61,456 nucleotides of DNA from Verrucomicrobiales bacterium. Its GTDB lineage: Bacteria; Verrucomicrobiota; Verrucomicrobiia; Limisphaerales; CANJXF01. The notes below the pieces were generated by a model. It was not told the DNA's origin and searched no databases. It worked only from the letters and a program-made list of their open reading frames with translations. The stretch is from positions 1 through 61,456 of the forward strand of contig CANJXF010000024.1 of NCBI GenBank assembly GCA_947478865.1, read 5' to 3'. The translations under genes and the position numbers were made by a program. This document shows, piece by piece, positions 1 to 61,456 of the stretch (within the stretch, counting starts at the first letter, position 1; every line of letters begins with the position of its first letter).

Positions 1-91
1 CGGATTTGCCGCTGGCAAGCCAGTTCTGGACGGCTTCACGTTTGAACGTTTCATCGAATTTACGGCGGGTCTTAACAGATGTTTGGGTCAT
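1..91 (-). mobile_element. IS3-family transposase OrfA, N-terminus only (runs off the window)
   Basis: Reading leftwards from an ATG at 91, the codons give MTQTSVKTRRKFDETFKREA, followed by VQNWLASGKS. This is the basic helix-turn-helix start of the small OrfA protein of IS3-type elements (transposase family 8). The frame is open to the window edge, so the rest of the element lies outside. Only 30 codons can be seen, so whether the element is intact is unknown. No terminal inverted repeat could be recognised. Confidence 0.7.
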
Positions 92-129
92 GGGCTTAAT
101 GATTCATTGTTCACCCAATCCTCCGTCCG

Positions 130-573
130 TCAATTCGAAGCAACCTCAGCCGTTTGTTGCTCGTTCTGCTTCTGCCCAACCCCTTTTTCTCCGCGCAAAT
201 ATCTGTGGCAAGTCGTGCAGCTGACGGTCATTTGAAAATAGGCGATGGTTGCCGTATCGACATTCTTGTTGCTCGCCGCCTTGAGCAGCGATTCGGCATT
301 GCGGGCAAAATCCGCGGTGAACCTCTGATATTCCGGCGTCTGGCGAATCTGCCAATCTGCCTGTTGACTAAGTAATTTCAATTGTTTGGCGTTCTCGGCA
401 ATGACGTCGTAATTCTCGGTCGCGATTCCTTCCAGCACCCGCTGCGCATGATGCAGCTTGAATTTCATGACGTCCTTGGTGCTCACCGTCGGTTCAGAAT
501 GAATGCGAATCGCCGGAGCGACCAAGAGCAGCGCTGCCGTCAAAACAACCAAAATGTACAATCGAGTTTTCAT
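130..573 (-). CDS. Cytochrome c'-like monohaem protein, exported
   Basis: The 147-residue protein begins with an export signal (residues 1 to about 26, hydrophobic stretch ILVVLTAALLLVAPA). It is otherwise largely helical and carries one haem-binding CXXCH motif, CTTCH at residues 119-123, near the C-terminus. A single C-terminal haem site on a roughly 120-residue helical domain is the layout of cytochrome c', a periplasmic four-helix-bundle protein associated with binding of small gases or electron transfer. The gene stands alone, with the IS3 fragment downstream and 235 bp of non-coding DNA upstream. The specific role is unknown. The family call rests on haem position and size, so an unrelated small c-type cytochrome is possible. 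Confidence 0.65.
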   Translation of the reverse strand: MKTRLYILVVLTAALLLVAPAIRIHSEPTVSTKDVMKFKLHHAQRVLEGIATENYDVIAENAKQLKLLSQQADWQIRQTPEYQRFTADFARNAESLLKAASNKNVDTATIAYFQMTVSCTTCHRYLRGEKGVGQKQNEQQTAEVASN

Positions 574-808
574 GCTTTGCTCCTTGGTCCACGCGGTAAA
601 TCAATAAGAACCTAGCGCGTCTCAGGCGAAAAATCATCCGGCTATTTCACAATTTTTGACTGCGGCTTTTTGCCTCCACGGATATATGTCTGCACTGATG
701 AACAATGAATTAGAAATGTTTTCCAGCTCCACGGATTTTGGTCAAAGCGTTGCCTTTCTTGTGAGCAGTTGCCGGAGGCTGGATTCAGGTCGAAAAGCTA
801 GCCAGCGT

Positions 809-1708
809 TCAAAATATTTCCGCATTCAGCCCGGAAATCTGCCGCACGGCCTGGGCAATGCGCGATAAGGTTTTCAGGGGCAAATGGCCGCATTCGGAAT
901 GAGGCGTCGGACGGGTGGCGGAATAAATCTGGACTAACGAAATTTGCGCGCCTTCTTCCTTCAGTTTTTTGAGTCTTAATGCGTATTGAATAATCTCCTC
1001 CGGCGGCGGCTCCTGTCGATTAATCGATGGAAAAAGACTCTGGATGACGACGGGTCGTTGTCGGCCGACGAGTAGAATATTCGCCAACACCTTGTCGATC
1101 GATACATCGGGGTGATTGACCTTATCCATGTAAGACTGTGTTCCAGCATCGAGTTTCGCCCAAATTTCATCGTCGCGCGTGAAGTATTTCAGGCCAGCTT
1201 GAACTTCCGGGAGATCCAGCCCGGTCGCATTGGTGATTAACACCATTTTGAAGAATGAAACGCTCCGCGCCCGAACATGCGCCACGGTTTGAACCGCTTC
1301 GGTGAAGTTCGGGCAAAGAGTCGGCTCGCCGTCTCCGCTCAAGGCCACGTGGCGCAGTTCCAGCAGCTCTTGCCGGGTTGTTTTGAAGAATGGAAGGTCC
1401 CGAATTTTTCCGGAACGCACCAGATCGAGTGTGTTCTGAAGTTCGCGCGCCATCACCTCCAGGTCGAGGCGCTGTTCCACGCCAGGCAGGCAGCGGCTCA
1501 CTTCGCAATAAGCGCAATCGAAGTTGCAAAGCTTGCCCGGGTTCATGTTTACCCCGATGGAAAGCCCGCGAGCGCGGGGGGAAATGACGACGTAAACAAA
1601 ACGGTTGCCGAGAAAATCTCGCGGGCACCCAAACGCGGTTTCCATCTTGGAAATTGGCTTCGCGCCTTCTTTCGGCGGATCGACGGCAATGGTTTCGTGA
1701 ACGGTCAT
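809..1708 (-). CDS. Radical SAM protein
   Basis: A 299-residue protein with the radical SAM iron-sulphur signature CNFDCAYC at residues 61-68 (C-x3-C-x2-C). It is followed by LSGDGEPT, which resembles the glycine-rich SAM-contact motif of the family. Radical SAM enzymes reduce S-adenosylmethionine at a 4Fe-4S cluster to start radical chemistry. The overall pattern (YVVISPRARGLSIGVNMNPG before the cysteines, then GDGEPT) resembles the group related to tRNA wyosine-type and pyruvate-formate-lyase-activating enzymes, but the substrate cannot be read from the sequence. The next gene upstream is the hemA fragment, on the other strand. Start chosen at the first ATG; the next methionine, at residue 22, is also possible. 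Confidence 0.75.
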   Translation of the reverse strand: MTVHETIAVDPPKEGAKPISKMETAFGCPRDFLGNRFVYVVISPRARGLSIGVNMNPGKLCNFDCAYCEVSRCLPGVEQRLDLEVMARELQNTLDLVRSGKIRDLPFFKTTRQELLELRHVALSGDGEPTLCPNFTEAVQTVAHVRARSVSFFKMVLITNATGLDLPEVQAGLKYFTRDDEIWAKLDAGTQSYMDKVNHPDVSIDKVLANILLVGRQRPVVIQSLFPSINRQEPPPEEIIQYALRLKKLKEEGAQISLVQIYSATRPTPHSECGHLPLKTLSRIAQAVRQISGLNAEIF

Positions 1709-2195
1709 AACTCTGCTGCCGAGTTTCCCATCTCGTCATAACGGTGCCCCGTAATTGTTCGCTGGCAGTCTGACGCGAGGAATGGTCGCGTTGAAACGAA
1801 GTCCGCTTCGTGGCTGGCCGGTTGATATGTGGCGGCGGATTTCATTCGTTTACAGATAGGTCAAACTAATGAGCCATCGCTTCAGGTGCTACCCGATGCT
1901 TGGCAAAAATTGAACAATTCTTGCGCAGACGCTGTAGAAAGGGCTTAACGCGCTTGGAGGTTGATAGCGTCTTCATCCCGCGCTTTTTCCTGGGCGATCG
2001 ACGTATCGTGAGTTGCAGGCGGGCGGCCTGAGATTTTCCCAAGTTTCAGCTGATCTTGATCGGCCTTGGCGTTGATGGCGCAAGAAACGCGTAGTAATTG
2101 CCAACGCTCGGTTAGTTGAAACCAGTAAAAGATTCCACGCTCGCCCTGATGAAAGACAAAAACCATCAGGAGACCAGAGTCGAAAGGAGACAACC
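1709..2195. other. Intergenic region upstream of hemA
   Basis: A gap of almost 490 bp between the divergent radical SAM gene and the hemA fragment. Short open frames exist on the minus strand but none has a convincing ribosome-binding site or recognisable protein. The only clear element is a strong Shine-Dalgarno sequence, AAAGGAGA at about 2183-2190, which sets the TTG start of hemA. Promoters for both flanking genes are presumably here, but I could not place them. Confidence 0.5.
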
Positions 2196-2816
2196 TTGAA
2201 AACTTTTGTGGCGGGCTTGAGTTTCAAAACAGCCCCGGTTGAATTACGAGAACAACTCGCGGTCTCCCCCTCGCGCCTGCATTGCGCTGCTTGCAAATTG
2301 AAAATCAACGGCGCGCTGGCCGAGTTGGTTTTGCTTTCCACCTGCAACCGGGTTGAGATCTACGGTGTGGCTCCGGCGAATCGCCGGGATCTGGATTCGC
2401 TGCTGAACCTGCTTTCTTCCGGCACGCGCGATGTCAGCGAGCACGTTTATGTGCATGAAGGCGAAGACGCGATTCAACACCTCTTCTCGGTTGCCAGCGG
2501 AATGGATTCCATGGTGCTGGGCGAAACGGAAATCAGCGGTCAGGTCAAAATCGCATACCAAAGAGCGCACGAAGCGGGTCTGACCGGGCCGGTGACCAAT
2601 CGTCTGTTCCAGAAAGCGCTGCAAACAGCCAAGGAAATCCGCACCCGCACCCAGGTTGGGCGTGGCGCGACCTCGGTAGGCAGCGTGGCTGTCCAGCTCT
2701 GGCACGTCGATTCCGCCACCGGGTTTCCCGATGGAGGCGGGGCTGCTGGCCGCCCGGCCCCCGCTCCGGGATCAAACGCGGCCACCTTAGCTTTTTGCCG
2801 GGGAAATAAATTATGA
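2196..2816 (+). pseudogene. hemA: Glutamyl-tRNA reductase, N-terminal domain only (truncated hemA)
   Basis: The first about 167 codons are typical HemA: MKTFVAGLSFKTAPVELREQ, the nucleophile motif LSTCNRVEIYG, GMDSMVLGETEI, and the turn GRGATSVGSVAVQL. In the family this is the catalytic domain that takes glutamyl-tRNA to form glutamate-1-semialdehyde, the first committed step of tetrapyrrole synthesis. After about 2696 the homology stops. The frame continues with unrelated proline/glycine-rich codons to a stop at 2816, so the NADPH-binding and dimerisation domains (about 250 residues) are missing. The start is TTG with AAAGGAGA five bases upstream. The product should be non-functional, so a complete hemA is expected elsewhere, unless the break is an assembly artefact. 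The decayed integrase 0.6 kb downstream suggests insertion followed by deletion. Confidence 0.85.
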
Positions 2817-3358
2817 AAATAAGCAGCGATCTCAACCAGCCGCCAGGGGACGGGCCCGGCCGCGGCGGGCTCTCTGGATTTTGTCCGGACCATCTTGCCA
2901 TCGCCGGCCGCGAGGAGCTGTCGGTGTTCCCTCTGAATATTCTGTTTGCAAAATTCAGGGGTGAACCGGATGGGTCGCAAACCATGGGCAGTGCGCTCTA
3001 TCTTCCGGACATTCCCTCGTTTAAACGCGAGAAAGGGGAGTGGTCCATGACCTACCGGAACCAGTATGGCGCCGAAAGCTATGTCGTCATCACGATCCGG
3101 ACCGCCGGCCTGTCCTATCGCGGCGAAAAATTTGTGGGTGGGATTTTGGTGGGAACCGGAGCCGGGAAAATTGAAGAGGATGCCCATGGCAGGGAAAACG
3201 GCTGGGCTGATTTCTTTTTCCATCTGACCCTCCTGAGGCTGTCGCCCGGTGAACCGTGCCGGTTTGAGCACCAGCCGCTTCCCCGCGAGCTCAGGGCAGA
3301 TCAAGGCCCCGGGCAACCGCGCCAGGCGGAAGGCCCGGAATCCGCCGGCGAAAAATGA
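2813..3358 (+). CDS. Hypothetical protein between the hemA break and the integrase
   Basis: A 181-codon frame that starts within the stop of the truncated hemA frame (ATGA overlap), with GGGGAA about ten bases upstream as a possible ribosome-binding site. Third positions are mostly G or C, as in neighbouring genes, and the middle part (SALYLPDIPSFKREKGEW, then ESYVVITIRTAGLSY) has a natural composition. The C-terminal 40 residues are rich in P, G, Q and E and look less protein-like. No family is recognised and there are no membrane segments or signal peptide. It could be a gene carried in with the integrase or the remnant of a longer one. A 292-codon frame on the opposite strand covers the same DNA and looks like a shadow. 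Confidence 0.35.
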   Translation: MKISSDLNQPPGDGPGRGGLSGFCPDHLAIAGREELSVFPLNILFAKFRGEPDGSQTMGSALYLPDIPSFKREKGEWSMTYRNQYGAESYVVITIRTAGLSYRGEKFVGGILVGTGAGKIEEDAHGRENGWADFFFHLTLLRLSPGEPCRFEHQPLPRELRADQGPGQPRQAEGPESAGEK

Positions 3359-3414
3359 GCGTAAAAGGATCGTAAAGCGGCCGGTGCTTGGCCCCGGATC
3401 CTCGCTCTCAATCC

Positions 3415-4428
3415 TCAATCCTGCGCGGGATCTGAAATCATCTTTCGTTCAAATTTCTCCAGGGCAGGAATAATCACCTGCGCCCGTTTCGCGTAGGCCT
3501 GGTGCACCGATTTGCTGTTATGTCCGAGCGCGCTCTGGGCAAATCGCTCCGGATATCCGCAGGTCATCGCGCGTTCTGCCCAGGAATAACGGTAGCTGTG
3601 CAGCGTGATCCCGGAAATCTTCAAGCCGGTGATGCGGCGCTTGAACAAGCTGGCGCGGTGTTTCTCGGACCATCGTTGCAAATGCGGAAAAAGAAAATCT
3701 TCCCGTGGAAGCAGGCGCAAGACCCGCATCGCCTCTTGGCCCAAACGAATCAGAGAAACCGTGCCGGTTTTTTGACGGCGGAAACTGACCACCCGTTGCT
3801 CCCAGTTGATGTCGCGGGCTTTGAGATTGGCAATGTCCGTTTGAGCGCCGCCCAAATGCCAGCACAGCTCGTAATAAGCGCGATGTTCCGGGTTCTGTTC
3901 GCGGGTGATGATGGCCTGATGTTCCGTCGCGGTGACCGCTCGCTTCTCTTTGAACCGCAATTTGGGCCATTGCTTCTTGGCCAGGATCGGCCAGGGCAGC
4001 CAATTCATGTCGAGGGCGAAATTATGAATTCGCCGAAGGAAAACGTTGGTGGCGACCGAGCCCGCTTCCAAAACCTTCAGAAAATGTGCGGCATTTGTTT
4101 CCAGGATCGGCAGGCCCCGAATCAGACCAAACGCTTCGTCTTTCATGGCCGTGTGGTGCCGTTCAAGGGTGGAACCGCTTTTGGATTTTCCCATCCCATC
4201 CATCGCCACCTGCCACGTGCGCTTGGCGATCTCGGCATCAATTGCGGCCAGATAAGTCCGCGCAATGTGCAGGTTCAGGGTTGGTTGCCGGAAGGATTCA
4301 TTTTTGACGTGAAGCAGGGTGAGCGCTTCGGTTTTATCTCGCGTGCGAAGACTCGTTTGCTTTCGGGTGGTGGTATCCTCTCAATAAAACGTTTGGCCGC
4401 GACGAAACAGAATAAACCGTTGGTTCAT
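3415..4428 (-). pseudogene. Tyrosine recombinase/integrase with an in-frame stop at codon 16
   Basis: From an ATG at 4428, preceded by AAGGA, the frame reads MNQRFILFRRGQTFY, then TGA (4381-4383). It then continues without shift as EDTTTRKQTSLRTRDKTEAL through a core-binding domain and a catalytic domain to 3415, about 337 codons in all. Catalytic features are HSYRYSWAERA (His-x-x-Arg box) and LGHNSKSVHQAYAKRAQ with the nucleophilic tyrosine. At the usual first arginine box the sequence is GGAQTDIANL, which lacks the arginine. The reading restarts only at an internal GTG (4209), which would drop the arm and part of the core-binding domain. The continuous homology across the stop argues for a point mutation of a TGC, TGT or TCA codon. 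The gene lies next to tRNA-Leu, the usual position for such an integrase. Confidence 0.8.
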
Positions 4429-4606
4429 AATTCCTTGACGAATTATGACTTCGTTCGCTCTACTGGCGTGAGCGAGCAGTGGGCGGGTTTCAGCGGAGTT
4501 CTGAGAAATCCTGGGCGGTTTTGTTTCCGCCGCGATTTCACTGACACTTTCACTGACAGTGGCCCGTCCGCCCCGCTTAACTCATTGCTGCACCCGCAGT
4601 TAGGTT

Positions 4607-4694
4607 TGGTGCCGGTGGTCGGACTCGAACCGACACGACTTTTTATGGTCCCAGGATTTTAAGTCCTGTGCGTCTGCCATTTCGCCACACCGGC
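4607..4694 (-). tRNA. tRNA-Leu (anticodon TAA)
   Basis: The minus strand folds as a class II tRNA: a perfect 7-bp acceptor stem (GCCGGTG with CACCGGC), D-arm GGCGAAATGGCAGACGC, anticodon loop CTTAAAA giving anticodon TAA, a long variable arm, T-arm GGTTCGAGTCC, discriminator A and an encoded CCA. The length is 88 nt. The integrase remnant starts 178 bp beyond its 3' end, the normal geometry for an element that uses the tRNA 3' end as its attachment site. Confidence 0.95.
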
Positions 4695-5087
4695 TAACCG
4701 TAATTGATGTTTTGGTCGCATTTGCGCCGCAAATGCATCGACATCACAAGTACCAGAAGGATCTCGATAGACGCAAGCAGCCAATTCGCGGGGTCCCACG
4801 GATTCGTCGCATTGTCCGGTAAATATCGAATTATCGCTTCAAAATCATTTTGAGAATCCGGGGTTCCCCTGGTTTTTGATGCGTTCTGCGAAAAACGTTC
4901 TCCTGACGGCCGATTGGCCCACGCGCTCAGATTGTCGAGAGGCATACCCCATTTGAGGTATGGAGGCGTTTTAAGGAATCTGACTATGATCAGCCGTTCT
5001 CCCTGCGTGTGCTGTAACGTCTTGTTCTGTGCACCCGAGAGATGTTATGTTTTAAATGTGATCCAGCGCGTGCCACGACTCTTCAAA
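4695..5087. other. Intergenic region between tRNA-Leu and the sensor kinase
   Basis: About 390 bp between two divergent genes. The only frame of note is an 83-codon minus-strand ORF with one hydrophobic stretch, with no good ribosome-binding site and no recognised family; it would overlap the place where the tRNA promoter must lie. I see no terminator, repeat or RNA gene here. Confidence 0.4.
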
Positions 5088-7907
5088 ATGCATTGGTTGG
5101 CCTGGCTGTTCCTGGCGATGGCTTGCGCTTGCGCTGCGGATTCGACGAATCTGGCCTGGACTTTCCGAGAATGGCGGTCAGTCGAAGGATTGCCGGACAA
5201 TACGGTGGTTGGGACGGAGCAGACCGCCGACGGCTTTCTGTGGGTGGCCACGCAAGGGGGATTGGTGCGGTTCGATGGGGTGCGCTTTCAAGAATTCCCG
5301 CCGGTGACCGCCGCTGGCGAACCTACCAGCCTGATCCAGGCGCTCTTTCTTGATCGCCGAAATCGTTTGTGGGTCGGGAAAGATCGGGGCGCGCTGGTGT
5401 GCGTGGACGCCGGCAAGACCACGGCCTACACCACCTCAAACGGGCTTCCCAATCTGGAGATGCGGTTGATCGTGGAAGATGCCGAGGGCGCCTTGTGGGT
5501 TTCTTATTTGGGCGGCGACCTGGTGCGCATCCACGAAGGCCGGATTCGCTCTTACACGGCGGAAGACGGATTGCCGCAGGGCGGGACGTGTCAATTGGCG
5601 AAGGGGCCTGATGGCCGGTTGTGGTTTGCCAAGGGAAACGAGGTGGGGGTGTTTCGCAACAATCGTTTTGTTTCGCTGGCGACTCTGACGGCCCAGCGCT
5701 TAACCGCTTCGCGCAACGGCGGCCTCTGGACCTGTTCGGCTACCACGGTATCGAAGTACCGTGAAAACGGGACCATCGAAACGTGCGGCCTGCTGCCAAC
5801 GGATCTTCGCGACGTGACTCCCACGGTGCTGTTTGAGGACCGTTCCGGGGCGTTATGGATCGGGACGAGGAATGCCGGGTTGTTTTACTACGATGGCTCG
5901 GCCTTCGTGAGCGTGAAAACTTCCCACCACGACATTTTGAGCATTGCGGAAGATCGGGAAGGAAACGTGTGGGTTGGGACCAGAGGCGGGGGATTGAATC
6001 GGTTGCGCCCGAGCATTGCTGCGGTCATGGACGTGGGTTCGGGCGTTCCCTTCGAAGCGGTGCGTTCCATTTGCGCCGATAATTCCGGCGTGATCTGGGC
6101 CGTTACCCAAAGCGGTTCCGTGGTCCGTCACCAACAATCCCGATGGAGCGCTGTCACGGCGAAATCTGGCTGGCCTTTGTCCTACGCCAAATGTGTCAGC
6201 GCGGATCCAAGGGGCGGGGTATGGATCGGCACGCAATACAAAGGGGTTCACCTGTGGAGCAACGGAGTGGTGGCCGCGAGCTTTTCCACGACGAACGGCT
6301 TGGCCGCGGACTTCGTGAGCTCCCTGCACACCACCACGGATGGCGATCTTTGGCTGGGCACGGAGTCGGTGGACGCGCTCCAGCATGTGTTGCAGCGGAG
6401 GCGAGCAGGGGAATGGCGGACCTTCTCCTTACCTGCCGGGAGCGGGACGGTGACAGCCATGGCGTCAGATTCGGGCGGCCGATTTTGGGCGGCCACCTCC
6501 GCGGGCTTGTTGCTGCGCCTGGGCGATAATTCTTTTGTGGATGAAACCCCGAACACGTTGAGCGTGCCTCAGTCCATCCGATGCTTGCTTTCGACCGCAG
6601 ACGGCAGCTTGTGGATCGGATATGCAGGCCGGGGCGTGGGTCGATTGAAAGCGGGACATTTCAGTCTTTACCAGCAGGAGCAGGGGCTCCCGGACGACTA
6701 CATTTCGCAAATCCTCCCGGATGAGCGGGGCCGGCTTTGGTTCGCCGGCAACCGGGGTATCTTCAATGTGAAGCAGAAGGACTTCGATGATTTATCGCAG
6801 GAACGGATTTCACGGGTGCGATCCGTTTCATATGGAAGCAACGAAGGTTTGCCGGGAACCCAGGCCAGCTTCGGGTTCTGGCCCGGTGCGCTGGGCGGCG
6901 CGGACGGGCGATTGTGGATTCCGATGCAATCGGGATTGACCGTGGTCAACGCGCATCTGAAGAGCAATCCAATACCGCCGCCGGTGGTGATTGAGTGGGT
7001 GACCGTGGACGGTCAGACGGTGGCGATTCACGAATTTGATGCGGGGGCCGCCGGGACAAATTCTTCCGCAGTGCTCGATCGAAGCAGCGGGGAACCCCGG
7101 CTGCGACTGAGCCCTGGTTATCAGCAGGTGGATTTTGAATTTACGGCGCTGAGTTTTGCCGCGCCGGCGAATGTGGAGTTCAAGTATCGACTCCACGGCC
7201 TGGATGCGGATTGGGTGGATGTGGGCACGCGGCGAGTTGTCTACCTCTCGCATATTCCTCCCGGCAATTACCGGTTTCAAGTTATCGCCTGCAACGACGC
7301 TGGCGTCTGGAGCGACACCGGCGCAGACCTGGCGGTTGTTTTTGAGCCGCATTTTTGGCAGATGCGCTGGTTTTGGGTGGCGGCTTCCGCGTCGGTTTTC
7401 GTTCTGTTGGGCAGCGGAGTTTTGCTGGCTGTCCGACAACGGCACCGCCGACAGATTGAGCGATTGGAGCTTCAGCGCGCCACCGAACGGGAGCGGGGCC
7501 GCATCGCCCAGGACTTGCACGACGACCTTGGTGCGGGTTTGACGCAGATCAGTCTAAACACCGCGCTGGCCCAGAATCCCGCCGTCAGCCCTGACCTGGC
7601 CACCGGTTTGCTGGTGGAGATAGACCAGCGCGCGCGCGAGTTGGTTCTTGCCTTGGATGAAATCGTTTGGGCCGTGCAACCCAAGAACGACACGGCGCCT
7701 TCACTGGTCCGATACTTCTGCCAATATGCGCAGAGCAGCCTGGCACCCGCCAACATGGGGTGGCGGGGCTTCGGTTTGTACTCCCACCCGCTACGGATTG
7801 CTGACGGGTCGATATGCCTGGCGGTCACGGCTGCAGAGCGGCGTGCTGGATGGCTATCCGGAACCGCTGATCGCGAAGGATCGGCTCACCCTTCCCGCGA
7901 TGCTTAG
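5088..7907 (+). pseudogene. Hybrid two-component sensor kinase with propeller domain, ATPase domain missing
   Basis: With the start at 5088 the protein has a signal peptide (MHWLAWLFLAMACACA), then a long periplasmic propeller of about a dozen repeats of the form GLPxx-LWVGT/GLxRF, typical of two-component-regulator propeller kinases that sense polysaccharide fragments. Next come a Y_Y_Y domain (FKYRLHGLDADWVDVG), one membrane helix (about residues 761-782) and a HisKA_3 dimerisation box RIAQDLHDDLGAGLTQ with the phospho-acceptor His811. Homology continues to SSLAPAN at about 7757 and then breaks. The remaining 50 codons are an out-of-frame reading of a sulfatase gene. The ATP-binding domain is therefore absent and the kinase should be inactive. 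An upstream extension to 4914 is open but lacks a signal peptide, so the later start is preferred. Confidence 0.8.
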
Positions 7908-9030
7908 GCAGCACGGCTACCACACGGCGGCCATGGGCAAGTGGCATTTGGGTTTCACCCTTCAGGATGTTTCCGCCGTTTCGGGTAAAGCAGCCGTTAA
8001 GTCCGGATCTGCCGTGGTGGGAATGAAAACCCCAAACGGACCAACGACGCGGGGCTTCGATGAATTCCATGGGTTCCAACATTCCCGCTCCATGCAAGGC
8101 TTCTTTGAAAACGACCGAGTCGCGGAGGATGTCAAGCCAGTGGATATGCTCCCCAAGCTGACCGGATTGGCGACCGAATTTATTTCCAATAGAGCGAGAA
8201 TGCGCCAGCCGTTCTTCCTCTACCTGGCGTTGAATTCTCCGCATTCCCCTATCGTTCCGGCCAAGGAATGGCAGGGTAAAAGTGGCTTGGGCGACTACGG
8301 CGATTTCGTCATGGAAACCGATTGGGCGGTAGGTCAGGTGCTCGCGGCTGTTCAGAAGGCTGGAATTGCGAACGATACGCTGGTTGTTTTTACCAGCGAC
8401 AACGGCTGTTCGCCCGGTGCGGGGACGGAAAAATTGGAGGCGCAGGGGCATTTTGCCAGCGCGCAATTCCGTGGTTACAAGAGCGATATTTGGGATGGCG
8501 GACATCGGATTCCGTTCATTGTCCGCTGGCCCGGCAAGGTTAAATCGGGATCGCGGTCTGAGACGATGATCTGCCTGACTGATTTCATGGCCACGGTTGC
8601 GGAAATTGTCGGGGCGAAAATTCCTGAAGCCGCGGCGGAGGATAGCTTCAGCTTTCTAGGTGACTTGCTCGGCCGCGGGCGCTCGATTCGCACCAACCTC
8701 GTTCACCACAGCATTCAGGGCCAGTTTGCGATTCGTGAGGGTGCGTGGAAACTCGAACTTTGTCCCGGCAGCGGCGGGTGGGGTGCTCCAAAGGATGCTG
8801 CCGCCAATCAACGAAACTTGCCACCCGTGCAGCTCTACGATTTATTGAGCGACATCGGCGAGACCAACAATCTTCAATCGACTCAACCCGAGGTGGTCAA
8901 ACGCCTGACGGCTCAGCTGGAAAGAGTCGTTGCCAATGGCCGCAGCACGCGGGGTGAGCCTGGCAAAAACGACGTGAAGGTGAACCTGCATAAGGCCGAT
9001 CGAGGACAAATGCCGGTGACTTCGAAGTAA
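7768..9030 (+). pseudogene. Sulfatase lacking its N-terminal metal-binding segment
   Basis: Sulfatase homology starts abruptly at the formylglycine motif, SVCTPTRYGLLTGRYAW (Cys codon 7777-7779), and runs through AAMGKWHLGF, LYLALNSPHSPIVP, VVFTSDNGCSP and a normal C-terminus ending at 9030. Missing are the signal peptide and about 60 residues that carry the first metal-binding DD pair of every type I sulfatase. A frame of about 40 codons upstream comes from the sensor kinase in another phase. The missing head and the missing tail of the kinase meet between about 7758 and 7768, so one deletion, or one mis-join, explains both. The next sulfatase starts only 2 bp after the stop, which suggests an original operon. 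Confidence 0.85.
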
Positions 9031-9032
9031 TC

Positions 9033-10439
9033 ATGAAAACGGCAACCTTCATTCTGCTGATTTCGCTGGCGACGTGCCTGCCCGGCCGTGTCAGTGCCGA
9101 TCCCAAGACAAAGCAGCCCAACATCCTTCATATCCATGCTGATGATCACCGCGCTGACGGGCTTCATGCCTTGGGCAACCGACTGCTAAAAACTCCAAAC
9201 CTAGACACCCTCGTCGAGCGCGGGATGACCTTCACTCATTGTTACACACAAGGCTCGATGCTCGGAGCGGTTTGTCTGCCGAGTCGCACGATGTTGCTCA
9301 CCGGACGCTCCTGGCTGCGCATTGAGAAGCAGCGCCCAGCCAAGGAAGGTGCGTCCGAAATCCGCGATTTTTCCACCTACCTGCCGAAGGTCATGAGCGG
9401 GGCGGGCTATGAGACGTGGCACATGGGTAAGGGCGGAAATGAATTCAAGAACGGCATCGAGGCATTCGACACAAACATCGTGGAGGAAGGAAGAGGTGAA
9501 GAACGCCGCAACTCCAGTCAAAAGCATGCGGATGCGGCGGTGAGTTTTCTCAAGCAGCGCAAAAGCGACCGGCCCTTCTACATCTACCTTGCGCCGCCGG
9601 TGCCGCACGACCCGAGGATTGCCGCGCCGGAGTTCATGTCGATCTACAAACCGGAAGAGGTGAAATTATCCGCGGCCTTCATGCCCATGCATCCATGGGA
9701 CAATGGGGAAATGGCTGTGCGCGACGAGCAGCTCGCTCCCTGGCCGCGCACACCTGAGAATACGAAGCAGCAGCTCGCTGATTATTACGCCTGCGTCACC
9801 GGGCTCGATCACCACGTGGGGCGTATCCTTGCGCAGCTGAAAGAGTCGGGCGAACTCGAGAACACCATCATCATTTTCAGCGGGGACAACGGTCTATCCC
9901 TCGGTGAGCATGGCTTATTTGGGAAGCAGAATCTTTATGAGTTCGGCGGAATGCATGTGCCGCTCGTGATGGCGGGGCCTGGTATTCCAAAGCGCCGAAG
10001 TGAGGCCCTGGTATATCTCATGGATTTGTTTCCCACTTTCTGTGAGCTCGCTGGCGCCAGGATTCCCTCTCCGGTAGAAGGCAAAAGCTTGCTGCCTGTA
10101 ATTCAAGGCAAAACCAACAAGGTGCGTGACGTTCTCTACACTGCTTACAAAGATGTGCAGCGCTCGGTCCGCAACGATCGCTGGAAGCTTATCCGCTATC
10201 CTTTGGTGGATAAGACGCAGCTGTTTGATCTCCGCGCCGATCCGTTGGAGCTGAACAACCTGGCCTATATCCAAAAATATGAAGCGCAGCTCCTGGAAAT
10301 GACGGCGCTTCTCGAAAAAGAAATGGCGCGCTACGGCGATAGTGCGCCTTTAAAAGTCCCCAACCCAAAACGACCGGAATGGACGCCGCCGGCTCCAACC
10401 ATCAAGCGCGAAGGCGGTCGAACCGAACCTAAAAAATGA
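9033..10439 (+). CDS. Secreted type I sulfatase
   Basis: A 468-residue arylsulfatase-family protein with signal peptide MKTATFILLISLATCLPG. The metal site is NILHIHADDHRADGLHALG, and the active-site motif CLPSRTMLLTGRSW has the Cys-x-Pro-x-Arg pattern converted to formylglycine. Then follow HMGKGGNEF, YIYLAPPVPHDPR and FSGDNGLSLGEHGLFGKQN, a metal-binding and histidine segment. It probably removes sulfate esters from a polysaccharide in the periplasm or outside the cell; the substrate cannot be told. It lies 2 bp after the broken sulfatase and overlaps the next gene by 4 bp (ATGA), so the three were or are co-transcribed. No maturation enzyme for formylglycine is intact in the window. Confidence 0.9.
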   Translation: MKTATFILLISLATCLPGRVSADPKTKQPNILHIHADDHRADGLHALGNRLLKTPNLDTLVERGMTFTHCYTQGSMLGAVCLPSRTMLLTGRSWLRIEKQRPAKEGASEIRDFSTYLPKVMSGAGYETWHMGKGGNEFKNGIEAFDTNIVEEGRGEERRNSSQKHADAAVSFLKQRKSDRPFYIYLAPPVPHDPRIAAPEFMSIYKPEEVKLSAAFMPMHPWDNGEMAVRDEQLAPWPRTPENTKQQLADYYACVTGLDHHVGRILAQLKESGELENTIIIFSGDNGLSLGEHGLFGKQNLYEFGGMHVPLVMAGPGIPKRRSEALVYLMDLFPTFCELAGARIPSPVEGKSLLPVIQGKTNKVRDVLYTAYKDVQRSVRNDRWKLIRYPLVDKTQLFDLRADPLELNNLAYIQKYEAQLLEMTALLEKEMARYGDSAPLKVPNPKRPEWTPPAPTIKREGGRTEPKK

Positions 10440-13309
10440 ATCCTTTAGTTTTATTGAATTTGTCCTCAAACCGGAGCGTCAGGGTTGATCATTCTATGAG
10501 TGTATTGTCTTCTAAATCGTCCCGAACTCTCCTTGGCCTTTCCAGAGAAAATGTGGTTGTTGCCATGGCATCGCTGGCGGCCAGCCTGCAGCTGCTCGCG
10601 CAATCAAGCGGGGCAGTCGTGGGACCTGCTCACGGTCTATTGCCTGGGGTTGATCCCGGCGAGCTGTTGATCGGAGAACTGGGTTGCGTCTCCTGCCATT
10701 CGGCAAGTGAGGGAGTAAAAGCGCGCCTATCCAGCCGTTCCGCCCCGGCGCTGGGAGTGGATGGGCTAAAGCTGACCCCGCAATTCCTTAGAAGTTATCT
10801 ATCAAATCCTTCAAAGGAAAAACCGGGCACAACCATGCCGGACATGCTGGCCGCGCTTCCTGACAAACAGCGCGCAGAAGCCGTAGATTCCTTGGTCCAC
10901 TACCTGATTTCGGAGGGGCCAGGTCTTTCGATGACCAACAGCACCGGAGACGCGGGCAAGGTTAACCATGGCCGCGAATTGTTTCACACCATTGGCTGCG
11001 TTGCGTGCCATGCGCCTGACGTTCAAAAAAGTGGAGAGGATGCCGACGGTTTGGCGCGGTTAAAACAGGAATCGGTTCTGTTTCCGAATCTAGCGAAGAA
11101 AACTTCCGTGGAGGAACTTGGAAAATTCCTGCTCGATCCCCTGAAATACCGGCATTCCGGTCGCATGCCTTCCATGAATTTGTCCGGTCGAGAGGCCAAT
11201 GCCCTTGCCGTTTACCTGCTGAGGGATCAGGTTCCCGCATTGGCGGCTCGTGTTTCGGGTGCGCAAAAGATGCCGGGCGTGACCTATCAATATTTCGAGT
11301 CTTCCCAGATCCAGCGAACCGGCGATCTGGATAACCTTATACCCACGGACGGAGGATCGATCCCGCAAATCGTCTTGCCGAAAAAGTATCGGGAGAACCA
11401 CGTTGGATTCCGTTTCAGCGGGCAGATTCACGCGGCGGTTGCAGGGGATTACTCCTTCTTCTTGAGTTCCGATGACGGATCAAAGCTCTACCTCAATGGC
11501 AAACAGATCGTCGATAACGACGGCATGCATGGCGTCGTTGAAGTCCGTGCCGACATCCATCTGGAGGCGGGCGACCAGGATTTCGTCTTGCTTTACTTCA
11601 ACGCGGCGGGTGGCCGTGAGTTGCGGGTGGAATGGCAGCGCCCCGGGGCCAAGCGTGAAGCGATTCCTGCCAGCGTGTTATCTCAATCTGAACGAAAGAT
11701 GGAGCCGTTGGGCAATGAGCCTTTTACGCTCGATGCCTTGAAGTCGGCCAAGGGCAAGGAGCTGTTCTCCTCTTTGGGCTGTGCCTCCTGCCATGATCTC
11801 GGGCGTCCGGGCGCGGGCGCACTTGCCAAAGCCAAGCCGCTTTTGGAAGTGAACCCAAGCCAAGGTTGTCTGGCGAATTCGCCTTCCAAAAAGGCCGCCC
11901 GATATTCTCTGAGCCAGGATCAGTTGAAATCCTTGCGTGACACCTTGAAAAACAAGAGCGCATTGACTCAGCCGCTCGATCCTAAAACCCAGGCCGCCTA
12001 TACCTTGACCCGTTTGAATTGTGTCGCCTGCCATTCCCGTGATGGCATCGGCGGCCCCTCCAACTCGAGGCTGCCTTATTTCACTTCCCTCGGCGAAGTG
12101 GATTTGGGTGATGAGGGCCGGATTCCACCCCACCTTAATGCAGTCGGTAGCAAGCTCCGCCTGGAGTGGTTGCAAGCAGTGCTCCTCAACAAAGCGGTTG
12201 CCCGTCCGTATATGGCGACAAGAATGCCACAATTCGGCAGTAACAACGTTTCCGCGCTCGCTCCCGTTCTCGTCCGAGCGGACGGGCCCTTAAAAGAGGA
12301 GCCGCCGTTGAACGCCGCTGATGCCAAATATGGACGTAAACTCGTCGGAACCGGTGGGATGTCCTGTATTTCATGCCATACCTTTTCCGGCCATAAATCA
12401 CTTGGTGTTCCCGCGATCGACCTGACGCTGATGGGAAAACGTTTGCGATTGGATTGGTTCGCGAGATATGTGGTGAATCCAGCATCACTTCGGCCCGGGA
12501 CGCGCATGCCCAGCTTCTGGCCCGAGGGCAAGAGCGCTCGCCATGATATCCTTGGTGGCGATACCGCTCGGCAGATCAATGCAATTTGGGCTTACCTCGC
12601 CAGCTCAAAGGAAGTTGGACTTCCCGATGGGCTGGTGCAGGGCAAGCTCGAGCTGGTTGCGGACAAAGAAGCGATCATCTACCGAAACTTCATCACGGGA
12701 TCAGCCAGCTCTATCGGAGTAGGCTATCCGGAGAAGGCCAACCTCAACTGGGACGCGAACCAGATGCGTCTGGTTTCAATCTGGCAAGGAGCGTTCATCG
12801 ACGCCGGGAAGCATCGGGATGGCCGTGGCGAAGGATTCGTGAGTGCGCTGGGGTATAACCTTGTGCAGTTGCCTGCCGGAGCTCCACTGGCCTTCTTGGA
12901 AAAGCCCGATCAAAAATGGCCGGCAGCAGCCGGAAGGGCGGCGGGGTATCAGATGAAAGGATATGTGCTTGACGATCTTCGCCGGCCCACCTTTCGTTAC
13001 ACCTTTTCCGGGATCATGGTTGAGGATTTCACGTTGGCCAAAGGAGCCGAGACGGATGCCTATTTGGTCAGGACGCTCACGTTCAAAGGTCTAAAACCGA
13101 CGGAAAACCTCTGGTTCCGGGCCTGGTCTGGATCCAGCGTGGAAGCCAAGTCGGATGGTTCCTATTTGTTGGACGGGAAAGTCAAAATTAAATTCTCGAC
13201 TGCTCCGCAGCCGCCATTGGTTCGCCAGAGCGACGGGCACTCCGAGCTTCTTATTCCAGTTAACCTTGTAAATGGAGAGGCCAGGATCGTTCAGGAAATC
13301 GTTTGGTAA
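10436..13309 (+). CDS. Multihaem cytochrome c protein with PA14 domain
   Basis: A 957-residue exported protein with five CXXCH haem motifs: CVSCH (about residue 84), CVACH (about 188), CASCH (about 448), CVACH (about 528) and CISCH (about 643). A PA14-type domain sits between the second and third haem (VGFRFSGQIHAAVAGDYSFF, SSDDGSKLYLNGK, RELRVEWQRPG), a fold that often binds carbohydrate. The C-terminal 250 residues form a further beta-rich domain without haem. Similar architectures occur in planctomycetes and verrucomicrobia beside sulfatases and sugar dehydrogenases, and are thought to pass electrons from periplasmic sugar oxidation. The start overlaps the sulfatase stop. An internal Met at residue 21 may be the true signal-peptide start. 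Confidence 0.8.
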   Translation: MNPLVLLNLSSNRSVRVDHSMSVLSSKSSRTLLGLSRENVVVAMASLAASLQLLAQSSGAVVGPAHGLLPGVDPGELLIGELGCVSCHSASEGVKARLSSRSAPALGVDGLKLTPQFLRSYLSNPSKEKPGTTMPDMLAALPDKQRAEAVDSLVHYLISEGPGLSMTNSTGDAGKVNHGRELFHTIGCVACHAPDVQKSGEDADGLARLKQESVLFPNLAKKTSVEELGKFLLDPLKYRHSGRMPSMNLSGREANALAVYLLRDQVPALAARVSGAQKMPGVTYQYFESSQIQRTGDLDNLIPTDGGSIPQIVLPKKYRENHVGFRFSGQIHAAVAGDYSFFLSSDDGSKLYLNGKQIVDNDGMHGVVEVRADIHLEAGDQDFVLLYFNAAGGRELRVEWQRPGAKREAIPASVLSQSERKMEPLGNEPFTLDALKSAKGKELFSSLGCASCHDLGRPGAGALAKAKPLLEVNPSQGCLANSPSKKAARYSLSQDQLKSLRDTLKNKSALTQPLDPKTQAAYTLTRLNCVACHSRDGIGGPSNSRLPYFTSLGEVDLGDEGRIPPHLNAVGSKLRLEWLQAVLLNKAVARPYMATRMPQFGSNNVSALAPVLVRADGPLKEEPPLNAADAKYGRKLVGTGGMSCISCHTFSGHKSLGVPAIDLTLMGKRLRLDWFARYVVNPASLRPGTRMPSFWPEGKSARHDILGGDTARQINAIWAYLASSKEVGLPDGLVQGKLELVADKEAIIYRNFITGSASSIGVGYPEKANLNWDANQMRLVSIWQGAFIDAGKHRDGRGEGFVSALGYNLVQLPAGAPLAFLEKPDQKWPAAAGRAAGYQMKGYVLDDLRRPTFRYTFSGIMVEDFTLAKGAETDAYLVRTLTFKGLKPTENLWFRAWSGSSVEAKSDGSYLLDGKVKIKFSTAPQPPLVRQSDGHSELLIPVNLVNGEARIVQEIVW

Positions 13310-13328
13310 GCCTTAACTTTTTAACACC

Positions 13329-14813
13329 ATGTTGCACTTGAAACATTTGACCGTTGTTCTCACCCTCTCACTGGCGGCGGCGTCACGGATATTTGCTGCG
13401 GAGGCAGCGCCGGAAGAGGATGCATATTACAAAATCATCACATTGCCCACGCCGGAAGGATTGACCTTCGAAGCAGGTGCAATGGACTTCCTGCCGGATG
13501 GCAAATTGGCCCTCTCGACCCGGTTGGGAGACATCTACATCGCGCAGAATCCGCTGGCTGATCCTCCAAGTGGGATCAAGTACAAGCAATTTGCTTCTGG
13601 GTTGCACGAAGTGCTTGGTCTCGCCTCGCGTGATGGATGGCTTTATTGCGTGCAACGTTCTGAAGTCACCAGAATGAAGGACACCAATGGCGATGGCCGA
13701 GCCGACATCTTCGAGACGGTGTCTGACGGTTGGGGCATCAATGGCGACTACCATGAATACGCCTTTGGATCCAAATTCGACAAGGACGGGAACATGTGGG
13801 TTGTGCTTTGCCTGACCGGTTCATTTAGCAGCCAAAGCAAGTATCGCGGATGGTGCCTTCGGATAAATGCAGACGGCACCACTGTTCCAACCTGTAGCGG
13901 TTTGCGTTCCCCCGGCGGAGTCGGAACCAATTACCTCGGCGATATGTTTTACACAGACAATCAGGGGCCCTGGAACGGGGCTTGCGCGCTCAAACACCTT
14001 GTCCCAGGGGATTTCATGGGGCATCCGGCTGGCTTAAGCTGGTGGAACGAAGAAGAGACCAGGATTCTGGGGCCAAAACCGGAAAGCCCAAAAAGCAACA
14101 GCCGGATGATGGTGGAGGCCAAGAAAATTCCAAAACTACGCCCGCCGGCGATCTATTTTCCCTATCCTAAGATGGGTCAATCCGCAGCGGGCTTTGCCAA
14201 TGATGTTTCCAACGGAAAATTTGGGCCCTTCAACACGCAGATGTTTGTCGGGGACCAGACCCACAGCACAGTGATGCGGGTTTACATGGAGAAGGTCAAA
14301 GACCATTACCAGGGCGCTTGTTTTCCGTTTCGTAAAGGTTTCGATTCCGGGTGCCTGTCCCTCGGCTTCGCTTCTGATACATCCTTGTTTGTTTATGGAA
14401 CGGACCGCGGTTGGGGTGCGAGAGGCGGAAAGCCTTTCGCCTTGCAACGATTGGTCTGGCAGGGTCAGACACCATTCGAGATCCACGAAATGCATGCGAA
14501 AAAGGATGGGTTTGAGTTTACCTTCACGAAGCCAATCGATCGCAAGTCCGCAATGGACCCGAAATCCTACACGGTGGAGACCTATACTTACCTTTACCGA
14601 TCTGAGTATGGCAGTCCCGAGGTGGACCAGACCGTTCCAAATATCAAAAGCGTGACCGTCGGTGCCGATGGAAAAAGCGTGAACGTCACCCTGGATGCGC
14701 TAGCCGAAGGTCACGTCCACGAATTTCATCTGTCCGGCGTGAAGTCCGCTTCTGGAGAAAAGCTGTTGCATCCTGAGGCCTACTATACGCTCAATTATAT
14801 CCCGGAAAACTGA
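13329..14813 (+). CDS. Exported sugar-dehydrogenase-type propeller protein
   Basis: A 494-residue protein with a signal peptide (LTVVLTLSLAAASRIFA) and repeated blades of the type seen in soluble quinoprotein glucose/sorbosone dehydrogenases: MDFLPDGKLALSTRLGDIYI, GLASRDGWLYCVQRSEVTRM, FGSKFDKDGNMWVV, LRSPGGVGTNYLGDMFYTDN. The segment DTNGDGRADIFE matches a calcium-binding loop. The likely job is oxidation of a sugar with electrons passed to the multihaem protein encoded 19 bp upstream. Quinone ligands cannot be confirmed by eye, and many members in this phylum have no assigned substrate, so the catalytic claim is an inference. Confidence 0.7.
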   Translation: MLHLKHLTVVLTLSLAAASRIFAAEAAPEEDAYYKIITLPTPEGLTFEAGAMDFLPDGKLALSTRLGDIYIAQNPLADPPSGIKYKQFASGLHEVLGLASRDGWLYCVQRSEVTRMKDTNGDGRADIFETVSDGWGINGDYHEYAFGSKFDKDGNMWVVLCLTGSFSSQSKYRGWCLRINADGTTVPTCSGLRSPGGVGTNYLGDMFYTDNQGPWNGACALKHLVPGDFMGHPAGLSWWNEEETRILGPKPESPKSNSRMMVEAKKIPKLRPPAIYFPYPKMGQSAAGFANDVSNGKFGPFNTQMFVGDQTHSTVMRVYMEKVKDHYQGACFPFRKGFDSGCLSLGFASDTSLFVYGTDRGWGARGGKPFALQRLVWQGQTPFEIHEMHAKKDGFEFTFTKPIDRKSAMDPKSYTVETYTYLYRSEYGSPEVDQTVPNIKSVTVGADGKSVNVTLDALAEGHVHEFHLSGVKSASGEKLLHPEAYYTLNYIPEN

Positions 14814-15355
14814 TCGGTCACTAAGGCGCTTGGTAGTGGCCATGGTTCCTTCCGCGACTTGAACCAAGGTGTTTTTGGATCAAAGAAATGGTTCCTAAGA
14901 GCTATATCCAGCAGCTCCCGTTGGGCGCTAGAATCTGAAGGTGATTTTGAATTGGATTGATTTGCAGGCTATTGGATTTTTTAACAGCGCCCGCCGCTGA
15001 GGTGTTGAAATGAGAGCCGCAAACGAACAACTCAAACAGATTCTGGCCGTCCTGTGCTTGATTGCCCCCGTCCACGTTTTGGCTTTGCCAACGCTGGTCG
15101 CTGAGATGGTTATGTTCCCGCCACCTGGCAGGACTACTCCATCCCTTACCAAGGCAAACGAACGCTCCAAGTTTCACTCAGCGTGGGACGGCCAACACTT
15201 TCCTGGTTCGATGGCGACTCCATTGGTGCGGCATAGGGCCGACGCCGAGTCGCAACCCTGCTCGTGGTCCAGTTCGCTGATGACTGAGGTCACGTTTTCG
15301 ATGCATCCCTTCAGTTAAGATGGCCCGCTAGACTATAACGACCAATTACTGACTT
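14814..15355. other. Long intergenic region, possibly with gene debris
   Basis: About 540 bp without a convincing gene. It contains one copy of a 25-bp repeat (14887-14911). Around 15115-15228, one frame reads plausibly for about 40 codons (WQDYSIPYQGKRTLQVSLS, then SWFDGDSIGAA) before a stop. It has no start and no recognised family, so it may be the remnant of a lost gene. No terminator or RNA gene is recognised. Confidence 0.4.
14887..14911 (+). repeat. 25-bp intergenic direct repeat, copy 1
   Basis: The stretch beginning AATGGTTCCTAAGAG and ending CTATATCCAG recurs at 16337-16361 with one mismatch (A to C). Both copies are in intergenic DNA, in the same orientation, upstream of secreted carbohydrate-related genes. 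Weak similarity continues about 30 bp further on (variants of TTGGAATTGATTGGATT). Confidence 0.7.
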
Positions 15356-16222
15356 ATGAAAAAATTCCTCACCGTTTTTGCCTCATCACTACTTTCCTTC
15401 AGTGCACTCGCTGCTCCGCTGAAAGCCCTCATTGTGGATGGCCAGAACAACCATGCCTGGAAAGACACGACTCCTGTCATTAAGAAAATCCTTGAGGATT
15501 CCGGGCTGTTTACAGTGGATGTGGCCACGGCTCCCGCAGCCAAGACCGGCGAGATCGCGAACTTCAAACCGAAGTTTTCCAATTATCGCGTTATTGTCTC
15601 AAACTACAGCGGCGAGCTTTGGAGCGAGGAAACCAAAGCAGCTTTCGTCGAGTTCGTGCGGAATGGCGGCGGCTTTGTCTCCGTTCATGCTGCTGATAAT
15701 TCGTTTCCGGAGTGGAAGGAATACAACGAAATGATCGCCGTCGGAGGTTGGGGTGGACGCAGCGAGGCGAGCGGGCCTTATGTCCGTTTCAAAGACGGCA
15801 AGATGATCAAGGACACCAGCCCGGGCCGTGGCGGGAGCCATGGCAAGCAACACGACTTCCTGGTCGAGACGCGCGAGCCGAACCATCCCATTATGGCTGG
15901 ATTGCCGTCCAAGTGGTTGCACGTCAAAGATGAACTTTACGACCGTTTGCGCGGTCCGGCCGTGAATCTCACGGTTCTGGCCACGGCTTTCGCTGACCCG
16001 GCCCAAAGCGGATCGGGCGAACACGAGCCGATGCTGATGGTAACCAGTTTTGGAAAGGGCCGCGCCTTCCACACGACGCTTGGCCACAGTGTTGAGGCGT
16101 TGCAATGCGTCGGAGCCGCAACCGTGCTGACGCGTGGAGCGGAATGGGCCGCCACGGGTAAAGTGACTCAGAAAATTCCTGCTGACTTCCCGACTGCGGA
16201 ACATACGACGAGCCGACGATAG
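15356..16222 (+). CDS. ThuA-domain protein, exported
   Basis: A 288-residue protein with signal peptide MKKFLTVFASSLLSFSALAA, followed by the ThuA (trehalose utilisation, glutamine-amidotransferase-like fold) pattern: KALIVDGQNNHAWKDTTPVI, SNYSGELWSEETKAAFVEFV, GGGFVSVHAADNSFPEW, HPIMAGLPSKWLHVKDELYD and GKGRAFHTTLGH. ThuA domains are common in planctomycetes and verrucomicrobia near DUF1080 and sugar-dehydrogenase genes and are implicated in conversion of oxidised disaccharides, though the reaction of this subgroup is not settled. It stands alone, with 540 bp upstream and over 200 bp before the next gene. Confidence 0.85.
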   Translation: MKKFLTVFASSLLSFSALAAPLKALIVDGQNNHAWKDTTPVIKKILEDSGLFTVDVATAPAAKTGEIANFKPKFSNYRVIVSNYSGELWSEETKAAFVEFVRNGGGFVSVHAADNSFPEWKEYNEMIAVGGWGGRSEASGPYVRFKDGKMIKDTSPGRGGSHGKQHDFLVETREPNHPIMAGLPSKWLHVKDELYDRLRGPAVNLTVLATAFADPAQSGSGEHEPMLMVTSFGKGRAFHTTLGHSVEALQCVGAATVLTRGAEWAATGKVTQKIPADFPTAEHTTSRR

Positions 16223-16336
16223 AACTTCTACCAGGGAAATTTGGCGCCACCGGTCGAACTCCGCTCCCGCTCGGCTGAGCCATGGCGGGGAACTGACCGG
16301 TTTTGTTCGCCCGCAAAACACCCCATCACCCAAGAG

Positions 16337-16361
16337 AATGGTTCCTACGAGCTATATCCAG
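16337..16361 (+). repeat. 25-bp intergenic direct repeat, copy 2
   Basis: Second copy of the repeat found at 14887-14911, about 80 bp upstream of the chosen start of the first GH2 gene. Its presence in the apparent 5' extension of that frame is one reason for placing the GH2 start downstream. Confidence 0.7.
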
Positions 16362-16438
16362 AGCGCTGCGCAGCCGGGTATTATTTGGAATTGATTGGAT
16401 TCTGCCCTCGTAGGGCATTTGTGAGCCAGCGTTCCGAG

Positions 16439-18838
16439 ATGGGAATGCCCGGCGATCCTTTCGTTTTAAACACTAATCCGCGTCCTTTGGAAAAAACTGT
16501 TTTTGCAATTCAACTGGGTTATCGAGCCTGGGCCGCCGCGAATCTCCGCCGTCGATTGGCGGCGAGGCTAATCGCGTCCTTGTTTTTGGGTTTGCTTGCG
16601 TTGACCAACTCAGTAGGAAACGCGGCTGCCGCTCCGCGGCCAGAACATCCCCGGCCCGATGCTTTCCGCACCAACTGGCTAACCCTCAATGGCGAATGGC
16701 AATTTGAAATCGACCGTGCGGCGGATGGCGAGGCGCGCGGCCTTATTTCTGGGATCGATTTAGCCTCAAAGATCATCGTGCCGTTCGCTCCGGAAAGCCA
16801 ATTGTCTGGATTGGGCCTTGGCAACAGCGATTACTTCGAACATGTGTGGTATCGCCGGATGGTCGAGCTGCCTGCTGGGATGAAAGAGAAACGCATTTTG
16901 CTGCACTTCGGCGGCGTGGACTACGAGACCTGGGTCTATGTGAACGGCCGACTTGCTGGCACTCATTTAGGGGGAAATGCCTCGTTCAGTTTTGAGATCA
17001 CCACGCTTTTGCACGCAGGTCAAAACGACCTCGTTGTCCGCGTTCGAGACGCCATCCGCGGCGGCAATCAACCTGGCGGCAAACAATCACCCGTCAAAAG
17101 CCAGGGCTTCGACTATACTCGCACCACCGGGATCTGGCAGCCCGTCTGGCTTGAAGCGGTGGGATCCTCTTTTGTGGAAAATTTCACCGTTGTTCCTGAT
17201 CCTGATCATGCCCGTGTCTTGATCGAAGCGACGGTTAACAGCGCGGACTCTGACGTCAAACTCGTCGCCGAGGCCTTCGCCAATGGTAAGTTGGCTGGTT
17301 CAGAATCCGCCACTGGCACCTGGCGCAATCAGCGGCTGGTGCTCAACCTTCGCCAAAAGAAACTGTGGGCACCGGGAGCCCCTTTCCTCTATGACCTGAA
17401 GTTCACGCTTTATCGGGGCAAGCAAAAAATCGACGAGGTGCAAAGCTACTTCGGCTTGCGAAAGGTTGTGATTGAAGGCCGTAGGATTTTGATCAATGGC
17501 CAGCCTGTTTTTCAACGGCTCATTCTGGACCAGGGATTCTATCCGGACGGAAACTGGACTGCCCCCTCCGACGAAGCGTTGCGGCATGATATTGAGATGT
17601 CCATAGCGGCCGGTTACAACGGAGCCCGGCTTCACCAGAAAATATTCGAGCCGCGCTACCTATATTGGGCAGACAAACTGGGCTACCTGGTGTGGGGCGA
17701 ATTCCCCAAATCGGGCTACCATTACAGCGCCGAAGGATACGCCCCTTACATCAACGAGTGGACCGAAGTGATGGAGCGAGACCGCAACCACCCTTCTATC
17801 ATCGGCTGGTGTCCCTTCAATGAAACCAGTCCACGGGCAGCGGAAATCCAGCAGGTCATCTGGAAGCTGACTAAAGCCATCGACCCCACCCGGCCGGCGC
17901 TGGAGTGCAGCGGATGGAATCATACGCTGCCCCATCCCGAGGTTCGCGATGGCCATAACTACGATGGCGATCCGGTCACCTTCCGCAACCGATGGAAGGA
18001 TTACTTTAGCCCGCCCAGAAAACCGGGGATGCCTCCGCGTTATAGCTCATCGTCAGCTCCAGCCGGCGATTGCGGCGTTCCATTCATGATCAGCGAGATG
18101 GGGGGAATTGGCTGGGCGACCGAAGGCGGCTGGGGCTACGGCGATGCGCCGAAAGGGTTCGACCAATTCTACACCCGTTACCAAGGCACGATTGATGCCT
18201 TGCTCGATAACCCGAACCTTTTTGGCTTCTGCTATACCCAATTGACCGACATTGAGCAGGAGCGCAACGGATTATATTACTACGACCGTCGCCCCAAGTT
18301 CGATGTCAATAAGCTTCATGCCATCACGTCGCGAAAGGCAGCCTACGAACGCGGCGAGCCGACCGCACCGCTTCCGGGGTCGCGTCCGGATCCGTGGAAA
18401 GTTCTGACGGGCGCGGCGCAAGATGGGAGGTTTTGCACCCCCTGGCGCTACACGATGAAAACGCCGTCGGGCGACTGGATGAGCGACGGTTATGACGATG
18501 CGGCATGGCTGACCGGCAAGTCGCCCTTCGGTCAAGACCAGAAGCGTCAGATCCGGACGCCGTGGGCCGGTAGCGATATTTACCTGCGAAAAATTATTCA
18601 ATTTGACGGCGCGAAGATTCGTAATGGAGCGGTAGTCGTCTCCTATGGCGGCCCCATCGAGATATGCATCAACGGTCAAAAGGTTTTAACTTTGGGGGAC
18701 AGCATCGGCCGCTACATGATGCACGACATCACGGACGGTTTAGGTAAAGCGCTCCACAAAGGATCGAACACCCTCACGGTTCACGGGCAGAAAGCAAACG
18801 GCAGCCAATTCATTGACCTAGCACTAATTTATGAATAG
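16439..18838 (+). CDS. Glycoside hydrolase family 2 protein (beta-galactosidase/glucuronidase type)
   Basis: The start at 16439 gives a 799-residue protein with a membrane-targeting segment (LIASLFLGLLALTNSVGNAA) and the GH2 order of domains. A sugar-binding jelly roll comes first (WLTLNGEWQFEID, DYETWVYVNGRLAGTHLGG), then an immunoglobulin-like domain (GIWQPVWLEAVG), then a TIM barrel with the acid/base motif HPSIIGWCPFNET and a putative nucleophile in FMISEMGG. A C-terminal beta domain follows, with INGQKVLTLGDSIGRY. It hydrolyses a beta-linked glycoside; which sugar cannot be told. The frame is open upstream to 16241 but that part contains a repeat and no signal. A second GH2 gene follows after 141 bp. 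Confidence 0.85.
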   Translation: MGMPGDPFVLNTNPRPLEKTVFAIQLGYRAWAAANLRRRLAARLIASLFLGLLALTNSVGNAAAAPRPEHPRPDAFRTNWLTLNGEWQFEIDRAADGEARGLISGIDLASKIIVPFAPESQLSGLGLGNSDYFEHVWYRRMVELPAGMKEKRILLHFGGVDYETWVYVNGRLAGTHLGGNASFSFEITTLLHAGQNDLVVRVRDAIRGGNQPGGKQSPVKSQGFDYTRTTGIWQPVWLEAVGSSFVENFTVVPDPDHARVLIEATVNSADSDVKLVAEAFANGKLAGSESATGTWRNQRLVLNLRQKKLWAPGAPFLYDLKFTLYRGKQKIDEVQSYFGLRKVVIEGRRILINGQPVFQRLILDQGFYPDGNWTAPSDEALRHDIEMSIAAGYNGARLHQKIFEPRYLYWADKLGYLVWGEFPKSGYHYSAEGYAPYINEWTEVMERDRNHPSIIGWCPFNETSPRAAEIQQVIWKLTKAIDPTRPALECSGWNHTLPHPEVRDGHNYDGDPVTFRNRWKDYFSPPRKPGMPPRYSSSSAPAGDCGVPFMISEMGGIGWATEGGWGYGDAPKGFDQFYTRYQGTIDALLDNPNLFGFCYTQLTDIEQERNGLYYYDRRPKFDVNKLHAITSRKAAYERGEPTAPLPGSRPDPWKVLTGAAQDGRFCTPWRYTMKTPSGDWMSDGYDDAAWLTGKSPFGQDQKRQIRTPWAGSDIYLRKIIQFDGAKIRNGAVVVSYGGPIEICINGQKVLTLGDSIGRYMMHDITDGLGKALHKGSNTLTVHGQKANGSQFIDLALIYE

Positions 18839-18979
18839 CGGGCAAACCATCCATCTGTTTTCTGATACCGTTCGCGCGCTTAGCGCCGGATTTGATGTTG
18901 GTTGCCCCAAGCAATGCTCTCTAGAGCAATTAACCAGCCCAATCTCAGAAGTCTTCGTCGGCCAGGTTCAGGATAAAAA

Positions 18980-21280
18980 ATGAAAGATATGACGATCAAC
19001 ATAACTAAAAGCAACCGAAACAAATTTACAGGGCTATTGCTTCTTGTCTCAATCTCTTGCTGCCTCGTCGGCGGCAATACTCATGCGGCTGACTGGAAAC
19101 CCGTTCCTGGCCACATCCTGACAAAGTGGGCTAGCCAGGTGGATCCGAAACATCCTTTGCCGGAGTATCCCCGCCCGCAGTTGGTGCGCAAGGACTGGGT
19201 CAACTTGAATGGGCTCTGGGATTACTCGATCCAACCTCTCGAAAGCAGCGCTCCGGAAAAATACGACGGCCAAATCCTTGTTCCATATCCGATTGAATCC
19301 GCGCTGTCGGGAGTGAAAAAGCCGCTCACGGCAAAGGAGCGCCTCTGGTATCACCGCAAGTTCAAGGCGCCAAAGCTGGCTGGCGGCAAGCGGTTGCTCC
19401 TCCATTTCGGAGCGGTGGATTGGGAAGCGAAGGTATCTGTTAATGGAAAAGGAGTCGGCGAACACCGCGGGGGGTATGATCCTTTCACGTTTGATATTAC
19501 GGATGCTATCAAAGTCGGTGCGGAAAACGAATTGGTTGTTGCCGTTTTCGACCCCACAGGCGGCTTTCAGCCGAAGGGCAAGCAGAACTTCAACAAGATA
19601 GCCAAACCCGGAGGAATCGCCTACACGCCCACCTCGGGTATCTGGCAGACTGTTTGGTTGGAAGAGGTCTCGTCGAGCTACATCCAGACTCTAAATATCG
19701 TTCCAGACGTGGATCATGGAGTCTTACGCCTGACGGTGATTGCGGCAAATTTGAAGCCAGGAGCCACCGTGAAAGCGGTCGCATTGAGCGGTGGAAAAGC
19801 CGTTGGGAAAACGAGCGGCAATGCAGGCGTTGAACTAACCATTCCAATCCAGGATGCCCGCCTGTGGACCCCTGATGATCCGTTCCTCTACACGCTAACC
19901 GTTGAGGCGGGTGACGATAAGGTCTCCAGCTACTTCGGCATGCGCAAGATTGCGCTCGGCAAGGACGAAAAAGGAATCACACGCATCTTTCTCAATGGGA
20001 AGTCTATCTTTATGGCCGGCCCGCTGGATCAGGGCTTCTGGCCGGATGGAATTCATACGGCTCCAACCGACGATGCCCTGCGCTTCGATATCGCGGAGAT
20101 GAAGAAGCTTGGTTTTAATATGGTTCGAAAGCACATCAAAGTTGAGCCGGACCGCTGGTATTACTGGTGTGACAAGCTTGGATTACTTGTCTGGCAAGAT
20201 ATGCCTAATGGCGATGGCGGCACGGCGGTGGGCAAGGATCAGGACGGCGTGGTTAGAACGCCGGAAGGAGCGCATGCTTTCGAGACCGAGTTAAAGGCCA
20301 TGATTGAAACCCACCGCAATCACCCTTCGATTATTATGTGGATTGTCTTCAACGAAGGTTGGGGTCAATACGACACTCCACGCCTGACAAAATGGGTCAA
20401 GAATTTTGATCAGACCCGACTGGTGAATAGCACCAGCGGCTGGCATGATCAACACGTTGGCGACATCGTGGATGCTCATAGCTATCCGGGTCCGGTTTCT
20501 CCAGAACCCGAAACTGCCCGAGCCGCAGTGCTGGGTGAGTTTGGTGGACTCGGATTGGGAGTCCCTGGTCACGCCTGGGTTGAATCAAACACCTGGGGTT
20601 ACCGATCCGCCATGACCAGCCGGGAGCTTACTCGGAAGTATCTCGATCTCTGGCGTCGGGTGTGGCAGCTCAAAAATGAGTCTGGCCTTTGCGCTGCGGT
20701 CTATACTCAACTGACAGACGTCGAGACTGAATGCAACGGTCTGCTGACCTACGACCGGAAAATCGAGAAGGTTAATGTGGCGCAATTAGCCTCAGCCCAT
20801 CGTGGAATAATTCCTGCCCCCGCCACTTTCGTGCCGATCATGACTACTGCCAAAAAGGGATCCGCGATGTGGCGTTACACATTCAGCCAGCCTACAGACG
20901 ATTGGCTGAAGTCAGCCTTTGACGATGCCAAATGGGAGCAAGGCGCATGCGGGTTCGGCAGCAATATTTCCACCAACCGGATCGTTCGCACGACTTGGAA
21001 AACGGGTGATATCTGGCTTCGCCGCAAGGTTGTTCTCGCGAAAGCAGACTTGAAAACTATTGCCCTGAAAGTTTCTCATGATGAGGATGTAGAGATATAC
21101 TTGAATGGAGTTCTGGCCCGGAAATCCGGAGGTCGTAACCCGGACTATGAGGAAGTCGATATGAGGCCAGAAGCGGAAGCGACACTCAAGGTGGGGCAGA
21201 ATGTAATTGCAGTGCATTGCCGCCCAGGTAAGTCCGGAAATTTCGTCGACATTGATCTGATCAGTGAACAGCAAGAATGA
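18980..21280 (+). CDS. Second glycoside hydrolase family 2 protein
   Basis: A 766-residue paralogue of the preceding gene. It has signal sequence LLLLVSISCCLVGGNTHA (a lipoprotein-type cleavage at one of the paired cysteines is possible), jelly roll WVNLNGLWDYSIQPLES and VDWEAKVSVNGKGVGEHRGG, and barrel motifs RNHPSIIMWIVFNEGWGQYD (acid/base Glu in FNE) and AVLGEFGGLGL (nucleophile Glu). The C-terminus again carries a beta domain with EIYLNGVLARKSGG. Domain order matches the upstream GH2 protein, so the two probably act on different linkages of the same polymer. Sequence outside the motifs differs widely, so the duplication is not recent. Confidence 0.85.
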   Translation: MKDMTINITKSNRNKFTGLLLLVSISCCLVGGNTHAADWKPVPGHILTKWASQVDPKHPLPEYPRPQLVRKDWVNLNGLWDYSIQPLESSAPEKYDGQILVPYPIESALSGVKKPLTAKERLWYHRKFKAPKLAGGKRLLLHFGAVDWEAKVSVNGKGVGEHRGGYDPFTFDITDAIKVGAENELVVAVFDPTGGFQPKGKQNFNKIAKPGGIAYTPTSGIWQTVWLEEVSSSYIQTLNIVPDVDHGVLRLTVIAANLKPGATVKAVALSGGKAVGKTSGNAGVELTIPIQDARLWTPDDPFLYTLTVEAGDDKVSSYFGMRKIALGKDEKGITRIFLNGKSIFMAGPLDQGFWPDGIHTAPTDDALRFDIAEMKKLGFNMVRKHIKVEPDRWYYWCDKLGLLVWQDMPNGDGGTAVGKDQDGVVRTPEGAHAFETELKAMIETHRNHPSIIMWIVFNEGWGQYDTPRLTKWVKNFDQTRLVNSTSGWHDQHVGDIVDAHSYPGPVSPEPETARAAVLGEFGGLGLGVPGHAWVESNTWGYRSAMTSRELTRKYLDLWRRVWQLKNESGLCAAVYTQLTDVETECNGLLTYDRKIEKVNVAQLASAHRGIIPAPATFVPIMTTAKKGSAMWRYTFSQPTDDWLKSAFDDAKWEQGACGFGSNISTNRIVRTTWKTGDIWLRRKVVLAKADLKTIALKVSHDEDVEIYLNGVLARKSGGRNPDYEEVDMRPEAEATLKVGQNVIAVHCRPGKSGNFVDIDLISEQQE

Positions 21281-21343
21281 GGTGATATTTCACCTAGTTT
21301 TGTGTTGAACTGACAGCTGAAAGATTTGATCTCAATCGTAAAG

Positions 21344-22816
21344 ATGAGCTTTTTTAAAAAAATTATCTGCCTAGTGGTGCTGGCGGTCACGGTGGTGGCG
21401 CAGATTTCATATGCTGCCGCAATTCCGCGCCCGAACTTCATCTTGATCCTCGCGGACGATTTAGGCTACGGCGACATCGGTCCATTCGGTTCAAAATCGA
21501 ATCGCACCCCCAACCTCGACCGCATGGCGCGAGAAGGAATGAAGCTCACCAGTTTCTACGCTGCTCCCGTCTGTACTCCTTCGCGAGCGCAGATCCTCAC
21601 CGGCTGCTACGCAAAACGTGTTTCGCTGCCCAACGTGATATTTCCTGCTGCTCCGGTTGGCCTAAGCGCGAAAGAGGCTACGATCGCCGAGTTGCTCAAA
21701 CCGAGCGGCTATTCCACCATGGTTATCGGCAAGTGGCATGTTGGTGATCACCCTGATTTTCTGCCCACGCGCCACGGTTTCGACCATTACTTCGGTCTGC
21801 CTTACTCAAATGACATGGGAGCCAAAACGGCGGACGAGATGGCAGGTTCGAAGAAAATTAAAAAGCCCGGTACGCCACCGCTGCCATTGATGCGCGATGA
21901 CAAAGTTGTTGAGATCGTCACCTCCAAGGGGCAAGAAAAAATCACCGAACGCTACACGGACGAGGCGGTAAAATTTATTCGCAAAAATCAGAAGACGCCA
22001 TTTTTCCTCTACCTGCCGCATGCCGCAGTTCACACACCGATTCATCCCGGCGACAAATTCCGCGGTAGCACCTACAGTCCATTTGGCGACTGGGTTGCGG
22101 AATTGGACTGGAGTGTCGGGCGTGTGCTTGAAACGCTAAAAGAGCTTAAGCTGGATAAGAATACACTCGTGATCTTCACCAGCGACAACGGACCCTGGCT
22201 TGTTCAGGGGACCAATTCCGGAACAGCGGGACCGTTGCGCGGCGGCAAGGGAAGCACTTACGAAGGGGGCGTTCGCGAACCAACGATCGCCTGGTGGCCC
22301 GGTCAAATAGCTTCCGGCAGCGTGTGTGATGCGGTCGCAGCCAACTTTGATTTCTTGCCAACCTTCGTGAAGCTGGCGGGTGGTTCAGTCCCAACCGATC
22401 GAAAGATTGACGGCAAGGACATCGGCCCGCTGTTGCTCGGAAAAACGAACGCGTCACCACACACAGCGCACTACTATTTCACTGGCGCAAAGCTACAAGC
22501 CGTTCGCTCCGGTTCTTGGAAACTGGCTATTGCACCCCGCGCCGGAGAAGCACCAAAGGAGGGTGATGCTTTCACCCCAAGACTTTACAATCTCGACGAC
22601 GAAATCGGCGAACGAACCGATGTGGCTGGCCAACATCCCGAAGTGGTAAAGCGCCTTCAGGAACTCATCTCGGAAATGGACTCTGATTTGGGTGCGGTCA
22701 ATGACGGTCCAGGCGTTCGCCCACCTGGTCGCGTTGATCATCCTATCGGTCTTTGGCTGCCCGGCCAGGAGCCCGCCGCTGCAACCTCTGAACCCAAACC
22801 GAGGCAAGCCAAGTAA
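21344..22816 (+). CDS. Secreted type I sulfatase
   Basis: A 490-residue sulfatase with signal peptide IICLVVLAVTVVAQISYAAA, metal-binding FILILADDLGYGDIGPFG, formylglycine motif PVCTPSRAQILTGCYA, then VIGKWHVGDHPDFLPTRHGF, FLYLPHAAVHTPIHP and VIFTSDNGPWLVQGTNSGT with the usual metal and catalytic residues. Of the three sulfatases here it is closest to the standard arylsulfatase layout. The ATG at 21344 is preferred over an in-frame TTG six codons upstream. It follows the two GH2 genes on the same strand, consistent with desulfation of the glycan that they cut. Confidence 0.9.
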   Translation: MSFFKKIICLVVLAVTVVAQISYAAAIPRPNFILILADDLGYGDIGPFGSKSNRTPNLDRMAREGMKLTSFYAAPVCTPSRAQILTGCYAKRVSLPNVIFPAAPVGLSAKEATIAELLKPSGYSTMVIGKWHVGDHPDFLPTRHGFDHYFGLPYSNDMGAKTADEMAGSKKIKKPGTPPLPLMRDDKVVEIVTSKGQEKITERYTDEAVKFIRKNQKTPFFLYLPHAAVHTPIHPGDKFRGSTYSPFGDWVAELDWSVGRVLETLKELKLDKNTLVIFTSDNGPWLVQGTNSGTAGPLRGGKGSTYEGGVREPTIAWWPGQIASGSVCDAVAANFDFLPTFVKLAGGSVPTDRKIDGKDIGPLLLGKTNASPHTAHYYFTGAKLQAVRSGSWKLAIAPRAGEAPKEGDAFTPRLYNLDDEIGERTDVAGQHPEVVKRLQELISEMDSDLGAVNDGPGVRPPGRVDHPIGLWLPGQEPAAATSEPKPRQAK

Positions 22817-22881
22817 CATTTTAATACCAGATGATCTTACGCTGGTGGAAATTTCAATTGAAACACTCGTAACAAATTTAG

Positions 22882-25401
22882 ATGAATAAGCAAATGATCC
22901 CTTCTCCATACGCATTCGTGGCTCCAGTTACAACAGCCGACCGCCGCAGCTTTCCCCATCGGAGGGCAGGCCGCATCCTAGCCTTTGCTCTTTTGCTCAC
23001 TTGTTGTTGGAGTGGAATTGCACAAAACGCGCCAGGGACATCCGCGTCCCGATGGTGGTCTGAAGGCGTGGAATCCGCGTTGGTAGAGTCGGGAACAAAT
23101 CGCCCCGCTCTGGTGCAGGCGTTGGCAAAGACTTCCGACGTCCAGCGGCCAGGAATGCAGTTTGTCATAGCGAACATGCCCGCGCAGGATTTGCAGGCTC
23201 TGTCTGCGGAGTTTCTGCTGGAGAATCTTTCGCTCGCTTACAAGGCGATGGCGGAAGCGCCATGGGCGAAGAGCATTTCCCCGGAGCTGTTTCTCAATGA
23301 CGTCCTGCCCTATGCGAGCGTGACCGAGCAGCGTGATGATTGGCGGCAAAAACTCTACGACATTTGTAAGCCCTTGGTGAAAGATTGCAAAACGCCGGGC
23401 GACGCGGCCCAGGTCTTGAACCAAAAGATTTTCAAGATGTTCGACGTTCACTACTCGATGAAACGCCGGGCTCCGGACCAGGGACCTTTTGAAACCATGA
23501 AAACTCGTGTGGCAACCTGCACCGGGCTGTCCATTCTGCTCGTGGACGCCTGCCGCTCAGTTGGAGTTCCTGCGCGCATTGCAGGCACACCGCTCTGGAG
23601 TAACAAGACCGGCAATCACACCTGGGTGGAAATATGGGATGGCGATTGGCACTTCGCCGGAGCGGCCGAGGCGGACCCGAAAGGTCTCGATCGAGGCTGG
23701 TTTGTGGGAAATGCATCTCAGGCCGTAAAGAATGATCCCAATCACGCCATTTACGCGTCGAGTTTCAAGAGAACGGGACTGACTTTCCCGTTATCCTGGG
23801 CGCGGGGTGTGGATTATGTGAGCGCGGTGAACGTTACCGACCGTTATACGACCAAGCCAGAAGCCGTTGATCCCGCCAAGATGCGTTTACGGGTGAACGT
23901 CCTCAACCGTCCAGTAGGTGAACGCGTCGTGGCCAAGGTAACGATCACCGATACCGTCGATTCGAAGCTGCATTTTGAAGGCGCGAGCAAAACCGAACCG
24001 GCCGACATTAACGACCATGTCACCTTTTCGCTGCCCAAGCAACGGACCTACATTGTCGAGGCAGAGCAGGGCGGACAAAAGAACCGTCGCTACTATTCTC
24101 CGGGAACGAATAGCGAAGACCTGCTCGTGATCCACCTCACTGGTGTTCCGGTGGTGATGGCTCCTGCGCCAACCAGCTGCGCTCCACCGACTCCGAACGA
24201 GCCGCTTTCCGTTAAAGACGAGGCGAAGCTGAAGGCTGCCGTGACGGAATTTTTCGTGGCTCCTACCAACAAACAAGTTGCCTGGAAGTTTCCGAATGCG
24301 CTCAATTCCTTGTTGGCGAAGAATGAGACCGTTGTCCGGCGGGCGGTTTGGGAAGCTTATGGTGCGGCTCCAATTCACGGAGCCCTGAAGACGAGTTTTG
24401 ATGAGGATAAGGTCCGTTCCGAAGATCACGTGAGCCCCTACACGGTGAAAACCGTCGGCAAGCGTCCCCCCAATGGCTGGGCATTGTTTATCGCGATGCA
24501 CGGGGGCGGCGGCGCGCCCCAGGAACTGAACGACAGCCAATGGCGCCACATGCAGATCTATTATCGCGATCATCCGGAAATGGGTGGTTATCGCTACGTG
24601 GCGTTGCGTGCGCCGAACAACGATTGGAATGGTTTCTATACAGGCTATGCTTATCCGTTGATTGCGAATTTGGTCCAGCAATTTCTGCTCTTCAGTGATG
24701 TGGATCCGAACAAAGTCTTCATCATGGGCTATTCGCACGGCGGTTATGGTGCGTTTGGCATCGGGCCCAAGATGCCCTACCGTTTCGCGGCTATTCATTC
24801 CAGCGCTGCAGCCCCAGCCGATGGCGCGAAGCCGCAAACCCTGCGCAACACCCCATTCACCTACATGGTCGGCGAAAAGGACACTGCTCACGGCCGCATC
24901 AATCGCGCTCGGGATTTCGCCTTGGCGATTGCAAGTCTTCGGGGCGACCGCACGGATATCTTTCCGGTCACTGTATCAATCATTGCCGACCATCCGCACT
25001 CGGGTTTGCCGGATCGCGAGAAGATTGCGGAGATGTATCCGGCGGTGCGCAATCCGGTTCCGACCGAACTGACGTGGACTTTGACGGATCGGGTGATTCA
25101 CGACTTCTTCTGGCTCTATAGTCCGGCTCCAGAAAGCGGAAGGGAATTTGACGCCACCTGTCGCGATAATCGGGTGACAGTGACCGCAACGAATCTCACC
25201 GCCGGTACCGTTTTGCTGGATAGCCGGCTCATTGATTTTAAGAAACCGGTGATGCTCGAACTCAACGGCCGGACCCGCAAAATTAAACTTACGCCAGACC
25301 TTCGCACCCTTTGCGAAACCATGCAGCGCCGGGGTGATCCAGACCTGGCGTTCACCGCCGAAATTGCTCTGCCGTTAGAACGCCAGACCGCCGCAAAATG
25401 A
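22882..25401 (+). CDS. Transglutaminase-like and esterase fusion protein
   Basis: An 839-residue protein with a hydrophobic export segment (ILAFALLLTCCWSGIAQ). Residues about 200-275 are a transglutaminase-like cysteine protease fold: ATCTGLSILLVDACRSVGVP with candidate Cys213, then GNHTWVEIWDGDWHF with candidate His246 and Asp253. Residues about 525-720 are an alpha/beta-hydrolase of the secreted esterase type: AMHGGGGAPQELND, VFIMGYSHGGYGAFG with nucleophile Ser618, and IADHPHSGLPDRE with the likely catalytic His. The pairing suggests processing of peptide- or ester-decorated polymer outside the cytoplasm. It overlaps the next gene by 4 bp (ATGA), so the two are translationally coupled. The two-domain reading is secure; the substrate is unknown. 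Confidence 0.75.
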   Translation: MNKQMIPSPYAFVAPVTTADRRSFPHRRAGRILAFALLLTCCWSGIAQNAPGTSASRWWSEGVESALVESGTNRPALVQALAKTSDVQRPGMQFVIANMPAQDLQALSAEFLLENLSLAYKAMAEAPWAKSISPELFLNDVLPYASVTEQRDDWRQKLYDICKPLVKDCKTPGDAAQVLNQKIFKMFDVHYSMKRRAPDQGPFETMKTRVATCTGLSILLVDACRSVGVPARIAGTPLWSNKTGNHTWVEIWDGDWHFAGAAEADPKGLDRGWFVGNASQAVKNDPNHAIYASSFKRTGLTFPLSWARGVDYVSAVNVTDRYTTKPEAVDPAKMRLRVNVLNRPVGERVVAKVTITDTVDSKLHFEGASKTEPADINDHVTFSLPKQRTYIVEAEQGGQKNRRYYSPGTNSEDLLVIHLTGVPVVMAPAPTSCAPPTPNEPLSVKDEAKLKAAVTEFFVAPTNKQVAWKFPNALNSLLAKNETVVRRAVWEAYGAAPIHGALKTSFDEDKVRSEDHVSPYTVKTVGKRPPNGWALFIAMHGGGGAPQELNDSQWRHMQIYYRDHPEMGGYRYVALRAPNNDWNGFYTGYAYPLIANLVQQFLLFSDVDPNKVFIMGYSHGGYGAFGIGPKMPYRFAAIHSSAAAPADGAKPQTLRNTPFTYMVGEKDTAHGRINRARDFALAIASLRGDRTDIFPVTVSIIADHPHSGLPDREKIAEMYPAVRNPVPTELTWTLTDRVIHDFFWLYSPAPESGREFDATCRDNRVTVTATNLTAGTVLLDSRLIDFKKPVMLELNGRTRKIKLTPDLRTLCETMQRRGDPDLAFTAEIALPLERQTAAK

Positions 25402-26312
25402 AAAGGTTTTGCTGGCTGGCATTTCTCGCCACATCCACCGCGCTGATTGCGCACGGGGCGGAGTGGAAATTTCCATGCCCCGAAAAGGAGATTGCCAGCT
25501 ACACGGCCTACCATGTGCATGAGCCGTTGCGCATCGATGGCAAGCTCGATGAGAACGCTTGGCGCAAGGCGCCCCGGTCGCCTCGGTTTCAGGATATTAT
25601 TTCTGGGCAGCCCGCGCTGCACGACACCTTTGCCGCAGTGCTTTGGGATGAGGTGAACATCTATGTTGCCTACCATGTCGAGGAACCGTTCGTGGGTGCA
25701 AGCTTCACGAGCAACAATGCCCCGGTATGGCAGGAGAATGACGTGGAAATCTTTATAGCCGGGCAGGACGCCTACTATGAGTTCGAGATCAACGCGTTCA
25801 ATACCACTTATGAAGCATTGTTCATTTGGACCGATGCGTATGAGCGGGGCGGCTTTGCTGCGTCAGCGGAGTTCGAGCGGAAGAAAATGCAGGGATTCAA
25901 CGGCGTCGAGTACAAGACTCACCCGCGTGGTAAGCGACTTGGGAACTTCAACTGGCACTTTCCCGGCAAGCAGACGGCGGTGTTCATCGATGGCACGATT
26001 AACAACCATCGCGACCATGATCGTGGATGGACCGTAGAACTCGCCTTCCCCTGGAAAGGGCTGGCAACGCTCGCCAAGGCCGATGGTCGATCTCTGCCAG
26101 CCAAAGAGGGCGATGTCTGGCGCATGGATTTTTCAAGGTTCAACCAATACAAGGAAGCCCCGCCCGCCAAGGATTCCGGTGGCTGGGTGTGGAGTCGTCA
26201 CGGGGTTTGGGATTCACATATCCCGGAGTGCTTTCCCTATATCCGATTCACCACGAACGATGTGAGCGTGGCAAAAGAATCTCAACACCTGTCAAATCCA
26301 ATTAAACAATAA
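25398..26312 (+). CDS. CBM9-like domain protein, exported
   Basis: A 304-residue protein with signal peptide MKRFCWLAFLATSTALIAHG and the pattern of the family 9-type carbohydrate-binding domain: VHEPLRIDGKLDENAWRKAP, AAVLWDEVNIYVAYHVEEPF, WQENDVEIFIAGQDAYYEFEIN, WTVELAFPWKGLATLA. Proteins of this kind occur beside glycosidases and often bind sugar without an obvious catalytic site. It is coupled to the upstream transglutaminase-esterase gene by a 4-bp overlap, and 14 bp separate it from the DUF1080 gene, so the three probably form one transcript. Confidence 0.75.
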   Translation: MKRFCWLAFLATSTALIAHGAEWKFPCPEKEIASYTAYHVHEPLRIDGKLDENAWRKAPRSPRFQDIISGQPALHDTFAAVLWDEVNIYVAYHVEEPFVGASFTSNNAPVWQENDVEIFIAGQDAYYEFEINAFNTTYEALFIWTDAYERGGFAASAEFERKKMQGFNGVEYKTHPRGKRLGNFNWHFPGKQTAVFIDGTINNHRDHDRGWTVELAFPWKGLATLAKADGRSLPAKEGDVWRMDFSRFNQYKEAPPAKDSGGWVWSRHGVWDSHIPECFPYIRFTTNDVSVAKESQHLSNPIKQ

Positions 26313-26326
26313 AAAAAGACAAAACT

Positions 26327-27055
26327 ATGAAGCCTAATATCCGAACCACGTTCCTCACCCTCCTGATCGCAAGCTCCATTTGCACAGGCTCGACCTTATC
26401 CCTTTTCGCTGCGGATGCAGCCAAGGTGGTGGAGCCGCCGGTGGTTAACCCCGGCCCGGCGGGAGGTCCGCCATCCGACGCTATTGTTCTTTTTGACGGT
26501 AAGGACCTGTCGAAATGGCGGAATCCCAAAGGTGATGGCGCGAAATGGCGGGTAGAGAATGGTTGCGCGGAGGTCAATGCCACAGGAAGTGTGTTCACAC
26601 GCCAGGAATTTGGTGATGTCCAATTGCATGTGGAATGGGCTTCGCCTGCTGAGGTGAATGGTTCAGACCAAGGACGCGGTAATAGCGGCGTGTATCTCAT
26701 GGGTCGCTACGAGATTCAGGTGCTCGACTGTTATGAGAACAAGACCTATCCCAACGGACAGACGGCGGCGCTTTATAGCATTGCTCCTCCGCTGGTGAAT
26801 GCTTGCCGCAAGCCAGGCGAGTGGCAGACCTACGACATTGTTTTCCACGCACCGAAACAAGCGGCCGGTGGAAAAGTGGAGCCCGGGTCTATCACGGTGC
26901 TGCATAACGGCGTGTTGGCGCAGGATCACATCCCGGTCAACGGTCAATCCACCACTGCGGCGCCGCTTAATGGCATTGCCGCTTCTGGTCCTTTGATGTT
27001 ACAAGATCATGGAAATCCAGTGCGCTACCGGAACATTTGGATCCGAAAACTCTAG
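26327..27055 (+). CDS. DUF1080 (3-keto-disaccharide hydrolase-type) protein
   Basis: A 242-residue exported protein (signal LLIASSICTGSTLSLFAA) with the classic DUF1080 pattern: AIVLFDGKDLSKWRNPKGDG, DVQLHVEWASPAEVNGSDQG, RGNSGVYLMGRYEIQVLDCY, EWQTYDIVFHAPK, GPLMLQDHGNPVRYRNIWIR. It has a concanavalin-like fold. Some family members cleave 3-keto-glycosides produced by sugar oxidoreductases, which fits the Gfo/Idh/MocA-type oxidoreductase encoded at 29858-31204 and the sugar-dehydrogenase propellers nearby. The next gene begins 17 bp after it. Confidence 0.9.
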   Translation: MKPNIRTTFLTLLIASSICTGSTLSLFAADAAKVVEPPVVNPGPAGGPPSDAIVLFDGKDLSKWRNPKGDGAKWRVENGCAEVNATGSVFTRQEFGDVQLHVEWASPAEVNGSDQGRGNSGVYLMGRYEIQVLDCYENKTYPNGQTAALYSIAPPLVNACRKPGEWQTYDIVFHAPKQAAGGKVEPGSITVLHNGVLAQDHIPVNGQSTTAAPLNGIAASGPLMLQDHGNPVRYRNIWIRKL

Positions 27056-27072
27056 AACAACTACCCAGATTC

Positions 27073-29832
27073 ATGCTCATACAAGCTTTGACCTTCTTTC
27101 GTTGCCTCGGCACTCACTGCTCTCCACTTCGGACTGGAGTGCTCCGGGCGATTATTGCTCTCGGGCTTGGCGGGATGAATCTTGCGGCGGCTCCGGCAGA
27201 AGTTCCTCCAGACTATCGCTACAAAATTGAAGTCCTCGCTTCCGGTCTGCCGCGTCCACTCTTGTTGCAACTGGCTCCAGACGGACGAATCTTTTTCAAC
27301 GAGCTGGGCGGGAAGTTGAAGATTCGCAAACCGAGCGGAGAAGTGGTCGAAGCCGGAACGATCACCGCCTTCACCGAGCAGGAAAATGGCTTTCTCGGTT
27401 TTGCCCTGGATCCGCAGTTTGCGCAGAACCAGTGGATTTACCTGCTCTATTCGCCGACAAATTTCGTCGGCCAGCGCTTGAGCCGCTTCCGGATGGATGG
27501 AGATCGACTCGATCTAGCCAGTGAAAAGGAACTGTTGCGCTTTGACGAGCAGCGACGTGAATGCTGCCACCATGCGGGCAGTGTGCGGTTTGCGCCCGAC
27601 GGTTGCTTGCTCATTAGCACCGGCGACAACACGCATCCATTCGGCGACTCGCAAAGCTACGGCCCAATGGATGAGCGACCCGACCGCGAGCCATGGGACG
27701 CGCAACGTAGTGCCGGGAACACTTCGTCGAAGAGCGGTAAAATTTTACGCATCCGGCCGACGGCTGAAGGCGGTTATACGATTCCCGACGGCAATCTGTT
27801 TCCGAAAGACGGATTGGGTGGCTGCCCGGAGATTTTCGTGATGGGTTGTCGCAATCCATGGCGGATGAATGTGGACGAGAAGACCGGCTTTGTTTATTGG
27901 GGTGAAGTAGGTCCTGACGCCAACAATGATGGCCCGCGTGGTTCCCGTGGTTACGACGAAATTAATCAGGCCCGCCGCGCTGGCAACTTTGGCTGGCCCT
28001 ATTTCGTCGGCAGCAACTTCCCCTACGCGAAGTTCGACTACGCTACCAAAACGGTTGGGCCGATGTTCGACCCGGCCCGGCCCGTGAACAATTCCGTCAA
28101 CAACACGGGTGCCAAGGTGTTGCCGCCCGCACAACCCGCGCTGATTTTCTGGCCTTATGGCGAATCGAAAGAGTTTCCGATGCTTGGCAGCGGCGGTCGC
28201 ACGGCCTGCGCCGGCCCGGTGTTTCATTTCAAACTTAGCTTCAAAAAAACCGGTGGTTTTCCCGATTACTTCGACAACTGCCTGCTCTTCTGGGATTGGC
28301 AGCGGCCCTTCATGAAGTGGGCGCGCCTTGACCGTGGCTCGAATCTCCTCGGCATTGAGCCGTTCCCCGCCGCGGTGACCTTGGCGAATGCGAAGCAGAA
28401 GATTGACGATGCGGAGAAGGCGGGTGCGTTTGTCATCCGACGACCCGTGGATGCCCAGTTTGGTCCAGACGGGTGCCTCTACTTGCTCGACTACGGCGAG
28501 ACATGGGGCGTGAATCCTGATTCGAAGCTGATCAAGATTTCCTATCAATGGGGCAACCTCGCACCTATCGCCAAGGCGGCTGCAACACCGGCGGCAGGAC
28601 GCGAACCGCTCGCCGTCTCGCTGTCCAGCGCAGGCTCGAAAGACATGGATGGTTCGCCGTTGAAATTTGAATGGCGGTTGTTTGAGAATACTGCCAATGC
28701 CGGGCTCGCGACAAAAGGCCGGTTACTTTCCACCGAGCCGAATCCGCACGTCACGCTAGACAAGCCGGGCAATTACGTGGTCCAACTCATCGCCAGCGAC
28801 GATCAGGGCGCAAAGTCAAAGGTCACCTTGCCGGTAGTTGTCGGCAACACGCCGCCGCAGGTCCGATTTGAAGCGCCGCAGGATGGCGATTTTTTTACTC
28901 CCGGAAAACCGATTGCCTACAAGCTACGAGTGATCGATGCCGAAGACGGTGATTCCGCGCAATACGAAGAATTGATGGATTCGCGAGCATTTGTGAATGC
29001 GCGATGGAGCGGGAGCGATGGCAAGGAGGAGGTTAGCCATCCGGGGCTGGCTTTGATGAAACAAAGCGATTGTTTTAATTGTCACGCGGTCGAAACCAAG
29101 ATTGTCGGTCCGGCCTACCTGGATGTGGCCAACAAGTATCGGGGACAGCCTGGAGGAATTGAGGCGAGCGTTCAGCGCGTTATCAAAGGGAGCAGCGGCG
29201 TTTGGGGTGAGACGCCAATGCTGCCCCATGAATCGTTCACGGCCGATCAGGTCAACTTGATGGTCAACTGGGTCTTCGCCCTAAAGCCGGGCGAAAACAA
29301 CGCGGGGCTCACGCGGGGTCTGACTGGAAAAATTATTCCGCCCACGGATGCAACCATTCGCATGGCCATGGTGGAGGCGAGTTATACCGACGCCGGTCGC
29401 GCTTTGGCCCGTGCTCTGGTGGGCAAGGCGCAATTAAAACTTCGCAGCCGCCGTATTGAAGCTGAGGCTGCGGATGTCATTGTTGGTCCTAAAATCAATG
29501 AAAACGGCCAGGCGAGCGGAAGACACCTGCTCGCCAACATCAGCCCTTCCCACACGGTGAAGTTCAATGGCATCATTCTCTCCGAAACGGCCAGCGTCAG
29601 TTGCCGGGTCGCCGCCGGCACCAATGCCGTGATTGAATTGCGCGATGGGGCCATGGACGGCGATTTGCTCGCTGCCTTCGAAGTGAAGCCGACGGGTGGT
29701 TGGAACGAATGGGCCGAGTTGACCGCACCGATTAAAGTGCCAGACCATCGAACCACCGTTTGTCTGGTTTTTAGCGGAGCTACAACGAACCGATTGCTCA
29801 ATTTGGATTGGATTCAATTCAACCCACGCTGA
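27073..29832 (+). CDS. Sugar dehydrogenase propeller with PKD, cytochrome c and CBM6-like domains
   Basis: A 919-residue exported protein. Order of domains: signal region (to about residue 40); a glucose/sorbosone-dehydrogenase-type propeller (LASGLPRPLLLQLAPDGRIF, ENGFLGFALDPQF, CHHAGSVRFAPDGCLLISTG, GEVGPDANNDG, DAQFGPDGCLYLLDYGETWG); a PKD-type module (PLAVSLSSAGSKDMDGSPLK, GNYVVQLIASDDQGAKS); a monohaem cytochrome c domain (LMKQSDCFNCHAVETKIVGP); and a C-terminal CBM6-like domain (RIEAEAADVIVGP, NLDWIQFN). Fusing oxidase, haem and sugar-binding modules suggests direct electron transfer from a bound sugar. The ATG at 27073 is chosen over a TTG that would overlap the previous gene. Confidence 0.8.
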   Translation: MLIQALTFFRCLGTHCSPLRTGVLRAIIALGLGGMNLAAAPAEVPPDYRYKIEVLASGLPRPLLLQLAPDGRIFFNELGGKLKIRKPSGEVVEAGTITAFTEQENGFLGFALDPQFAQNQWIYLLYSPTNFVGQRLSRFRMDGDRLDLASEKELLRFDEQRRECCHHAGSVRFAPDGCLLISTGDNTHPFGDSQSYGPMDERPDREPWDAQRSAGNTSSKSGKILRIRPTAEGGYTIPDGNLFPKDGLGGCPEIFVMGCRNPWRMNVDEKTGFVYWGEVGPDANNDGPRGSRGYDEINQARRAGNFGWPYFVGSNFPYAKFDYATKTVGPMFDPARPVNNSVNNTGAKVLPPAQPALIFWPYGESKEFPMLGSGGRTACAGPVFHFKLSFKKTGGFPDYFDNCLLFWDWQRPFMKWARLDRGSNLLGIEPFPAAVTLANAKQKIDDAEKAGAFVIRRPVDAQFGPDGCLYLLDYGETWGVNPDSKLIKISYQWGNLAPIAKAAATPAAGREPLAVSLSSAGSKDMDGSPLKFEWRLFENTANAGLATKGRLLSTEPNPHVTLDKPGNYVVQLIASDDQGAKSKVTLPVVVGNTPPQVRFEAPQDGDFFTPGKPIAYKLRVIDAEDGDSAQYEELMDSRAFVNARWSGSDGKEEVSHPGLALMKQSDCFNCHAVETKIVGPAYLDVANKYRGQPGGIEASVQRVIKGSSGVWGETPMLPHESFTADQVNLMVNWVFALKPGENNAGLTRGLTGKIIPPTDATIRMAMVEASYTDAGRALARALVGKAQLKLRSRRIEAEAADVIVGPKINENGQASGRHLLANISPSHTVKFNGIILSETASVSCRVAAGTNAVIELRDGAMDGDLLAAFEVKPTGGWNEWAELTAPIKVPDHRTTVCLVFSGATTNRLLNLDWIQFNPR

Positions 29833-29857
29833 TCGTTTCGAGTGCCAGAGAATCAAA

Positions 29858-31204
29858 TCATCCCAACTTCCATCCTTTTCGATATTCTCGACGGATGATT
29901 CGCGCTGCTTCCGGAGCGTTCTTGACCAGGAGTTTGTTTGCGTCCCATTCGATCTTATGGCCGACGCGATGGGCCACATTTCCCAGATGATTGGCTTCAG
30001 TCAACGCACCGGAATATTCAAAATTACAGGTCGTTGGCGCGCCGGTTTTGCAAGCGTGAATCCATTCGGCGTGGTGGCCCAGCGATTCTGGGATGAATGG
30101 ATCGGGCCGCTTGAAATCTTTGAAATCATTTTCAGGCAGTAGAACGTGCTTGCCGTAATCGCAGAGCAACATTCCTTTGTCGCCGATGAACAGGTGGCCG
30201 CTGTCCCACTTCGGAATTTTGCCGTCCATCCAAATCTGCGGTTTGATGTTGCCCTGGTACCAGCTGAGTTTCACGGGAGGCAATTCGCCGCGCGCGCCGT
30301 ACTCGTAGGTGACGCTCATCGTCGCCGGCGCAGTTTCCCGGCTGGGGGTTCTCTGGTCCGCTTCAATTGTGAGAGGATGGCGAAGTTTCAACGCCCAAAA
30401 CGCGAGGTCGTTGTAATGCGCTCCGAGATCGGACATGGTGCCGCCGCCGAAGTCCCAGAATTTATACCAACGCGGCCGTCCGCCAGGTCCGACGTATTCG
30501 TTGTGGAACGGGCGTTCTGGAGCCGGGCCGATCCACAAATCCCAATGCAAGCCGGCCGGAACCGGTGGTGTTTCTTTGGGCCGATCTCCATCGCCCCACG
30601 CCCGGGCGACCCAGATATGCGCTTCGCGAACGGCGCCAATCGCCCTGCTCTGGATCAATTCCACCACGCGGCGGTAATTACCCGTGGCATGGATTTGTGT
30701 TCCCATCTGCGTGGCAACTTTGGCTTTTTTCGCCGCTTCAGAAATCATGCGCGCTTCCCAAACCGAGTGAGTCAGCGGTTTTTCGCAATATACGTGCTTG
30801 CCCGATTTCAAAGCGAGCATGGTGGCAAAGGCATGCGTGTGCTCGGTCGTGCTGACGACCACGGCATCGAAGCTTTTTGTGTCATCAAACAGCTTGCGAA
30901 AATCGATAAATTTCTTCGCATCGGGATGTTTGGCGGCGGCGGCGTTCAGGTTTTCTTCAGACACGTCGCAGAGCGCGACGATGTTTTCTCCGCTGACATC
31001 CTTTAGATTTGACGCACCACGCCCGCCGGATCCGATGACGGCGATATTCAGTTTTTCGTTGGGCGATTTAAGTTTTGGTTTCGCGTGAAGATGGAAGGCG
31101 GTGCTGCCGGCGGCCGCCAAGGCGGAAGCGTAAATAAATCTGCGCCGGTTGATCGCGGTTTGAATGGTGAAGACGTTTGGCGATGACGAGATCGGTTTGG
31201 ACAT
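29858..31204 (-). CDS. Gfo/Idh/MocA family oxidoreductase with twin-arginine leader
   Basis: A 448-residue protein with the twin-arginine signal [19 protein letters not shown], then the NAD(P)-binding fold [37 protein letters not shown] and the family hallmark [20 protein letters not shown]. Its C-terminal part contains [20 protein letters not shown], typical of the planctomycete/verrucomicrobial secreted branch. Such enzymes oxidise or rearrange a sugar with a tightly held nicotinamide cofactor. It converges on the preceding sugar-dehydrogenase gene with a 25-bp gap, so it is transcribed separately but belongs functionally to the same glycan locus. Together with DUF1080 it fits the 3-keto sugar route. 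Confidence 0.9.
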
Positions 31205-31381
31205 AGACCTTTCCTACGCGCATGCGCACTGGAGCACAAGTAGAAACTCAGGAACCCAGCGGTTGCTCGACTAATATCCAGCGCAGAGCGACATCTGCCG
31301 CAGGGTTTGCAGGGAGTTTCCGCAAAGCGAGTGGAACGAACGAGCGATCCCTCTTCCTCGCTTCAACGGCCGGTTTGGTAG

Positions 31382-33145
31382 TTACATCTGCTCGACCGTC
31401 TCAATGCCGAGAAGTTCTAACCCTTGCTTCAGCACGTGCGCAGTCAACGCGCTCAGTGCCAGGCGAGAATCGCGCTCGGCCTTTTCTGCCTTGAGCACGG
31501 GGCAATTTTCGTAGAACCGTGCGAAGTGGCCGGCGAGTTCGTAGAGATAACTGCAAAGAAAATTAGGCCGATAATCTTCCGCGACGGCTTCAAGAATCAG
31601 GCCGAAATTCAGGAGATGCTTGGCGAGAGACATTTCTTCAGGAGCAATCAATTCGATTTTTGCCTTTTGATTCTCGGCGAGCGATGCCTCCCCGGACTTG
31701 CGGAAAATACTTTGAACCCGCGTGTAGGCGTATTGCAGATACGGCGCTGTATTTCCCTGGAGCGACAACATTTTGTCCCAACTGAAGACGTAATCGCTCT
31801 GACGGTTTTGTTGCAAATCGGCGTATTTCACCGAGCCAATTCCAACGACGCGCGCGATCTCTTTGCGTTCGGCTTCGCTGACCTCGGGATTTTTTTCAGA
31901 AACAACCTTGAACGCTCGCTCCTCGGCTTCATCGAGCAGTTCGAAGAGTTTGACCGTTTCGCCCGAGCGCGTTTTGAACGGTTTTCCGTCCTCCCCAAGA
32001 ATGGACCCAAACCAAACGTGGGCCAATTTGATTTTGGCTTCGGGATGCCAGCGGTTGAAGACCGCAAAAATCTGTCGGAAATGAAGTTGCTGCCGGCCGT
32101 CGGTGACGTAAGCAATTTCTTCAGGATGCCATGTTTCCAAACGGTATTTTAGCGTGGCGAGATCCGTGGTGGCATAATTAAAGCCGCCGTCGCTTTTTTG
32201 GATCAGGCACGGATTGGCCTGCCACTCGCCGTCGCGTTGAATGAGAAAGGGATCTTCTTTTGGCGGAAGCGAGCCGTCCGAGAAAATCCCGATCGCACCC
32301 TCGGTCTCGCGCGCAATTTCCCGTTCGCGCAATTCCTGCACCACCTCCCTCAGCCAAGGATTGTAAAAGCTCTCGCCCAGCGCATGATCAAATTTCACGC
32401 CGAGGCGGCCGTAAATGTCGTTAAACTGATGCTGCGAAAGCTCGATCATTTCGCGCCAAATCCGAAGGTTTTCCTCGTCGCCGCCTTGAAGCTTGACCAA
32501 CTCCTGGCGCGCCGCTTCCAAAATGGAGGCGTCGTTTTCGGAAGCCGCGTTGACCAGTTTGTAGAGCCGCTCCATTTCGCTGATCGGATCGGCCTGCAGC
32601 ATCGCGGCATCGAGATGATGTTTCCAGCCGATCAGGAGTTTTCCGAATTGCGTTCCCCAATCTCCGATGTGGTTGTCGGTGACGACATGGTGGCCGAGCG
32701 TTCGGAGAATGCGCGCCAGCGAATCGCCCAAGATGGTGGAGCGAATGTGGCCGACATGCATCGGTTTGGCGACGTTCGGCGAACTGAAATCGACGACGAC
32801 GGTGCGTGGTTTTTCCGTTTTGGTGAAGAAAAGATGTTCGCCGCGGGCCGCCGCTTCAAGGGTTTGGGCAATCGCGGTGGCTTTGACGCGAAAATTCAGG
32901 AAACCGGCTCCGGCGATTTCCACCTTGTCGCAAAGATCGGCGACATCGAGCTTCGCCAAAACGTCAGTGGCCAACTGCCGGGGATTCATCTTGCGCTCCT
33001 TGGCGACCGACATTAGCGCATTGGTCTGGTAATCGCCGAACTTCGGGTCAGGGCAGGGACGAACGAGAATATTGGCGGTCGTGGCGTCGGGAAAAAGGGC
33101 ACGAACCGCTTTCTGCAAACGCTGTTCGAGAATTCGATGTAGCAC
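31382..33145 (-). CDS. argS: Arginyl-tRNA synthetase
   Basis: A 587-residue class I aminoacyl-tRNA synthetase, normal length for bacterial ArgS. It starts with the Arg-tRNA synthetase N-terminal domain (MLHRILEQRLQKAVRALFP, FGDYQTNALMSVAKERKMNP). The HIGH box is KPMHVGHIRSTILGDSLARI, followed by VTDNHIGDWGTQFGKLLIGW, YVTDGRQQLHFRQIFAVF and, at the KMSKS position, the ArgS variant PFKTRSGETVKL. The C-terminal DALR anticodon-binding domain (YELAGHFARFYENCPVLKAE) is intact. It loads arginine on its tRNA. It follows the PTS-type gene by 48 bp on the same strand. Confidence 0.97.
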   Translation of the reverse strand: MLHRILEQRLQKAVRALFPDATTANILVRPCPDPKFGDYQTNALMSVAKERKMNPRQLATDVLAKLDVADLCDKVEIAGAGFLNFRVKATAIAQTLEAAARGEHLFFTKTEKPRTVVVDFSSPNVAKPMHVGHIRSTILGDSLARILRTLGHHVVTDNHIGDWGTQFGKLLIGWKHHLDAAMLQADPISEMERLYKLVNAASENDASILEAARQELVKLQGGDEENLRIWREMIELSQHQFNDIYGRLGVKFDHALGESFYNPWLREVVQELREREIARETEGAIGIFSDGSLPPKEDPFLIQRDGEWQANPCLIQKSDGGFNYATTDLATLKYRLETWHPEEIAYVTDGRQQLHFRQIFAVFNRWHPEAKIKLAHVWFGSILGEDGKPFKTRSGETVKLFELLDEAEERAFKVVSEKNPEVSEAERKEIARVVGIGSVKYADLQQNRQSDYVFSWDKMLSLQGNTAPYLQYAYTRVQSIFRKSGEASLAENQKAKIELIAPEEMSLAKHLLNFGLILEAVAEDYRPNFLCSYLYELAGHFARFYENCPVLKAEKAERDSRLALSALTAHVLKQGLELLGIETVEQM

Positions 33146-33193
33146 GGGATTTTAAAAAGCGGTTGCCAAAGCGGCGGGCCTGAAGCGCCCGGT

Positions 33194-33661
33194 TTATTTC
33201 TGCGTTGCGTGGGTCTTGATGATTTTGACCATCGCGTCGGCATCGGGCGCGGCTTCGAGCGCTTGGCGGAAATCTTTGTTGTGCAGAAGCTTGGCGATAT
33301 TGGCGAGGGTATGGAGGTGTTTTTGAAACTGGCCTTGCGGAACCAGGAAAAGCATCACGAGATTGACCGGTTGATTATCGAGGGCATCAAAGTTGACCCC
33401 TTTTTTTGAGCGGCCAAAGGAACCGACGACTTCGTAAATCAAATCGGTGGAGGCATGGGGAATGCCGATGCCGAAACCGATGCCGGTGCTCATGGAAGTT
33501 TCGCGTTTTTTGACGACGGCGGCAATGGCTTCGCGGTGTTCGGGTTTGATTTTCCCGGTCACAACAAGGTTGTTAATTAGTTCATCGATGGCCTCCCATC
33601 GGGTGGAAGCCTGCAAATCGGGAAGGATTTGCTCGTGAGTGAGAATGTCAGCCAAATTCAT
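33194..33661 (-). CDS. PTS fructose/nitrogen-type EIIA domain protein
   Basis: A 155-residue protein made of one EIIA domain (mannitol/fructose family): LADILTHEQILPDLQASTRW, KKRETSMSTGIGFGIGIPHA with the phospho-acceptor histidine in GIPHA, FGRSKKGVNFDALDNQPVNL and FLVPQGQFQKHLHTLANIAK. No membrane component (EIIB/EIIC) is nearby, so a regulatory role like PtsN is more likely than transport. It sits between the porin gene and argS on the same strand; a terminator separates it from the porin gene. Confidence 0.85.
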   Translation of the reverse strand: MNLADILTHEQILPDLQASTRWEAIDELINNLVVTGKIKPEHREAIAAVVKKRETSMSTGIGFGIGIPHASTDLIYEVVGSFGRSKKGVNFDALDNQPVNLVMLFLVPQGQFQKHLHTLANIAKLLHNKDFRQALEAAPDADAMVKIIKTHATQK

Positions 33662-33724
33662 ACAAAATCAGAGCCGATGCATTTCGCCTGAACGGGATGT
33701 CCATTTCAAGAGCAATTCTGCAAT

Positions 33725-33758
33725 AAAAAACCCCTCCCGATTTTCTCAGGAGGGGTTT
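33725..33758 (-). terminator. Rho-independent terminator of the porin gene
   Basis: On the minus strand AAACCCCTCC pairs with GGAGGGGTTT across an 11-base loop and is followed by a run of T (AAAAAA at 33725-33730 on the plus strand). It begins about 20 bp after the porin stop codon. Confidence 0.9.
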
Positions 33759-33777
33759 CGTAGAATTCTAAACTAAA

Positions 33778-34950
33778 TTAGAATCGGTAAACCAAGTTTG
33801 CGGCAACCATGACGGCGTTTTTCTCGGTCGGGGAACTGGTTCCACCGAAGATTTCCGAGCCGGAAGCCGAATGATCCCAGCGGACTTCCAAACGGCTGAT
33901 CACGTTCTGCCAGAGGTCATATTGGATCGTTCCGGTAAGAGCGAGGATTTTTTCGCGTCCGGGAGTTGCCGTTACCAAACCGCCCTTGGCGTATTCACCG
34001 CGGAGATGGAGGCCCATCTTCTCAGTTGCCTGGAACGAGGCGTAAATGGCCAGCGCATCAACAGAGCCGCTGTCCAATTTTCCGCCGAGGTGATAGACCT
34101 GATCGTAAGCAGCGCCTAAACGAAGGCCAGTAACTGGAGTCGCGATGGTTGCTCCGACATAGACACTGGTCTGATCTTCAGCGGAACTGCCAGCGAAGCC
34201 GTCAACGATACCTGCATACAAGGCAGAACCAGCCAAGACGCCGGTGCTTTCAGGAGCCGTGATCGTGACAGAGCCCATGTAGGCTTTGGCTGATTCAGCA
34301 CGGGTCGAACGGGTATTAATACCAGCGTTCAACGTGTTTGCAACGCCGCCAGAGACAGCGAAGATTTCGCTGAGCTGGTACGATGCCAACAGGCCGGTCA
34401 ATTGCGTCGGTTCGATGGTGTAGCCGTAAGAACGGGTGTAGTTCGGGTTGCGGTAGCCGACGAAGGATTCGTAGCCGAGCGGGGAGTCGAGAACACCCAT
34501 CTTGACGTCGAGGCCATTGCCGATCGGGGCGCGCAAAGCGAGGTAAGCCTGCTTGATGGCGAAATCACTGGCGTTAAAAAGCGAGTATAGACCGGCTCCC
34601 CTGGTTGAATCGCCGTTTGCCGACGAATTGTAGTTAACGGCGTCAGGGCCGAAGAGCAATTCTGCTTTGTAACCAGCCGACCATTGAGCTTCGTCGAGCG
34701 GTTTTTCCAAGGTCAGGTTGACAACGTTCAGGTTAAAGCCGTCTTGCTTGCCGGAGTTGAAAGAAACCGGAGCTGGATTAGCATTGCCCGTTCCTGGATT
34801 CCAAACAGCGGATGTATCGACATAGCCACTGATGGTGGTTGAGGAGAGAGCGGTCATCAATGGGACCGATTTCTCTTCTGCTTGTGCAACTGATGCGAGG
34901 CTGACGAGCCCAACGGCTGCCAGACCCAACGTCCATTTATTAATCTTCAT
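33778..34950 (-). CDS. Outer-membrane porin-like beta-barrel protein
   Basis: With the start at 34950 (AGGAGG nine bases upstream) the protein has 390 residues, a signal peptide MKINKWTLGLAAVGLVSLAS ending AQA, and then amphipathic beta strands rich in aromatic and small residues: TTISGYVDTSAVWNPGTGNA, GFNLNVVNLTLEKPLDEAQW, IKQAYLALRAPIGNGLDVKM. It ends in F (NLVYRF), the usual terminal aromatic residue of barrels inserted by BamA. It resembles the BBP2/OmpL-type porins of this phylum. A good ribosome-binding site, a plausible promoter and a strong terminator suggest a highly expressed single-gene transcript. An upstream extension of 33 codons is rejected. Confidence 0.85.
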   Translation of the reverse strand: MKINKWTLGLAAVGLVSLASVAQAEEKSVPLMTALSSTTISGYVDTSAVWNPGTGNANPAPVSFNSGKQDGFNLNVVNLTLEKPLDEAQWSAGYKAELLFGPDAVNYNSSANGDSTRGAGLYSLFNASDFAIKQAYLALRAPIGNGLDVKMGVLDSPLGYESFVGYRNPNYTRSYGYTIEPTQLTGLLASYQLSEIFAVSGGVANTLNAGINTRSTRAESAKAYMGSVTITAPESTGVLAGSALYAGIVDGFAGSSAEDQTSVYVGATIATPVTGLRLGAAYDQVYHLGGKLDSGSVDALAIYASFQATEKMGLHLRGEYAKGGLVTATPGREKILALTGTIQYDLWQNVISRLEVRWDHSASGSEIFGGTSSPTEKNAVMVAANLVYRF

Positions 34951-35045
34951 TTTAGTTAGTTCCTCCTGCGATTTGTTTTCGTTTTTATGCGTTTGTTTCG
35001 GGTAAAAACAGTTTACCCGCGCACCAAAACGGTGCATTGCGGCGA

Positions 35046-35075
35046 ACAATAGGACAATTTGACTTTGATTGACAA
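35046..35075 (-). promoter_or_regulatory. Possible sigma-70-type promoter of the porin gene
   Basis: On the minus strand TTGTCA (35075-35070) and TATTGT (35051-35046) are 18 bp apart, about 95 bp upstream of the porin start. Each matches the consensus in four or five of six positions. Assigned by eye only. Confidence 0.35.
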
Positions 35076-35133
35076 CTAGTTTTTTCAGGCAGGGCTGGCT
35101 GAAAACCGGTGAATATTCTCCTGCGCAGCGGTT

Positions 35134-35802
35134 TTAGGTTTGCGCAAACAGCCAATAGGCCCCCACCAACAGCGCTCCCGTTGAACAGATATACATCAGG
35201 TTCCGGTAAGCATCGATGAACCGGACGGAGATCCGGCCCGCGACTGCCGCAATCGCGCTGGAAAAAATGGTCATGGCCGCAACGGTCCCGATGCCAAAGG
35301 AAGTTAAATAGATCACCGCATCCCCGGTTTGGTGAAAGGCCAGCGCGGGCAGCACTCCAAAAAAATGCGAGCTCCCGGCCAGGCCGTGCAGCGTTCCAAT
35401 CCCGAACGCGGTGTGGCGATGGCTGTGGGCCTTCGGGCTGTCATGCGTTTGGCGGGCGCCGTGGATGTGGACATGAACGTGCGCCTCGCCGTTGTGCTGA
35501 TGTTCGTGCGCGTGAACGTTCATCGCTTTACGCAGGCCCCAGAGTCCGATGCCGATCAGAAGCACGCCCACGAGCCGTTCACTCCACGCGGAAATGCTTT
35601 CCAGCGGCAAAAGGTCGCGCAGCAGCAGCGACAGGATTCCGACGAAGATCACCCCGGATGCATGGCCAAAGCCCCAGCGCAATCCGGTGATCCAGGCACG
35701 ACGTCGAAGATCAACGGCCAAAGGCGCGATCGCCGCGAGGTGATCCGGGCCGGAAAAAACATGGAGTAATCCGGCAACCAAACCGGCGAGGGCAGAAATC
35801 AT
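35134..35802 (-). CDS. NicO/UreH-type nickel-cobalt transporter, His-rich loop
   Basis: A 222-residue membrane protein with about six hydrophobic segments. The first carries the family motif LHVFSGPDHLAAIAPLA, the second GLRWGFGHASGVIFVGILSL, and a later one GTLHGLAGSSHFFGVLPAL. Between segments three and four is a loop with over a dozen histidines (HAHEHQHNGEAHVHVHIHG, then AHSHRH), as expected for binding Ni2+ or Co2+. The family exports or imports these ions. No urease or hydrogenase gene is nearby. A cobalt role could matter for the B12-dependent regulator at 53.9 kb, but that link is speculative. Confidence 0.75.
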   Translation of the reverse strand: MISALAGLVAGLLHVFSGPDHLAAIAPLAVDLRRRAWITGLRWGFGHASGVIFVGILSLLLRDLLPLESISAWSERLVGVLLIGIGLWGLRKAMNVHAHEHQHNGEAHVHVHIHGARQTHDSPKAHSHRHTAFGIGTLHGLAGSSHFFGVLPALAFHQTGDAVIYLTSFGIGTVAAMTIFSSAIAAVAGRISVRFIDAYRNLMYICSTGALLVGAYWLFAQT

Positions 35803-35918
35803 ATTTGGAATCGTATTCTCAGGGGCGTCTTCCCCTGGCTGTTTGTGCCGCGAACCACCTCGGTATGCAAGATTAAGCGCAAAAATGCCCTGAACTAAAC
35901 TTCGGGGCCATCGTCCGG

Positions 35919-36851
35919 TTAAAAGATTTCGGGAACACCTTCGCCCAGAATTCTAAGGTGATGGCTCAATTCGCCCTCGTCGCAAAGTTCCTTGAGCCAG
36001 CGCGGCGGTTCGTCCATGTCCTCAAACGAAAGGCGGAAGGAGCCGTAATGCATTGGCACCAGCCATTTTGATTTCAAATCGCGAAACGCTTTCACCGCCT
36101 GGTCCGGCCCCATGTGCACGTGGCGAAACGAATCCGGGTAATAGGCGCCGATGGGCAGGAGCGCGATTTCCGGGGGAGCCTTTCGCCCAATTTCCTTGAA
36201 ACCGTGAAAATAAGCGGTGTCGCCGGCGTGATAAATGCGTCGCCCCTGGTGTTCCAGGATGAATCCGCCGTAGCCGCGATGGTGATCATGCAAGGTGCGG
36301 GCGCCCCAATGTTTGCTGGGCGTGAGCGTCACTTTCCAATCGCCGTGCGTAAAGCTTTCCCACCAGTGCAATTCAATGATGCGCTCGAAGCCGAGGTCTT
36401 TCGCCAGATCGCCAACGCCCCACGGCATGATGCCGATTTTCGGCGACGGCAGCCGCCGCAGCGTGGGTTTATGAAAATGATCAAAGTGCGCGTGGGTCAG
36501 GAGAACCAAATCGATGGGCGGCAAATCTTCGATGCTCAACCCGGCGCGCTTGACCCGTTTCAAAAGGAACAACCAGTTGGCAAAATTCGGGTCGATCAAC
36601 ACATTCAGATCGGTGAACTGCGCCAGAAACGAGGCGTGGCCGATCCAGGTCAACGCGATCTGGCCTTTGTGCAGCACCGGGAATTTCGGAATGTTGTTCT
36701 CGCCCGTTCGCCGGGTGAGCAGCGCCTTCCAGATCATTTCATAAAAAAAAGTGCCGGGATTGAAATGTTTGCTCGGAGTTAATTCCTTGAAGGAGGTGGG
36801 AATTTTTTTGCGCGGTCGGACTCGCGGAGTTCGTCGCGAAACTTCTTTCAT
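35919..36851 (-). CDS. Metallo-beta-lactamase-fold hydrolase (NAPE-PLD/UlaG-like)
   Basis: A 310-residue protein with the metal-binding core LVLLTHAHFDHFHKPTLRR (HxHxDH), preceded by ALTWIGHASFLAQFTDLNVL and IDPNF, and followed by VTLTPSKHWGARTLHDHHRG, IYHAGDTAYFHGFKEIG and LVPMHYGSF. This arrangement is that of the MBL-fold group with N-acylphosphatidylethanolamine phospholipase D and UlaG, two-zinc or iron hydrolases of phosphodiesters or lactones. No signal peptide is seen, so it is probably cytoplasmic. The basic N-terminus (RRTPRVRPRKKIPTSF) is unexplained. Confidence 0.8.
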   Translation of the reverse strand: MKEVSRRTPRVRPRKKIPTSFKELTPSKHFNPGTFFYEMIWKALLTRRTGENNIPKFPVLHKGQIALTWIGHASFLAQFTDLNVLIDPNFANWLFLLKRVKRAGLSIEDLPPIDLVLLTHAHFDHFHKPTLRRLPSPKIGIMPWGVGDLAKDLGFERIIELHWWESFTHGDWKVTLTPSKHWGARTLHDHHRGYGGFILEHQGRRIYHAGDTAYFHGFKEIGRKAPPEIALLPIGAYYPDSFRHVHMGPDQAVKAFRDLKSKWLVPMHYGSFRLSFEDMDEPPRWLKELCDEGELSHHLRILGEGVPEIF

Positions 36852-37009
36852 TGATTAATCAATACAGCCACGCCGTAGAAAACTCAAACCTCGGATTCTT
36901 GAAAAATCTCGTTGCTGGGCCTCGACCCGCTGCGCCCGACGTGATCTCGTCCGCGCGGTTCGCATCGTTTTGCATTGGAACCGAATCGAACCTCCATTAA
37001 AACCAAGCC

Positions 37010-37564
37010 GTGTCCAATCTGATCCAGCAGCTCGAAACGTATCTCCGCAAAAAACCGGCGCTCGGCAAAGACGTTTACATCGCAAAAGGCGCGGTGGTCC
37101 TCGGCGACGTCACTCTGGGCGACCAGGTCAGCGTTTGGTACAACGCCGTTTTGCGCGGCGACATCAATCGCATCGTCATCGGCGCGGGCAGCAACATTCA
37201 GGACAATGCCGTCGTGCATTTGTCGGATGATTTTCCGTGCATCCTCGGAAGATTTGTCACCGTCGGCCACACCGCCATTGTTCACGCCTGCACCGTCGGC
37301 GACGAATGCCTCATCGGCATGGGCGCGGTCATTTTGGACGGCGCGGAAATCGGCGAGCAATGCCTCATCGGTGCGAACGCGCTGGTGACGCAGGGCATGA
37401 AAATCCCGCCCGGTTCGCTCGTGCTTGGTTCTCCCGGGAAAATCGTCAAAACACTCAGCGCCGAAGAGCGGGCCAGCTTGAAAATCTGGGCGGGAAAATA
37501 TATCGCCAACGCCGCGTATTGCCTGGAGCACAAGATCAACATTTCCGAACCGCTCCCGACGTGA
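37010..37564 (+). CDS. Gamma-class carbonic anhydrase-like hexapeptide protein
   Basis: A 184-residue left-handed beta-helix protein. Hexapeptide repeats run through GAVVLGDVTLGDQVSVWYNA, VLRGDINRIVIGAGSNIQDN, AVVHLSDDF and FVTVGHTAIVHACTVGDECL. The three histidines in VVH, VGH and IVH are placed like the zinc ligands of gamma carbonic anhydrases (YrdA/PaaY/CaiE group). Whether it hydrates CO2 or is a related thioesterase-type protein cannot be decided. The start is GTG at 37010. The helix-rich tail (ERASLKIWAGKYIANAAYCL) is normal for the group. Confidence 0.88.
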   Translation: MSNLIQQLETYLRKKPALGKDVYIAKGAVVLGDVTLGDQVSVWYNAVLRGDINRIVIGAGSNIQDNAVVHLSDDFPCILGRFVTVGHTAIVHACTVGDECLIGMGAVILDGAEIGEQCLIGANALVTQGMKIPPGSLVLGSPGKIVKTLSAEERASLKIWAGKYIANAAYCLEHKINISEPLPT

Positions 37565-37660
37565 GCCGTTTCAGACAAAATCAAAACATTTACAAAATTG
37601 ATTTTTAATTTCCCTGGAAAAATTTCTGTTCAATTCCGTTAATTCTGTCTCCCTTTAATC

Positions 37661-38365
37661 ATGCGAAATCCAATCATTGTCGCGCTCGACGTGCCGGAAA
37701 CCGAAACCGCGCTGCAACTCGCCGCGCAGCTCGCGCCGGTCGTGGGCGCGTTTAAAATCGGCAGTGAACTGTTCACCCGCGCCGGCCCGGAAATCGTCGC
37801 GCGCATCCGGGCGACCGGCGCGGCCGTTTTCCTCGATTTGAAATTCCACGACATTCCCAACACCGTCGCCAGGGCGGTCGCTGCGGCGGTGCGGCTCGAT
37901 GTGCAGATGCTCACGATCCATATCGGCGGCGGATTGGAAATGATGTCCGCGGCGGAAAAAGCGGCGCAGGAAACCGCGCGCGCCCTGGGCCGTCCCGCGC
38001 CGCTCGTGCTGGGTGTGACTGTGCTGACGAGTCTCGACAGCAACGAACTCAACGAAGTCGGCGTGGAAACGACGGTCGGCAAACAGGTCGAACGTCTGGC
38101 GAATCTCGCGGCGCGCGCCGGTTTGCGCGGATTGGTTTGTTCGCCGTTGGAAATCGCGACGCTGCGGGAATTTTTACCCGCCGAAATTCAACTGGTCACG
38201 CCCGGCATTCGCGCCACGAACGTTCGGTCCGACGACCAGAAACGAACGCTCTCGGCGAAGGAAGCGCTGGCCGCGGGCGCGAGCTGGCTGGTGATTGGCC
38301 GGCCGATCTGCGCCGCCGAAAATCCACGAGCGGCGGCCGAAACCATTTTGGCGTCGCTGGATTAA
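37661..38365 (+). CDS. pyrF: Orotidine 5'-phosphate decarboxylase
   Basis: A 234-residue OMP decarboxylase of the bacterial short type: NPIIVALDVPETETALQLAA, FKIGSELFTRAGPEIV, VFLDLKFHDIPNTVARAVAA with the catalytic Asp-Lys-Asp array, MLTIHIGGG, LVCSPLEIATLR, LVTPGIR and the phosphate-binding ASWLVIGRPI near the end. It catalyses the last step of UMP synthesis. It follows the carbonic anhydrase-like gene after 96 bp on the same strand and converges on the Kelch gene with a 7-bp gap. Confidence 0.96.
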   Translation: MRNPIIVALDVPETETALQLAAQLAPVVGAFKIGSELFTRAGPEIVARIRATGAAVFLDLKFHDIPNTVARAVAAAVRLDVQMLTIHIGGGLEMMSAAEKAAQETARALGRPAPLVLGVTVLTSLDSNELNEVGVETTVGKQVERLANLAARAGLRGLVCSPLEIATLREFLPAEIQLVTPGIRATNVRSDDQKRTLSAKEALAAGASWLVIGRPICAAENPRAAAETILASLD

Positions 38366-38372
38366 TGTTGCA

Positions 38373-39682
38373 TCACGGAACCGAGCGGATGCGCCAGAAG
38401 TTGTTCGTGTTTGGATCGGGAGTGTTCGTGAAGATGAGTGAGCCGCCCGGTCCGGCGGGATTGGTTACGAGCGACACCCAGTTGGATGGTGAGAGAGTGA
38501 AAGTCCGTTCGAGCGCGTAGTTCGTTCCGACCAGCCCGACGAAGGACAACCCGACATCGCCCGTTCCCAACGACTGAAGCGATAATAAATTGTAGCCTGG
38601 CGGCAATGGTTCATAGAGCTCCGCTCTGTTTGTGGAAGACGATCCGCCCGCAACCAACACCTTTCCAGTAAGCAGCAATGTTCCCGTGGGATACGGGCGA
38701 GCGGCACGAAGAGAGCCGGTGGCTGTCCACGTTTCGGCAGAAGGATCGTAGAGCTCCGCAATTAAAGGGGGGGAACCGTCGCTCCCTCCTCCCGCGACCA
38801 GCACCTTACCATTGGGGAGTAATGTTGCAGTATGATACCAGCGATGGGCTTTCATCCGACTGGTTTTGACCCAAGTCCCCGTTGAAGGGTCATACAGCTC
38901 AGCGCTGTCTATGATAAAAGCTGGCTCGTTATAACCTCCCGTCACCAGTAGTTTCCCATTTGGAAGAAGAGTCCCCGTGTGACTATCCCGTCCGATGTTA
39001 AGGTTTCCCGTTGGCATCCAGGTGTCAGTGCTTGGGTTGTATAATTCCGCAGAGAAAGGGGCATTAGTATTTCCCAACCCCCCCCCGCGACTATTATCAG
39101 GCCGTTTAGTAGCAATGTTGCTGTGTGGTAACGACGATTGATTGTTGGTGGGTTGATTTCAGACCACGTGCCTGAGGTGGGGTCATAAACTTCTGCGGTT
39201 ATCATGTTGCCGTTGCCAATGAAACCGCCTGTGACCAAAACTCTTCCATTATCCAATAATGTAGCTGCGTGACCATATCGATTGGTCCGCATCGAGCCAG
39301 TCAACGTCCATAAACCAGTCGCGGGATCGAAAATTTCTGCGCGGCTCGAGATAGACGAAGAGCCTGAATATCCTCCAGCTACGAGCACCTTCCCATTGGG
39401 CAGCAAAGTCGCGGTATGTTTTTCTCTGCCGTAAGCCATTGTTCCAGTCGTCGCTGACCAAACACCCGAAGCTGGGTCATAGATCTCCGAACTGTTTAGA
39501 TACGATTGCCCTCCTGCCACTAAAACCCTTCCGTCTTGCAGCAAGGTCGCGGTGTGGAAAGACCGATAAATGGACATCGAACCAGTATAAACGAAATTGG
39601 TGATCCCTTTTGAAGTTGGAACGGTTACCAAATTCAGCGCCAGCGCTAGCAGCATCAGTATTCGGCGCGATCGCGTTTTCAT
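38373..39682 (-). pseudogene. Exported Kelch-repeat protein, frameshifted in a G9 tract
   Basis: From the ATG at 39682 (GGGAG upstream) there is a signal peptide (ILMLLALALNLVTVPTSKG) and a series of Kelch repeats of the form [33 protein letters not shown]. The frame shifts at a run of nine G on this strand (39078-39086). With ten G the text would read [20 protein letters not shown] and continue through further repeats to 38373; with nine it ends early at 38942. After the repeats a C-terminal module follows ([26 protein letters not shown]) like the terminal domains of other secreted verrucomicrobial proteins. The protein would be about 436 residues. The cause may be sequencing error, slippage-type phase variation or true decay. 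Confidence 0.8.
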
Positions 39683-39897
39683 AAAATATTCTCCCGGCCC
39701 GATGTGAATCGTGGTGCTCATTAAATCCCTTTTTTGGTAGCTGATGAAACTCTTAACCTGTTCATTCGAGACTTTCAAGACCCAAAAGCGCTAGGCCGTG
39801 CGGCGGAACGCCGGCTTGCAGTATCCAGATGTGCACTGAGGCGCGCTGAAATCGCCCGCAGCGGCTGGCGCTCGACTTTGTTTTCCATCGTTGCATC

Positions 39898-42459
39898 ATG
39901 GCGGGCGCAAACGTGATGACACTTTATGACCTGATTCCAAAAAGCGGGCGAGCGGGCAACGACCTGTTGCTCGGGAAATTTCTGGAATATGTCGCGGCGC
40001 GAAAGCTCGAACTTTATCCCGCGCAGGAATCGGCCATTCTCGAATTGTTCGAGGAGAAGAACGTCATCCTGAACACGCCCACCGGTTCGGGCAAATCACT
40101 GGTGGCGACGGCGCTGCACTTCAAGGCGATCGCGCAGGGAAAGCGTTCCATTTACACCTGCCCGATCAAGGCGCTGGTGAACGAAAAATTCATGGCGCTC
40201 TGCCGCGAGTTCGGCCCCGACAACGTGGGACTCAGCACCGGCGATGCGTCGGTCAATCGCGATGCGCCGATCCTTTGTTGCACGGCGGAAATCCTGGCCA
40301 ACATTGCGCTGCGCGACGGCGACCAGGCCAACGTGCATGAGGTCGTGATGGATGAATTTCATTACTACGCCGACCGCGAACGCGGCACGGCGTGGCAGGT
40401 CCCGCTGCTCACGTTGCCGCAAACGCGTTTTCTGCTGATGTCCGCGACGCTCGGCGACACGACTTTCTTCGAGGAAGAACTCACGAAGTTGACGGGGCGG
40501 GAAACGGTGACGGTTTTTTCCACGACGCGGCCCGTTCCGCTGGAGCATGCCTACTCGGAACTTTCGCTCGCCAAAACGTTGGAGAGCCTCGCCGCCGAGG
40601 GGAAAAGCCCGGTTTACGTGGTTCACTTCACACAATTGGATGCCTCGCAGAGCGCGCAGGATTTCACCAGCGTCAACGTTTGCACCCGCGAAGAAAAGGC
40701 GGCCATCGCCACCGCCATCCAGGATTTTAAATTCAACAGCCCGTACGGGCCCGACCTGAAAAAGTGGCTGCGTCACGGGATCGGTTTGCATCACGCCGGG
40801 CTGTTGCCGAAATATCGCGTGCTGGTCGAACAGCTCGCACAACAAGGTTTGCTCAAAGTCATTTGCGGGACCGACACGCTCGGCGTCGGCATCAACGTGC
40901 CGATCCGCACGGTGCTCTTCACGCGGCTTTGCAAATACGACGGGCAAAAAACCGGCATCCTGAGCGCGCGCGATTTTCATCAGATTAGCGGTCGGGCCGG
41001 GCGAAAAGGTTTTGATGATCGCGGCTGGGTGGTGGCGCAGGCGCCCGAGCACATGATCGAAAATCTGAAACTCGCGGAGAAATCGGCGCGCGACGGCAAG
41101 AAGACCGTGAAACGGCAACCGCCGGAAAAAAATTTCGTGAATTGGGACAAGCAGACTTACATCCGGTTGATCAGCGCGCCGCCGGAGCGGCTGAGTTCGC
41201 GCTTCCAGGTTTCGCACGGGATGTTGTTGAACGTGCTCAGCCGACGCGGGGATGGCTGCCGCGCCATGCAGCAATTAATTGCGCGTAGTCACGAATCGCC
41301 CAAAGCGAAAAAGGCGCATGTGAAACGCGCCTGGCAATTGTTCCGCTCGCTGGTGGATCGCAAAATTATCGAGTTCATTCCGCGCACTGAGGACGGCGTT
41401 TATCTGCGCGTCAATGTGGAGTTGCAGGACGATTTTTCGATGGACCAGGTTTTGTCACTGTATCTGCTCGACACCGTCCCGCTGCTTGATCCGCAAGCGC
41501 CCGATTACGCGCTCGACCTGATTACGCTGGTTGAATCGATCATCGAAGATCCCGACATTATTCTCCGCAAACAACTCGACCGCGTGAAGGACCAGAAAAT
41601 GGCGGAGATGAAAATGGAAGGGATCGAATACGACCAGCGCATGGAAGAATTGGAGAAGCTTGAATATCCCAAGCCGAAGCGGGAATTTATTTACGCGACG
41701 TTCAATGCGTTTGCCGATCGCCATCCGTGGGTCGGCCAGGAAAATATTCGCCCGAAATCCATCGCGCGCGAAATGTTCGAGCAGTTCCGTTCGTTCGCCG
41801 ATTACATCAAGGATTACGAATTGCAACGCGCGGAAGGATTGCTGCTGCGCCACCTCTCGCGCGTGCACAAGGTGCTGACGCAAACTGTCCCCGACGCCGC
41901 GAAGAACGACGCCGTTCGCGAAATGGAACTTTATCTCGGCACAATGATTCGTCAGGTCGATTCGAGCTTGATCGACGAATGGGAGAAAATGCGCGATCCG
42001 AATTATCAGCCGCTCGCGAAAGCGGAGGTGCGTCCACCGGGAGCGGAGGAAGCCGATAAAGACATCACGCGCGACACGAAGAATTTTACCGCGACCATTC
42101 GCAATCGCACCTTCACCTTCCTGCGCGGATTGGTGATTGGAGATTTCGAGCAGGCCATGGCCGCGCTGGATTCACCGGAGCAGCCGGATAACGAACCGTG
42201 GACGGCGGAGCGATTGCGCGCGGCGACCGATGCGTATTACGCCGAGCACGAATACATTTGCCTCGATCCCAACGCGCGTAATATTCGCCATACCTACGTC
42301 ACGCCATCCGAGGACAAACGGACCTGGCGCGTGCAGCAAATGCTCGTCGATCCCGAGGAACAGAATGATTGGGTGGCTGAGTTCGAGATCGATCTGGCGC
42401 AGTCGAGAGCCGCGGGGAAACCGTTTCTCCGTCTGCGCAAACTTGGAAAACTTGCTTAA
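39898..42459 (+). CDS. SKI2-like DEAD/DEAH-box helicase (DUF3516-type)
   Basis: An 853-residue superfamily 2 helicase. Motif I is TPTGSGKS (residues 60-67), motif II DEFH (152-155), motif III SAT (182-184); [20 protein letters not shown] and the arginine-finger motif [15 protein letters not shown] form the second RecA domain. The C-terminal half ([60 protein letters not shown]) matches the region I know as DUF3516. The family is related to archaeal and eukaryotic SKI2/Hel308 helicases and probably unwinds RNA or structured DNA; the bacterial role is unclear. An alternative start is the ATG at 39916. No partner genes adjoin it. Confidence 0.9.
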
Positions 42460-42483
42460 CGACCGACCGGCGGCAAAGCCCTG

Positions 42484-43431
42484 CTATTTTCCGAGCAGCG
42501 CAAACGGGATATCGATGGAGCCGCCGACCCAGAATTTCGAATCGGTATTGCTGCCATCGAACGTTTTGCGGGCGTGGAAGGCGTAGCGAAGTTTGCGCTT
42601 GGACGTCGTGTAGCTAAACCCGGCGTCGATCGAATCACTAATCTCGCGCACATCGAGGCGGTAATAAATCTCCTGATTGGGGCCGATGGAAATATTCGAG
42701 CCGGAAAGCGCCTGCAGGTGACGGTAGCCGACGTCGATTTCCCATCGTTGAACCTGCTGAAAAAAGCCGATGGACGTGATGTATTGGTCGTTGCCGTTGC
42801 TGCGCATCCATCGATACAGCACGTCGCCGAACGTGCCAAATCCGTCCCAGCCAAAATGTTTCCTGAAGAGAATTGACGGTTCGATCACAGCGGAATGATT
42901 TCCAGGGGCGAAGGGGAAATCTTTGTCGTAGGAACCGGGCAAAATCGCTCCGGCGCGGAACGTGAAGGTTGGCATCCATGCGGAGCTGGCGTTGGTTTCA
43001 TGCACGATCTGATAACGCACGCCGAACGTGGTATCCATCATCCCGGTGGTCGATTGGACTTCTCCGACGGGGGCAAACGAGCGCCAGCCAGCGGTGGTTC
43101 CGCCGATATTCAAATCCGCCGCCCATTTCTCCGTCAGCCCGTAATCAAGGGCGATGTAACCCTGGTTGACGTCGATGCCGTAGTTTTGGCCGTTGTCAGA
43201 TTTTTGATTAATGTCGATGCGTTCGCGCTTTGCCCAAATGTGGTAAGCCTCGGATTCTTCGTAAACAATCCCGGCCAAAAGCTCTCCTCTTGCGGGCACT
43301 TCGGCCCATTTGGCAAACGGCCGGCGCGCGGCGTTTTCGCTGGCTTGCAACGCGGTCGCCGCAACCAGTGACACGAGGGCCACGCCGGCCCAGGCAGTGA
43401 TCCGTTTAAACTGATAATTATCGCTGTTCAT
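42484..43431 (-). CDS. Outer-membrane beta-barrel protein
   Basis: A 315-residue protein with a signal segment (ITAWAGVALVSLVAATALQA) and regularly alternating beta strands: YGIDVNQGYIALDYGLTEKW, MMDTTFGVRYQIVHETN, WMPTFTFRAGAILPGSYDKD, WEIDVGYRHLQALSG. It ends SIDIPFALLGK. It resembles the barrels grouped with MetA-pathway or transporter-like outer-membrane proteins. It lies 105 bp downstream of the KDPG aldolase gene on the same strand, so it may be the last gene of the uronate operon and bring sugar in, but this is inferred from position only. Confidence 0.65.
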   Translation of the reverse strand: MNSDNYQFKRITAWAGVALVSLVAATALQASENAARRPFAKWAEVPARGELLAGIVYEESEAYHIWAKRERIDINQKSDNGQNYGIDVNQGYIALDYGLTEKWAADLNIGGTTAGWRSFAPVGEVQSTTGMMDTTFGVRYQIVHETNASSAWMPTFTFRAGAILPGSYDKDFPFAPGNHSAVIEPSILFRKHFGWDGFGTFGDVLYRWMRSNGNDQYITSIGFFQQVQRWEIDVGYRHLQALSGSNISIGPNQEIYYRLDVREISDSIDAGFSYTTSKRKLRYAFHARKTFDGSNTDSKFWVGGSIDIPFALLGK

Positions 43432-43536
43432 TTTTTTCGATAAAATTTCCCCAGGAAATTGATCTGCAAATTTATTAGTGAACTGACCGCGTTCTGCAAT
43501 CTCAAATCTGTCAGGGAATCGCTGTGGGGAAATAAA

Positions 43537-44193
43537 TCAGGAGCGCATTTTCGCGCGGGCCATTTTCACCCCGGCGATGAACGCAGCTGCTTTTTCGCTG
43601 AGCCCCTTCCAATCTCTGTTTTGGAGAAATGCTTTGCTGACCAGGCTGCTCCCGGCGGAGATGGCGACGCAACCGGCTTGAATAAATTCGCCGCAATTCT
43701 CCGCGGTCACTCCGCCGCTGGGAACAATTTTCAACTGCGGCAGCGGAGCGCGCATCGATTTTATGTAGCTCGCGCCCAGGCCGTCTGCGGGAAAAATCTT
43801 AATGAAATCACTGCCGACTTCCCAGGCGGTGAAGGCCTCGGTCGGGGTATAGGCTCCGCAGAAAACCGGCTTCGCTCGTTGCAGACAAGTCGCAACCACA
43901 TCCAGGCGCACGACCGGCGTCACAACATATTCGGCGCCCGCTTCCATTGCGCGAATCGCGGTGGCCGAATCCAAAACGGTTCCAACGCCGAGCAAAACTT
44001 TGTCGCCAAATTTTGCTGCGGTGGCCCGAATTACATCGATCGCGTCGGGCGTCGTCATCGTGACCTCGATCGCGCTGACCCCGCCGTCGATCAGCGCGGC
44101 GGCGGCGTCCAGGAGTTGCGCGGAGCTGTCGGCGCGAATGACGGCGATGACCCCAGGTTCCAGGAGGCGCGCGATAATCTCATTTTTTGTCAT
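43537..44193 (-). CDS. eda: KDPG/KHG aldolase
   Basis: A 218-residue class I aldolase: GVIAVIRADSSAQLLDAAAA, GGVSAIEVTMTTPDAIDVI with the catalytic Glu, LLGVGTVLDSATAIRAMEAG, EYVVTP and the Schiff-base lysine in SDFIKIFPADGLG, then KIVPSGGVTAENCGEFIQAG. It cleaves 2-keto-3-deoxy-6-phosphogluconate to pyruvate and glyceraldehyde 3-phosphate. It is the last enzyme of an apparent operon with a GH88 hydrolase (19 bp upstream) and an SDR (6 bp further), which together suggest uronate breakdown. The KDG kinase needed between them is not in the window. Confidence 0.93.
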   Translation of the reverse strand: MTKNEIIARLLEPGVIAVIRADSSAQLLDAAAALIDGGVSAIEVTMTTPDAIDVIRATAAKFGDKVLLGVGTVLDSATAIRAMEAGAEYVVTPVVRLDVVATCLQRAKPVFCGAYTPTEAFTAWEVGSDFIKIFPADGLGASYIKSMRAPLPQLKIVPSGGVTAENCGEFIQAGCVAISAGSSLVSKAFLQNRDWKGLSEKAAAFIAGVKMARAKMRS

Positions 44194-44212
44194 AAAATTT
44201 TTGATGGAAAAA

Positions 44213-45595
44213 TTACGAGCGCAGGAAAAACTCGTAATACGGTTTGCCGGTGGCTTCGCGGAGAATCATCAGCGCCAATTCGCGCGCGTGATAATCGCCC
44301 CACATCGACGATTCGCCGCAAGGAACCTTGCTTCCGCGCGGAACGTAATCCCAGCCGTTCGGACGGTGATAAACCGAATGCAGCAGCAAACCTTCGTGCT
44401 TTGGATCGGTCGAGAGATACGGCTCCGCAAAAAGATGTTTGGCGACGGTCAGGCCGGCATTGCGATAACGATTTCCGGGCGCCTGACGCTTGGTTGATTT
44501 GAGGTAATTGCCAAAGCGGATCAAGCCTTGAGCAGCGATCGCGGCGGCCGAGCTGTCCACCGGTTCGTGGTCGTTGAAAGGGTCCGCCGGGCGGGAAAGG
44601 TAATCGCCCATCTCGCTCAAGCCGGGCGCGCCGGTATCCCAATAGGGGATGCCGTCCGTGGGCGTTTCTGTGAGCCAGAAATCGGCGACTGCAAACGCGA
44701 TTTCCTCGAAGCGCCGCATGATTTTTGCCTTGCCGCCGCTGGCGAGGAATTCTTTTTCATCGAGCGTGGCGAACAATTCAAGTTGCTCGGCGTAGCCGCA
44801 TAAAATCCACGCCTGGCCGCGCGTCCAGGTGGAGAAGGGCGAATAGCCTTGCTGCGTGCTGGCGCAGCGGAAACTGCCGTCGTTCAAATTGAAAATGGAT
44901 TCGTGCGCGACGCGTCCACGGACGTCGTAGATGTCGCGGCCTTTTCCGAAGAAAATATTATAGCGCGCCGTCGTTTCCGCGTGTTGAAGGAGTCGGTCGA
45001 GCAGATTGATTTTCGCATCTTGCTCACCCATGAGGCGATGGCCGAGTTGATGGCTCACCGCGAGCGCGCGCAGTGAACGAATCGTGTCGCTGAACAAAGA
45101 ATGCGGTCCGTTGAAGGAGTAGATGTAGCCCAGTTCGGGCGTGATTTGCGTCCAGCGCGAGGCTTGCACTGCTCCGGTTAATTTCAACGCGAGCTCGTAA
45201 AAATTCTGTTCCCATTCGTTGGCGGCAATGCGGCCTTCGCGCATGAGGCGCAACAGATTTCCGTAGGTGCTGACGTTGTTGAAGCCGTGATCGTGAACGC
45301 CAATATGGCTGATGTGCGACGCCATTTCTCTGAGGGTCGCCTCACGCGCCGGTTCCAGAAAGGTTCGGTCGCCGGTCGCGTCGAATTGCAGAATCGACGA
45401 GCCGAATTGGAAGCCTTGCGTCCACTCGGTCCAGCCGCGCGCGGTGTATTTTCCTTTGACGGTGAAAACTGGCGCGCCGGAACCGGGCGTGCGCCGCGAT
45501 TCTAAATTTTTTATTTTCGTGGCCGAAAGGGCAAAAAGCTTTTCCGTGGCAGGCAGAAGGTTTTGCGCGGTCAGCGAGGAATCAATTTTCAACAT
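44213..45595 (-). CDS. GH88-type unsaturated glucuronyl hydrolase
   Basis: A 460-residue (alpha/alpha)6-barrel protein without a signal peptide. Typical family stretches are WTEWTQGFQFGSSILQFDA, HDHGFNNVSTYGNLLRLMRE, RVAHESIFNLNDGSFRCAST, QQGYSPFSTWTRGQAWILCG and EPVDSSAAAIAAQGLIRFGN. GH88 enzymes hydrate the double bond of unsaturated uronic acids left by polysaccharide lyases and release a keto-deoxy sugar. A cytoplasmic location and neighbours for SDR and Eda fit that role. The exact uronide is not clear, and the related GH105 family cannot be fully excluded. Confidence 0.8.
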   Translation of the reverse strand: MLKIDSSLTAQNLLPATEKLFALSATKIKNLESRRTPGSGAPVFTVKGKYTARGWTEWTQGFQFGSSILQFDATGDRTFLEPAREATLREMASHISHIGVHDHGFNNVSTYGNLLRLMREGRIAANEWEQNFYELALKLTGAVQASRWTQITPELGYIYSFNGPHSLFSDTIRSLRALAVSHQLGHRLMGEQDAKINLLDRLLQHAETTARYNIFFGKGRDIYDVRGRVAHESIFNLNDGSFRCASTQQGYSPFSTWTRGQAWILCGYAEQLELFATLDEKEFLASGGKAKIMRRFEEIAFAVADFWLTETPTDGIPYWDTGAPGLSEMGDYLSRPADPFNDHEPVDSSAAAIAAQGLIRFGNYLKSTKRQAPGNRYRNAGLTVAKHLFAEPYLSTDPKHEGLLLHSVYHRPNGWDYVPRGSKVPCGESSMWGDYHARELALMILREATGKPYYEFFLRS

Positions 45596-45601
45596 AAATA
45601 T

Positions 45602-46393
45602 TTATAAACGCGGCAGATGGAACCCGCCATCGACGGAAATGATCTGGCCGGTGGAGAATGGGAAATGACCTTTCAACACTGCGTCCACGGCGAGGCCGAC
45701 ATCCTCCGGTTTGCCCCAGCGTTTTTGCGGGATGAGACCGTCGGCGATCAACTTGTCGTATTTCTCTTTCACGCCAGCGGTCATATCGGTCTCCATGATG
45801 CCGGGGCGGATTTCAAAAACCTGCACGCCGTCATTGGCAAGGCGCGTGGCCCAGAGCTGGGCCGTCATGGAAAGGCCGGCTTTCGAGATGCAATATTCGG
45901 CGCGGCTCACGGACGCGGTGTTTGCTGAAATCGACGTGATGAAAATCAATTTGTAACCTGCGCTTAAGCGAGATTGCCCGGGGTTCGCCAGCCAATAGTT
46001 GGCCGCGAGCTGCGAGAGAAAGAACGGGCCTTTCAAATTCACGCCCAGAACTTCATCGTAACTCTCCTCGCCCAGTTCGGTGATGTCCGCGCGGATTCGC
46101 GGCGCCATGCCAGCGTTGTTCACCAAAGCATCGAGGCGTTTGAAGCGGGTCAAAACCTGGTCGAGAATGCGTGATCGATCGGCGCTGCTGCCGAGATTTC
46201 CCTGAACGATGGCGAATTCCTGCGCCGGATTTGCGGCGGATTTTTTGCAGAGCGCAACCGCTTCTTCCGCGGCGGCCTGGTTGCCGTTGAAATGAATGGC
46301 GACGTCGAAGCCGGATTTCGCGCAGGACAAAGCAATGCCGCGACCAAGGCCGCGACTTGCACCGGTGACCAGCACCAAGGGATTTCCATTCAT
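45602..46393 (-). CDS. Short-chain dehydrogenase/reductase (FabG/KduD-like)
   Basis: A 263-residue classical SDR: cofactor motif LVTGASRGLGRGIAL (GxxxGxG), LDALVNNAGMAPR (NNAG), catalytic Ser in LIFITSISANTASVSRAEYC, then Tyr-x-x-x-Lys as YCISK, and the C-terminal STGQIISVDGGFHL. In this position, first gene of a run with GH88 and Eda, it most likely reduces or oxidises a keto-deoxy uronate intermediate, as KduD does, rather than acting in fatty acid synthesis. That assignment rests on context. The stop lies 6 bp before the GH88 start. Confidence 0.85.
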   Translation of the reverse strand: MNGNPLVLVTGASRGLGRGIALSCAKSGFDVAIHFNGNQAAAEEAVALCKKSAANPAQEFAIVQGNLGSSADRSRILDQVLTRFKRLDALVNNAGMAPRIRADITELGEESYDEVLGVNLKGPFFLSQLAANYWLANPGQSRLSAGYKLIFITSISANTASVSRAEYCISKAGLSMTAQLWATRLANDGVQVFEIRPGIMETDMTAGVKEKYDKLIADGLIPQKRWGKPEDVGLAVDAVLKGHFPFSTGQIISVDGGFHLPRL

Positions 46394-46455
46394 CTGGCGA
46401 CGCTAACAAAGAGAGGGGGATTTCGGGAAAGAAATTTTTTGCCCAGCGGAAAAGG

Positions 46456-47004
46456 TTATCTGGCCACGGGCGGCAGCAAGAGCTCGATTTCTTTCTGCCA
46501 CGCTTTCAGCACCGCATCCGTGGCAAGCCCGTAAGTCGATTTAACGATCTCGCCGCGCTTGTTGATCAGGAACAAATTCGGCACCTTCTTTTTGTAATTA
46601 AACTTGTCCACAACGCTTCCTTCCCAATCGAGCATCACGGGATAGGTGAGACCTTTCTGGAAGTAACTCCGGATTTTCGCGCGAAGTGGCTTTGGGACCG
46701 GGGAAAGATCGGCCACGCCAAAAAAATCGAGCTGGGGACGAAACTGCCCTGCGAGAGGCGTGATCCAATCGGCGATGCCCGCGGATCCTTTATGATCGGA
46801 GACGACGAGGATGAGCGGACGTTCGCGCGGAAATTTAATTTCCTGCATGGCATCGTTTTGATCGGCCAGTTTGAAGCCGGCGACGACTGGTTTCTTCGGC
46901 TCTGCAGCAAAGGCGGAGTGTTGAAAAACCACGAGCGCCACCAGCGCAAAGAGCTGCGCGAAACGTGCGAGGCTGAAAAGCGGGTTTGTCCTTTTTTGAA
47001 TCAT
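46456..47004 (-). CDS. Exported thioredoxin-fold protein without cysteines
   Basis: The ATG at 47004 overlaps the stop of the glycosyltransferase gene (ATGA) and gives 182 residues with a signal segment (FSLARFAQLFALVALVVF, cleavage near AFAAE). The rest follows the AhpC/TlpA thioredoxin fold: GFKLADQNDAMQEIKFP, RPLILVVSDHKGSAGIADWI, LDFFGVADLSPVP, LTYPVMLDWEGSVVDKFNYK, then VPNLFLINKRGEIV with the cis-proline. The CXXC position reads SDHKGSAG, with no cysteine. It therefore cannot act as a thiol oxidoreductase in the normal way. It is the last gene of the carotenoid operon; a binding or structural role is possible but unproven. Confidence 0.7.
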   Translation of the reverse strand: MIQKRTNPLFSLARFAQLFALVALVVFQHSAFAAEPKKPVVAGFKLADQNDAMQEIKFPRERPLILVVSDHKGSAGIADWITPLAGQFRPQLDFFGVADLSPVPKPLRAKIRSYFQKGLTYPVMLDWEGSVVDKFNYKKKVPNLFLINKRGEIVKSTYGLATDAVLKAWQKEIELLLPPVAR

Positions 47005-48143
47005 GATGTCTCGACCCGGATGCTGGGTGAATAGGCGCGGCCTTTCCAGATGGCGGGGCGATTCGCGGCGGCACGAATGAGCGCAAACCATTGAATGCCG
47101 ACGAGTGAGGCGATGCCGAGCGGATGCAACAGGGCACTCGTCCATGACTGTTGGAAACGGATTTTTGCGAAGATTCTTGGCGCCAGCGCCATTAATGCCG
47201 CAAGCAGCGCAACGAGGTTTAGGGTTGAGCTTTGAGCGATTCCTGCCCCCAGCAAAACGAACGGAAGCACCTGTCCTCCGAGCAATAAAACCGTCGTTGG
47301 CAATATGAGCTTTGGCGCGCCCAATCCCGCAGTCGCGTTCTTTGCGAGGCCGCTCCAAACTTCGTGATTCCTGTGATACATCCGGCAGGTCGCGACATCG
47401 GTGGCGTCAAAAAGATCGGTCGCGAAACCGGCTTTGCGAAACGCGCGGGTCAGGTCGAGACCGTCATGAATCGACGGAGCGATGGCGGCGTGTCCACCGG
47501 CGCGGCGGTAATCGTCGGCGCGCATGGCGATCAGTTGGCCGCACGCGGCTCCATAGGCGGGATCCCTCGTTCTTCGCATGCGCGCCATCGGCAGAAAACC
47601 GAGCAGGACGAAATGAATCAGAGGAATCAAGAGATGATCGGAGAACGTTCCCAGCGCCTGGCGCGGCACGCCACTGGCGAGACTGGCTCCGGTGGTTTGC
47701 AGAAAGCGGTTGATTCGTCGCAGGGCGTCGGAGCTGAGTCGCACGTCTGCATCAACGAAAACCAAGTTCGGATTTCGCGCCAACTGCGCGAGCGTTTGGC
47801 AGGCAAAGTTCTTGCCGGACCAACCGGCGGGCAGCGGCGGCGCTGAGGCAAGGCGGACGCGGGAATCGTCTCGGGAAAACTCGGCAACGATCTCCGCCGT
47901 CCGATCCGTGGAATGATCATCGAGCACCAGTACTTCGAAATCAGCAGCGTCGTTTTCGAGAATGGATCGGAGCGTCCCCGGTAAATTGTGTTCTTCGTTC
48001 CGCGCCGGAATCAGCACGGAAATTTTCTCAGCCGCTGGCTCCGATGGGGCCGATGCTGTCCTTCGATACGCGCGGAGATTGAACAGAAAAAGGAGGCAGG
48101 GAATCGCCGCCAGGAACAAAGAAATCCATGCGAGCGTTGTCAT
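47001..48143 (-). CDS. Family 2 glycosyltransferase of the carotenoid operon (CrtQ-like)
   Basis: With the ATG at 48143 the protein has 380 residues. An N-terminal membrane segment (LAWISLFLAAIPCLLFLFNL) is followed by the GT2 domain: EKISVLIPARNEEHNLPGTL, FEVLVLDDHSTDRTAEIVAE, AGWSGKNFACQTLAQLARNP, LVFVDADVRLSSDALRRIN (the DxD), and IHDGLDLTRAFRKAGFATDL. Two or more C-terminal hydrophobic segments follow. This layout is shared by CrtQ of staphylococci and by related carotenoid and hopanoid-associated transferases. Within this operon it likely glucosylates a carotenoic acid. It overlaps both flanking genes by 4 bp. Confidence 0.8.
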   Translation of the reverse strand: MTTLAWISLFLAAIPCLLFLFNLRAYRRTASAPSEPAAEKISVLIPARNEEHNLPGTLRSILENDAADFEVLVLDDHSTDRTAEIVAEFSRDDSRVRLASAPPLPAGWSGKNFACQTLAQLARNPNLVFVDADVRLSSDALRRINRFLQTTGASLASGVPRQALGTFSDHLLIPLIHFVLLGFLPMARMRRTRDPAYGAACGQLIAMRADDYRRAGGHAAIAPSIHDGLDLTRAFRKAGFATDLFDATDVATCRMYHRNHEVWSGLAKNATAGLGAPKLILPTTVLLLGGQVLPFVLLGAGIAQSSTLNLVALLAALMALAPRIFAKIRFQQSWTSALLHPLGIASLVGIQWFALIRAAANRPAIWKGRAYSPSIRVETS

Positions 48144-48994
48144 TTCCCGCTGTGTTCCAGGTTGAATTTGTCTCCGCGCCATGCCGCCATGCCGCGACGC
48201 CACCGATCGTAAAACCAATTCACACCGCCGCCGCTGCGAAATAGAATTTGGAAATCAGCCGGGTTGCGTCGCAGGGATTCCAAGGCGAGCGCGTCCTGTG
48301 TTTCGGCCAGGCGAGTTTCGAAAACTGCCGTCCATTTTGCGGGGGGCAAATCGTGCAGAGCAGGTTCACCGGAGCGGATCGGTGAGCCGAAACGGCAAAG
48401 GATTTCCGGCATTCGTTCTTCCCAGAAGGAGAAGTCGAGGGCGAGCGGGATGAACTTCAGCGCGGCATTGCGCGCGGCGAGATGGCCGAGGCCGGCCTGA
48501 AATTTAAGCGGGCGTTCCCGCGCATCGGCGAAACGTCCTTGCGGCGTCAGCCAAAGCAACGAGCGTGGCGCGTCCAGGATTGTCCCTGACGTGCGAAGAA
48601 ACTTGGCGGCTCCGCGCCACGAACTTTGGTCGATGCCAAACAAGCCGATGCGTCCGAGCATTTTATATTTCTCGAGCGCTTTGGCATCAATCGGAGCGAA
48701 GGATTGATGCTGCGGAAAAAATTGTTGGCTCAGGAAAAGACAAACCAAAGGATCCCACCAGGACGAGTGATTGAGAAAAATCACTGCTGATTCGTCCTTC
48801 AAATCGGGCGGCATGCCTGCGCAGGAAAGGCGGAGCGTGTGGAAATTCTTTTTCAGATAACGAGTCGAGTAACCGGTGAACCACTTCCGCATCCACGCGT
48901 TGATTTTCGGGACATCCCCCTTGAGCGCAGGGCTGCCCGCCGAACGCTTGGCGATCGTTTCCAGAAAATTTTGCGGTGCCGTTTCAGTGTGCAT
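48140..48994 (-). CDS. PlsC-type acyltransferase of the carotenoid operon
   Basis: With the start at 48994 the protein has 284 residues. It carries the 1-acylglycerol-phosphate acyltransferase block I VIFLNHSSWWDPLVCLFLSQ (H-x4-D), block II-like GLFGIDQSSWRGAAKFLRTS, and block III LLWLTPQGRFADARERPLKF. It lacks a clear membrane span except near the active site. In this operon the likely acceptor is the sugar of a glycosylated carotenoid, the step done by CrtO in staphyloxanthin synthesis, although CrtO is from another protein family. It overlaps the upstream desaturase gene by 11 bp and the downstream transferase gene by 4 bp. Confidence 0.8.
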   Translation of the reverse strand: MHTETAPQNFLETIAKRSAGSPALKGDVPKINAWMRKWFTGYSTRYLKKNFHTLRLSCAGMPPDLKDESAVIFLNHSSWWDPLVCLFLSQQFFPQHQSFAPIDAKALEKYKMLGRIGLFGIDQSSWRGAAKFLRTSGTILDAPRSLLWLTPQGRFADARERPLKFQAGLGHLAARNAALKFIPLALDFSFWEERMPEILCRFGSPIRSGEPALHDLPPAKWTAVFETRLAETQDALALESLRRNPADFQILFRSGGGVNWFYDRWRRGMAAWRGDKFNLEHSGK

Positions 48995-50558
48995 GAGCGG
49001 GGGCTTCGGTGCGAACGCGCGGGCTTGAAGCTCTGCGCGGCTTTGCAAATCCATCTTGATCGAGTGAATCAGCGGCGATCCAGCCGGACATCATGACCAT
49101 CGGCATGCCGGGTCCGGGGTGGGCCGCGCCGCCCGCAAGATAAAGTCCGCGAACATCGGGGCTGCGATTGCCGGGCTTGAATGCGCCGAGGAATTTGCCG
49201 TGGCTGGCGAGTCCATAGATCGCGCCGTTCAACACGCGGTAGCGATCGTGAATGTCCTGCGGCGTCAGTGTTTTCTCGGTCACGATGCGGCTTTCCAAGT
49301 CTTTCATGCCGCCGGTCGTGGCGAGTTTGTCCAGAATGACGCGACGATATTCGGGCAACATTTCTTTCCAGTTGTGGTGCGGCCGCAGATAGGGCGTGTG
49401 GACCAGGATGTAGAGGGCTTCGCCGCCTGCGGGCGCGACCTCGGGTTCCGTTTGAGCGGGCGCGCAGACGTAGCAGGTCGGGTCGGGCGCGGGTTCGCCC
49501 TTCTTGTAAATGCTTTCAAATTCCGCGTGCGGATCTTTGGAGAAAACAAAATTGTGATGCAACAGATGTTCGTAGCGCCGATTCAATCCGAGATAAAGGA
49601 CCACGCCAGAGCACGCGGGTTCGTAGGTGCGACGGTCTGCAAATTTCTGCTCCGCGACTCCGCCGAGCAATTTACGATGCGTGCGGACGGAATCGCAATT
49701 CGACACGACCGCCTGCAACGGGATGAATTCGCCGGAGTCGGTTTCCACCCCTGTCACCGCGCCTTCATCGGTCCGAATCCGAGCGACCTGGGTGCTGGAA
49801 CGAATATCGACGCCGAGTTCGCCCGCGAGCTTAAGCAGCGCGTTTGGAACCGCGCGCGTTCCGCCGCGCGGATACCAGATTCCCTCCTCGGTTTGCATGT
49901 GGGCGATGCCGCAAAGAATAGCAGGGGAAGCGTCGGGCGATGAGCCGACGTATTGCGTGAAGTGATCCATCATTTGCGCCACGCGCGCGTCCGGGATGTG
50001 CGAGCGAACTGAGGAGCCAACGCTGCGGCCCATCCGCATCGCGAGCAGGTCGGAGAGCGTGCCGGGTTTTAACGATTTGGAATCCATCATGTCGCGCAAG
50101 CCGCCGATCGAACGCCAGAAGTAATGGCGGCGGGAAATCCCGTGAAGCCGTTCCGACCAGTTGAGAAAACGACGATAACCTGCGCTCGTTTTTTCGTCGG
50201 GCGAAAATGATCGGAGAATTTTCGACATCGCATCGACGTCCGACACGAGGTCCAGCGTGGAACCGTCGGTAAAGAAAGAGCGCCATTGCGGGTCGAGCGG
50301 AATGAGTTCGAGGTAATCGTCCAGGTTGCGATCCGCTTCCTCGAAGATTCGGCGGAGGACGGAAGGCACGGTCAGAATCGTTGGCCCCATGTCGAACCGG
50401 AAACCGCCGTCATTGAGCTGGGCCGCCTTGCCGCCGAGCCAGGGATTGGCTTCGAACAAAACCACGGAATGCCCGCGAGCGGCGAGTGTGCAGGCTGCGG
50501 CTAATCCACCGAGCCCGCCGCCGACAACGCCGACGCGATTCTCTTTGAACATGATCAT
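48984..50558 (-). CDS. CrtI/CrtP-type carotenoid desaturase or oxidase
   Basis: The ATG at 50558, preceded by AAGGAG, gives 524 residues. The FAD-binding N-terminus is VGVVGGGLGGLAAACTLAAR, then NPWLGGKAAQLNDGGFRFDM, GPTILTVPSVLRRIFEE, and the C-terminal carotenoid-desaturase motif GLYLAGGAAHPGPGMPMVMM. Members of this family desaturate phytoene-like substrates or oxidise a terminal methyl group to an aldehyde (CrtP/CrtNb). With a second family member and an aldehyde dehydrogenase in the same operon, one of the two is probably the oxidase. I cannot tell which by eye. It overlaps the aldehyde dehydrogenase gene by 4 bp. Confidence 0.85.
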   Translation of the reverse strand: MIMFKENRVGVVGGGLGGLAAACTLAARGHSVVLFEANPWLGGKAAQLNDGGFRFDMGPTILTVPSVLRRIFEEADRNLDDYLELIPLDPQWRSFFTDGSTLDLVSDVDAMSKILRSFSPDEKTSAGYRRFLNWSERLHGISRRHYFWRSIGGLRDMMDSKSLKPGTLSDLLAMRMGRSVGSSVRSHIPDARVAQMMDHFTQYVGSSPDASPAILCGIAHMQTEEGIWYPRGGTRAVPNALLKLAGELGVDIRSSTQVARIRTDEGAVTGVETDSGEFIPLQAVVSNCDSVRTHRKLLGGVAEQKFADRRTYEPACSGVVLYLGLNRRYEHLLHHNFVFSKDPHAEFESIYKKGEPAPDPTCYVCAPAQTEPEVAPAGGEALYILVHTPYLRPHHNWKEMLPEYRRVILDKLATTGGMKDLESRIVTEKTLTPQDIHDRYRVLNGAIYGLASHGKFLGAFKPGNRSPDVRGLYLAGGAAHPGPGMPMVMMSGWIAADSLDQDGFAKPRRASSPRVRTEAPAHAH

Positions 50559-52093
50559 ATATTCTCCTTCCTCGTCTCTGAATTGAATGACTTGACTGAA
50601 TCTGTTCTCCGCGCCGAGCGCATCAAGCGGATGAGCGCGGCGAGTTTCTGCCGAAGCGAACCGCCGTGTGAAACTTGTAAAAACGCCCTCAGCAAATTGG
50701 CGTCGCCGGGTTGCGGTTCTTGCAAATGCGGGCGCCATTTGCCGCGACGCAGCGCGATCACCTTTGGAGCGGTCATGTCCAACAAACCTTCCGCTCCGCG
50801 CGTTGAGCCGAACCCGCTGCGCTTCCTCCCGCCGAACGGAACGCGCGGATCAGCTGTCGGCACAATGAGGTCGTTGATGGTGACGACGCCTGCGTCGATT
50901 TTTTTTGCCAGAGCCATTGCCGCATTCTCATCGGAGCTGAAAACGCTTGCCCCCAGGGCGAACGGGCATCGCGCCGCGAAATCGAGTGCCTCATTGTCAT
51001 CAGAAACGGTCACCAACGAAATCACCGGCGCGAAAATGTCTGCCTGCAATAGATCCATCATCGGATTCGCGCCGGCTAGAATGAGTGGAGCGCAAAGCTG
51101 GTTTGCGGCGATGAGTTCTCCTTTCACCAGATGGGCGCCTTGCTGTATCGCCCTCTCAATGAGTGGAAGAAGTTTGGCGCTGGTTCGCGTGTCGGGCAGG
51201 GAATGTTCCTTGGCGTGAACCAACTCCGCGAGGCGTCCTTCGAGTTCGGTTGCTCGCGAGTGATGCACAAAAACGCGGCGGGGCGCAATGCAGGTTGCGC
51301 CGGCATTGAGGCGAAGGCCAAAAAGGAGCGAGCGCACGACGAGGTCAAGGTTAGCATCCGCACGCACGAAAACGGCGTCGCAACCGGACAGCTCCATGGT
51401 TGTTGGAATCAATTTGTCCGCGGCGGCGTGCAGAATTTTTTTTCCCGTTTCAGTCGAGCCGGTGAAAATAATTTTGTCCACGCCGGCGGCGATGGCCGCA
51501 TGCGCGGCTTCGGCGGTCTCGGGCAAGACATGGAGCAGAGCTGGATCAAGCCCGGCCCCGGCGAGGAGCTTTGAAAATGCGCTGGCGATGGTGGTGCCGC
51601 CCGGCGCGGGTTTCAGGAGAACGGCATTTCCAGCCGCGAGCGCCTGCAGAGCAATCCCGCCCGGAATGAACAGCGGATAGTTGGAAGGAGAAATGACGAG
51701 CACGACACCCAGCGGGTCACGGCGAATTTCGGTGCGAGTGCGTGTGAGCCACACCGGACGCTGTTTGCTCCCCAACTTTTTTGGCGCAAGAATGTTTGCG
51801 GCGCTGCGTTCTAAAAATTGGCAGGCGTCGGCCAGCGGAATGATTTGCGCGCTGAGAATTTCGGCTTCCGGGCGGCCCGTTGTTTTGCTGATGAGTGTCG
51901 CCAGCGCAGCGGACTTTTCCGCCAGAGAATGACGAAAGCGTTTCAGCGCGGAGAGCCGGTTTGAAATCGAAAGGCCCGCCCAGCGTTGCTGGGCTCGCCG
52001 CATCCTGCCGAGGACGATGGGCAAATGATCGCCGCGGAAAATCGTAATCTCGTGCTGCGGTTCTTCGATTCCTGCGTTTACGTCCAGTTTCAT
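50555..52093 (-). CDS. Aldehyde dehydrogenase, probable carotenoid aldehyde oxidiser
   Basis: The 512-residue protein (ATG at 52093) belongs to the NAD(P)-dependent ALDH superfamily: PLGVVLVISPSNYPLFIPGG, GNAVLLKPAPGGTTIASAFS, IIFTGSTETGKKILHAA, TTMELSGCDAVFVRADANLD with the general-base Glu, LNAGATCIAPRRVFVH with the catalytic Cys, and PRVPFGGRKRSGFGSTRGAE. Its place between two desaturase/oxidase genes points to conversion of an apo-carotenal to the carotenoic acid, as done by AldH/CrtNc in C30 pathways. It starts 13 bp after the upstream gene and overlaps the next by 4 bp. The last 50 residues, basic and Ser/Arg-rich, exceed the usual ALDH end. Confidence 0.85.
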   Translation of the reverse strand: MKLDVNAGIEEPQHEITIFRGDHLPIVLGRMRRAQQRWAGLSISNRLSALKRFRHSLAEKSAALATLISKTTGRPEAEILSAQIIPLADACQFLERSAANILAPKKLGSKQRPVWLTRTRTEIRRDPLGVVLVISPSNYPLFIPGGIALQALAAGNAVLLKPAPGGTTIASAFSKLLAGAGLDPALLHVLPETAEAAHAAIAAGVDKIIFTGSTETGKKILHAAADKLIPTTMELSGCDAVFVRADANLDLVVRSLLFGLRLNAGATCIAPRRVFVHHSRATELEGRLAELVHAKEHSLPDTRTSAKLLPLIERAIQQGAHLVKGELIAANQLCAPLILAGANPMMDLLQADIFAPVISLVTVSDDNEALDFAARCPFALGASVFSSDENAAMALAKKIDAGVVTINDLIVPTADPRVPFGGRKRSGFGSTRGAEGLLDMTAPKVIALRRGKWRPHLQEPQPGDANLLRAFLQVSHGGSLRQKLAALIRLMRSARRTDSVKSFNSETRKENI

Positions 52094-52106
52094 AACGTGG
52101 CTCCGG

Positions 52107-53657
52107 TCATGACATTGCCATCTCCTTTTCGCTGAGGGATTGAGCCCGCGTTGGAGGATTCGAATTGTTCCACGGGACGGGAATATCAAGATCGTTGAGC
52201 AGCAACTTGGAGCTGATTCGCGCCGATTCAAAAATGACGGGTAGACCGCTGCCGGGATGCGTGCCGCCGCCGACGAGATACACGCCGTCGAGATCTTCGA
52301 AACGATTGTTCGGGCGGAGGTGGAGCATTTGATCGAGGGTGTGCGCGAGATTAAAGGTGGCGCCGCGGTAAATTTCATAGCGCGAATCCCAATCGGAAGG
52401 GGTGACAATGCGCTCGTAACGAATCCGTTTTTCAACATCGGCGTAACCGGCTTTCTTAATTTGCCGGAGCAGGAGATCGCGATAGCGGGCGCGCTCCTTG
52501 TTCCAGTCCACGTTCGGATGCTGATGCGTCACGGGAGCAAGAACGTAGAGCGTGGAATGATCGCGCGGCGCGAGGCCGGGATCAGTCACGCACGCATTTT
52601 GCACGTAGAAACTCGGGTCGTTGCTCAAGACGTGCTGGTTCTCGATTTCGTCGAGATTGCGCGCGTAATCCTCGGCGATATGGATCGTGTGATGCGGGAG
52701 GTCGTAGCGGCCTTCGATGCCGAGATACATCATGAAGGTCGAACAGGAATATTTTTTCTTGGCCAATTTCTTGTCGGTCCAACGATTGCGGAGATGATCT
52801 GGAACGAGTTTTTGCATCGCACGCGCAAAGTCGGCATTGACCACAACGGAATCCGCATTGTGAACGCTGGTTTCCGTGCGGACGCCCACCGCCCGTTTGC
52901 CCGCAAATAAAATTTCTTTAACCGGGTCATTCAGCGAGATCTCGACACCGAGCCGTTCGGCCACGCGCGCCATGGCTGCCGTGATTGCGGCGCACCCGCC
53001 GATCGGATGGAAGACGCCGTATTCGTATTCCAAGAAGCTGAGAATGCTGAACAAGCTTGGGCACCGGAATGGCGACATTCCGAGGTATTTCGACTGGAAA
53101 CAAAACGCGAGGCGCACGCGCTCGTCGGTGAAGAAGCGTTTGAGGTAGGTGTCCACGGATTGATGCGGACGCAGCACCATCAACATCTTGATCAGACGGG
53201 TTTGCACCAGGTCTTGCCATCGGAGAAAGGCGCTTTCGAGACATGGCTCCATGAGCTTCAGCTTGGTGCGATTCTCGTCGAGGAAGCGTCGGAATCCGGG
53301 CGCGTCGGCTGGCGAGAGTCCCGCAATTTCCTGTTCCATTTTGGCGATGTCGGGCGTGGCATCGATTCGTCCGCCGGAACCAAATTGAATTCGATATTGC
53401 GGATCGAGGCGGACCATTTCGACTTCGTCGCGCAGGGAGGTTCCCGCGACGCGAAATATCTCGTCGAGCACGCGCGGATATAGAAAAAAGGTTGGGCCCA
53501 GATCAAATTTGTATCCATCCGACTCAAGGCTCGAGGTGCGTCCGCCGAGGACGGGAAGGCGTTCGAGAATTTTCACGCGCACGCCCGAGGCGGCAAGGAG
53601 GATAGCTGAAGCAAGTCCGCCCGGCCCGGCGCCGATGATGATGGCTTGTTTAGTCAT
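52107..53657 (-). CDS. CrtN/CrtI-type carotenoid desaturase, first gene of the operon
   Basis: The ATG at 53657 gives 516 residues: FAD motif AIIIGAGPGGLASAILLAAS, RLPVLGGRTSSLESDGYKFD, LGPTFFLYPRVLDEIF, the mid-region FQSKYLGMSPFRCPSLFSIL, then EYEYGVFHPIGGCAAITAAM and the C-terminal GVYLVGGGTHPGSGLPVIFE. These are features of diapophytoene/phytoene desaturases. Being promoter-proximal it probably makes the conjugated chain, but C30 and C40 substrates cannot be distinguished by eye. Its promoter region holds TGTCTAA repeats shared with the divergent CarH-type gene. No synthase gene adjoins it. Confidence 0.88.
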   Translation of the reverse strand: MTKQAIIIGAGPGGLASAILLAASGVRVKILERLPVLGGRTSSLESDGYKFDLGPTFFLYPRVLDEIFRVAGTSLRDEVEMVRLDPQYRIQFGSGGRIDATPDIAKMEQEIAGLSPADAPGFRRFLDENRTKLKLMEPCLESAFLRWQDLVQTRLIKMLMVLRPHQSVDTYLKRFFTDERVRLAFCFQSKYLGMSPFRCPSLFSILSFLEYEYGVFHPIGGCAAITAAMARVAERLGVEISLNDPVKEILFAGKRAVGVRTETSVHNADSVVVNADFARAMQKLVPDHLRNRWTDKKLAKKKYSCSTFMMYLGIEGRYDLPHHTIHIAEDYARNLDEIENQHVLSNDPSFYVQNACVTDPGLAPRDHSTLYVLAPVTHQHPNVDWNKERARYRDLLLRQIKKAGYADVEKRIRYERIVTPSDWDSRYEIYRGATFNLAHTLDQMLHLRPNNRFEDLDGVYLVGGGTHPGSGLPVIFESARISSKLLLNDLDIPVPWNNSNPPTRAQSLSEKEMAMS

Positions 53658-53697
53658 AGGTTGAAATTTAACGGCGCAACCGCGCGCTCTTGTTGAT

Positions 53698-53742
53698 ACA
53701 ATGTCTAAGGTATGTCTAAATGTCAATAGTTTGTCTAAATTC
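53698..53742 (-). promoter_or_regulatory. Promoter and repeat operator of the carotenoid operon
   Basis: On the plus strand TGTCTAA occurs at 53702, 53713 and 53732 and TGTCAAT at 53721. The first two are 11 bp apart and the last two are 11 bp apart. On the minus strand TGTCAA reads TTGACA, a perfect -35 box (53726-53721), followed 17 bp later by CATTGT (53703-53698) as a weak -10. The repeats therefore cover the promoter from -35 to -10. The 11-bp direct-repeat spacing is the form of operator known for CarH. Confidence 0.7.
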
Positions 53743-53837
53743 AGTCGGCAAACCTGTTTTTCCGGATCACGAAAGCATGTTTTAGATGTGAATTTTTGGT
53801 TTGTCGGCTTGCCTAACTGCGATGCGGAAATCAGGCC

Positions 53838-53878
53838 TTGCCAAATCAGGGTGGAGGCGTCTAAGATATGTCTAATTT
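53838..53878 (+). promoter_or_regulatory. Promoter and repeat operator of the carH-like gene
   Basis: TTGCCA (53838-53843) and TAAGAT (53862-53867) lie 18 bp apart and would start transcription just before the ATG at 53879. A pair of repeats, CGTCTAA at 53858 and TGTCTAA at 53869, again 11 bp apart, covers the -10 and the start point. No Shine-Dalgarno sequence precedes the ATG and an in-frame TAA lies two codons upstream, so the mRNA may be leaderless. The pattern suggests autorepression. Confidence 0.6.
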
Positions 53879-54823
53879 ATGGCAGATGCCCATCATGCAA
53901 TCAAAGCAGTTGCTCGCCGCACCGGTTTGAGCGCGCACGTCATTCGGATTTGGGAAAAACGCTACGGTGCGGTTGAGCCCGAGCGAACGGAGACGAACCG
54001 CCGGCTTTATTCCGATGAGCAGATTGAGCGGCTGGTTCTTTTGCGCGACATCACGCAAGCGGGCCACAGCATTGGCAACGTAGCGAAGTTGCCGACGGCG
54101 AAGTTGCGCAAGCTGGCTGCGGAATCTCCGGGTGAAACCGGACGTCCCGCTCAATTGATTAATGGCGTGATCGCAACGCCGTCTTACCTCGACGAATGCA
54201 TTGCTGCGGTGAAGTCGCTCGATTCTCGCGCCCTGGAAAAGGTGCTGGAGCGCGCGGTCACGGTGCTCGGCTCGCAGGGGCTCTTGCAGCATGTCGTCGC
54301 GCCGCTGGCTCAGAATCTGGGCGAGTTATGGCGCGATGGAATTATCACCGCGGCCCACGAACATCTGGCGAGCGTTGTCCTGCGCGTTTTTCTTGGGCAA
54401 GCGGCCAAGCCGTTTGCGGGGACCGAGAATGGTCCGGTGCTCATGGTTGCCACTCCGGCGGGCCAATTGCATGAGCTCGGGGCGTTGCTTGTCGCGGCGG
54501 CGGCGGCCAACATGGGCTGGCATGTCATCTATCTTGGCGCGAGCTTGCCCGCTCCGGAAATTGCGGGTGCTGCGAAAGTGAGCAATGCGCGAGCGGTGGC
54601 GCTCAGCTTGGTTTATCCCGAGGACGATTCGCGTCTCGAAGGGGAGTTGAAACGTCTGCGCCAATTCCTGCCCGCCGAAGTCAGCCTGATCGCCGGCGGT
54701 CGTGCCATGCCGGGTTACGGCGCTGTACTGGAAGAAATTGGCGCGCTCCAGATCAAGGATCTTTCCCACCTTTGCTCGACGCTGGACGACCTTCGCAAAC
54801 CGACAAAGAAAGCAAAACAATGA
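53879..54823 (+). CDS. carH: CarH-type MerR regulator with B12-binding photoreceptor domain
   Basis: A 314-residue protein. Residues 7-75 form a MerR DNA-binding domain (IKAVARRTGLSAHVIRIWEK, RRLYSDEQIERL). Residues about 95-180 form the helical cap, with W151 followed nine residues later by E161-H162, the Wx9EH signature of CarH/CarA photoreceptors. Residues 185-310 form the cobalamin-binding fold, with His198 in GQLHELG as the lower ligand and VIYLGASLPAPEIAGAA. In known cases adenosylcobalamin makes a repressor tetramer in the dark that falls apart in light. The usual acidic residue two before His198 is Gln here, and the residue after W151 is Arg. It diverges from the carotenoid operon. 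The stop overlaps the next start (ATGA). Confidence 0.88.
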   Translation: MADAHHAIKAVARRTGLSAHVIRIWEKRYGAVEPERTETNRRLYSDEQIERLVLLRDITQAGHSIGNVAKLPTAKLRKLAAESPGETGRPAQLINGVIATPSYLDECIAAVKSLDSRALEKVLERAVTVLGSQGLLQHVVAPLAQNLGELWRDGIITAAHEHLASVVLRVFLGQAAKPFAGTENGPVLMVATPAGQLHELGALLVAAAAANMGWHVIYLGASLPAPEIAGAAKVSNARAVALSLVYPEDDSRLEGELKRLRQFLPAEVSLIAGGRAMPGYGAVLEEIGALQIKDLSHLCSTLDDLRKPTKKAKQ

Positions 54824-55029
54824 AACCTATTTTCTCCCGTAACATTGATGGTAAAGGCCGGCTGATCAGGTTCATCGGCGCGCTCGTGTTGTTCGTTGGG
54901 GCGGGGTTTGGCTACTGCTATTCCGGCTGGCTCTCGCTCGTGCTCGCGGCTTCCGGCGGCTTTGTCTTGTTCGAGGCGCTGCGTGGTTGGTGCGCGTTGC
55001 GCGCTTGCGGCATAAAAACGAAATTCTAG
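54820..55029 (+). CDS. Small membrane protein (DUF2892-type)
   Basis: A 69-residue protein with MKPIFSRNIDGKGRLIRFIG, then two hydrophobic helices (ALVLFVGAGFGYCYSGWLSL, LVLAASGGFVLFEALRGWCA) and a cysteine-containing end (LRACGIKTKF). Size and the N-terminal NIDGKGRLIR stretch match the DUF2892 inner-membrane family, whose function is unknown. It is coupled to the photoreceptor gene by a 4-bp overlap and lies 3 bp before the SRPBCC gene, so the three form one operon and are expected to respond to light together. Confidence 0.7.
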   Translation: MKPIFSRNIDGKGRLIRFIGALVLFVGAGFGYCYSGWLSLVLAASGGFVLFEALRGWCALRACGIKTKF

Positions 55030-55032
55030 GCG

Positions 55033-55506
55033 ATGAAAGAATTCTCCTTCCGCGCTGAAATCTGGCTTCCGTTACCGCGGGCTGAAGTATTCTCCTTTTT
55101 TTCAGAGGCTCGAAATCTTGAAGCGCTGACGCCGCCCTGGCTGAAATTTGAGGTTCTCACGCCCGCGCCGATCGCCATGAGGCCCGGCACTCTGATCGAC
55201 TACCGCATTCGCGTGCATGGGTTTCCAATTTCCTGGAGGACCGAGATCACGGAGTGGGATCCGGCGCGTCGTTTTGTCGATGTGCAGTTGCGCGGGCCTT
55301 ACACGCTCTGGCATCACGAACACACCTTCGAAGATCGTGAGGGTGGAACCTTTTGCGTTGATCAAGTTCGTTACCGTCCCAGAGGCGGCGCGCTGGTGAA
55401 TTGGCTTTTTGTGCGTCGCGATGTGCAGCGCATTTTTGAATACCGACAGCAAAAGCTGAGGCAGATTTTTGATGAGCTGGATTTCCGCCGTCGCGCGGGA
55501 CTCTAG
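55033..55506 (+). CDS. SRPBCC (START-like) ligand-binding protein
   Basis: A 157-residue protein with the SRPBCC/polyketide-cyclase-like pattern: EIWLPLPRAEVFSFFSEARN, LEALTPPWLKFEVLTP, GTLIDYRIRVHGFPISWRTE, ITEWDPARRFVDVQLRGPYT, LWHHEHTFED. This fold encloses a hydrophobic pocket that binds lipids or aromatic ligands. Its position in the operon of the carotenoid regulator makes a role in handling a carotenoid or its precursor conceivable, but nothing in the sequence proves it. It ends one base before the convergent histidine kinase gene. Confidence 0.8.
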   Translation: MKEFSFRAEIWLPLPRAEVFSFFSEARNLEALTPPWLKFEVLTPAPIAMRPGTLIDYRIRVHGFPISWRTEITEWDPARRFVDVQLRGPYTLWHHEHTFEDREGGTFCVDQVRYRPRGGALVNWLFVRRDVQRIFEYRQQKLRQIFDELDFRRRAGL

Positions 55507-55507
55507 C

Positions 55508-57001
55508 TCACGCTCTGATCTCGTTCGGCAGGCGGACCACAAAGATCGTTCCCTTGCCGGGCTCGCTCGTCACTTCAATCGTCCCGCGATGCGCTTCCAC
55601 GATCGCTTTGGAGATGGCCAATCCCAGGCCGGTTCGTCCGGCGGAACCGGTCCGCGATTTATCGCCACGATAAAAGCGGTCGAAGATGTGCGGCAGATCT
55701 TCCGCGCCAATCCCGAGCCCGGTGTCCGCGACGGTCAGGACGGCGGTTCCATCCTGAGTTTCGGTGCTGACCTGCACCTGTCCGCCCTCGCAGTTGTAGT
55801 GAATCGCGTTGCTCAATAGATTTGTGATCACTTGCGCAAGAAATTCAGAATCGCCATTGCACTCTGTCTCTTTCAAATCTTCGTGGATGCAAATATTTCT
55901 CTCGGTTCCCAGAGGGCGGACTTGTTCGATGCATTCGCGGGCGGTCTGGGAAAGGTCGAAGCGAATCTGCTTCATGGTTTCCTGCCCGGCATCGAGGCGC
56001 GCGAGCCTCAGGAGCAGCTCGATCAACCGCCGCATGCGTTGCGCGGCGCGCTGACAGGCTTCCACGGTCTCGCGATATTCTGCCGCTGAACGCTCGCGCG
56101 TGAGCGCGCCTTGCGTTTGCGTGAGCATCACCGAAACCGGCGTGCGCAGCTCGTGCGCGGCGTCCGAAGTGAACTGGGCTTGCTGGGCGAACGCCGCGTC
56201 CAGCCGCGCGAATGTGGAATTCAACACGCCAGCCAGCTGGCCCAGTTCGTCATCGGTATCCACCACGTTGATGCGCTGCGACAAATCGCCCGCCGCAATC
56301 TTCTCCGCCGTCCCGCTGATCGTCGCCACCGGCCGGAGCGCGCGTTTCGCGATCCATCCGCCGCCGGCGATTCCGACCAGCAGGATGGCCGCGCCAATCC
56401 CGGTGAGTTTCCACGCCAGAAGGCGCAAAGCGGTCAGGTCTTTCTCAATCGAGCGACCGATGAGAATGCATTCGCCAGGCGGCGTGAACTGGTAAAGCTC
56501 GCGAAAATTGCCGTGCGAGCGAAACGTGGGAATCCGGTTCTCCACCCGTGCCGGCCTTCCCAGATCGGGCGGGCTATTCGTCGATCGGGCCAACGGTTCT
56601 CCATCGCGCTTCCAGACCGCGTGGTAGAAGCCATGGATGTCGGTCGCGTTCAGCGCTTCGAGATTTCGCAGCTCCAGAAACCCGGGAAATTCTGCCGGAG
56701 GAAAGGGGCCGTCTCTCCGGTCTTGCGGTGGAAACTCGCCACCTCTCCGATCCTCGGGAGGCAAATCACGCAGCCGCGGGCGACGCGGGCGATCTGGATC
56801 GGGCTGGCCCGGTCGGTCCGGATCGGGTTGGCGCAGTTCTCGAAATAAAAGGGCGGCGCGCTCGGTCAATTCATCATCCACCTGGCGCAATTGCCGGGTG
56901 TGTTCCAGTTGAAAAGTCGTGATCCCAAAACCGGCGAGCAGCACGACAAGAATGATCCCGTACCAAATCTGAAGCCGGGCGCGAATGGAGTTGAAAATCA
57001 T
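55508..57001 (-). CDS. Membrane sensor histidine kinase
   Basis: The ATG at 57001, 2 bp after the response-regulator stop, gives 497 residues. Two membrane helices (IWYGIILVVLLAGFGITTFQ and LTGIGAAILLVGIAGGGWIA) flank a periplasmic domain that contains a low-complexity stretch of repeated PDPDRP and RRDG/FPP units. Then follow a HAMP domain (RALRPVATISGTAEKIAAGD), HisKA (FTSDAAHELRTPVSVM, phospho-His in AHELRTP) and HATPase with NLLSNAIHYN, VADTGLGIGAEDLPHIFDRF and GLGLAISKAIVEAHRG. This is an OmpR-partner type kinase. Its signal is unknown. Confidence 0.93.
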   Translation of the reverse strand: MIFNSIRARLQIWYGIILVVLLAGFGITTFQLEHTRQLRQVDDELTERAALLFRELRQPDPDRPGQPDPDRPRRPRLRDLPPEDRRGGEFPPQDRRDGPFPPAEFPGFLELRNLEALNATDIHGFYHAVWKRDGEPLARSTNSPPDLGRPARVENRIPTFRSHGNFRELYQFTPPGECILIGRSIEKDLTALRLLAWKLTGIGAAILLVGIAGGGWIAKRALRPVATISGTAEKIAAGDLSQRINVVDTDDELGQLAGVLNSTFARLDAAFAQQAQFTSDAAHELRTPVSVMLTQTQGALTRERSAAEYRETVEACQRAAQRMRRLIELLLRLARLDAGQETMKQIRFDLSQTARECIEQVRPLGTERNICIHEDLKETECNGDSEFLAQVITNLLSNAIHYNCEGGQVQVSTETQDGTAVLTVADTGLGIGAEDLPHIFDRFYRGDKSRTGSAGRTGLGLAISKAIVEAHRGTIEVTSEPGKGTIFVVRLPNEIRA

Positions 57002-57003
57002 CT

Positions 57004-57657
57004 TTAGCCCTCGATGCAATAGCCGTGTCCGCGGCGGGTGGTGATAAACTCGGGACCAATTTTTTTGCGGATGTTCGAGACATGCACGTCCAGCAGATTG
57101 GAAAGGGAACTGTCATCCTCGTCGAAAAGGTGTTCGTAAAGCGCGGTCCGCGTCACCACTTCTCCGCGATGCAGCGCCAGGTATTCGACCAGCGAATATT
57201 CTCGCGCCGTGAGCGTGACCGGTTCGCCATCGAGAGAAACAATCCGCGCCGCGTAATCAATCAGCACGTCGCCGATTTGGATTTGCGAACGCGTTTGATT
57301 CGCGCTCCGCCGGATCAGCGCCCGCAGCCGCGCCAGCAATTCCGAAAGATCAAACGGTTTGATCACGTAATCATCCGCGCCACCGTCGAGGCCGCGCACG
57401 CGATCGCGAGAGCCATCCCGCGCCGTGAGCATGAGCACCGGGGTTTTCTTGGTTTTCCGCAACCGCTTCAAAACCTCCCAGCCATCGAGCTTGGGCAACA
57501 TCACGTCGAGCACAATGGCGTCGTAATCCCAGTTCGTGGCTTTGTAGAGCCCTTCTTCGCCTTCCTCGGAGGTATCGACGGCGTAACCTTCCTCGCGCAG
57601 CGCTTTGGCAATGCCGGCCAGCAGATCGGATTCATCTTCAACAATGAGGATTCTCAT
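57004..57657 (-). CDS. OmpR-family response regulator
   Basis: The start at 57657 gives 217 residues: receiver domain MRILIVEDESDLLAGIAKAL with the acidic pair, phospho-acceptor Asp in AIVLDVMLPKLDGWEVL, LMLTARDGSRDRVRGLDGGA and DDYVIKPFDLSELLARL, then a winged-helix DNA-binding domain (TLTAREYSLVEYLALHRGEV, VDVHVSNIRKKIG-like as LLDVHVSNIRKKIGPEFITT, GHGYCI). It forms a pair with the kinase encoded 2 bp downstream. An in-frame upstream extension of 40 codons is not homologous and is left out. Targets are not evident; the divergent serine hydrolase gene shares its upstream region. Confidence 0.94.
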   Translation of the reverse strand: MRILIVEDESDLLAGIAKALREEGYAVDTSEEGEEGLYKATNWDYDAIVLDVMLPKLDGWEVLKRLRKTKKTPVLMLTARDGSRDRVRGLDGGADDYVIKPFDLSELLARLRALIRRSANQTRSQIQIGDVLIDYAARIVSLDGEPVTLTAREYSLVEYLALHRGEVVTRTALYEHLFDEDDSSLSNLLDVHVSNIRKKIGPEFITTRRGHGYCIEG

Positions 57658-57932
57658 TTCGATTTGGTGGCAGATTGAATGCATAGCAGCTTCGCCGAAA
57701 ACAAGCGATTTCGCCCACAACCTTGCACGACGCACCTTAAGCGCAGATGAAGAGCAGTCGTTCGCCGAAAGTGTCAAAGAGCATCTGCCATTTGCCGGGA
57801 CCCGGTTGATGACCCGGAGGCTTGTGCGGTTTCACCAGGACCGGCAAGCTGCCCCCAAGTCCGCCCGGCGAGTTGATGGAAAAGCCATGGCGGCAAGTGC
57901 AACCGCCGAATCCCGGCTGAACAAACACGAAA

Positions 57933-59102
57933 ATGAAACGACGCGAATTTCTGGTTCTCTCCGCCACATTCCCCTGGGCCGTGCAGGGTCTCGCTGCGAC
58001 CTCCTCCCAGGCCACCGCCCACTTTCTTGAGGCCACCGTAAAGAACGGAACGGTGCCGGGGGCCGCCATCGTGGCATCGCGGAATGGCGTGATGCGATTT
58101 GAGGAATCCCTTGGCACCTATTGTCGGCTCGATGACCGGCAGGCCCGTCTGGCGCCGGATACGCTTCATCCGCTCTATTCATTTTCCAAACTGATCACCG
58201 GCACGGTCGTTGGCATCGCTAAACACGAAGGGCGTCTGGATTACGGCGATCTGGTCTCCAAACACATTCCCGAGTTTACGGGAGGCGGCAAGGAGACGAT
58301 CACCCTGCGCCATTGCCTGACCCATTCCGCGGGACTGGCCAAGGCGAAATCCAACTCCGCGGAAGATGCGGCGGGTTGGAACACCGCCCTGCAAACCCTG
58401 TGCGCCGCCGAGGTGGAATGGCAGCCTGGATCGCGAACCGCCTATCATGGTTGGAGCGGCGCGTTTCTGGCGGCCGAGTGCGTGCGGCGCGTGAGCGGAC
58501 TGAAACCGTGGACAGAAATCTGCCGCGAAAAATTGTTTGCGCCGCTCAAGGCAGCGTCTCTTTCCTTCAAGCTGCCGCAGGCGGAAGCCCCGGCCGCCAT
58601 CGTGCCGCAAACGGCCGCCTCCAAGCCATTGCCCAAGACCGCCAAGGCAGCATTTCCCTACGCCGGCCAGCCGGGGGGAGGTTGCTTCGGCACGCTCGCG
58701 GATGCGCTCAAGGTTCTGCAGTTACATTTGCAGGAAGGAGTCTGGGACTCGAAGGCTTTGATTTCGAAAAGCATCTTTCGCGAAATTCACACCGTGCAGT
58801 ATGGAAAGGAAATCCAGGCGGCCCGCGCGGCGGGCAAAGAACCGGCGCACGAGCCGTGGGGCCTGGGCCCGCTGCTGCGCGGGGAAGGCCCGGCCTTTGC
58901 GGCGCATAAATGGTTTGGCTTTTACAACCAGGCATCGCCCGGCATTTTTGGGCATGCGGGAATTGATACGCTCATTGGCGTGGCGGACCCGAAGACCAAC
59001 ATCGCCTTTGTGTTTGCCACCACGGATTCTCCGAAGTCTTCGGAGGCCACCAATAAATTGCGCGTGAACGTGACGGATCAGGTGTTTGAAGAACTGGCCT
59101 GA
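57933..59102 (+). CDS. Exported serine beta-lactamase-like hydrolase
   Basis: A 389-residue class C beta-lactamase/penicillin-binding-like protein. The leader MKRREFLVLSATFPWAVQGL is of twin-arginine style (KRREFL). The active-site motif SFSK (Ser83, Lys86) lies in LHPLYSFSKLITGTVVGIAK, followed by ITLRHCLTHSAGLA. The Tyr motif is probably RTAYHGWSGAFLA, where the third residue is Gly rather than the usual Asn. A C-terminal FGHAGIDTLIGVADPKTN gives the HxG-type KTG substitute. Members are esterases, peptidases or lactamases; resistance is not implied. It diverges from the two-component pair with 275 bp between. Confidence 0.85.
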   Translation: MKRREFLVLSATFPWAVQGLAATSSQATAHFLEATVKNGTVPGAAIVASRNGVMRFEESLGTYCRLDDRQARLAPDTLHPLYSFSKLITGTVVGIAKHEGRLDYGDLVSKHIPEFTGGGKETITLRHCLTHSAGLAKAKSNSAEDAAGWNTALQTLCAAEVEWQPGSRTAYHGWSGAFLAAECVRRVSGLKPWTEICREKLFAPLKAASLSFKLPQAEAPAAIVPQTAASKPLPKTAKAAFPYAGQPGGGCFGTLADALKVLQLHLQEGVWDSKALISKSIFREIHTVQYGKEIQAARAAGKEPAHEPWGLGPLLRGEGPAFAAHKWFGFYNQASPGIFGHAGIDTLIGVADPKTNIAFVFATTDSPKSSEATNKLRVNVTDQVFEELA

Positions 59103-59220
59103 AGGTCAATCCCGCTGCGGATCGCGCATCCCGCTTCTTCGTGCCCGAATCAATCGTTTCCGAAACGGCGTTACGTCGGCCCATTCCCGTTTCCCGGTTG
59201 TCATCCGTTGGGGCAACAGT
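59103..59220. other. Short intergenic stretch bordering the IS110 vestige
   Basis: About 120 bp between the hydrolase stop and the decayed IS110 reading frame. It is possibly further decayed IS sequence; nothing coding is seen. Confidence 0.3.
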
Positions 59221-59443
59221 TCACTCCAGGATGGCCACTGGAACCGTTTCCTTGTGGACGTCTAATCCTATGTGATGCACTGTTTCGTTCATGGGCGCTT
59301 CTTTCCTTTCTGCTGTGATGAATGATTCATTGTTTCGACGGCGGACCTTTCACATCCCGGCTCGGCCTGGCTCACGCCCGGCAATCCACGTTTTACCTGA
59401 TCCAAATGCCCTCTTAAACCCTTTGTTAAGCCATACGGTCTAG
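59221..59443 (-). mobile_element. IS110-family element, 5' end vestige A
   Basis: On the minus strand an ATG at 59292, preceded by AGAAAGGAAAGAAG, reads MNETVHHIGLDVHKETVPVA, then ILE and a stop at 59221. HIGLDVHKET is the start of IS110/IS1111 transposases with the first catalytic Asp of the DEDD site. The upstream leader, from 59293 to a boundary at TCTAG (about 59443), is also found in vestige B (shared blocks GTGAGCCAGGCCGAGCCGG and AGGGTTT-AGAGGGC). The rest of the transposase is gone. Confidence 0.75.
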
Positions 59444-59450
59444 GCGAAAG

Positions 59451-59867
59451 ATGCGATTTCTAGTGACACAGGTGGCGCTCGTTTGCGTGATGCTGGTCGG
59501 CGGATGTTCGACACGGCATTTAAAGAGCGCGCAGCCGGCTCATGTTGTCGCCGCCTGTATTGCGAAAGAATGGAGACAAAGCCTGGTGAGCCAATGGGGA
59601 TGGGGCACAAACATCACTAGGATGCCCGACGTGGTTACGAAAGAGATGAAGAATGGCTACTTTGTGGGTATTAATTTTGGGTTTAAAAACGAAGGCGTTT
59701 TTTTTACTAGAGGACTGACCGGATGGAAGCATTTTGTTTATGATGTGTGGACTGAAGTGACTGACACGGCATCAGGCTCAGAAACCTTGTATCACCGGAA
59801 TGGAAACGTCCTATGGTTCTACCACTTTCACCAAGGAGTTCGCCAATGTCAGGAGACAAATCAATGA
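59451..59867 (+). CDS. Small lipoprotein of unknown function
   Basis: A 138-residue protein with a lipoprotein signal (MRFLVTQVALVCVMLVGGCS, lipobox LVGGC, lipidated Cys19). The mature part contains IAKEWRQSLVSQWGWGTNIT, EMKNGYFVGINFGFKNEGVF and ends in HQGVRQCQETNQ. No family is recognised. The frame starts 8 bp from the boundary of IS110 vestige A and vestige B lies just downstream, so it may be a cargo gene or simply a gene between two insertions. Its lower GC and natural composition suggest it is real. Confidence 0.55.
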   Translation: MRFLVTQVALVCVMLVGGCSTRHLKSAQPAHVVAACIAKEWRQSLVSQWGWGTNITRMPDVVTKEMKNGYFVGINFGFKNEGVFFTRGLTGWKHFVYDVWTEVTDTASGSETLYHRNGNVLWFYHFHQGVRQCQETNQ

Positions 59868-59929
59868 AAACGTCTAACCTCCAATATAGGCTAGCTTTGA
59901 CCGACTGAGCGGAGCGAAGGAGCGTCGAA

Positions 59930-60190
59930 GCGAGCCGTTGTTGAACAAGCCCTGTTGAACTGCCTGAAGTCTTCTCTGCGGTTTTCTTTTCTGGCCTGAC
60001 CAGGGCGCTCGTTCCCCGCATCGAGCGTGCCGCCGATGATTCCGAATGAGCGGCTCTCACTGCTTTTCTCCGGGGCGATTGGCCATGGCCATCGTTTCTT
60101 TGTGGACGGCCAAACTGATCTTCCAACCTTCCGGCTCGGCCTGGCTCACGCCAAACGCCCTCTGAAACCCTTCGTTAATCCATAGCGTCT
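59930..60190 (-). mobile_element. IS110-family element, 5' end vestige B
   Basis: The minus strand holds the same leader as vestige A fused by a small deletion to transposase codons: GWKISLAVHKETMAMANRPG, then a stop or frameshift, then SFGIIGGTLDAGN. AVHKET and GIIGGTLDA are both conserved in IS110 transposases (…HYG-IGGTLDAV…). The right boundary TCTAG at 60186-60190 overlaps the stop codon of the enoyl-CoA hydratase gene. No complete transposase remains. Homology fades near 59930. Confidence 0.7.
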
Positions 60191-60965
60191 AGAAGCGCGG
60201 TGCCCGCTTCTCAAAAAAGGCCGCGAGCGCCTCGCGATGGGCGGGAGATTTCAGGCAACGGTTGAACAGCGCCATTTCCTCGTCCATGACCTTGAGGAGG
60301 TTTTGCTGTTTTTCGGGAGGGTTGATCATCGCCTTAATCATTTGCAGCGTTTCCGGAGGCAGGTCGGCCAGTTTGCGGCACTGCTCGAGAGCGGCCGTCT
60401 CAGCGGCTCCTTCATTGCAGAGCAGGCTGATCAACCCCATCTGGAACGCCTCATCGGCGGTGAAACTTTCCCCCGACATCAGCCAGCGACTCGCCCGGGC
60501 GCGTCCGGCGATTGCGGGCAAAAGCGCGGAGCTGCAGAACTCGGGCACCAGCCCGAGCCTCACGAAGGGCAGTTGAAATTTCGTGGTCCGTTCCGCAACG
60601 ACGAGGTCGCAGTGGAGCAGCAGCGTGACGCCGAAACCCACGGCCACTCCATTGACCGCCGCCACCAAAGGTTTTTTGAAGGTCAGGAGCGCCCTCATGA
60701 GCTTCAGCGCGGCATAATCGTCCAAGGTCGATTCGGAGCGGCTGATGTTCGCAAAATCCTTCAAATCGTTCCCGCTGGTGAACACGCCGCCGCTTCCCTT
60801 CAGGAGCACCACGCGCACTTCGTCCGAAGCGCCGGCCTGTTCCAGCGCGGCGTGCATGAGCCGGTACATTTCCTCGTTCAACGCGTTTTTCCTTTCCGCC
60901 CGGTTGATCGCAATCTGGAAGATGCCGTCGGAACAGTGGGTGAGAATCGGTTGGTTCGTTTTCAT
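60189..60965 (-). CDS. Enoyl-CoA hydratase/isomerase family protein
   Basis: A 258-residue crotonase-fold protein: FQIAINRAERKNALNEEMYR, VVLLKGSGGVFTSGNDLKDF (oxyanion-hole region), KPLVAAVNGVAVGFGVTLLL, HCDLVVAERTTKFQLPFVRL and GLVPEFCSSALLPAIAGRAR. It hydrates or isomerises an acyl-CoA. The pattern NDLKDF resembles the delta3-delta2-enoyl-CoA isomerase branch, with Glu in PEFCSS as candidate base. The stop codon TAG lies within the end of the IS110 vestige, so the last residues (KRAPRF) may have been set by the insertion. No beta-oxidation partner is nearby. Confidence 0.88.
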   Translation of the reverse strand: MKTNQPILTHCSDGIFQIAINRAERKNALNEEMYRLMHAALEQAGASDEVRVVLLKGSGGVFTSGNDLKDFANISRSESTLDDYAALKLMRALLTFKKPLVAAVNGVAVGFGVTLLLHCDLVVAERTTKFQLPFVRLGLVPEFCSSALLPAIAGRARASRWLMSGESFTADEAFQMGLISLLCNEGAAETAALEQCRKLADLPPETLQMIKAMINPPEKQQNLLKVMDEEMALFNRCLKSPAHREALAAFFEKRAPRF

Positions 60966-61081
60966 GCCGGTGACTGGAATCTTGGGTCAAAGCGCCTGAA
61001 TTGAAAATTCATTTCGGTTGAAGGAAATTCCGTCGCTCGTTGCCGATGGCTCAATTTATTTCCGAAGCGACATCGTAAAAG

Positions 61082-61279
61082 TTATTTCTTCGATTCGCTC
61101 TCCGTCACGATGCGAAAACCAAAGTCTGCCGACGAGCTTTTCGGGCTGCAGGAACCGAGCGGATGTATGTTTTGGTCGGCGGCCGCATCTTCTGCCGCGG
61201 ATGACCCGGTCTGCGCCGGAGCCCGCGCGGAAGCGTCTGGCTCCGGCGGGACGACGCGATCGAGCCGTTCCGGCTCAAA
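61082..61279 (-). pseudogene. Decayed C-terminus of a formylglycine-generating-enzyme-like protein
   Basis: Read leftwards, the minus strand ends in HPLGSCSPKSSSADFGFRIV, TESESKK and a stop at 61082. DFGFRIV is the closing motif of FGE-sulfatase (SUMF1-type) domains. In another frame the DNA just upstream reads GSGADRVIRGRRC, resembling the GSDRVIRGGSW motif that precedes it. No single open frame joins them and no upstream part is found, so at least one frameshift is needed. In the family, the enzyme converts the sulfatase cysteine to formylglycine, though many members are not maturases. The assignment rests on two short motifs. Confidence 0.45.
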
Positions 61280-61456
61280 TCAGGCGAAAAGATCGGTTTT
61301 CCCGGTTTTTCTCCGAGGTCACCATATTGGGCTTGTATACTTAGCAAACGCATAAAGTTTGGGACAGGTGGCGATAGATGAGACGCTTGCCTTGGATGCA
61401 TCCGACGAATTTCGCCAGGCGAATTCCATCGGAGTCATGGCGCGTGTTCCAGCGGA

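Follow-up and report, generated by a model that had tools for sequence, protein, structure and literature searches.

CarH is a vitamin B12-based light sensor which keeps the genes for carotenoids, pigments serving as a sunscreen, switched off in the dark. Published CarH operators consist of tandem 11-bp repeats of the form nnnnTnnACAn, with TTGACA inside one of them (PMC9304148, PMC8156234). Three repeats are given for T. thermophilus, four for B. megaterium, and up to five repeats or pseudo-repeats for Myxococcales (PMC9304148, PMC8156234). The operator on T. thermophilus pTT27 was checked directly as a positive control and reads TGTACA-11-TTGACA-11-TATACA before carH, that is, three repeats in a single uniform 11-bp series oriented with carH. 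For M. xanthus and the Cystobacterineae, the CarH-CarA operator is described as a tandem array of five 11-bp repeats or pseudo-repeats sharing one register, likewise with TTGACA inside one, and it serves a single promoter that drives a large operon; in Cystobacter, each dimer occupies two tandem repeats, with cooperativity between two dimers (PMC9304148). For the CarH/LitR operator of B. megaterium, which is compared here by description, PMC9304148 summarises four 11-bp repeats in tandem, overlapping the -35 or -10 element. In the open literature searched, no paper was found that names CarH together with Verrucomicrobia.

The window analysed here is a stretch of 61,456 nucleotides from a Verrucomicrobiales bacterium (GCA_947478865.1, contig CANJXF010000024.1). 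It harbors carH and, in divergent orientation, a crt operon whose first gene, a crtI-family desaturase, has its start codon at 53657 on the minus strand; the intergenic region between the two genes comprises 221 bp (Table 1). The gene order at 47001-53657 (minus strand) presumably resembles that of a staphyloxanthin-type carotenoid pathway.

A sequence-only reading of the window had reported TGTCTAA, or a one-base variant, at six intergenic positions, always as pairs exactly 11 bp apart. Exact TGTCTAA is present on the plus strand at 53702, 53713, 53732 and 53869, and the one-base variant CGTCTAA at 53858, but 53721 reads TGTCAAT, has two mismatches and qualifies only under the looser motif TGTnnA. 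The 11-bp distances hold for 53702/53713, 53721/53732 and 53858/53869; the first of these was nevertheless rejected as an operator pair owing to its poor conservation in relatives, and one repeat had been overlooked, TGTTGA at 53691, which lies 11 bp from 53702. Each of the seven repeats matches TGTnnA or is one base off; on the crt strand, this motif reads TnnACA. Their start-to-start spacings are 11, 11, 8 and 11 bp on the crt side and 11 bp in the carH-side pair, R2 being in 11-bp register with R0 and R1 and 8 bp from R3. Three exact 11-bp TGTnnA pairs within 221 bp compare with 0.006 expected (mean of dinucleotide shuffles), and none of 5000 such shuffles reached three pairs, even if any single spacing from 7 to 30 bp was allowed. 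A search of the organism's own 4.4-Mb genome for paired TGTCTAA, as the earlier reading had proposed, returned no second occurrence with up to one mismatch, and a pattern search of the same genome for the four-repeat layout with up to three mismatches found no second copy.

Table 1. Coordinates of repeats, predicted promoter elements and genes; positions refer to the window unless a locus is named.
Feature	Position	Strand	Remark
R0, CarH-type repeat, + TGTTGA / - TCAACA (TnnACA)	53691..53696	-	near predicted crt start point; from sequence
R1, CarH-type repeat, + TGTCTA(A) / - (T)TAGACA	53702..53707	-	overlaps predicted crt -10
R2, extra CarH-type repeat, + TGTCTAA	53713..53718	-	within promoter spacer
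R3, CarH-type repeat, - TTGACA = predicted crt -35	53721..53726	-	
R4, CarH-type repeat, + TGTCTAA	53732..53737	-	upstream of crt -35
C1, degenerate CarH-type repeat, + CGTCTA	53858..53863	-	carH side, over predicted -10
C2, CarH-type repeat, + TGTCTA	53869..53874	-	10 bp before carH start codon; over predicted start point
Predicted crt -10, CATTGT, 17-bp spacer	53698..53703	-	deduced from conserved position
Predicted carH promoter, TTGCCA, 18 bp, TAAGAT	53838..53867	+	consensus scan, 9/12 matches
carH	53879..54823	+	MerR-type DNA-binding domain and B12-binding domain; Wx9EH and QxHxxG motifs
crtI-family carotenoid desaturase, first gene of divergent crt operon	52107..53657	-	TIGR02734, 5.6e-163
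Remainder of crt operon: aldehyde dehydrogenase, second crtI/crtD-type desaturase, acyltransferase, glycosyltransferase	47001..52106	-	start codons approximate
Fasciclin-domain genes with four-repeat operator	L209:3427-3921, L210:1-614, L211:3343-3882, L212:215-853, L216:3344-3946		

The core motif is not new, since the TGTnnA that all repeats fit is TnnACA, the published CarH repeat, read on the other strand. The earlier suggestion of a new sequence version of the operator had to be dropped: TTAGACA falls within the usual range of TnnACA, and both M. xanthus and T. thermophilus were already known to have TTGACA within a repeat. The interpretation of the repeats as a CarH operator, on the other hand, is strongly backed by the match to nnnnTnnACAn as well as by conservation in relatives. 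The observation as a whole is partly confirmed, being mostly right and far above chance. The novelty is the layout, which that reading missed: in place of a uniform 11-bp series there are two 11-bp pairs, set 19 bp apart. As in T. thermophilus, TnnACA direct repeats at 11 bp overlap the target promoter, the -35 element TTGACA lies in a repeat, and the operator adjoins carH and carotenoid genes. Unlike there, the repeats of the window (11, 11, 8, 11) do not form one uniform series; they comprise two pairs offset by 19 bp and a separate pair over the carH start in the opposite sense. Judged by sequence, they are of the known CarH kind and differ in register.

The product of carH combines an N-terminal MerR-type DNA-binding domain (MerR_1, PF13411, 4.1e-17) with a C-terminal B12-binding domain (PF02607, 1.7e-7; PF02310, 2.5e-10) and aligns to the T. 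thermophilus CarH structures 5c8d and 3whp over residues 7-310 (5c8d, 1.5e-30). Its top NCBIfam match is NF052513 CarH with 128 bits; this misses the equivalog cut-off of 400 bits, which is a database threshold and not a biochemical definition, and equivalence to that narrow model is therefore not claimed. Wx9EH is present (W151, nine residues, E161 and H162), H198 lies within QLHELG, and the equivalents of W131, E141, H142 and H177 are found in the protein and near-invariant among 82 homologues of the order. Set against the motif ExHx2Gx41SxV/Tx22-27GG (PMC8156234), the protein shows QLHELG, 41 residues, SLV, 27 residues and GG; the Q replacing the first E of ExHxxG is invariant in 15 aligned order homologues. 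The light signature GxxW, EH, GxxH and GxxxP (PMC11796333) appears as GELW, EH, GQLH and GASLP.

Residue 152 (54332-54334) is Arg where T. thermophilus CarH has His132, and among the 82 order homologues this position holds Arg in 59 and His in 2. Owing to this Arg, the light-driven step may differ from that of T. thermophilus CarH, in whose light state His132 comes to serve as the upper ligand (PMC10442372), and by analogy the exchange suggests a different late step in the light response. The position is variable among light-responsive B12 domains and not family-defining (PMC11796333). It is also Arg in CtMerR, a light-responsive regulator with a B12 domain that is a tetramer in the dark and a monomer in the light, although the DNA-binding domain and presumed site of CtMerR differ from those of CarH (PMC11796333); as this protein still dissociates in the light, Arg is no argument against light sensing. 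No carH homologue besides the one in the window was found in the organism's own genome. Across the order, a protein search at E 1e-3 gave matches in 227 of 320 genomes, of which the weaker ones need not be CarH. The CarH of locus L006 carries Cys for the cobalt-binding His177 and retains the other signature residues and crt-type repeats.

A perfect TTGACA -35 box within a crt-side repeat, as reported earlier, is indeed present on the minus strand of 53721-53726. The -10 element CATTGT is weak, matching the consensus only at A2, T3 and T6, and the crt promoter is therefore a prediction only; a consensus promoter scan did not find this element, and its position is kept as CAnnnT in the -35-anchored alignment of relatives. 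Given the 17-bp promoter spacer, R3 is the -35 element, R1 overlaps the first two -10 bases and R0 lies at the start point. On the carH side, the prediction is weak on its own because 0.7 matches of such quality are expected by chance; with it, C1 falls on the predicted -10 and C2 on the predicted start, in agreement with the earlier description of this pair. C2 at 53869 stands 10 bp before the carH ATG at 53879, and the same position is occupied in many relatives. Since the last repeat starts this close to the ATG, the carH mRNA probably has little or no leader.

Conservation was tested at the level of the order (Verrucomicrobiota, Pedosphaera / subdivision 3 group) with 89 carH upstream regions, reduced to 87 without near-copies (shared 12-mers at most 17%). 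Pairs of TGTnnA at 11 bp occur 152 times in 73 of the 87 regions, compared with 0.6 expected from shuffles (largest value 3). Further spacing peaks were seen at 19 (31 regions), 18 (16), 30 (36), 29 (14) and 22 bp (24). The opposite orientation (TnnACA on the carH strand) gave no 11-bp signal in these 87 regions, and no spacing peak at 11 bp appeared in a further 831 kb taken from elsewhere in the same loci. Perhaps carH is not first in its operon, or its start is misplaced, in the 14 regions lacking an exact pair. With one mismatch allowed, the carH-side pair is found in 64 of 84 regions, the second repeat mostly 10 or 11 bp before the start codon. Loss of the repeats from relatives that keep the gene pair would have spoken against an operator; at each of the ten loci where crtI and carH are divergent, one to three 11-bp pairs are retained. 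The carH genes of L091, L092 and L126 match the Verrucomicrobiota order, and the titles of these metagenome-assembled genomes (Klebsiella, Akkermansia or Proteobacteria) look wrong. At L140, L144 and L151 (KSB1, Gemmatimonadota and Latescibacterota), the carH-upstream repeats run in the opposite sense and are of the TTGACA-11-TAGACA type, as in T. thermophilus; the pairs of the KSB1 locus L140 are likewise 19 bp apart, a single case.

For the crt side, 57 upstream regions were anchored on TGTCAA, the TTGACA -35 on the other strand. The anchor rule gave weight to +11 and to -19/-18, so that the anchored percentages are somewhat favoured, and a pattern search served as an independent check. The alignment shows T at -19 in 85% of the regions, a partner at -30 and TGTYTAA at +11. 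TGTnnA lies at +11, corresponding to R4, in 37 of the 57 relatives; an R1-type repeat 19 or 18 bp from the -35 repeat, with its first T in 85%, is seen in 34, and an R0-type TGTnnA at 30 or 29 bp in 32. R2-type repeats, at 8 or 7 bp, are present in 13, and in six of the nine closest relatives (carH identity at least 70%). With up to one mismatch, the 47-bp pattern of pair, 19 bp and pair was matched 41 times, in 38 of 313 genomes, versus five matches for the reversed pattern; the window matches with no mismatch. The 22 TGTCAA sites elsewhere in the same loci never have such partner repeats. From the anchored alignment, the pattern search and these partnerless sites, it follows that the conserved crt-side operator consists of R0+R1 (53691, 53702), over the -10 and start of the predicted promoter, and R3+R4 (53721, 53732), over its -35. 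The conserved layout is thus two 11-bp pairs with 19 (or 18) bp between the facing repeats. This unusual split layout, with repeats on both the -35 and the -10 part of the promoter, is, judging by these alignments, common to a whole order of mostly uncultured Verrucomicrobiota.

We consider it highly probable from this sequence evidence that the repeats are the DNA sites of the adjacent CarH, through which AdoCbl-loaded CarH would repress both divergent promoters in the dark and release them in the light. Short T-rich motifs are to be expected in A+T-rich intergenic DNA, and the repeats might then be chance or functionless simple sequence; with no shuffle in 5000 reaching the window, 152 pairs against 0.6 across the relatives, and flat control DNA, the likelihood of this is negligible, and a chance origin is ruled out by the comparative statistics. 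The repeats could also serve another regulator, such as a B12-independent CarA-like protein or an unrelated repressor, as MerR relatives are numerous and the assignment to CarH rests on sequence. We regard this as highly improbable: the repeats accompany carH irrespective of its divergent neighbour (crtI, fasciclin or sigma factor), they match the CarH repeat, carH is the sole homologue found in the genome, and its product has the Wx9EH motif, which CarA is without.

More weight is due to an explanation in which CarH binds but the 19-bp interval is merely promoter geometry: repeats would lie at the -35 and -10 because repression acts there, with CarH occupying them as independent units, or binding only the in-register repeats R0-R1-R2, TTGACA being just the -35 box. 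The interval of 19 or 18 bp is what a promoter spacer of 17 or 16 bp would produce, and since a presumed 16-bp spacer goes with an interval of 18 bp, the interval is at least in part a product of promoter geometry. Moreover, R0, R1 and R2 of the window follow one another in steps of 11 and 11 bp, as the T. thermophilus repeats do, and in a subgroup of relatives (L014, L020-L022, L025 and L028) a TGTCAA with a mostly weak outer partner has next to it two or three repeats that share one 11-bp register. R2, however, is absent from most relatives, whereas the T, G and T of R4 are conserved to 92-98% across the 57 anchored loci, values which the choice of anchor somewhat favours. Since R4 is the outer partner of the -35 repeat, its conservation marks the -35 pair itself as a site. 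On balance, we give the purely geometric explanation an appreciable chance that stays clearly below even. The motifs and their statistics, their conservation, their position relative to the -35 box and the signature residues of the regulator are direct observations.

If the repeats are CarH sites, 53691-53737 and 53858-53874 would represent two operators of the neighbouring regulator. In the dark, each TnnACA repeat would be contacted by a single DNA-binding domain of an AdoCbl-loaded CarH oligomer. At the crt promoter, a head-to-tail dimer would sit on R3+R4 at the -35 and another on R0+R1 at the -10 and start, the two probably being halves of one tetramer, or else two cooperating dimers; on the carH side, a CarH pair would cover the -10 and start point. 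RNA polymerase would thereby be kept off both promoters, leaving the carotenoid genes and carH off. Light would break the Co-C bond of AdoCbl, CarH would fall apart and vacate the repeats, and both transcripts would be made. For the window CarH, we infer binding, oligomeric state, repression and light response by analogy with the described proteins.

A more far-reaching version holds that CarH of this order works in an undescribed DNA geometry. Two head-to-tail dimers on 11-bp pairs 19 (or 18) bp apart, about a quarter turn off the usual face, would clamp the -35 and the -10/start at once; CarH of the Arg type would release without a bis-His state, and the regulon would reach a sigma-70 factor and fasciclin-domain surface proteins. 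In this full form the proposal is speculative and rather unlikely. For this large order of Verrucomicrobiota, most of it uncultured, the results provide an operator layout and a CarH recognition rule that can be tested. The split-register operator joins the known uniform ones and bears on how a CarH tetramer or pair of dimers grips DNA.

The gene divergent from carH was classified for 84 regions by grouping according to similarity, with only representatives being domain-scanned: crtI accounts for 10 regions, fasciclin-domain proteins for about 21 and RpoS/RpoD-type sigma-70 factors for about 32. At least one 11-bp pair is present at 26 of the 32 loci facing a sigma factor (L027, L034, L039 and about 29 other loci of the order), which suggests by sequence that a group-2/RpoS-like sigma-70 factor is under light control in these Verrucomicrobiota. 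The organism's own genome yielded no fasciclin gene, and its nearest sigma-70 homologue (49%) is located away from carH. A literature search for LitR and fasciclin returned only unrelated matches. The proposed light-controlled targets, fasciclin-domain proteins and possibly the sigma-70 factor, would take B12 light sensing beyond carotenoids in these bacteria. In five genomes, the four-repeat operator also stands 31-119 bp upstream of fasciclin-domain genes away from carH (Table 1). It is further found at about 57-66 bp from the predicted start of PQQ/BamB-like beta-propeller genes in two genomes (L214:2685-3944, L215:3483-4730).
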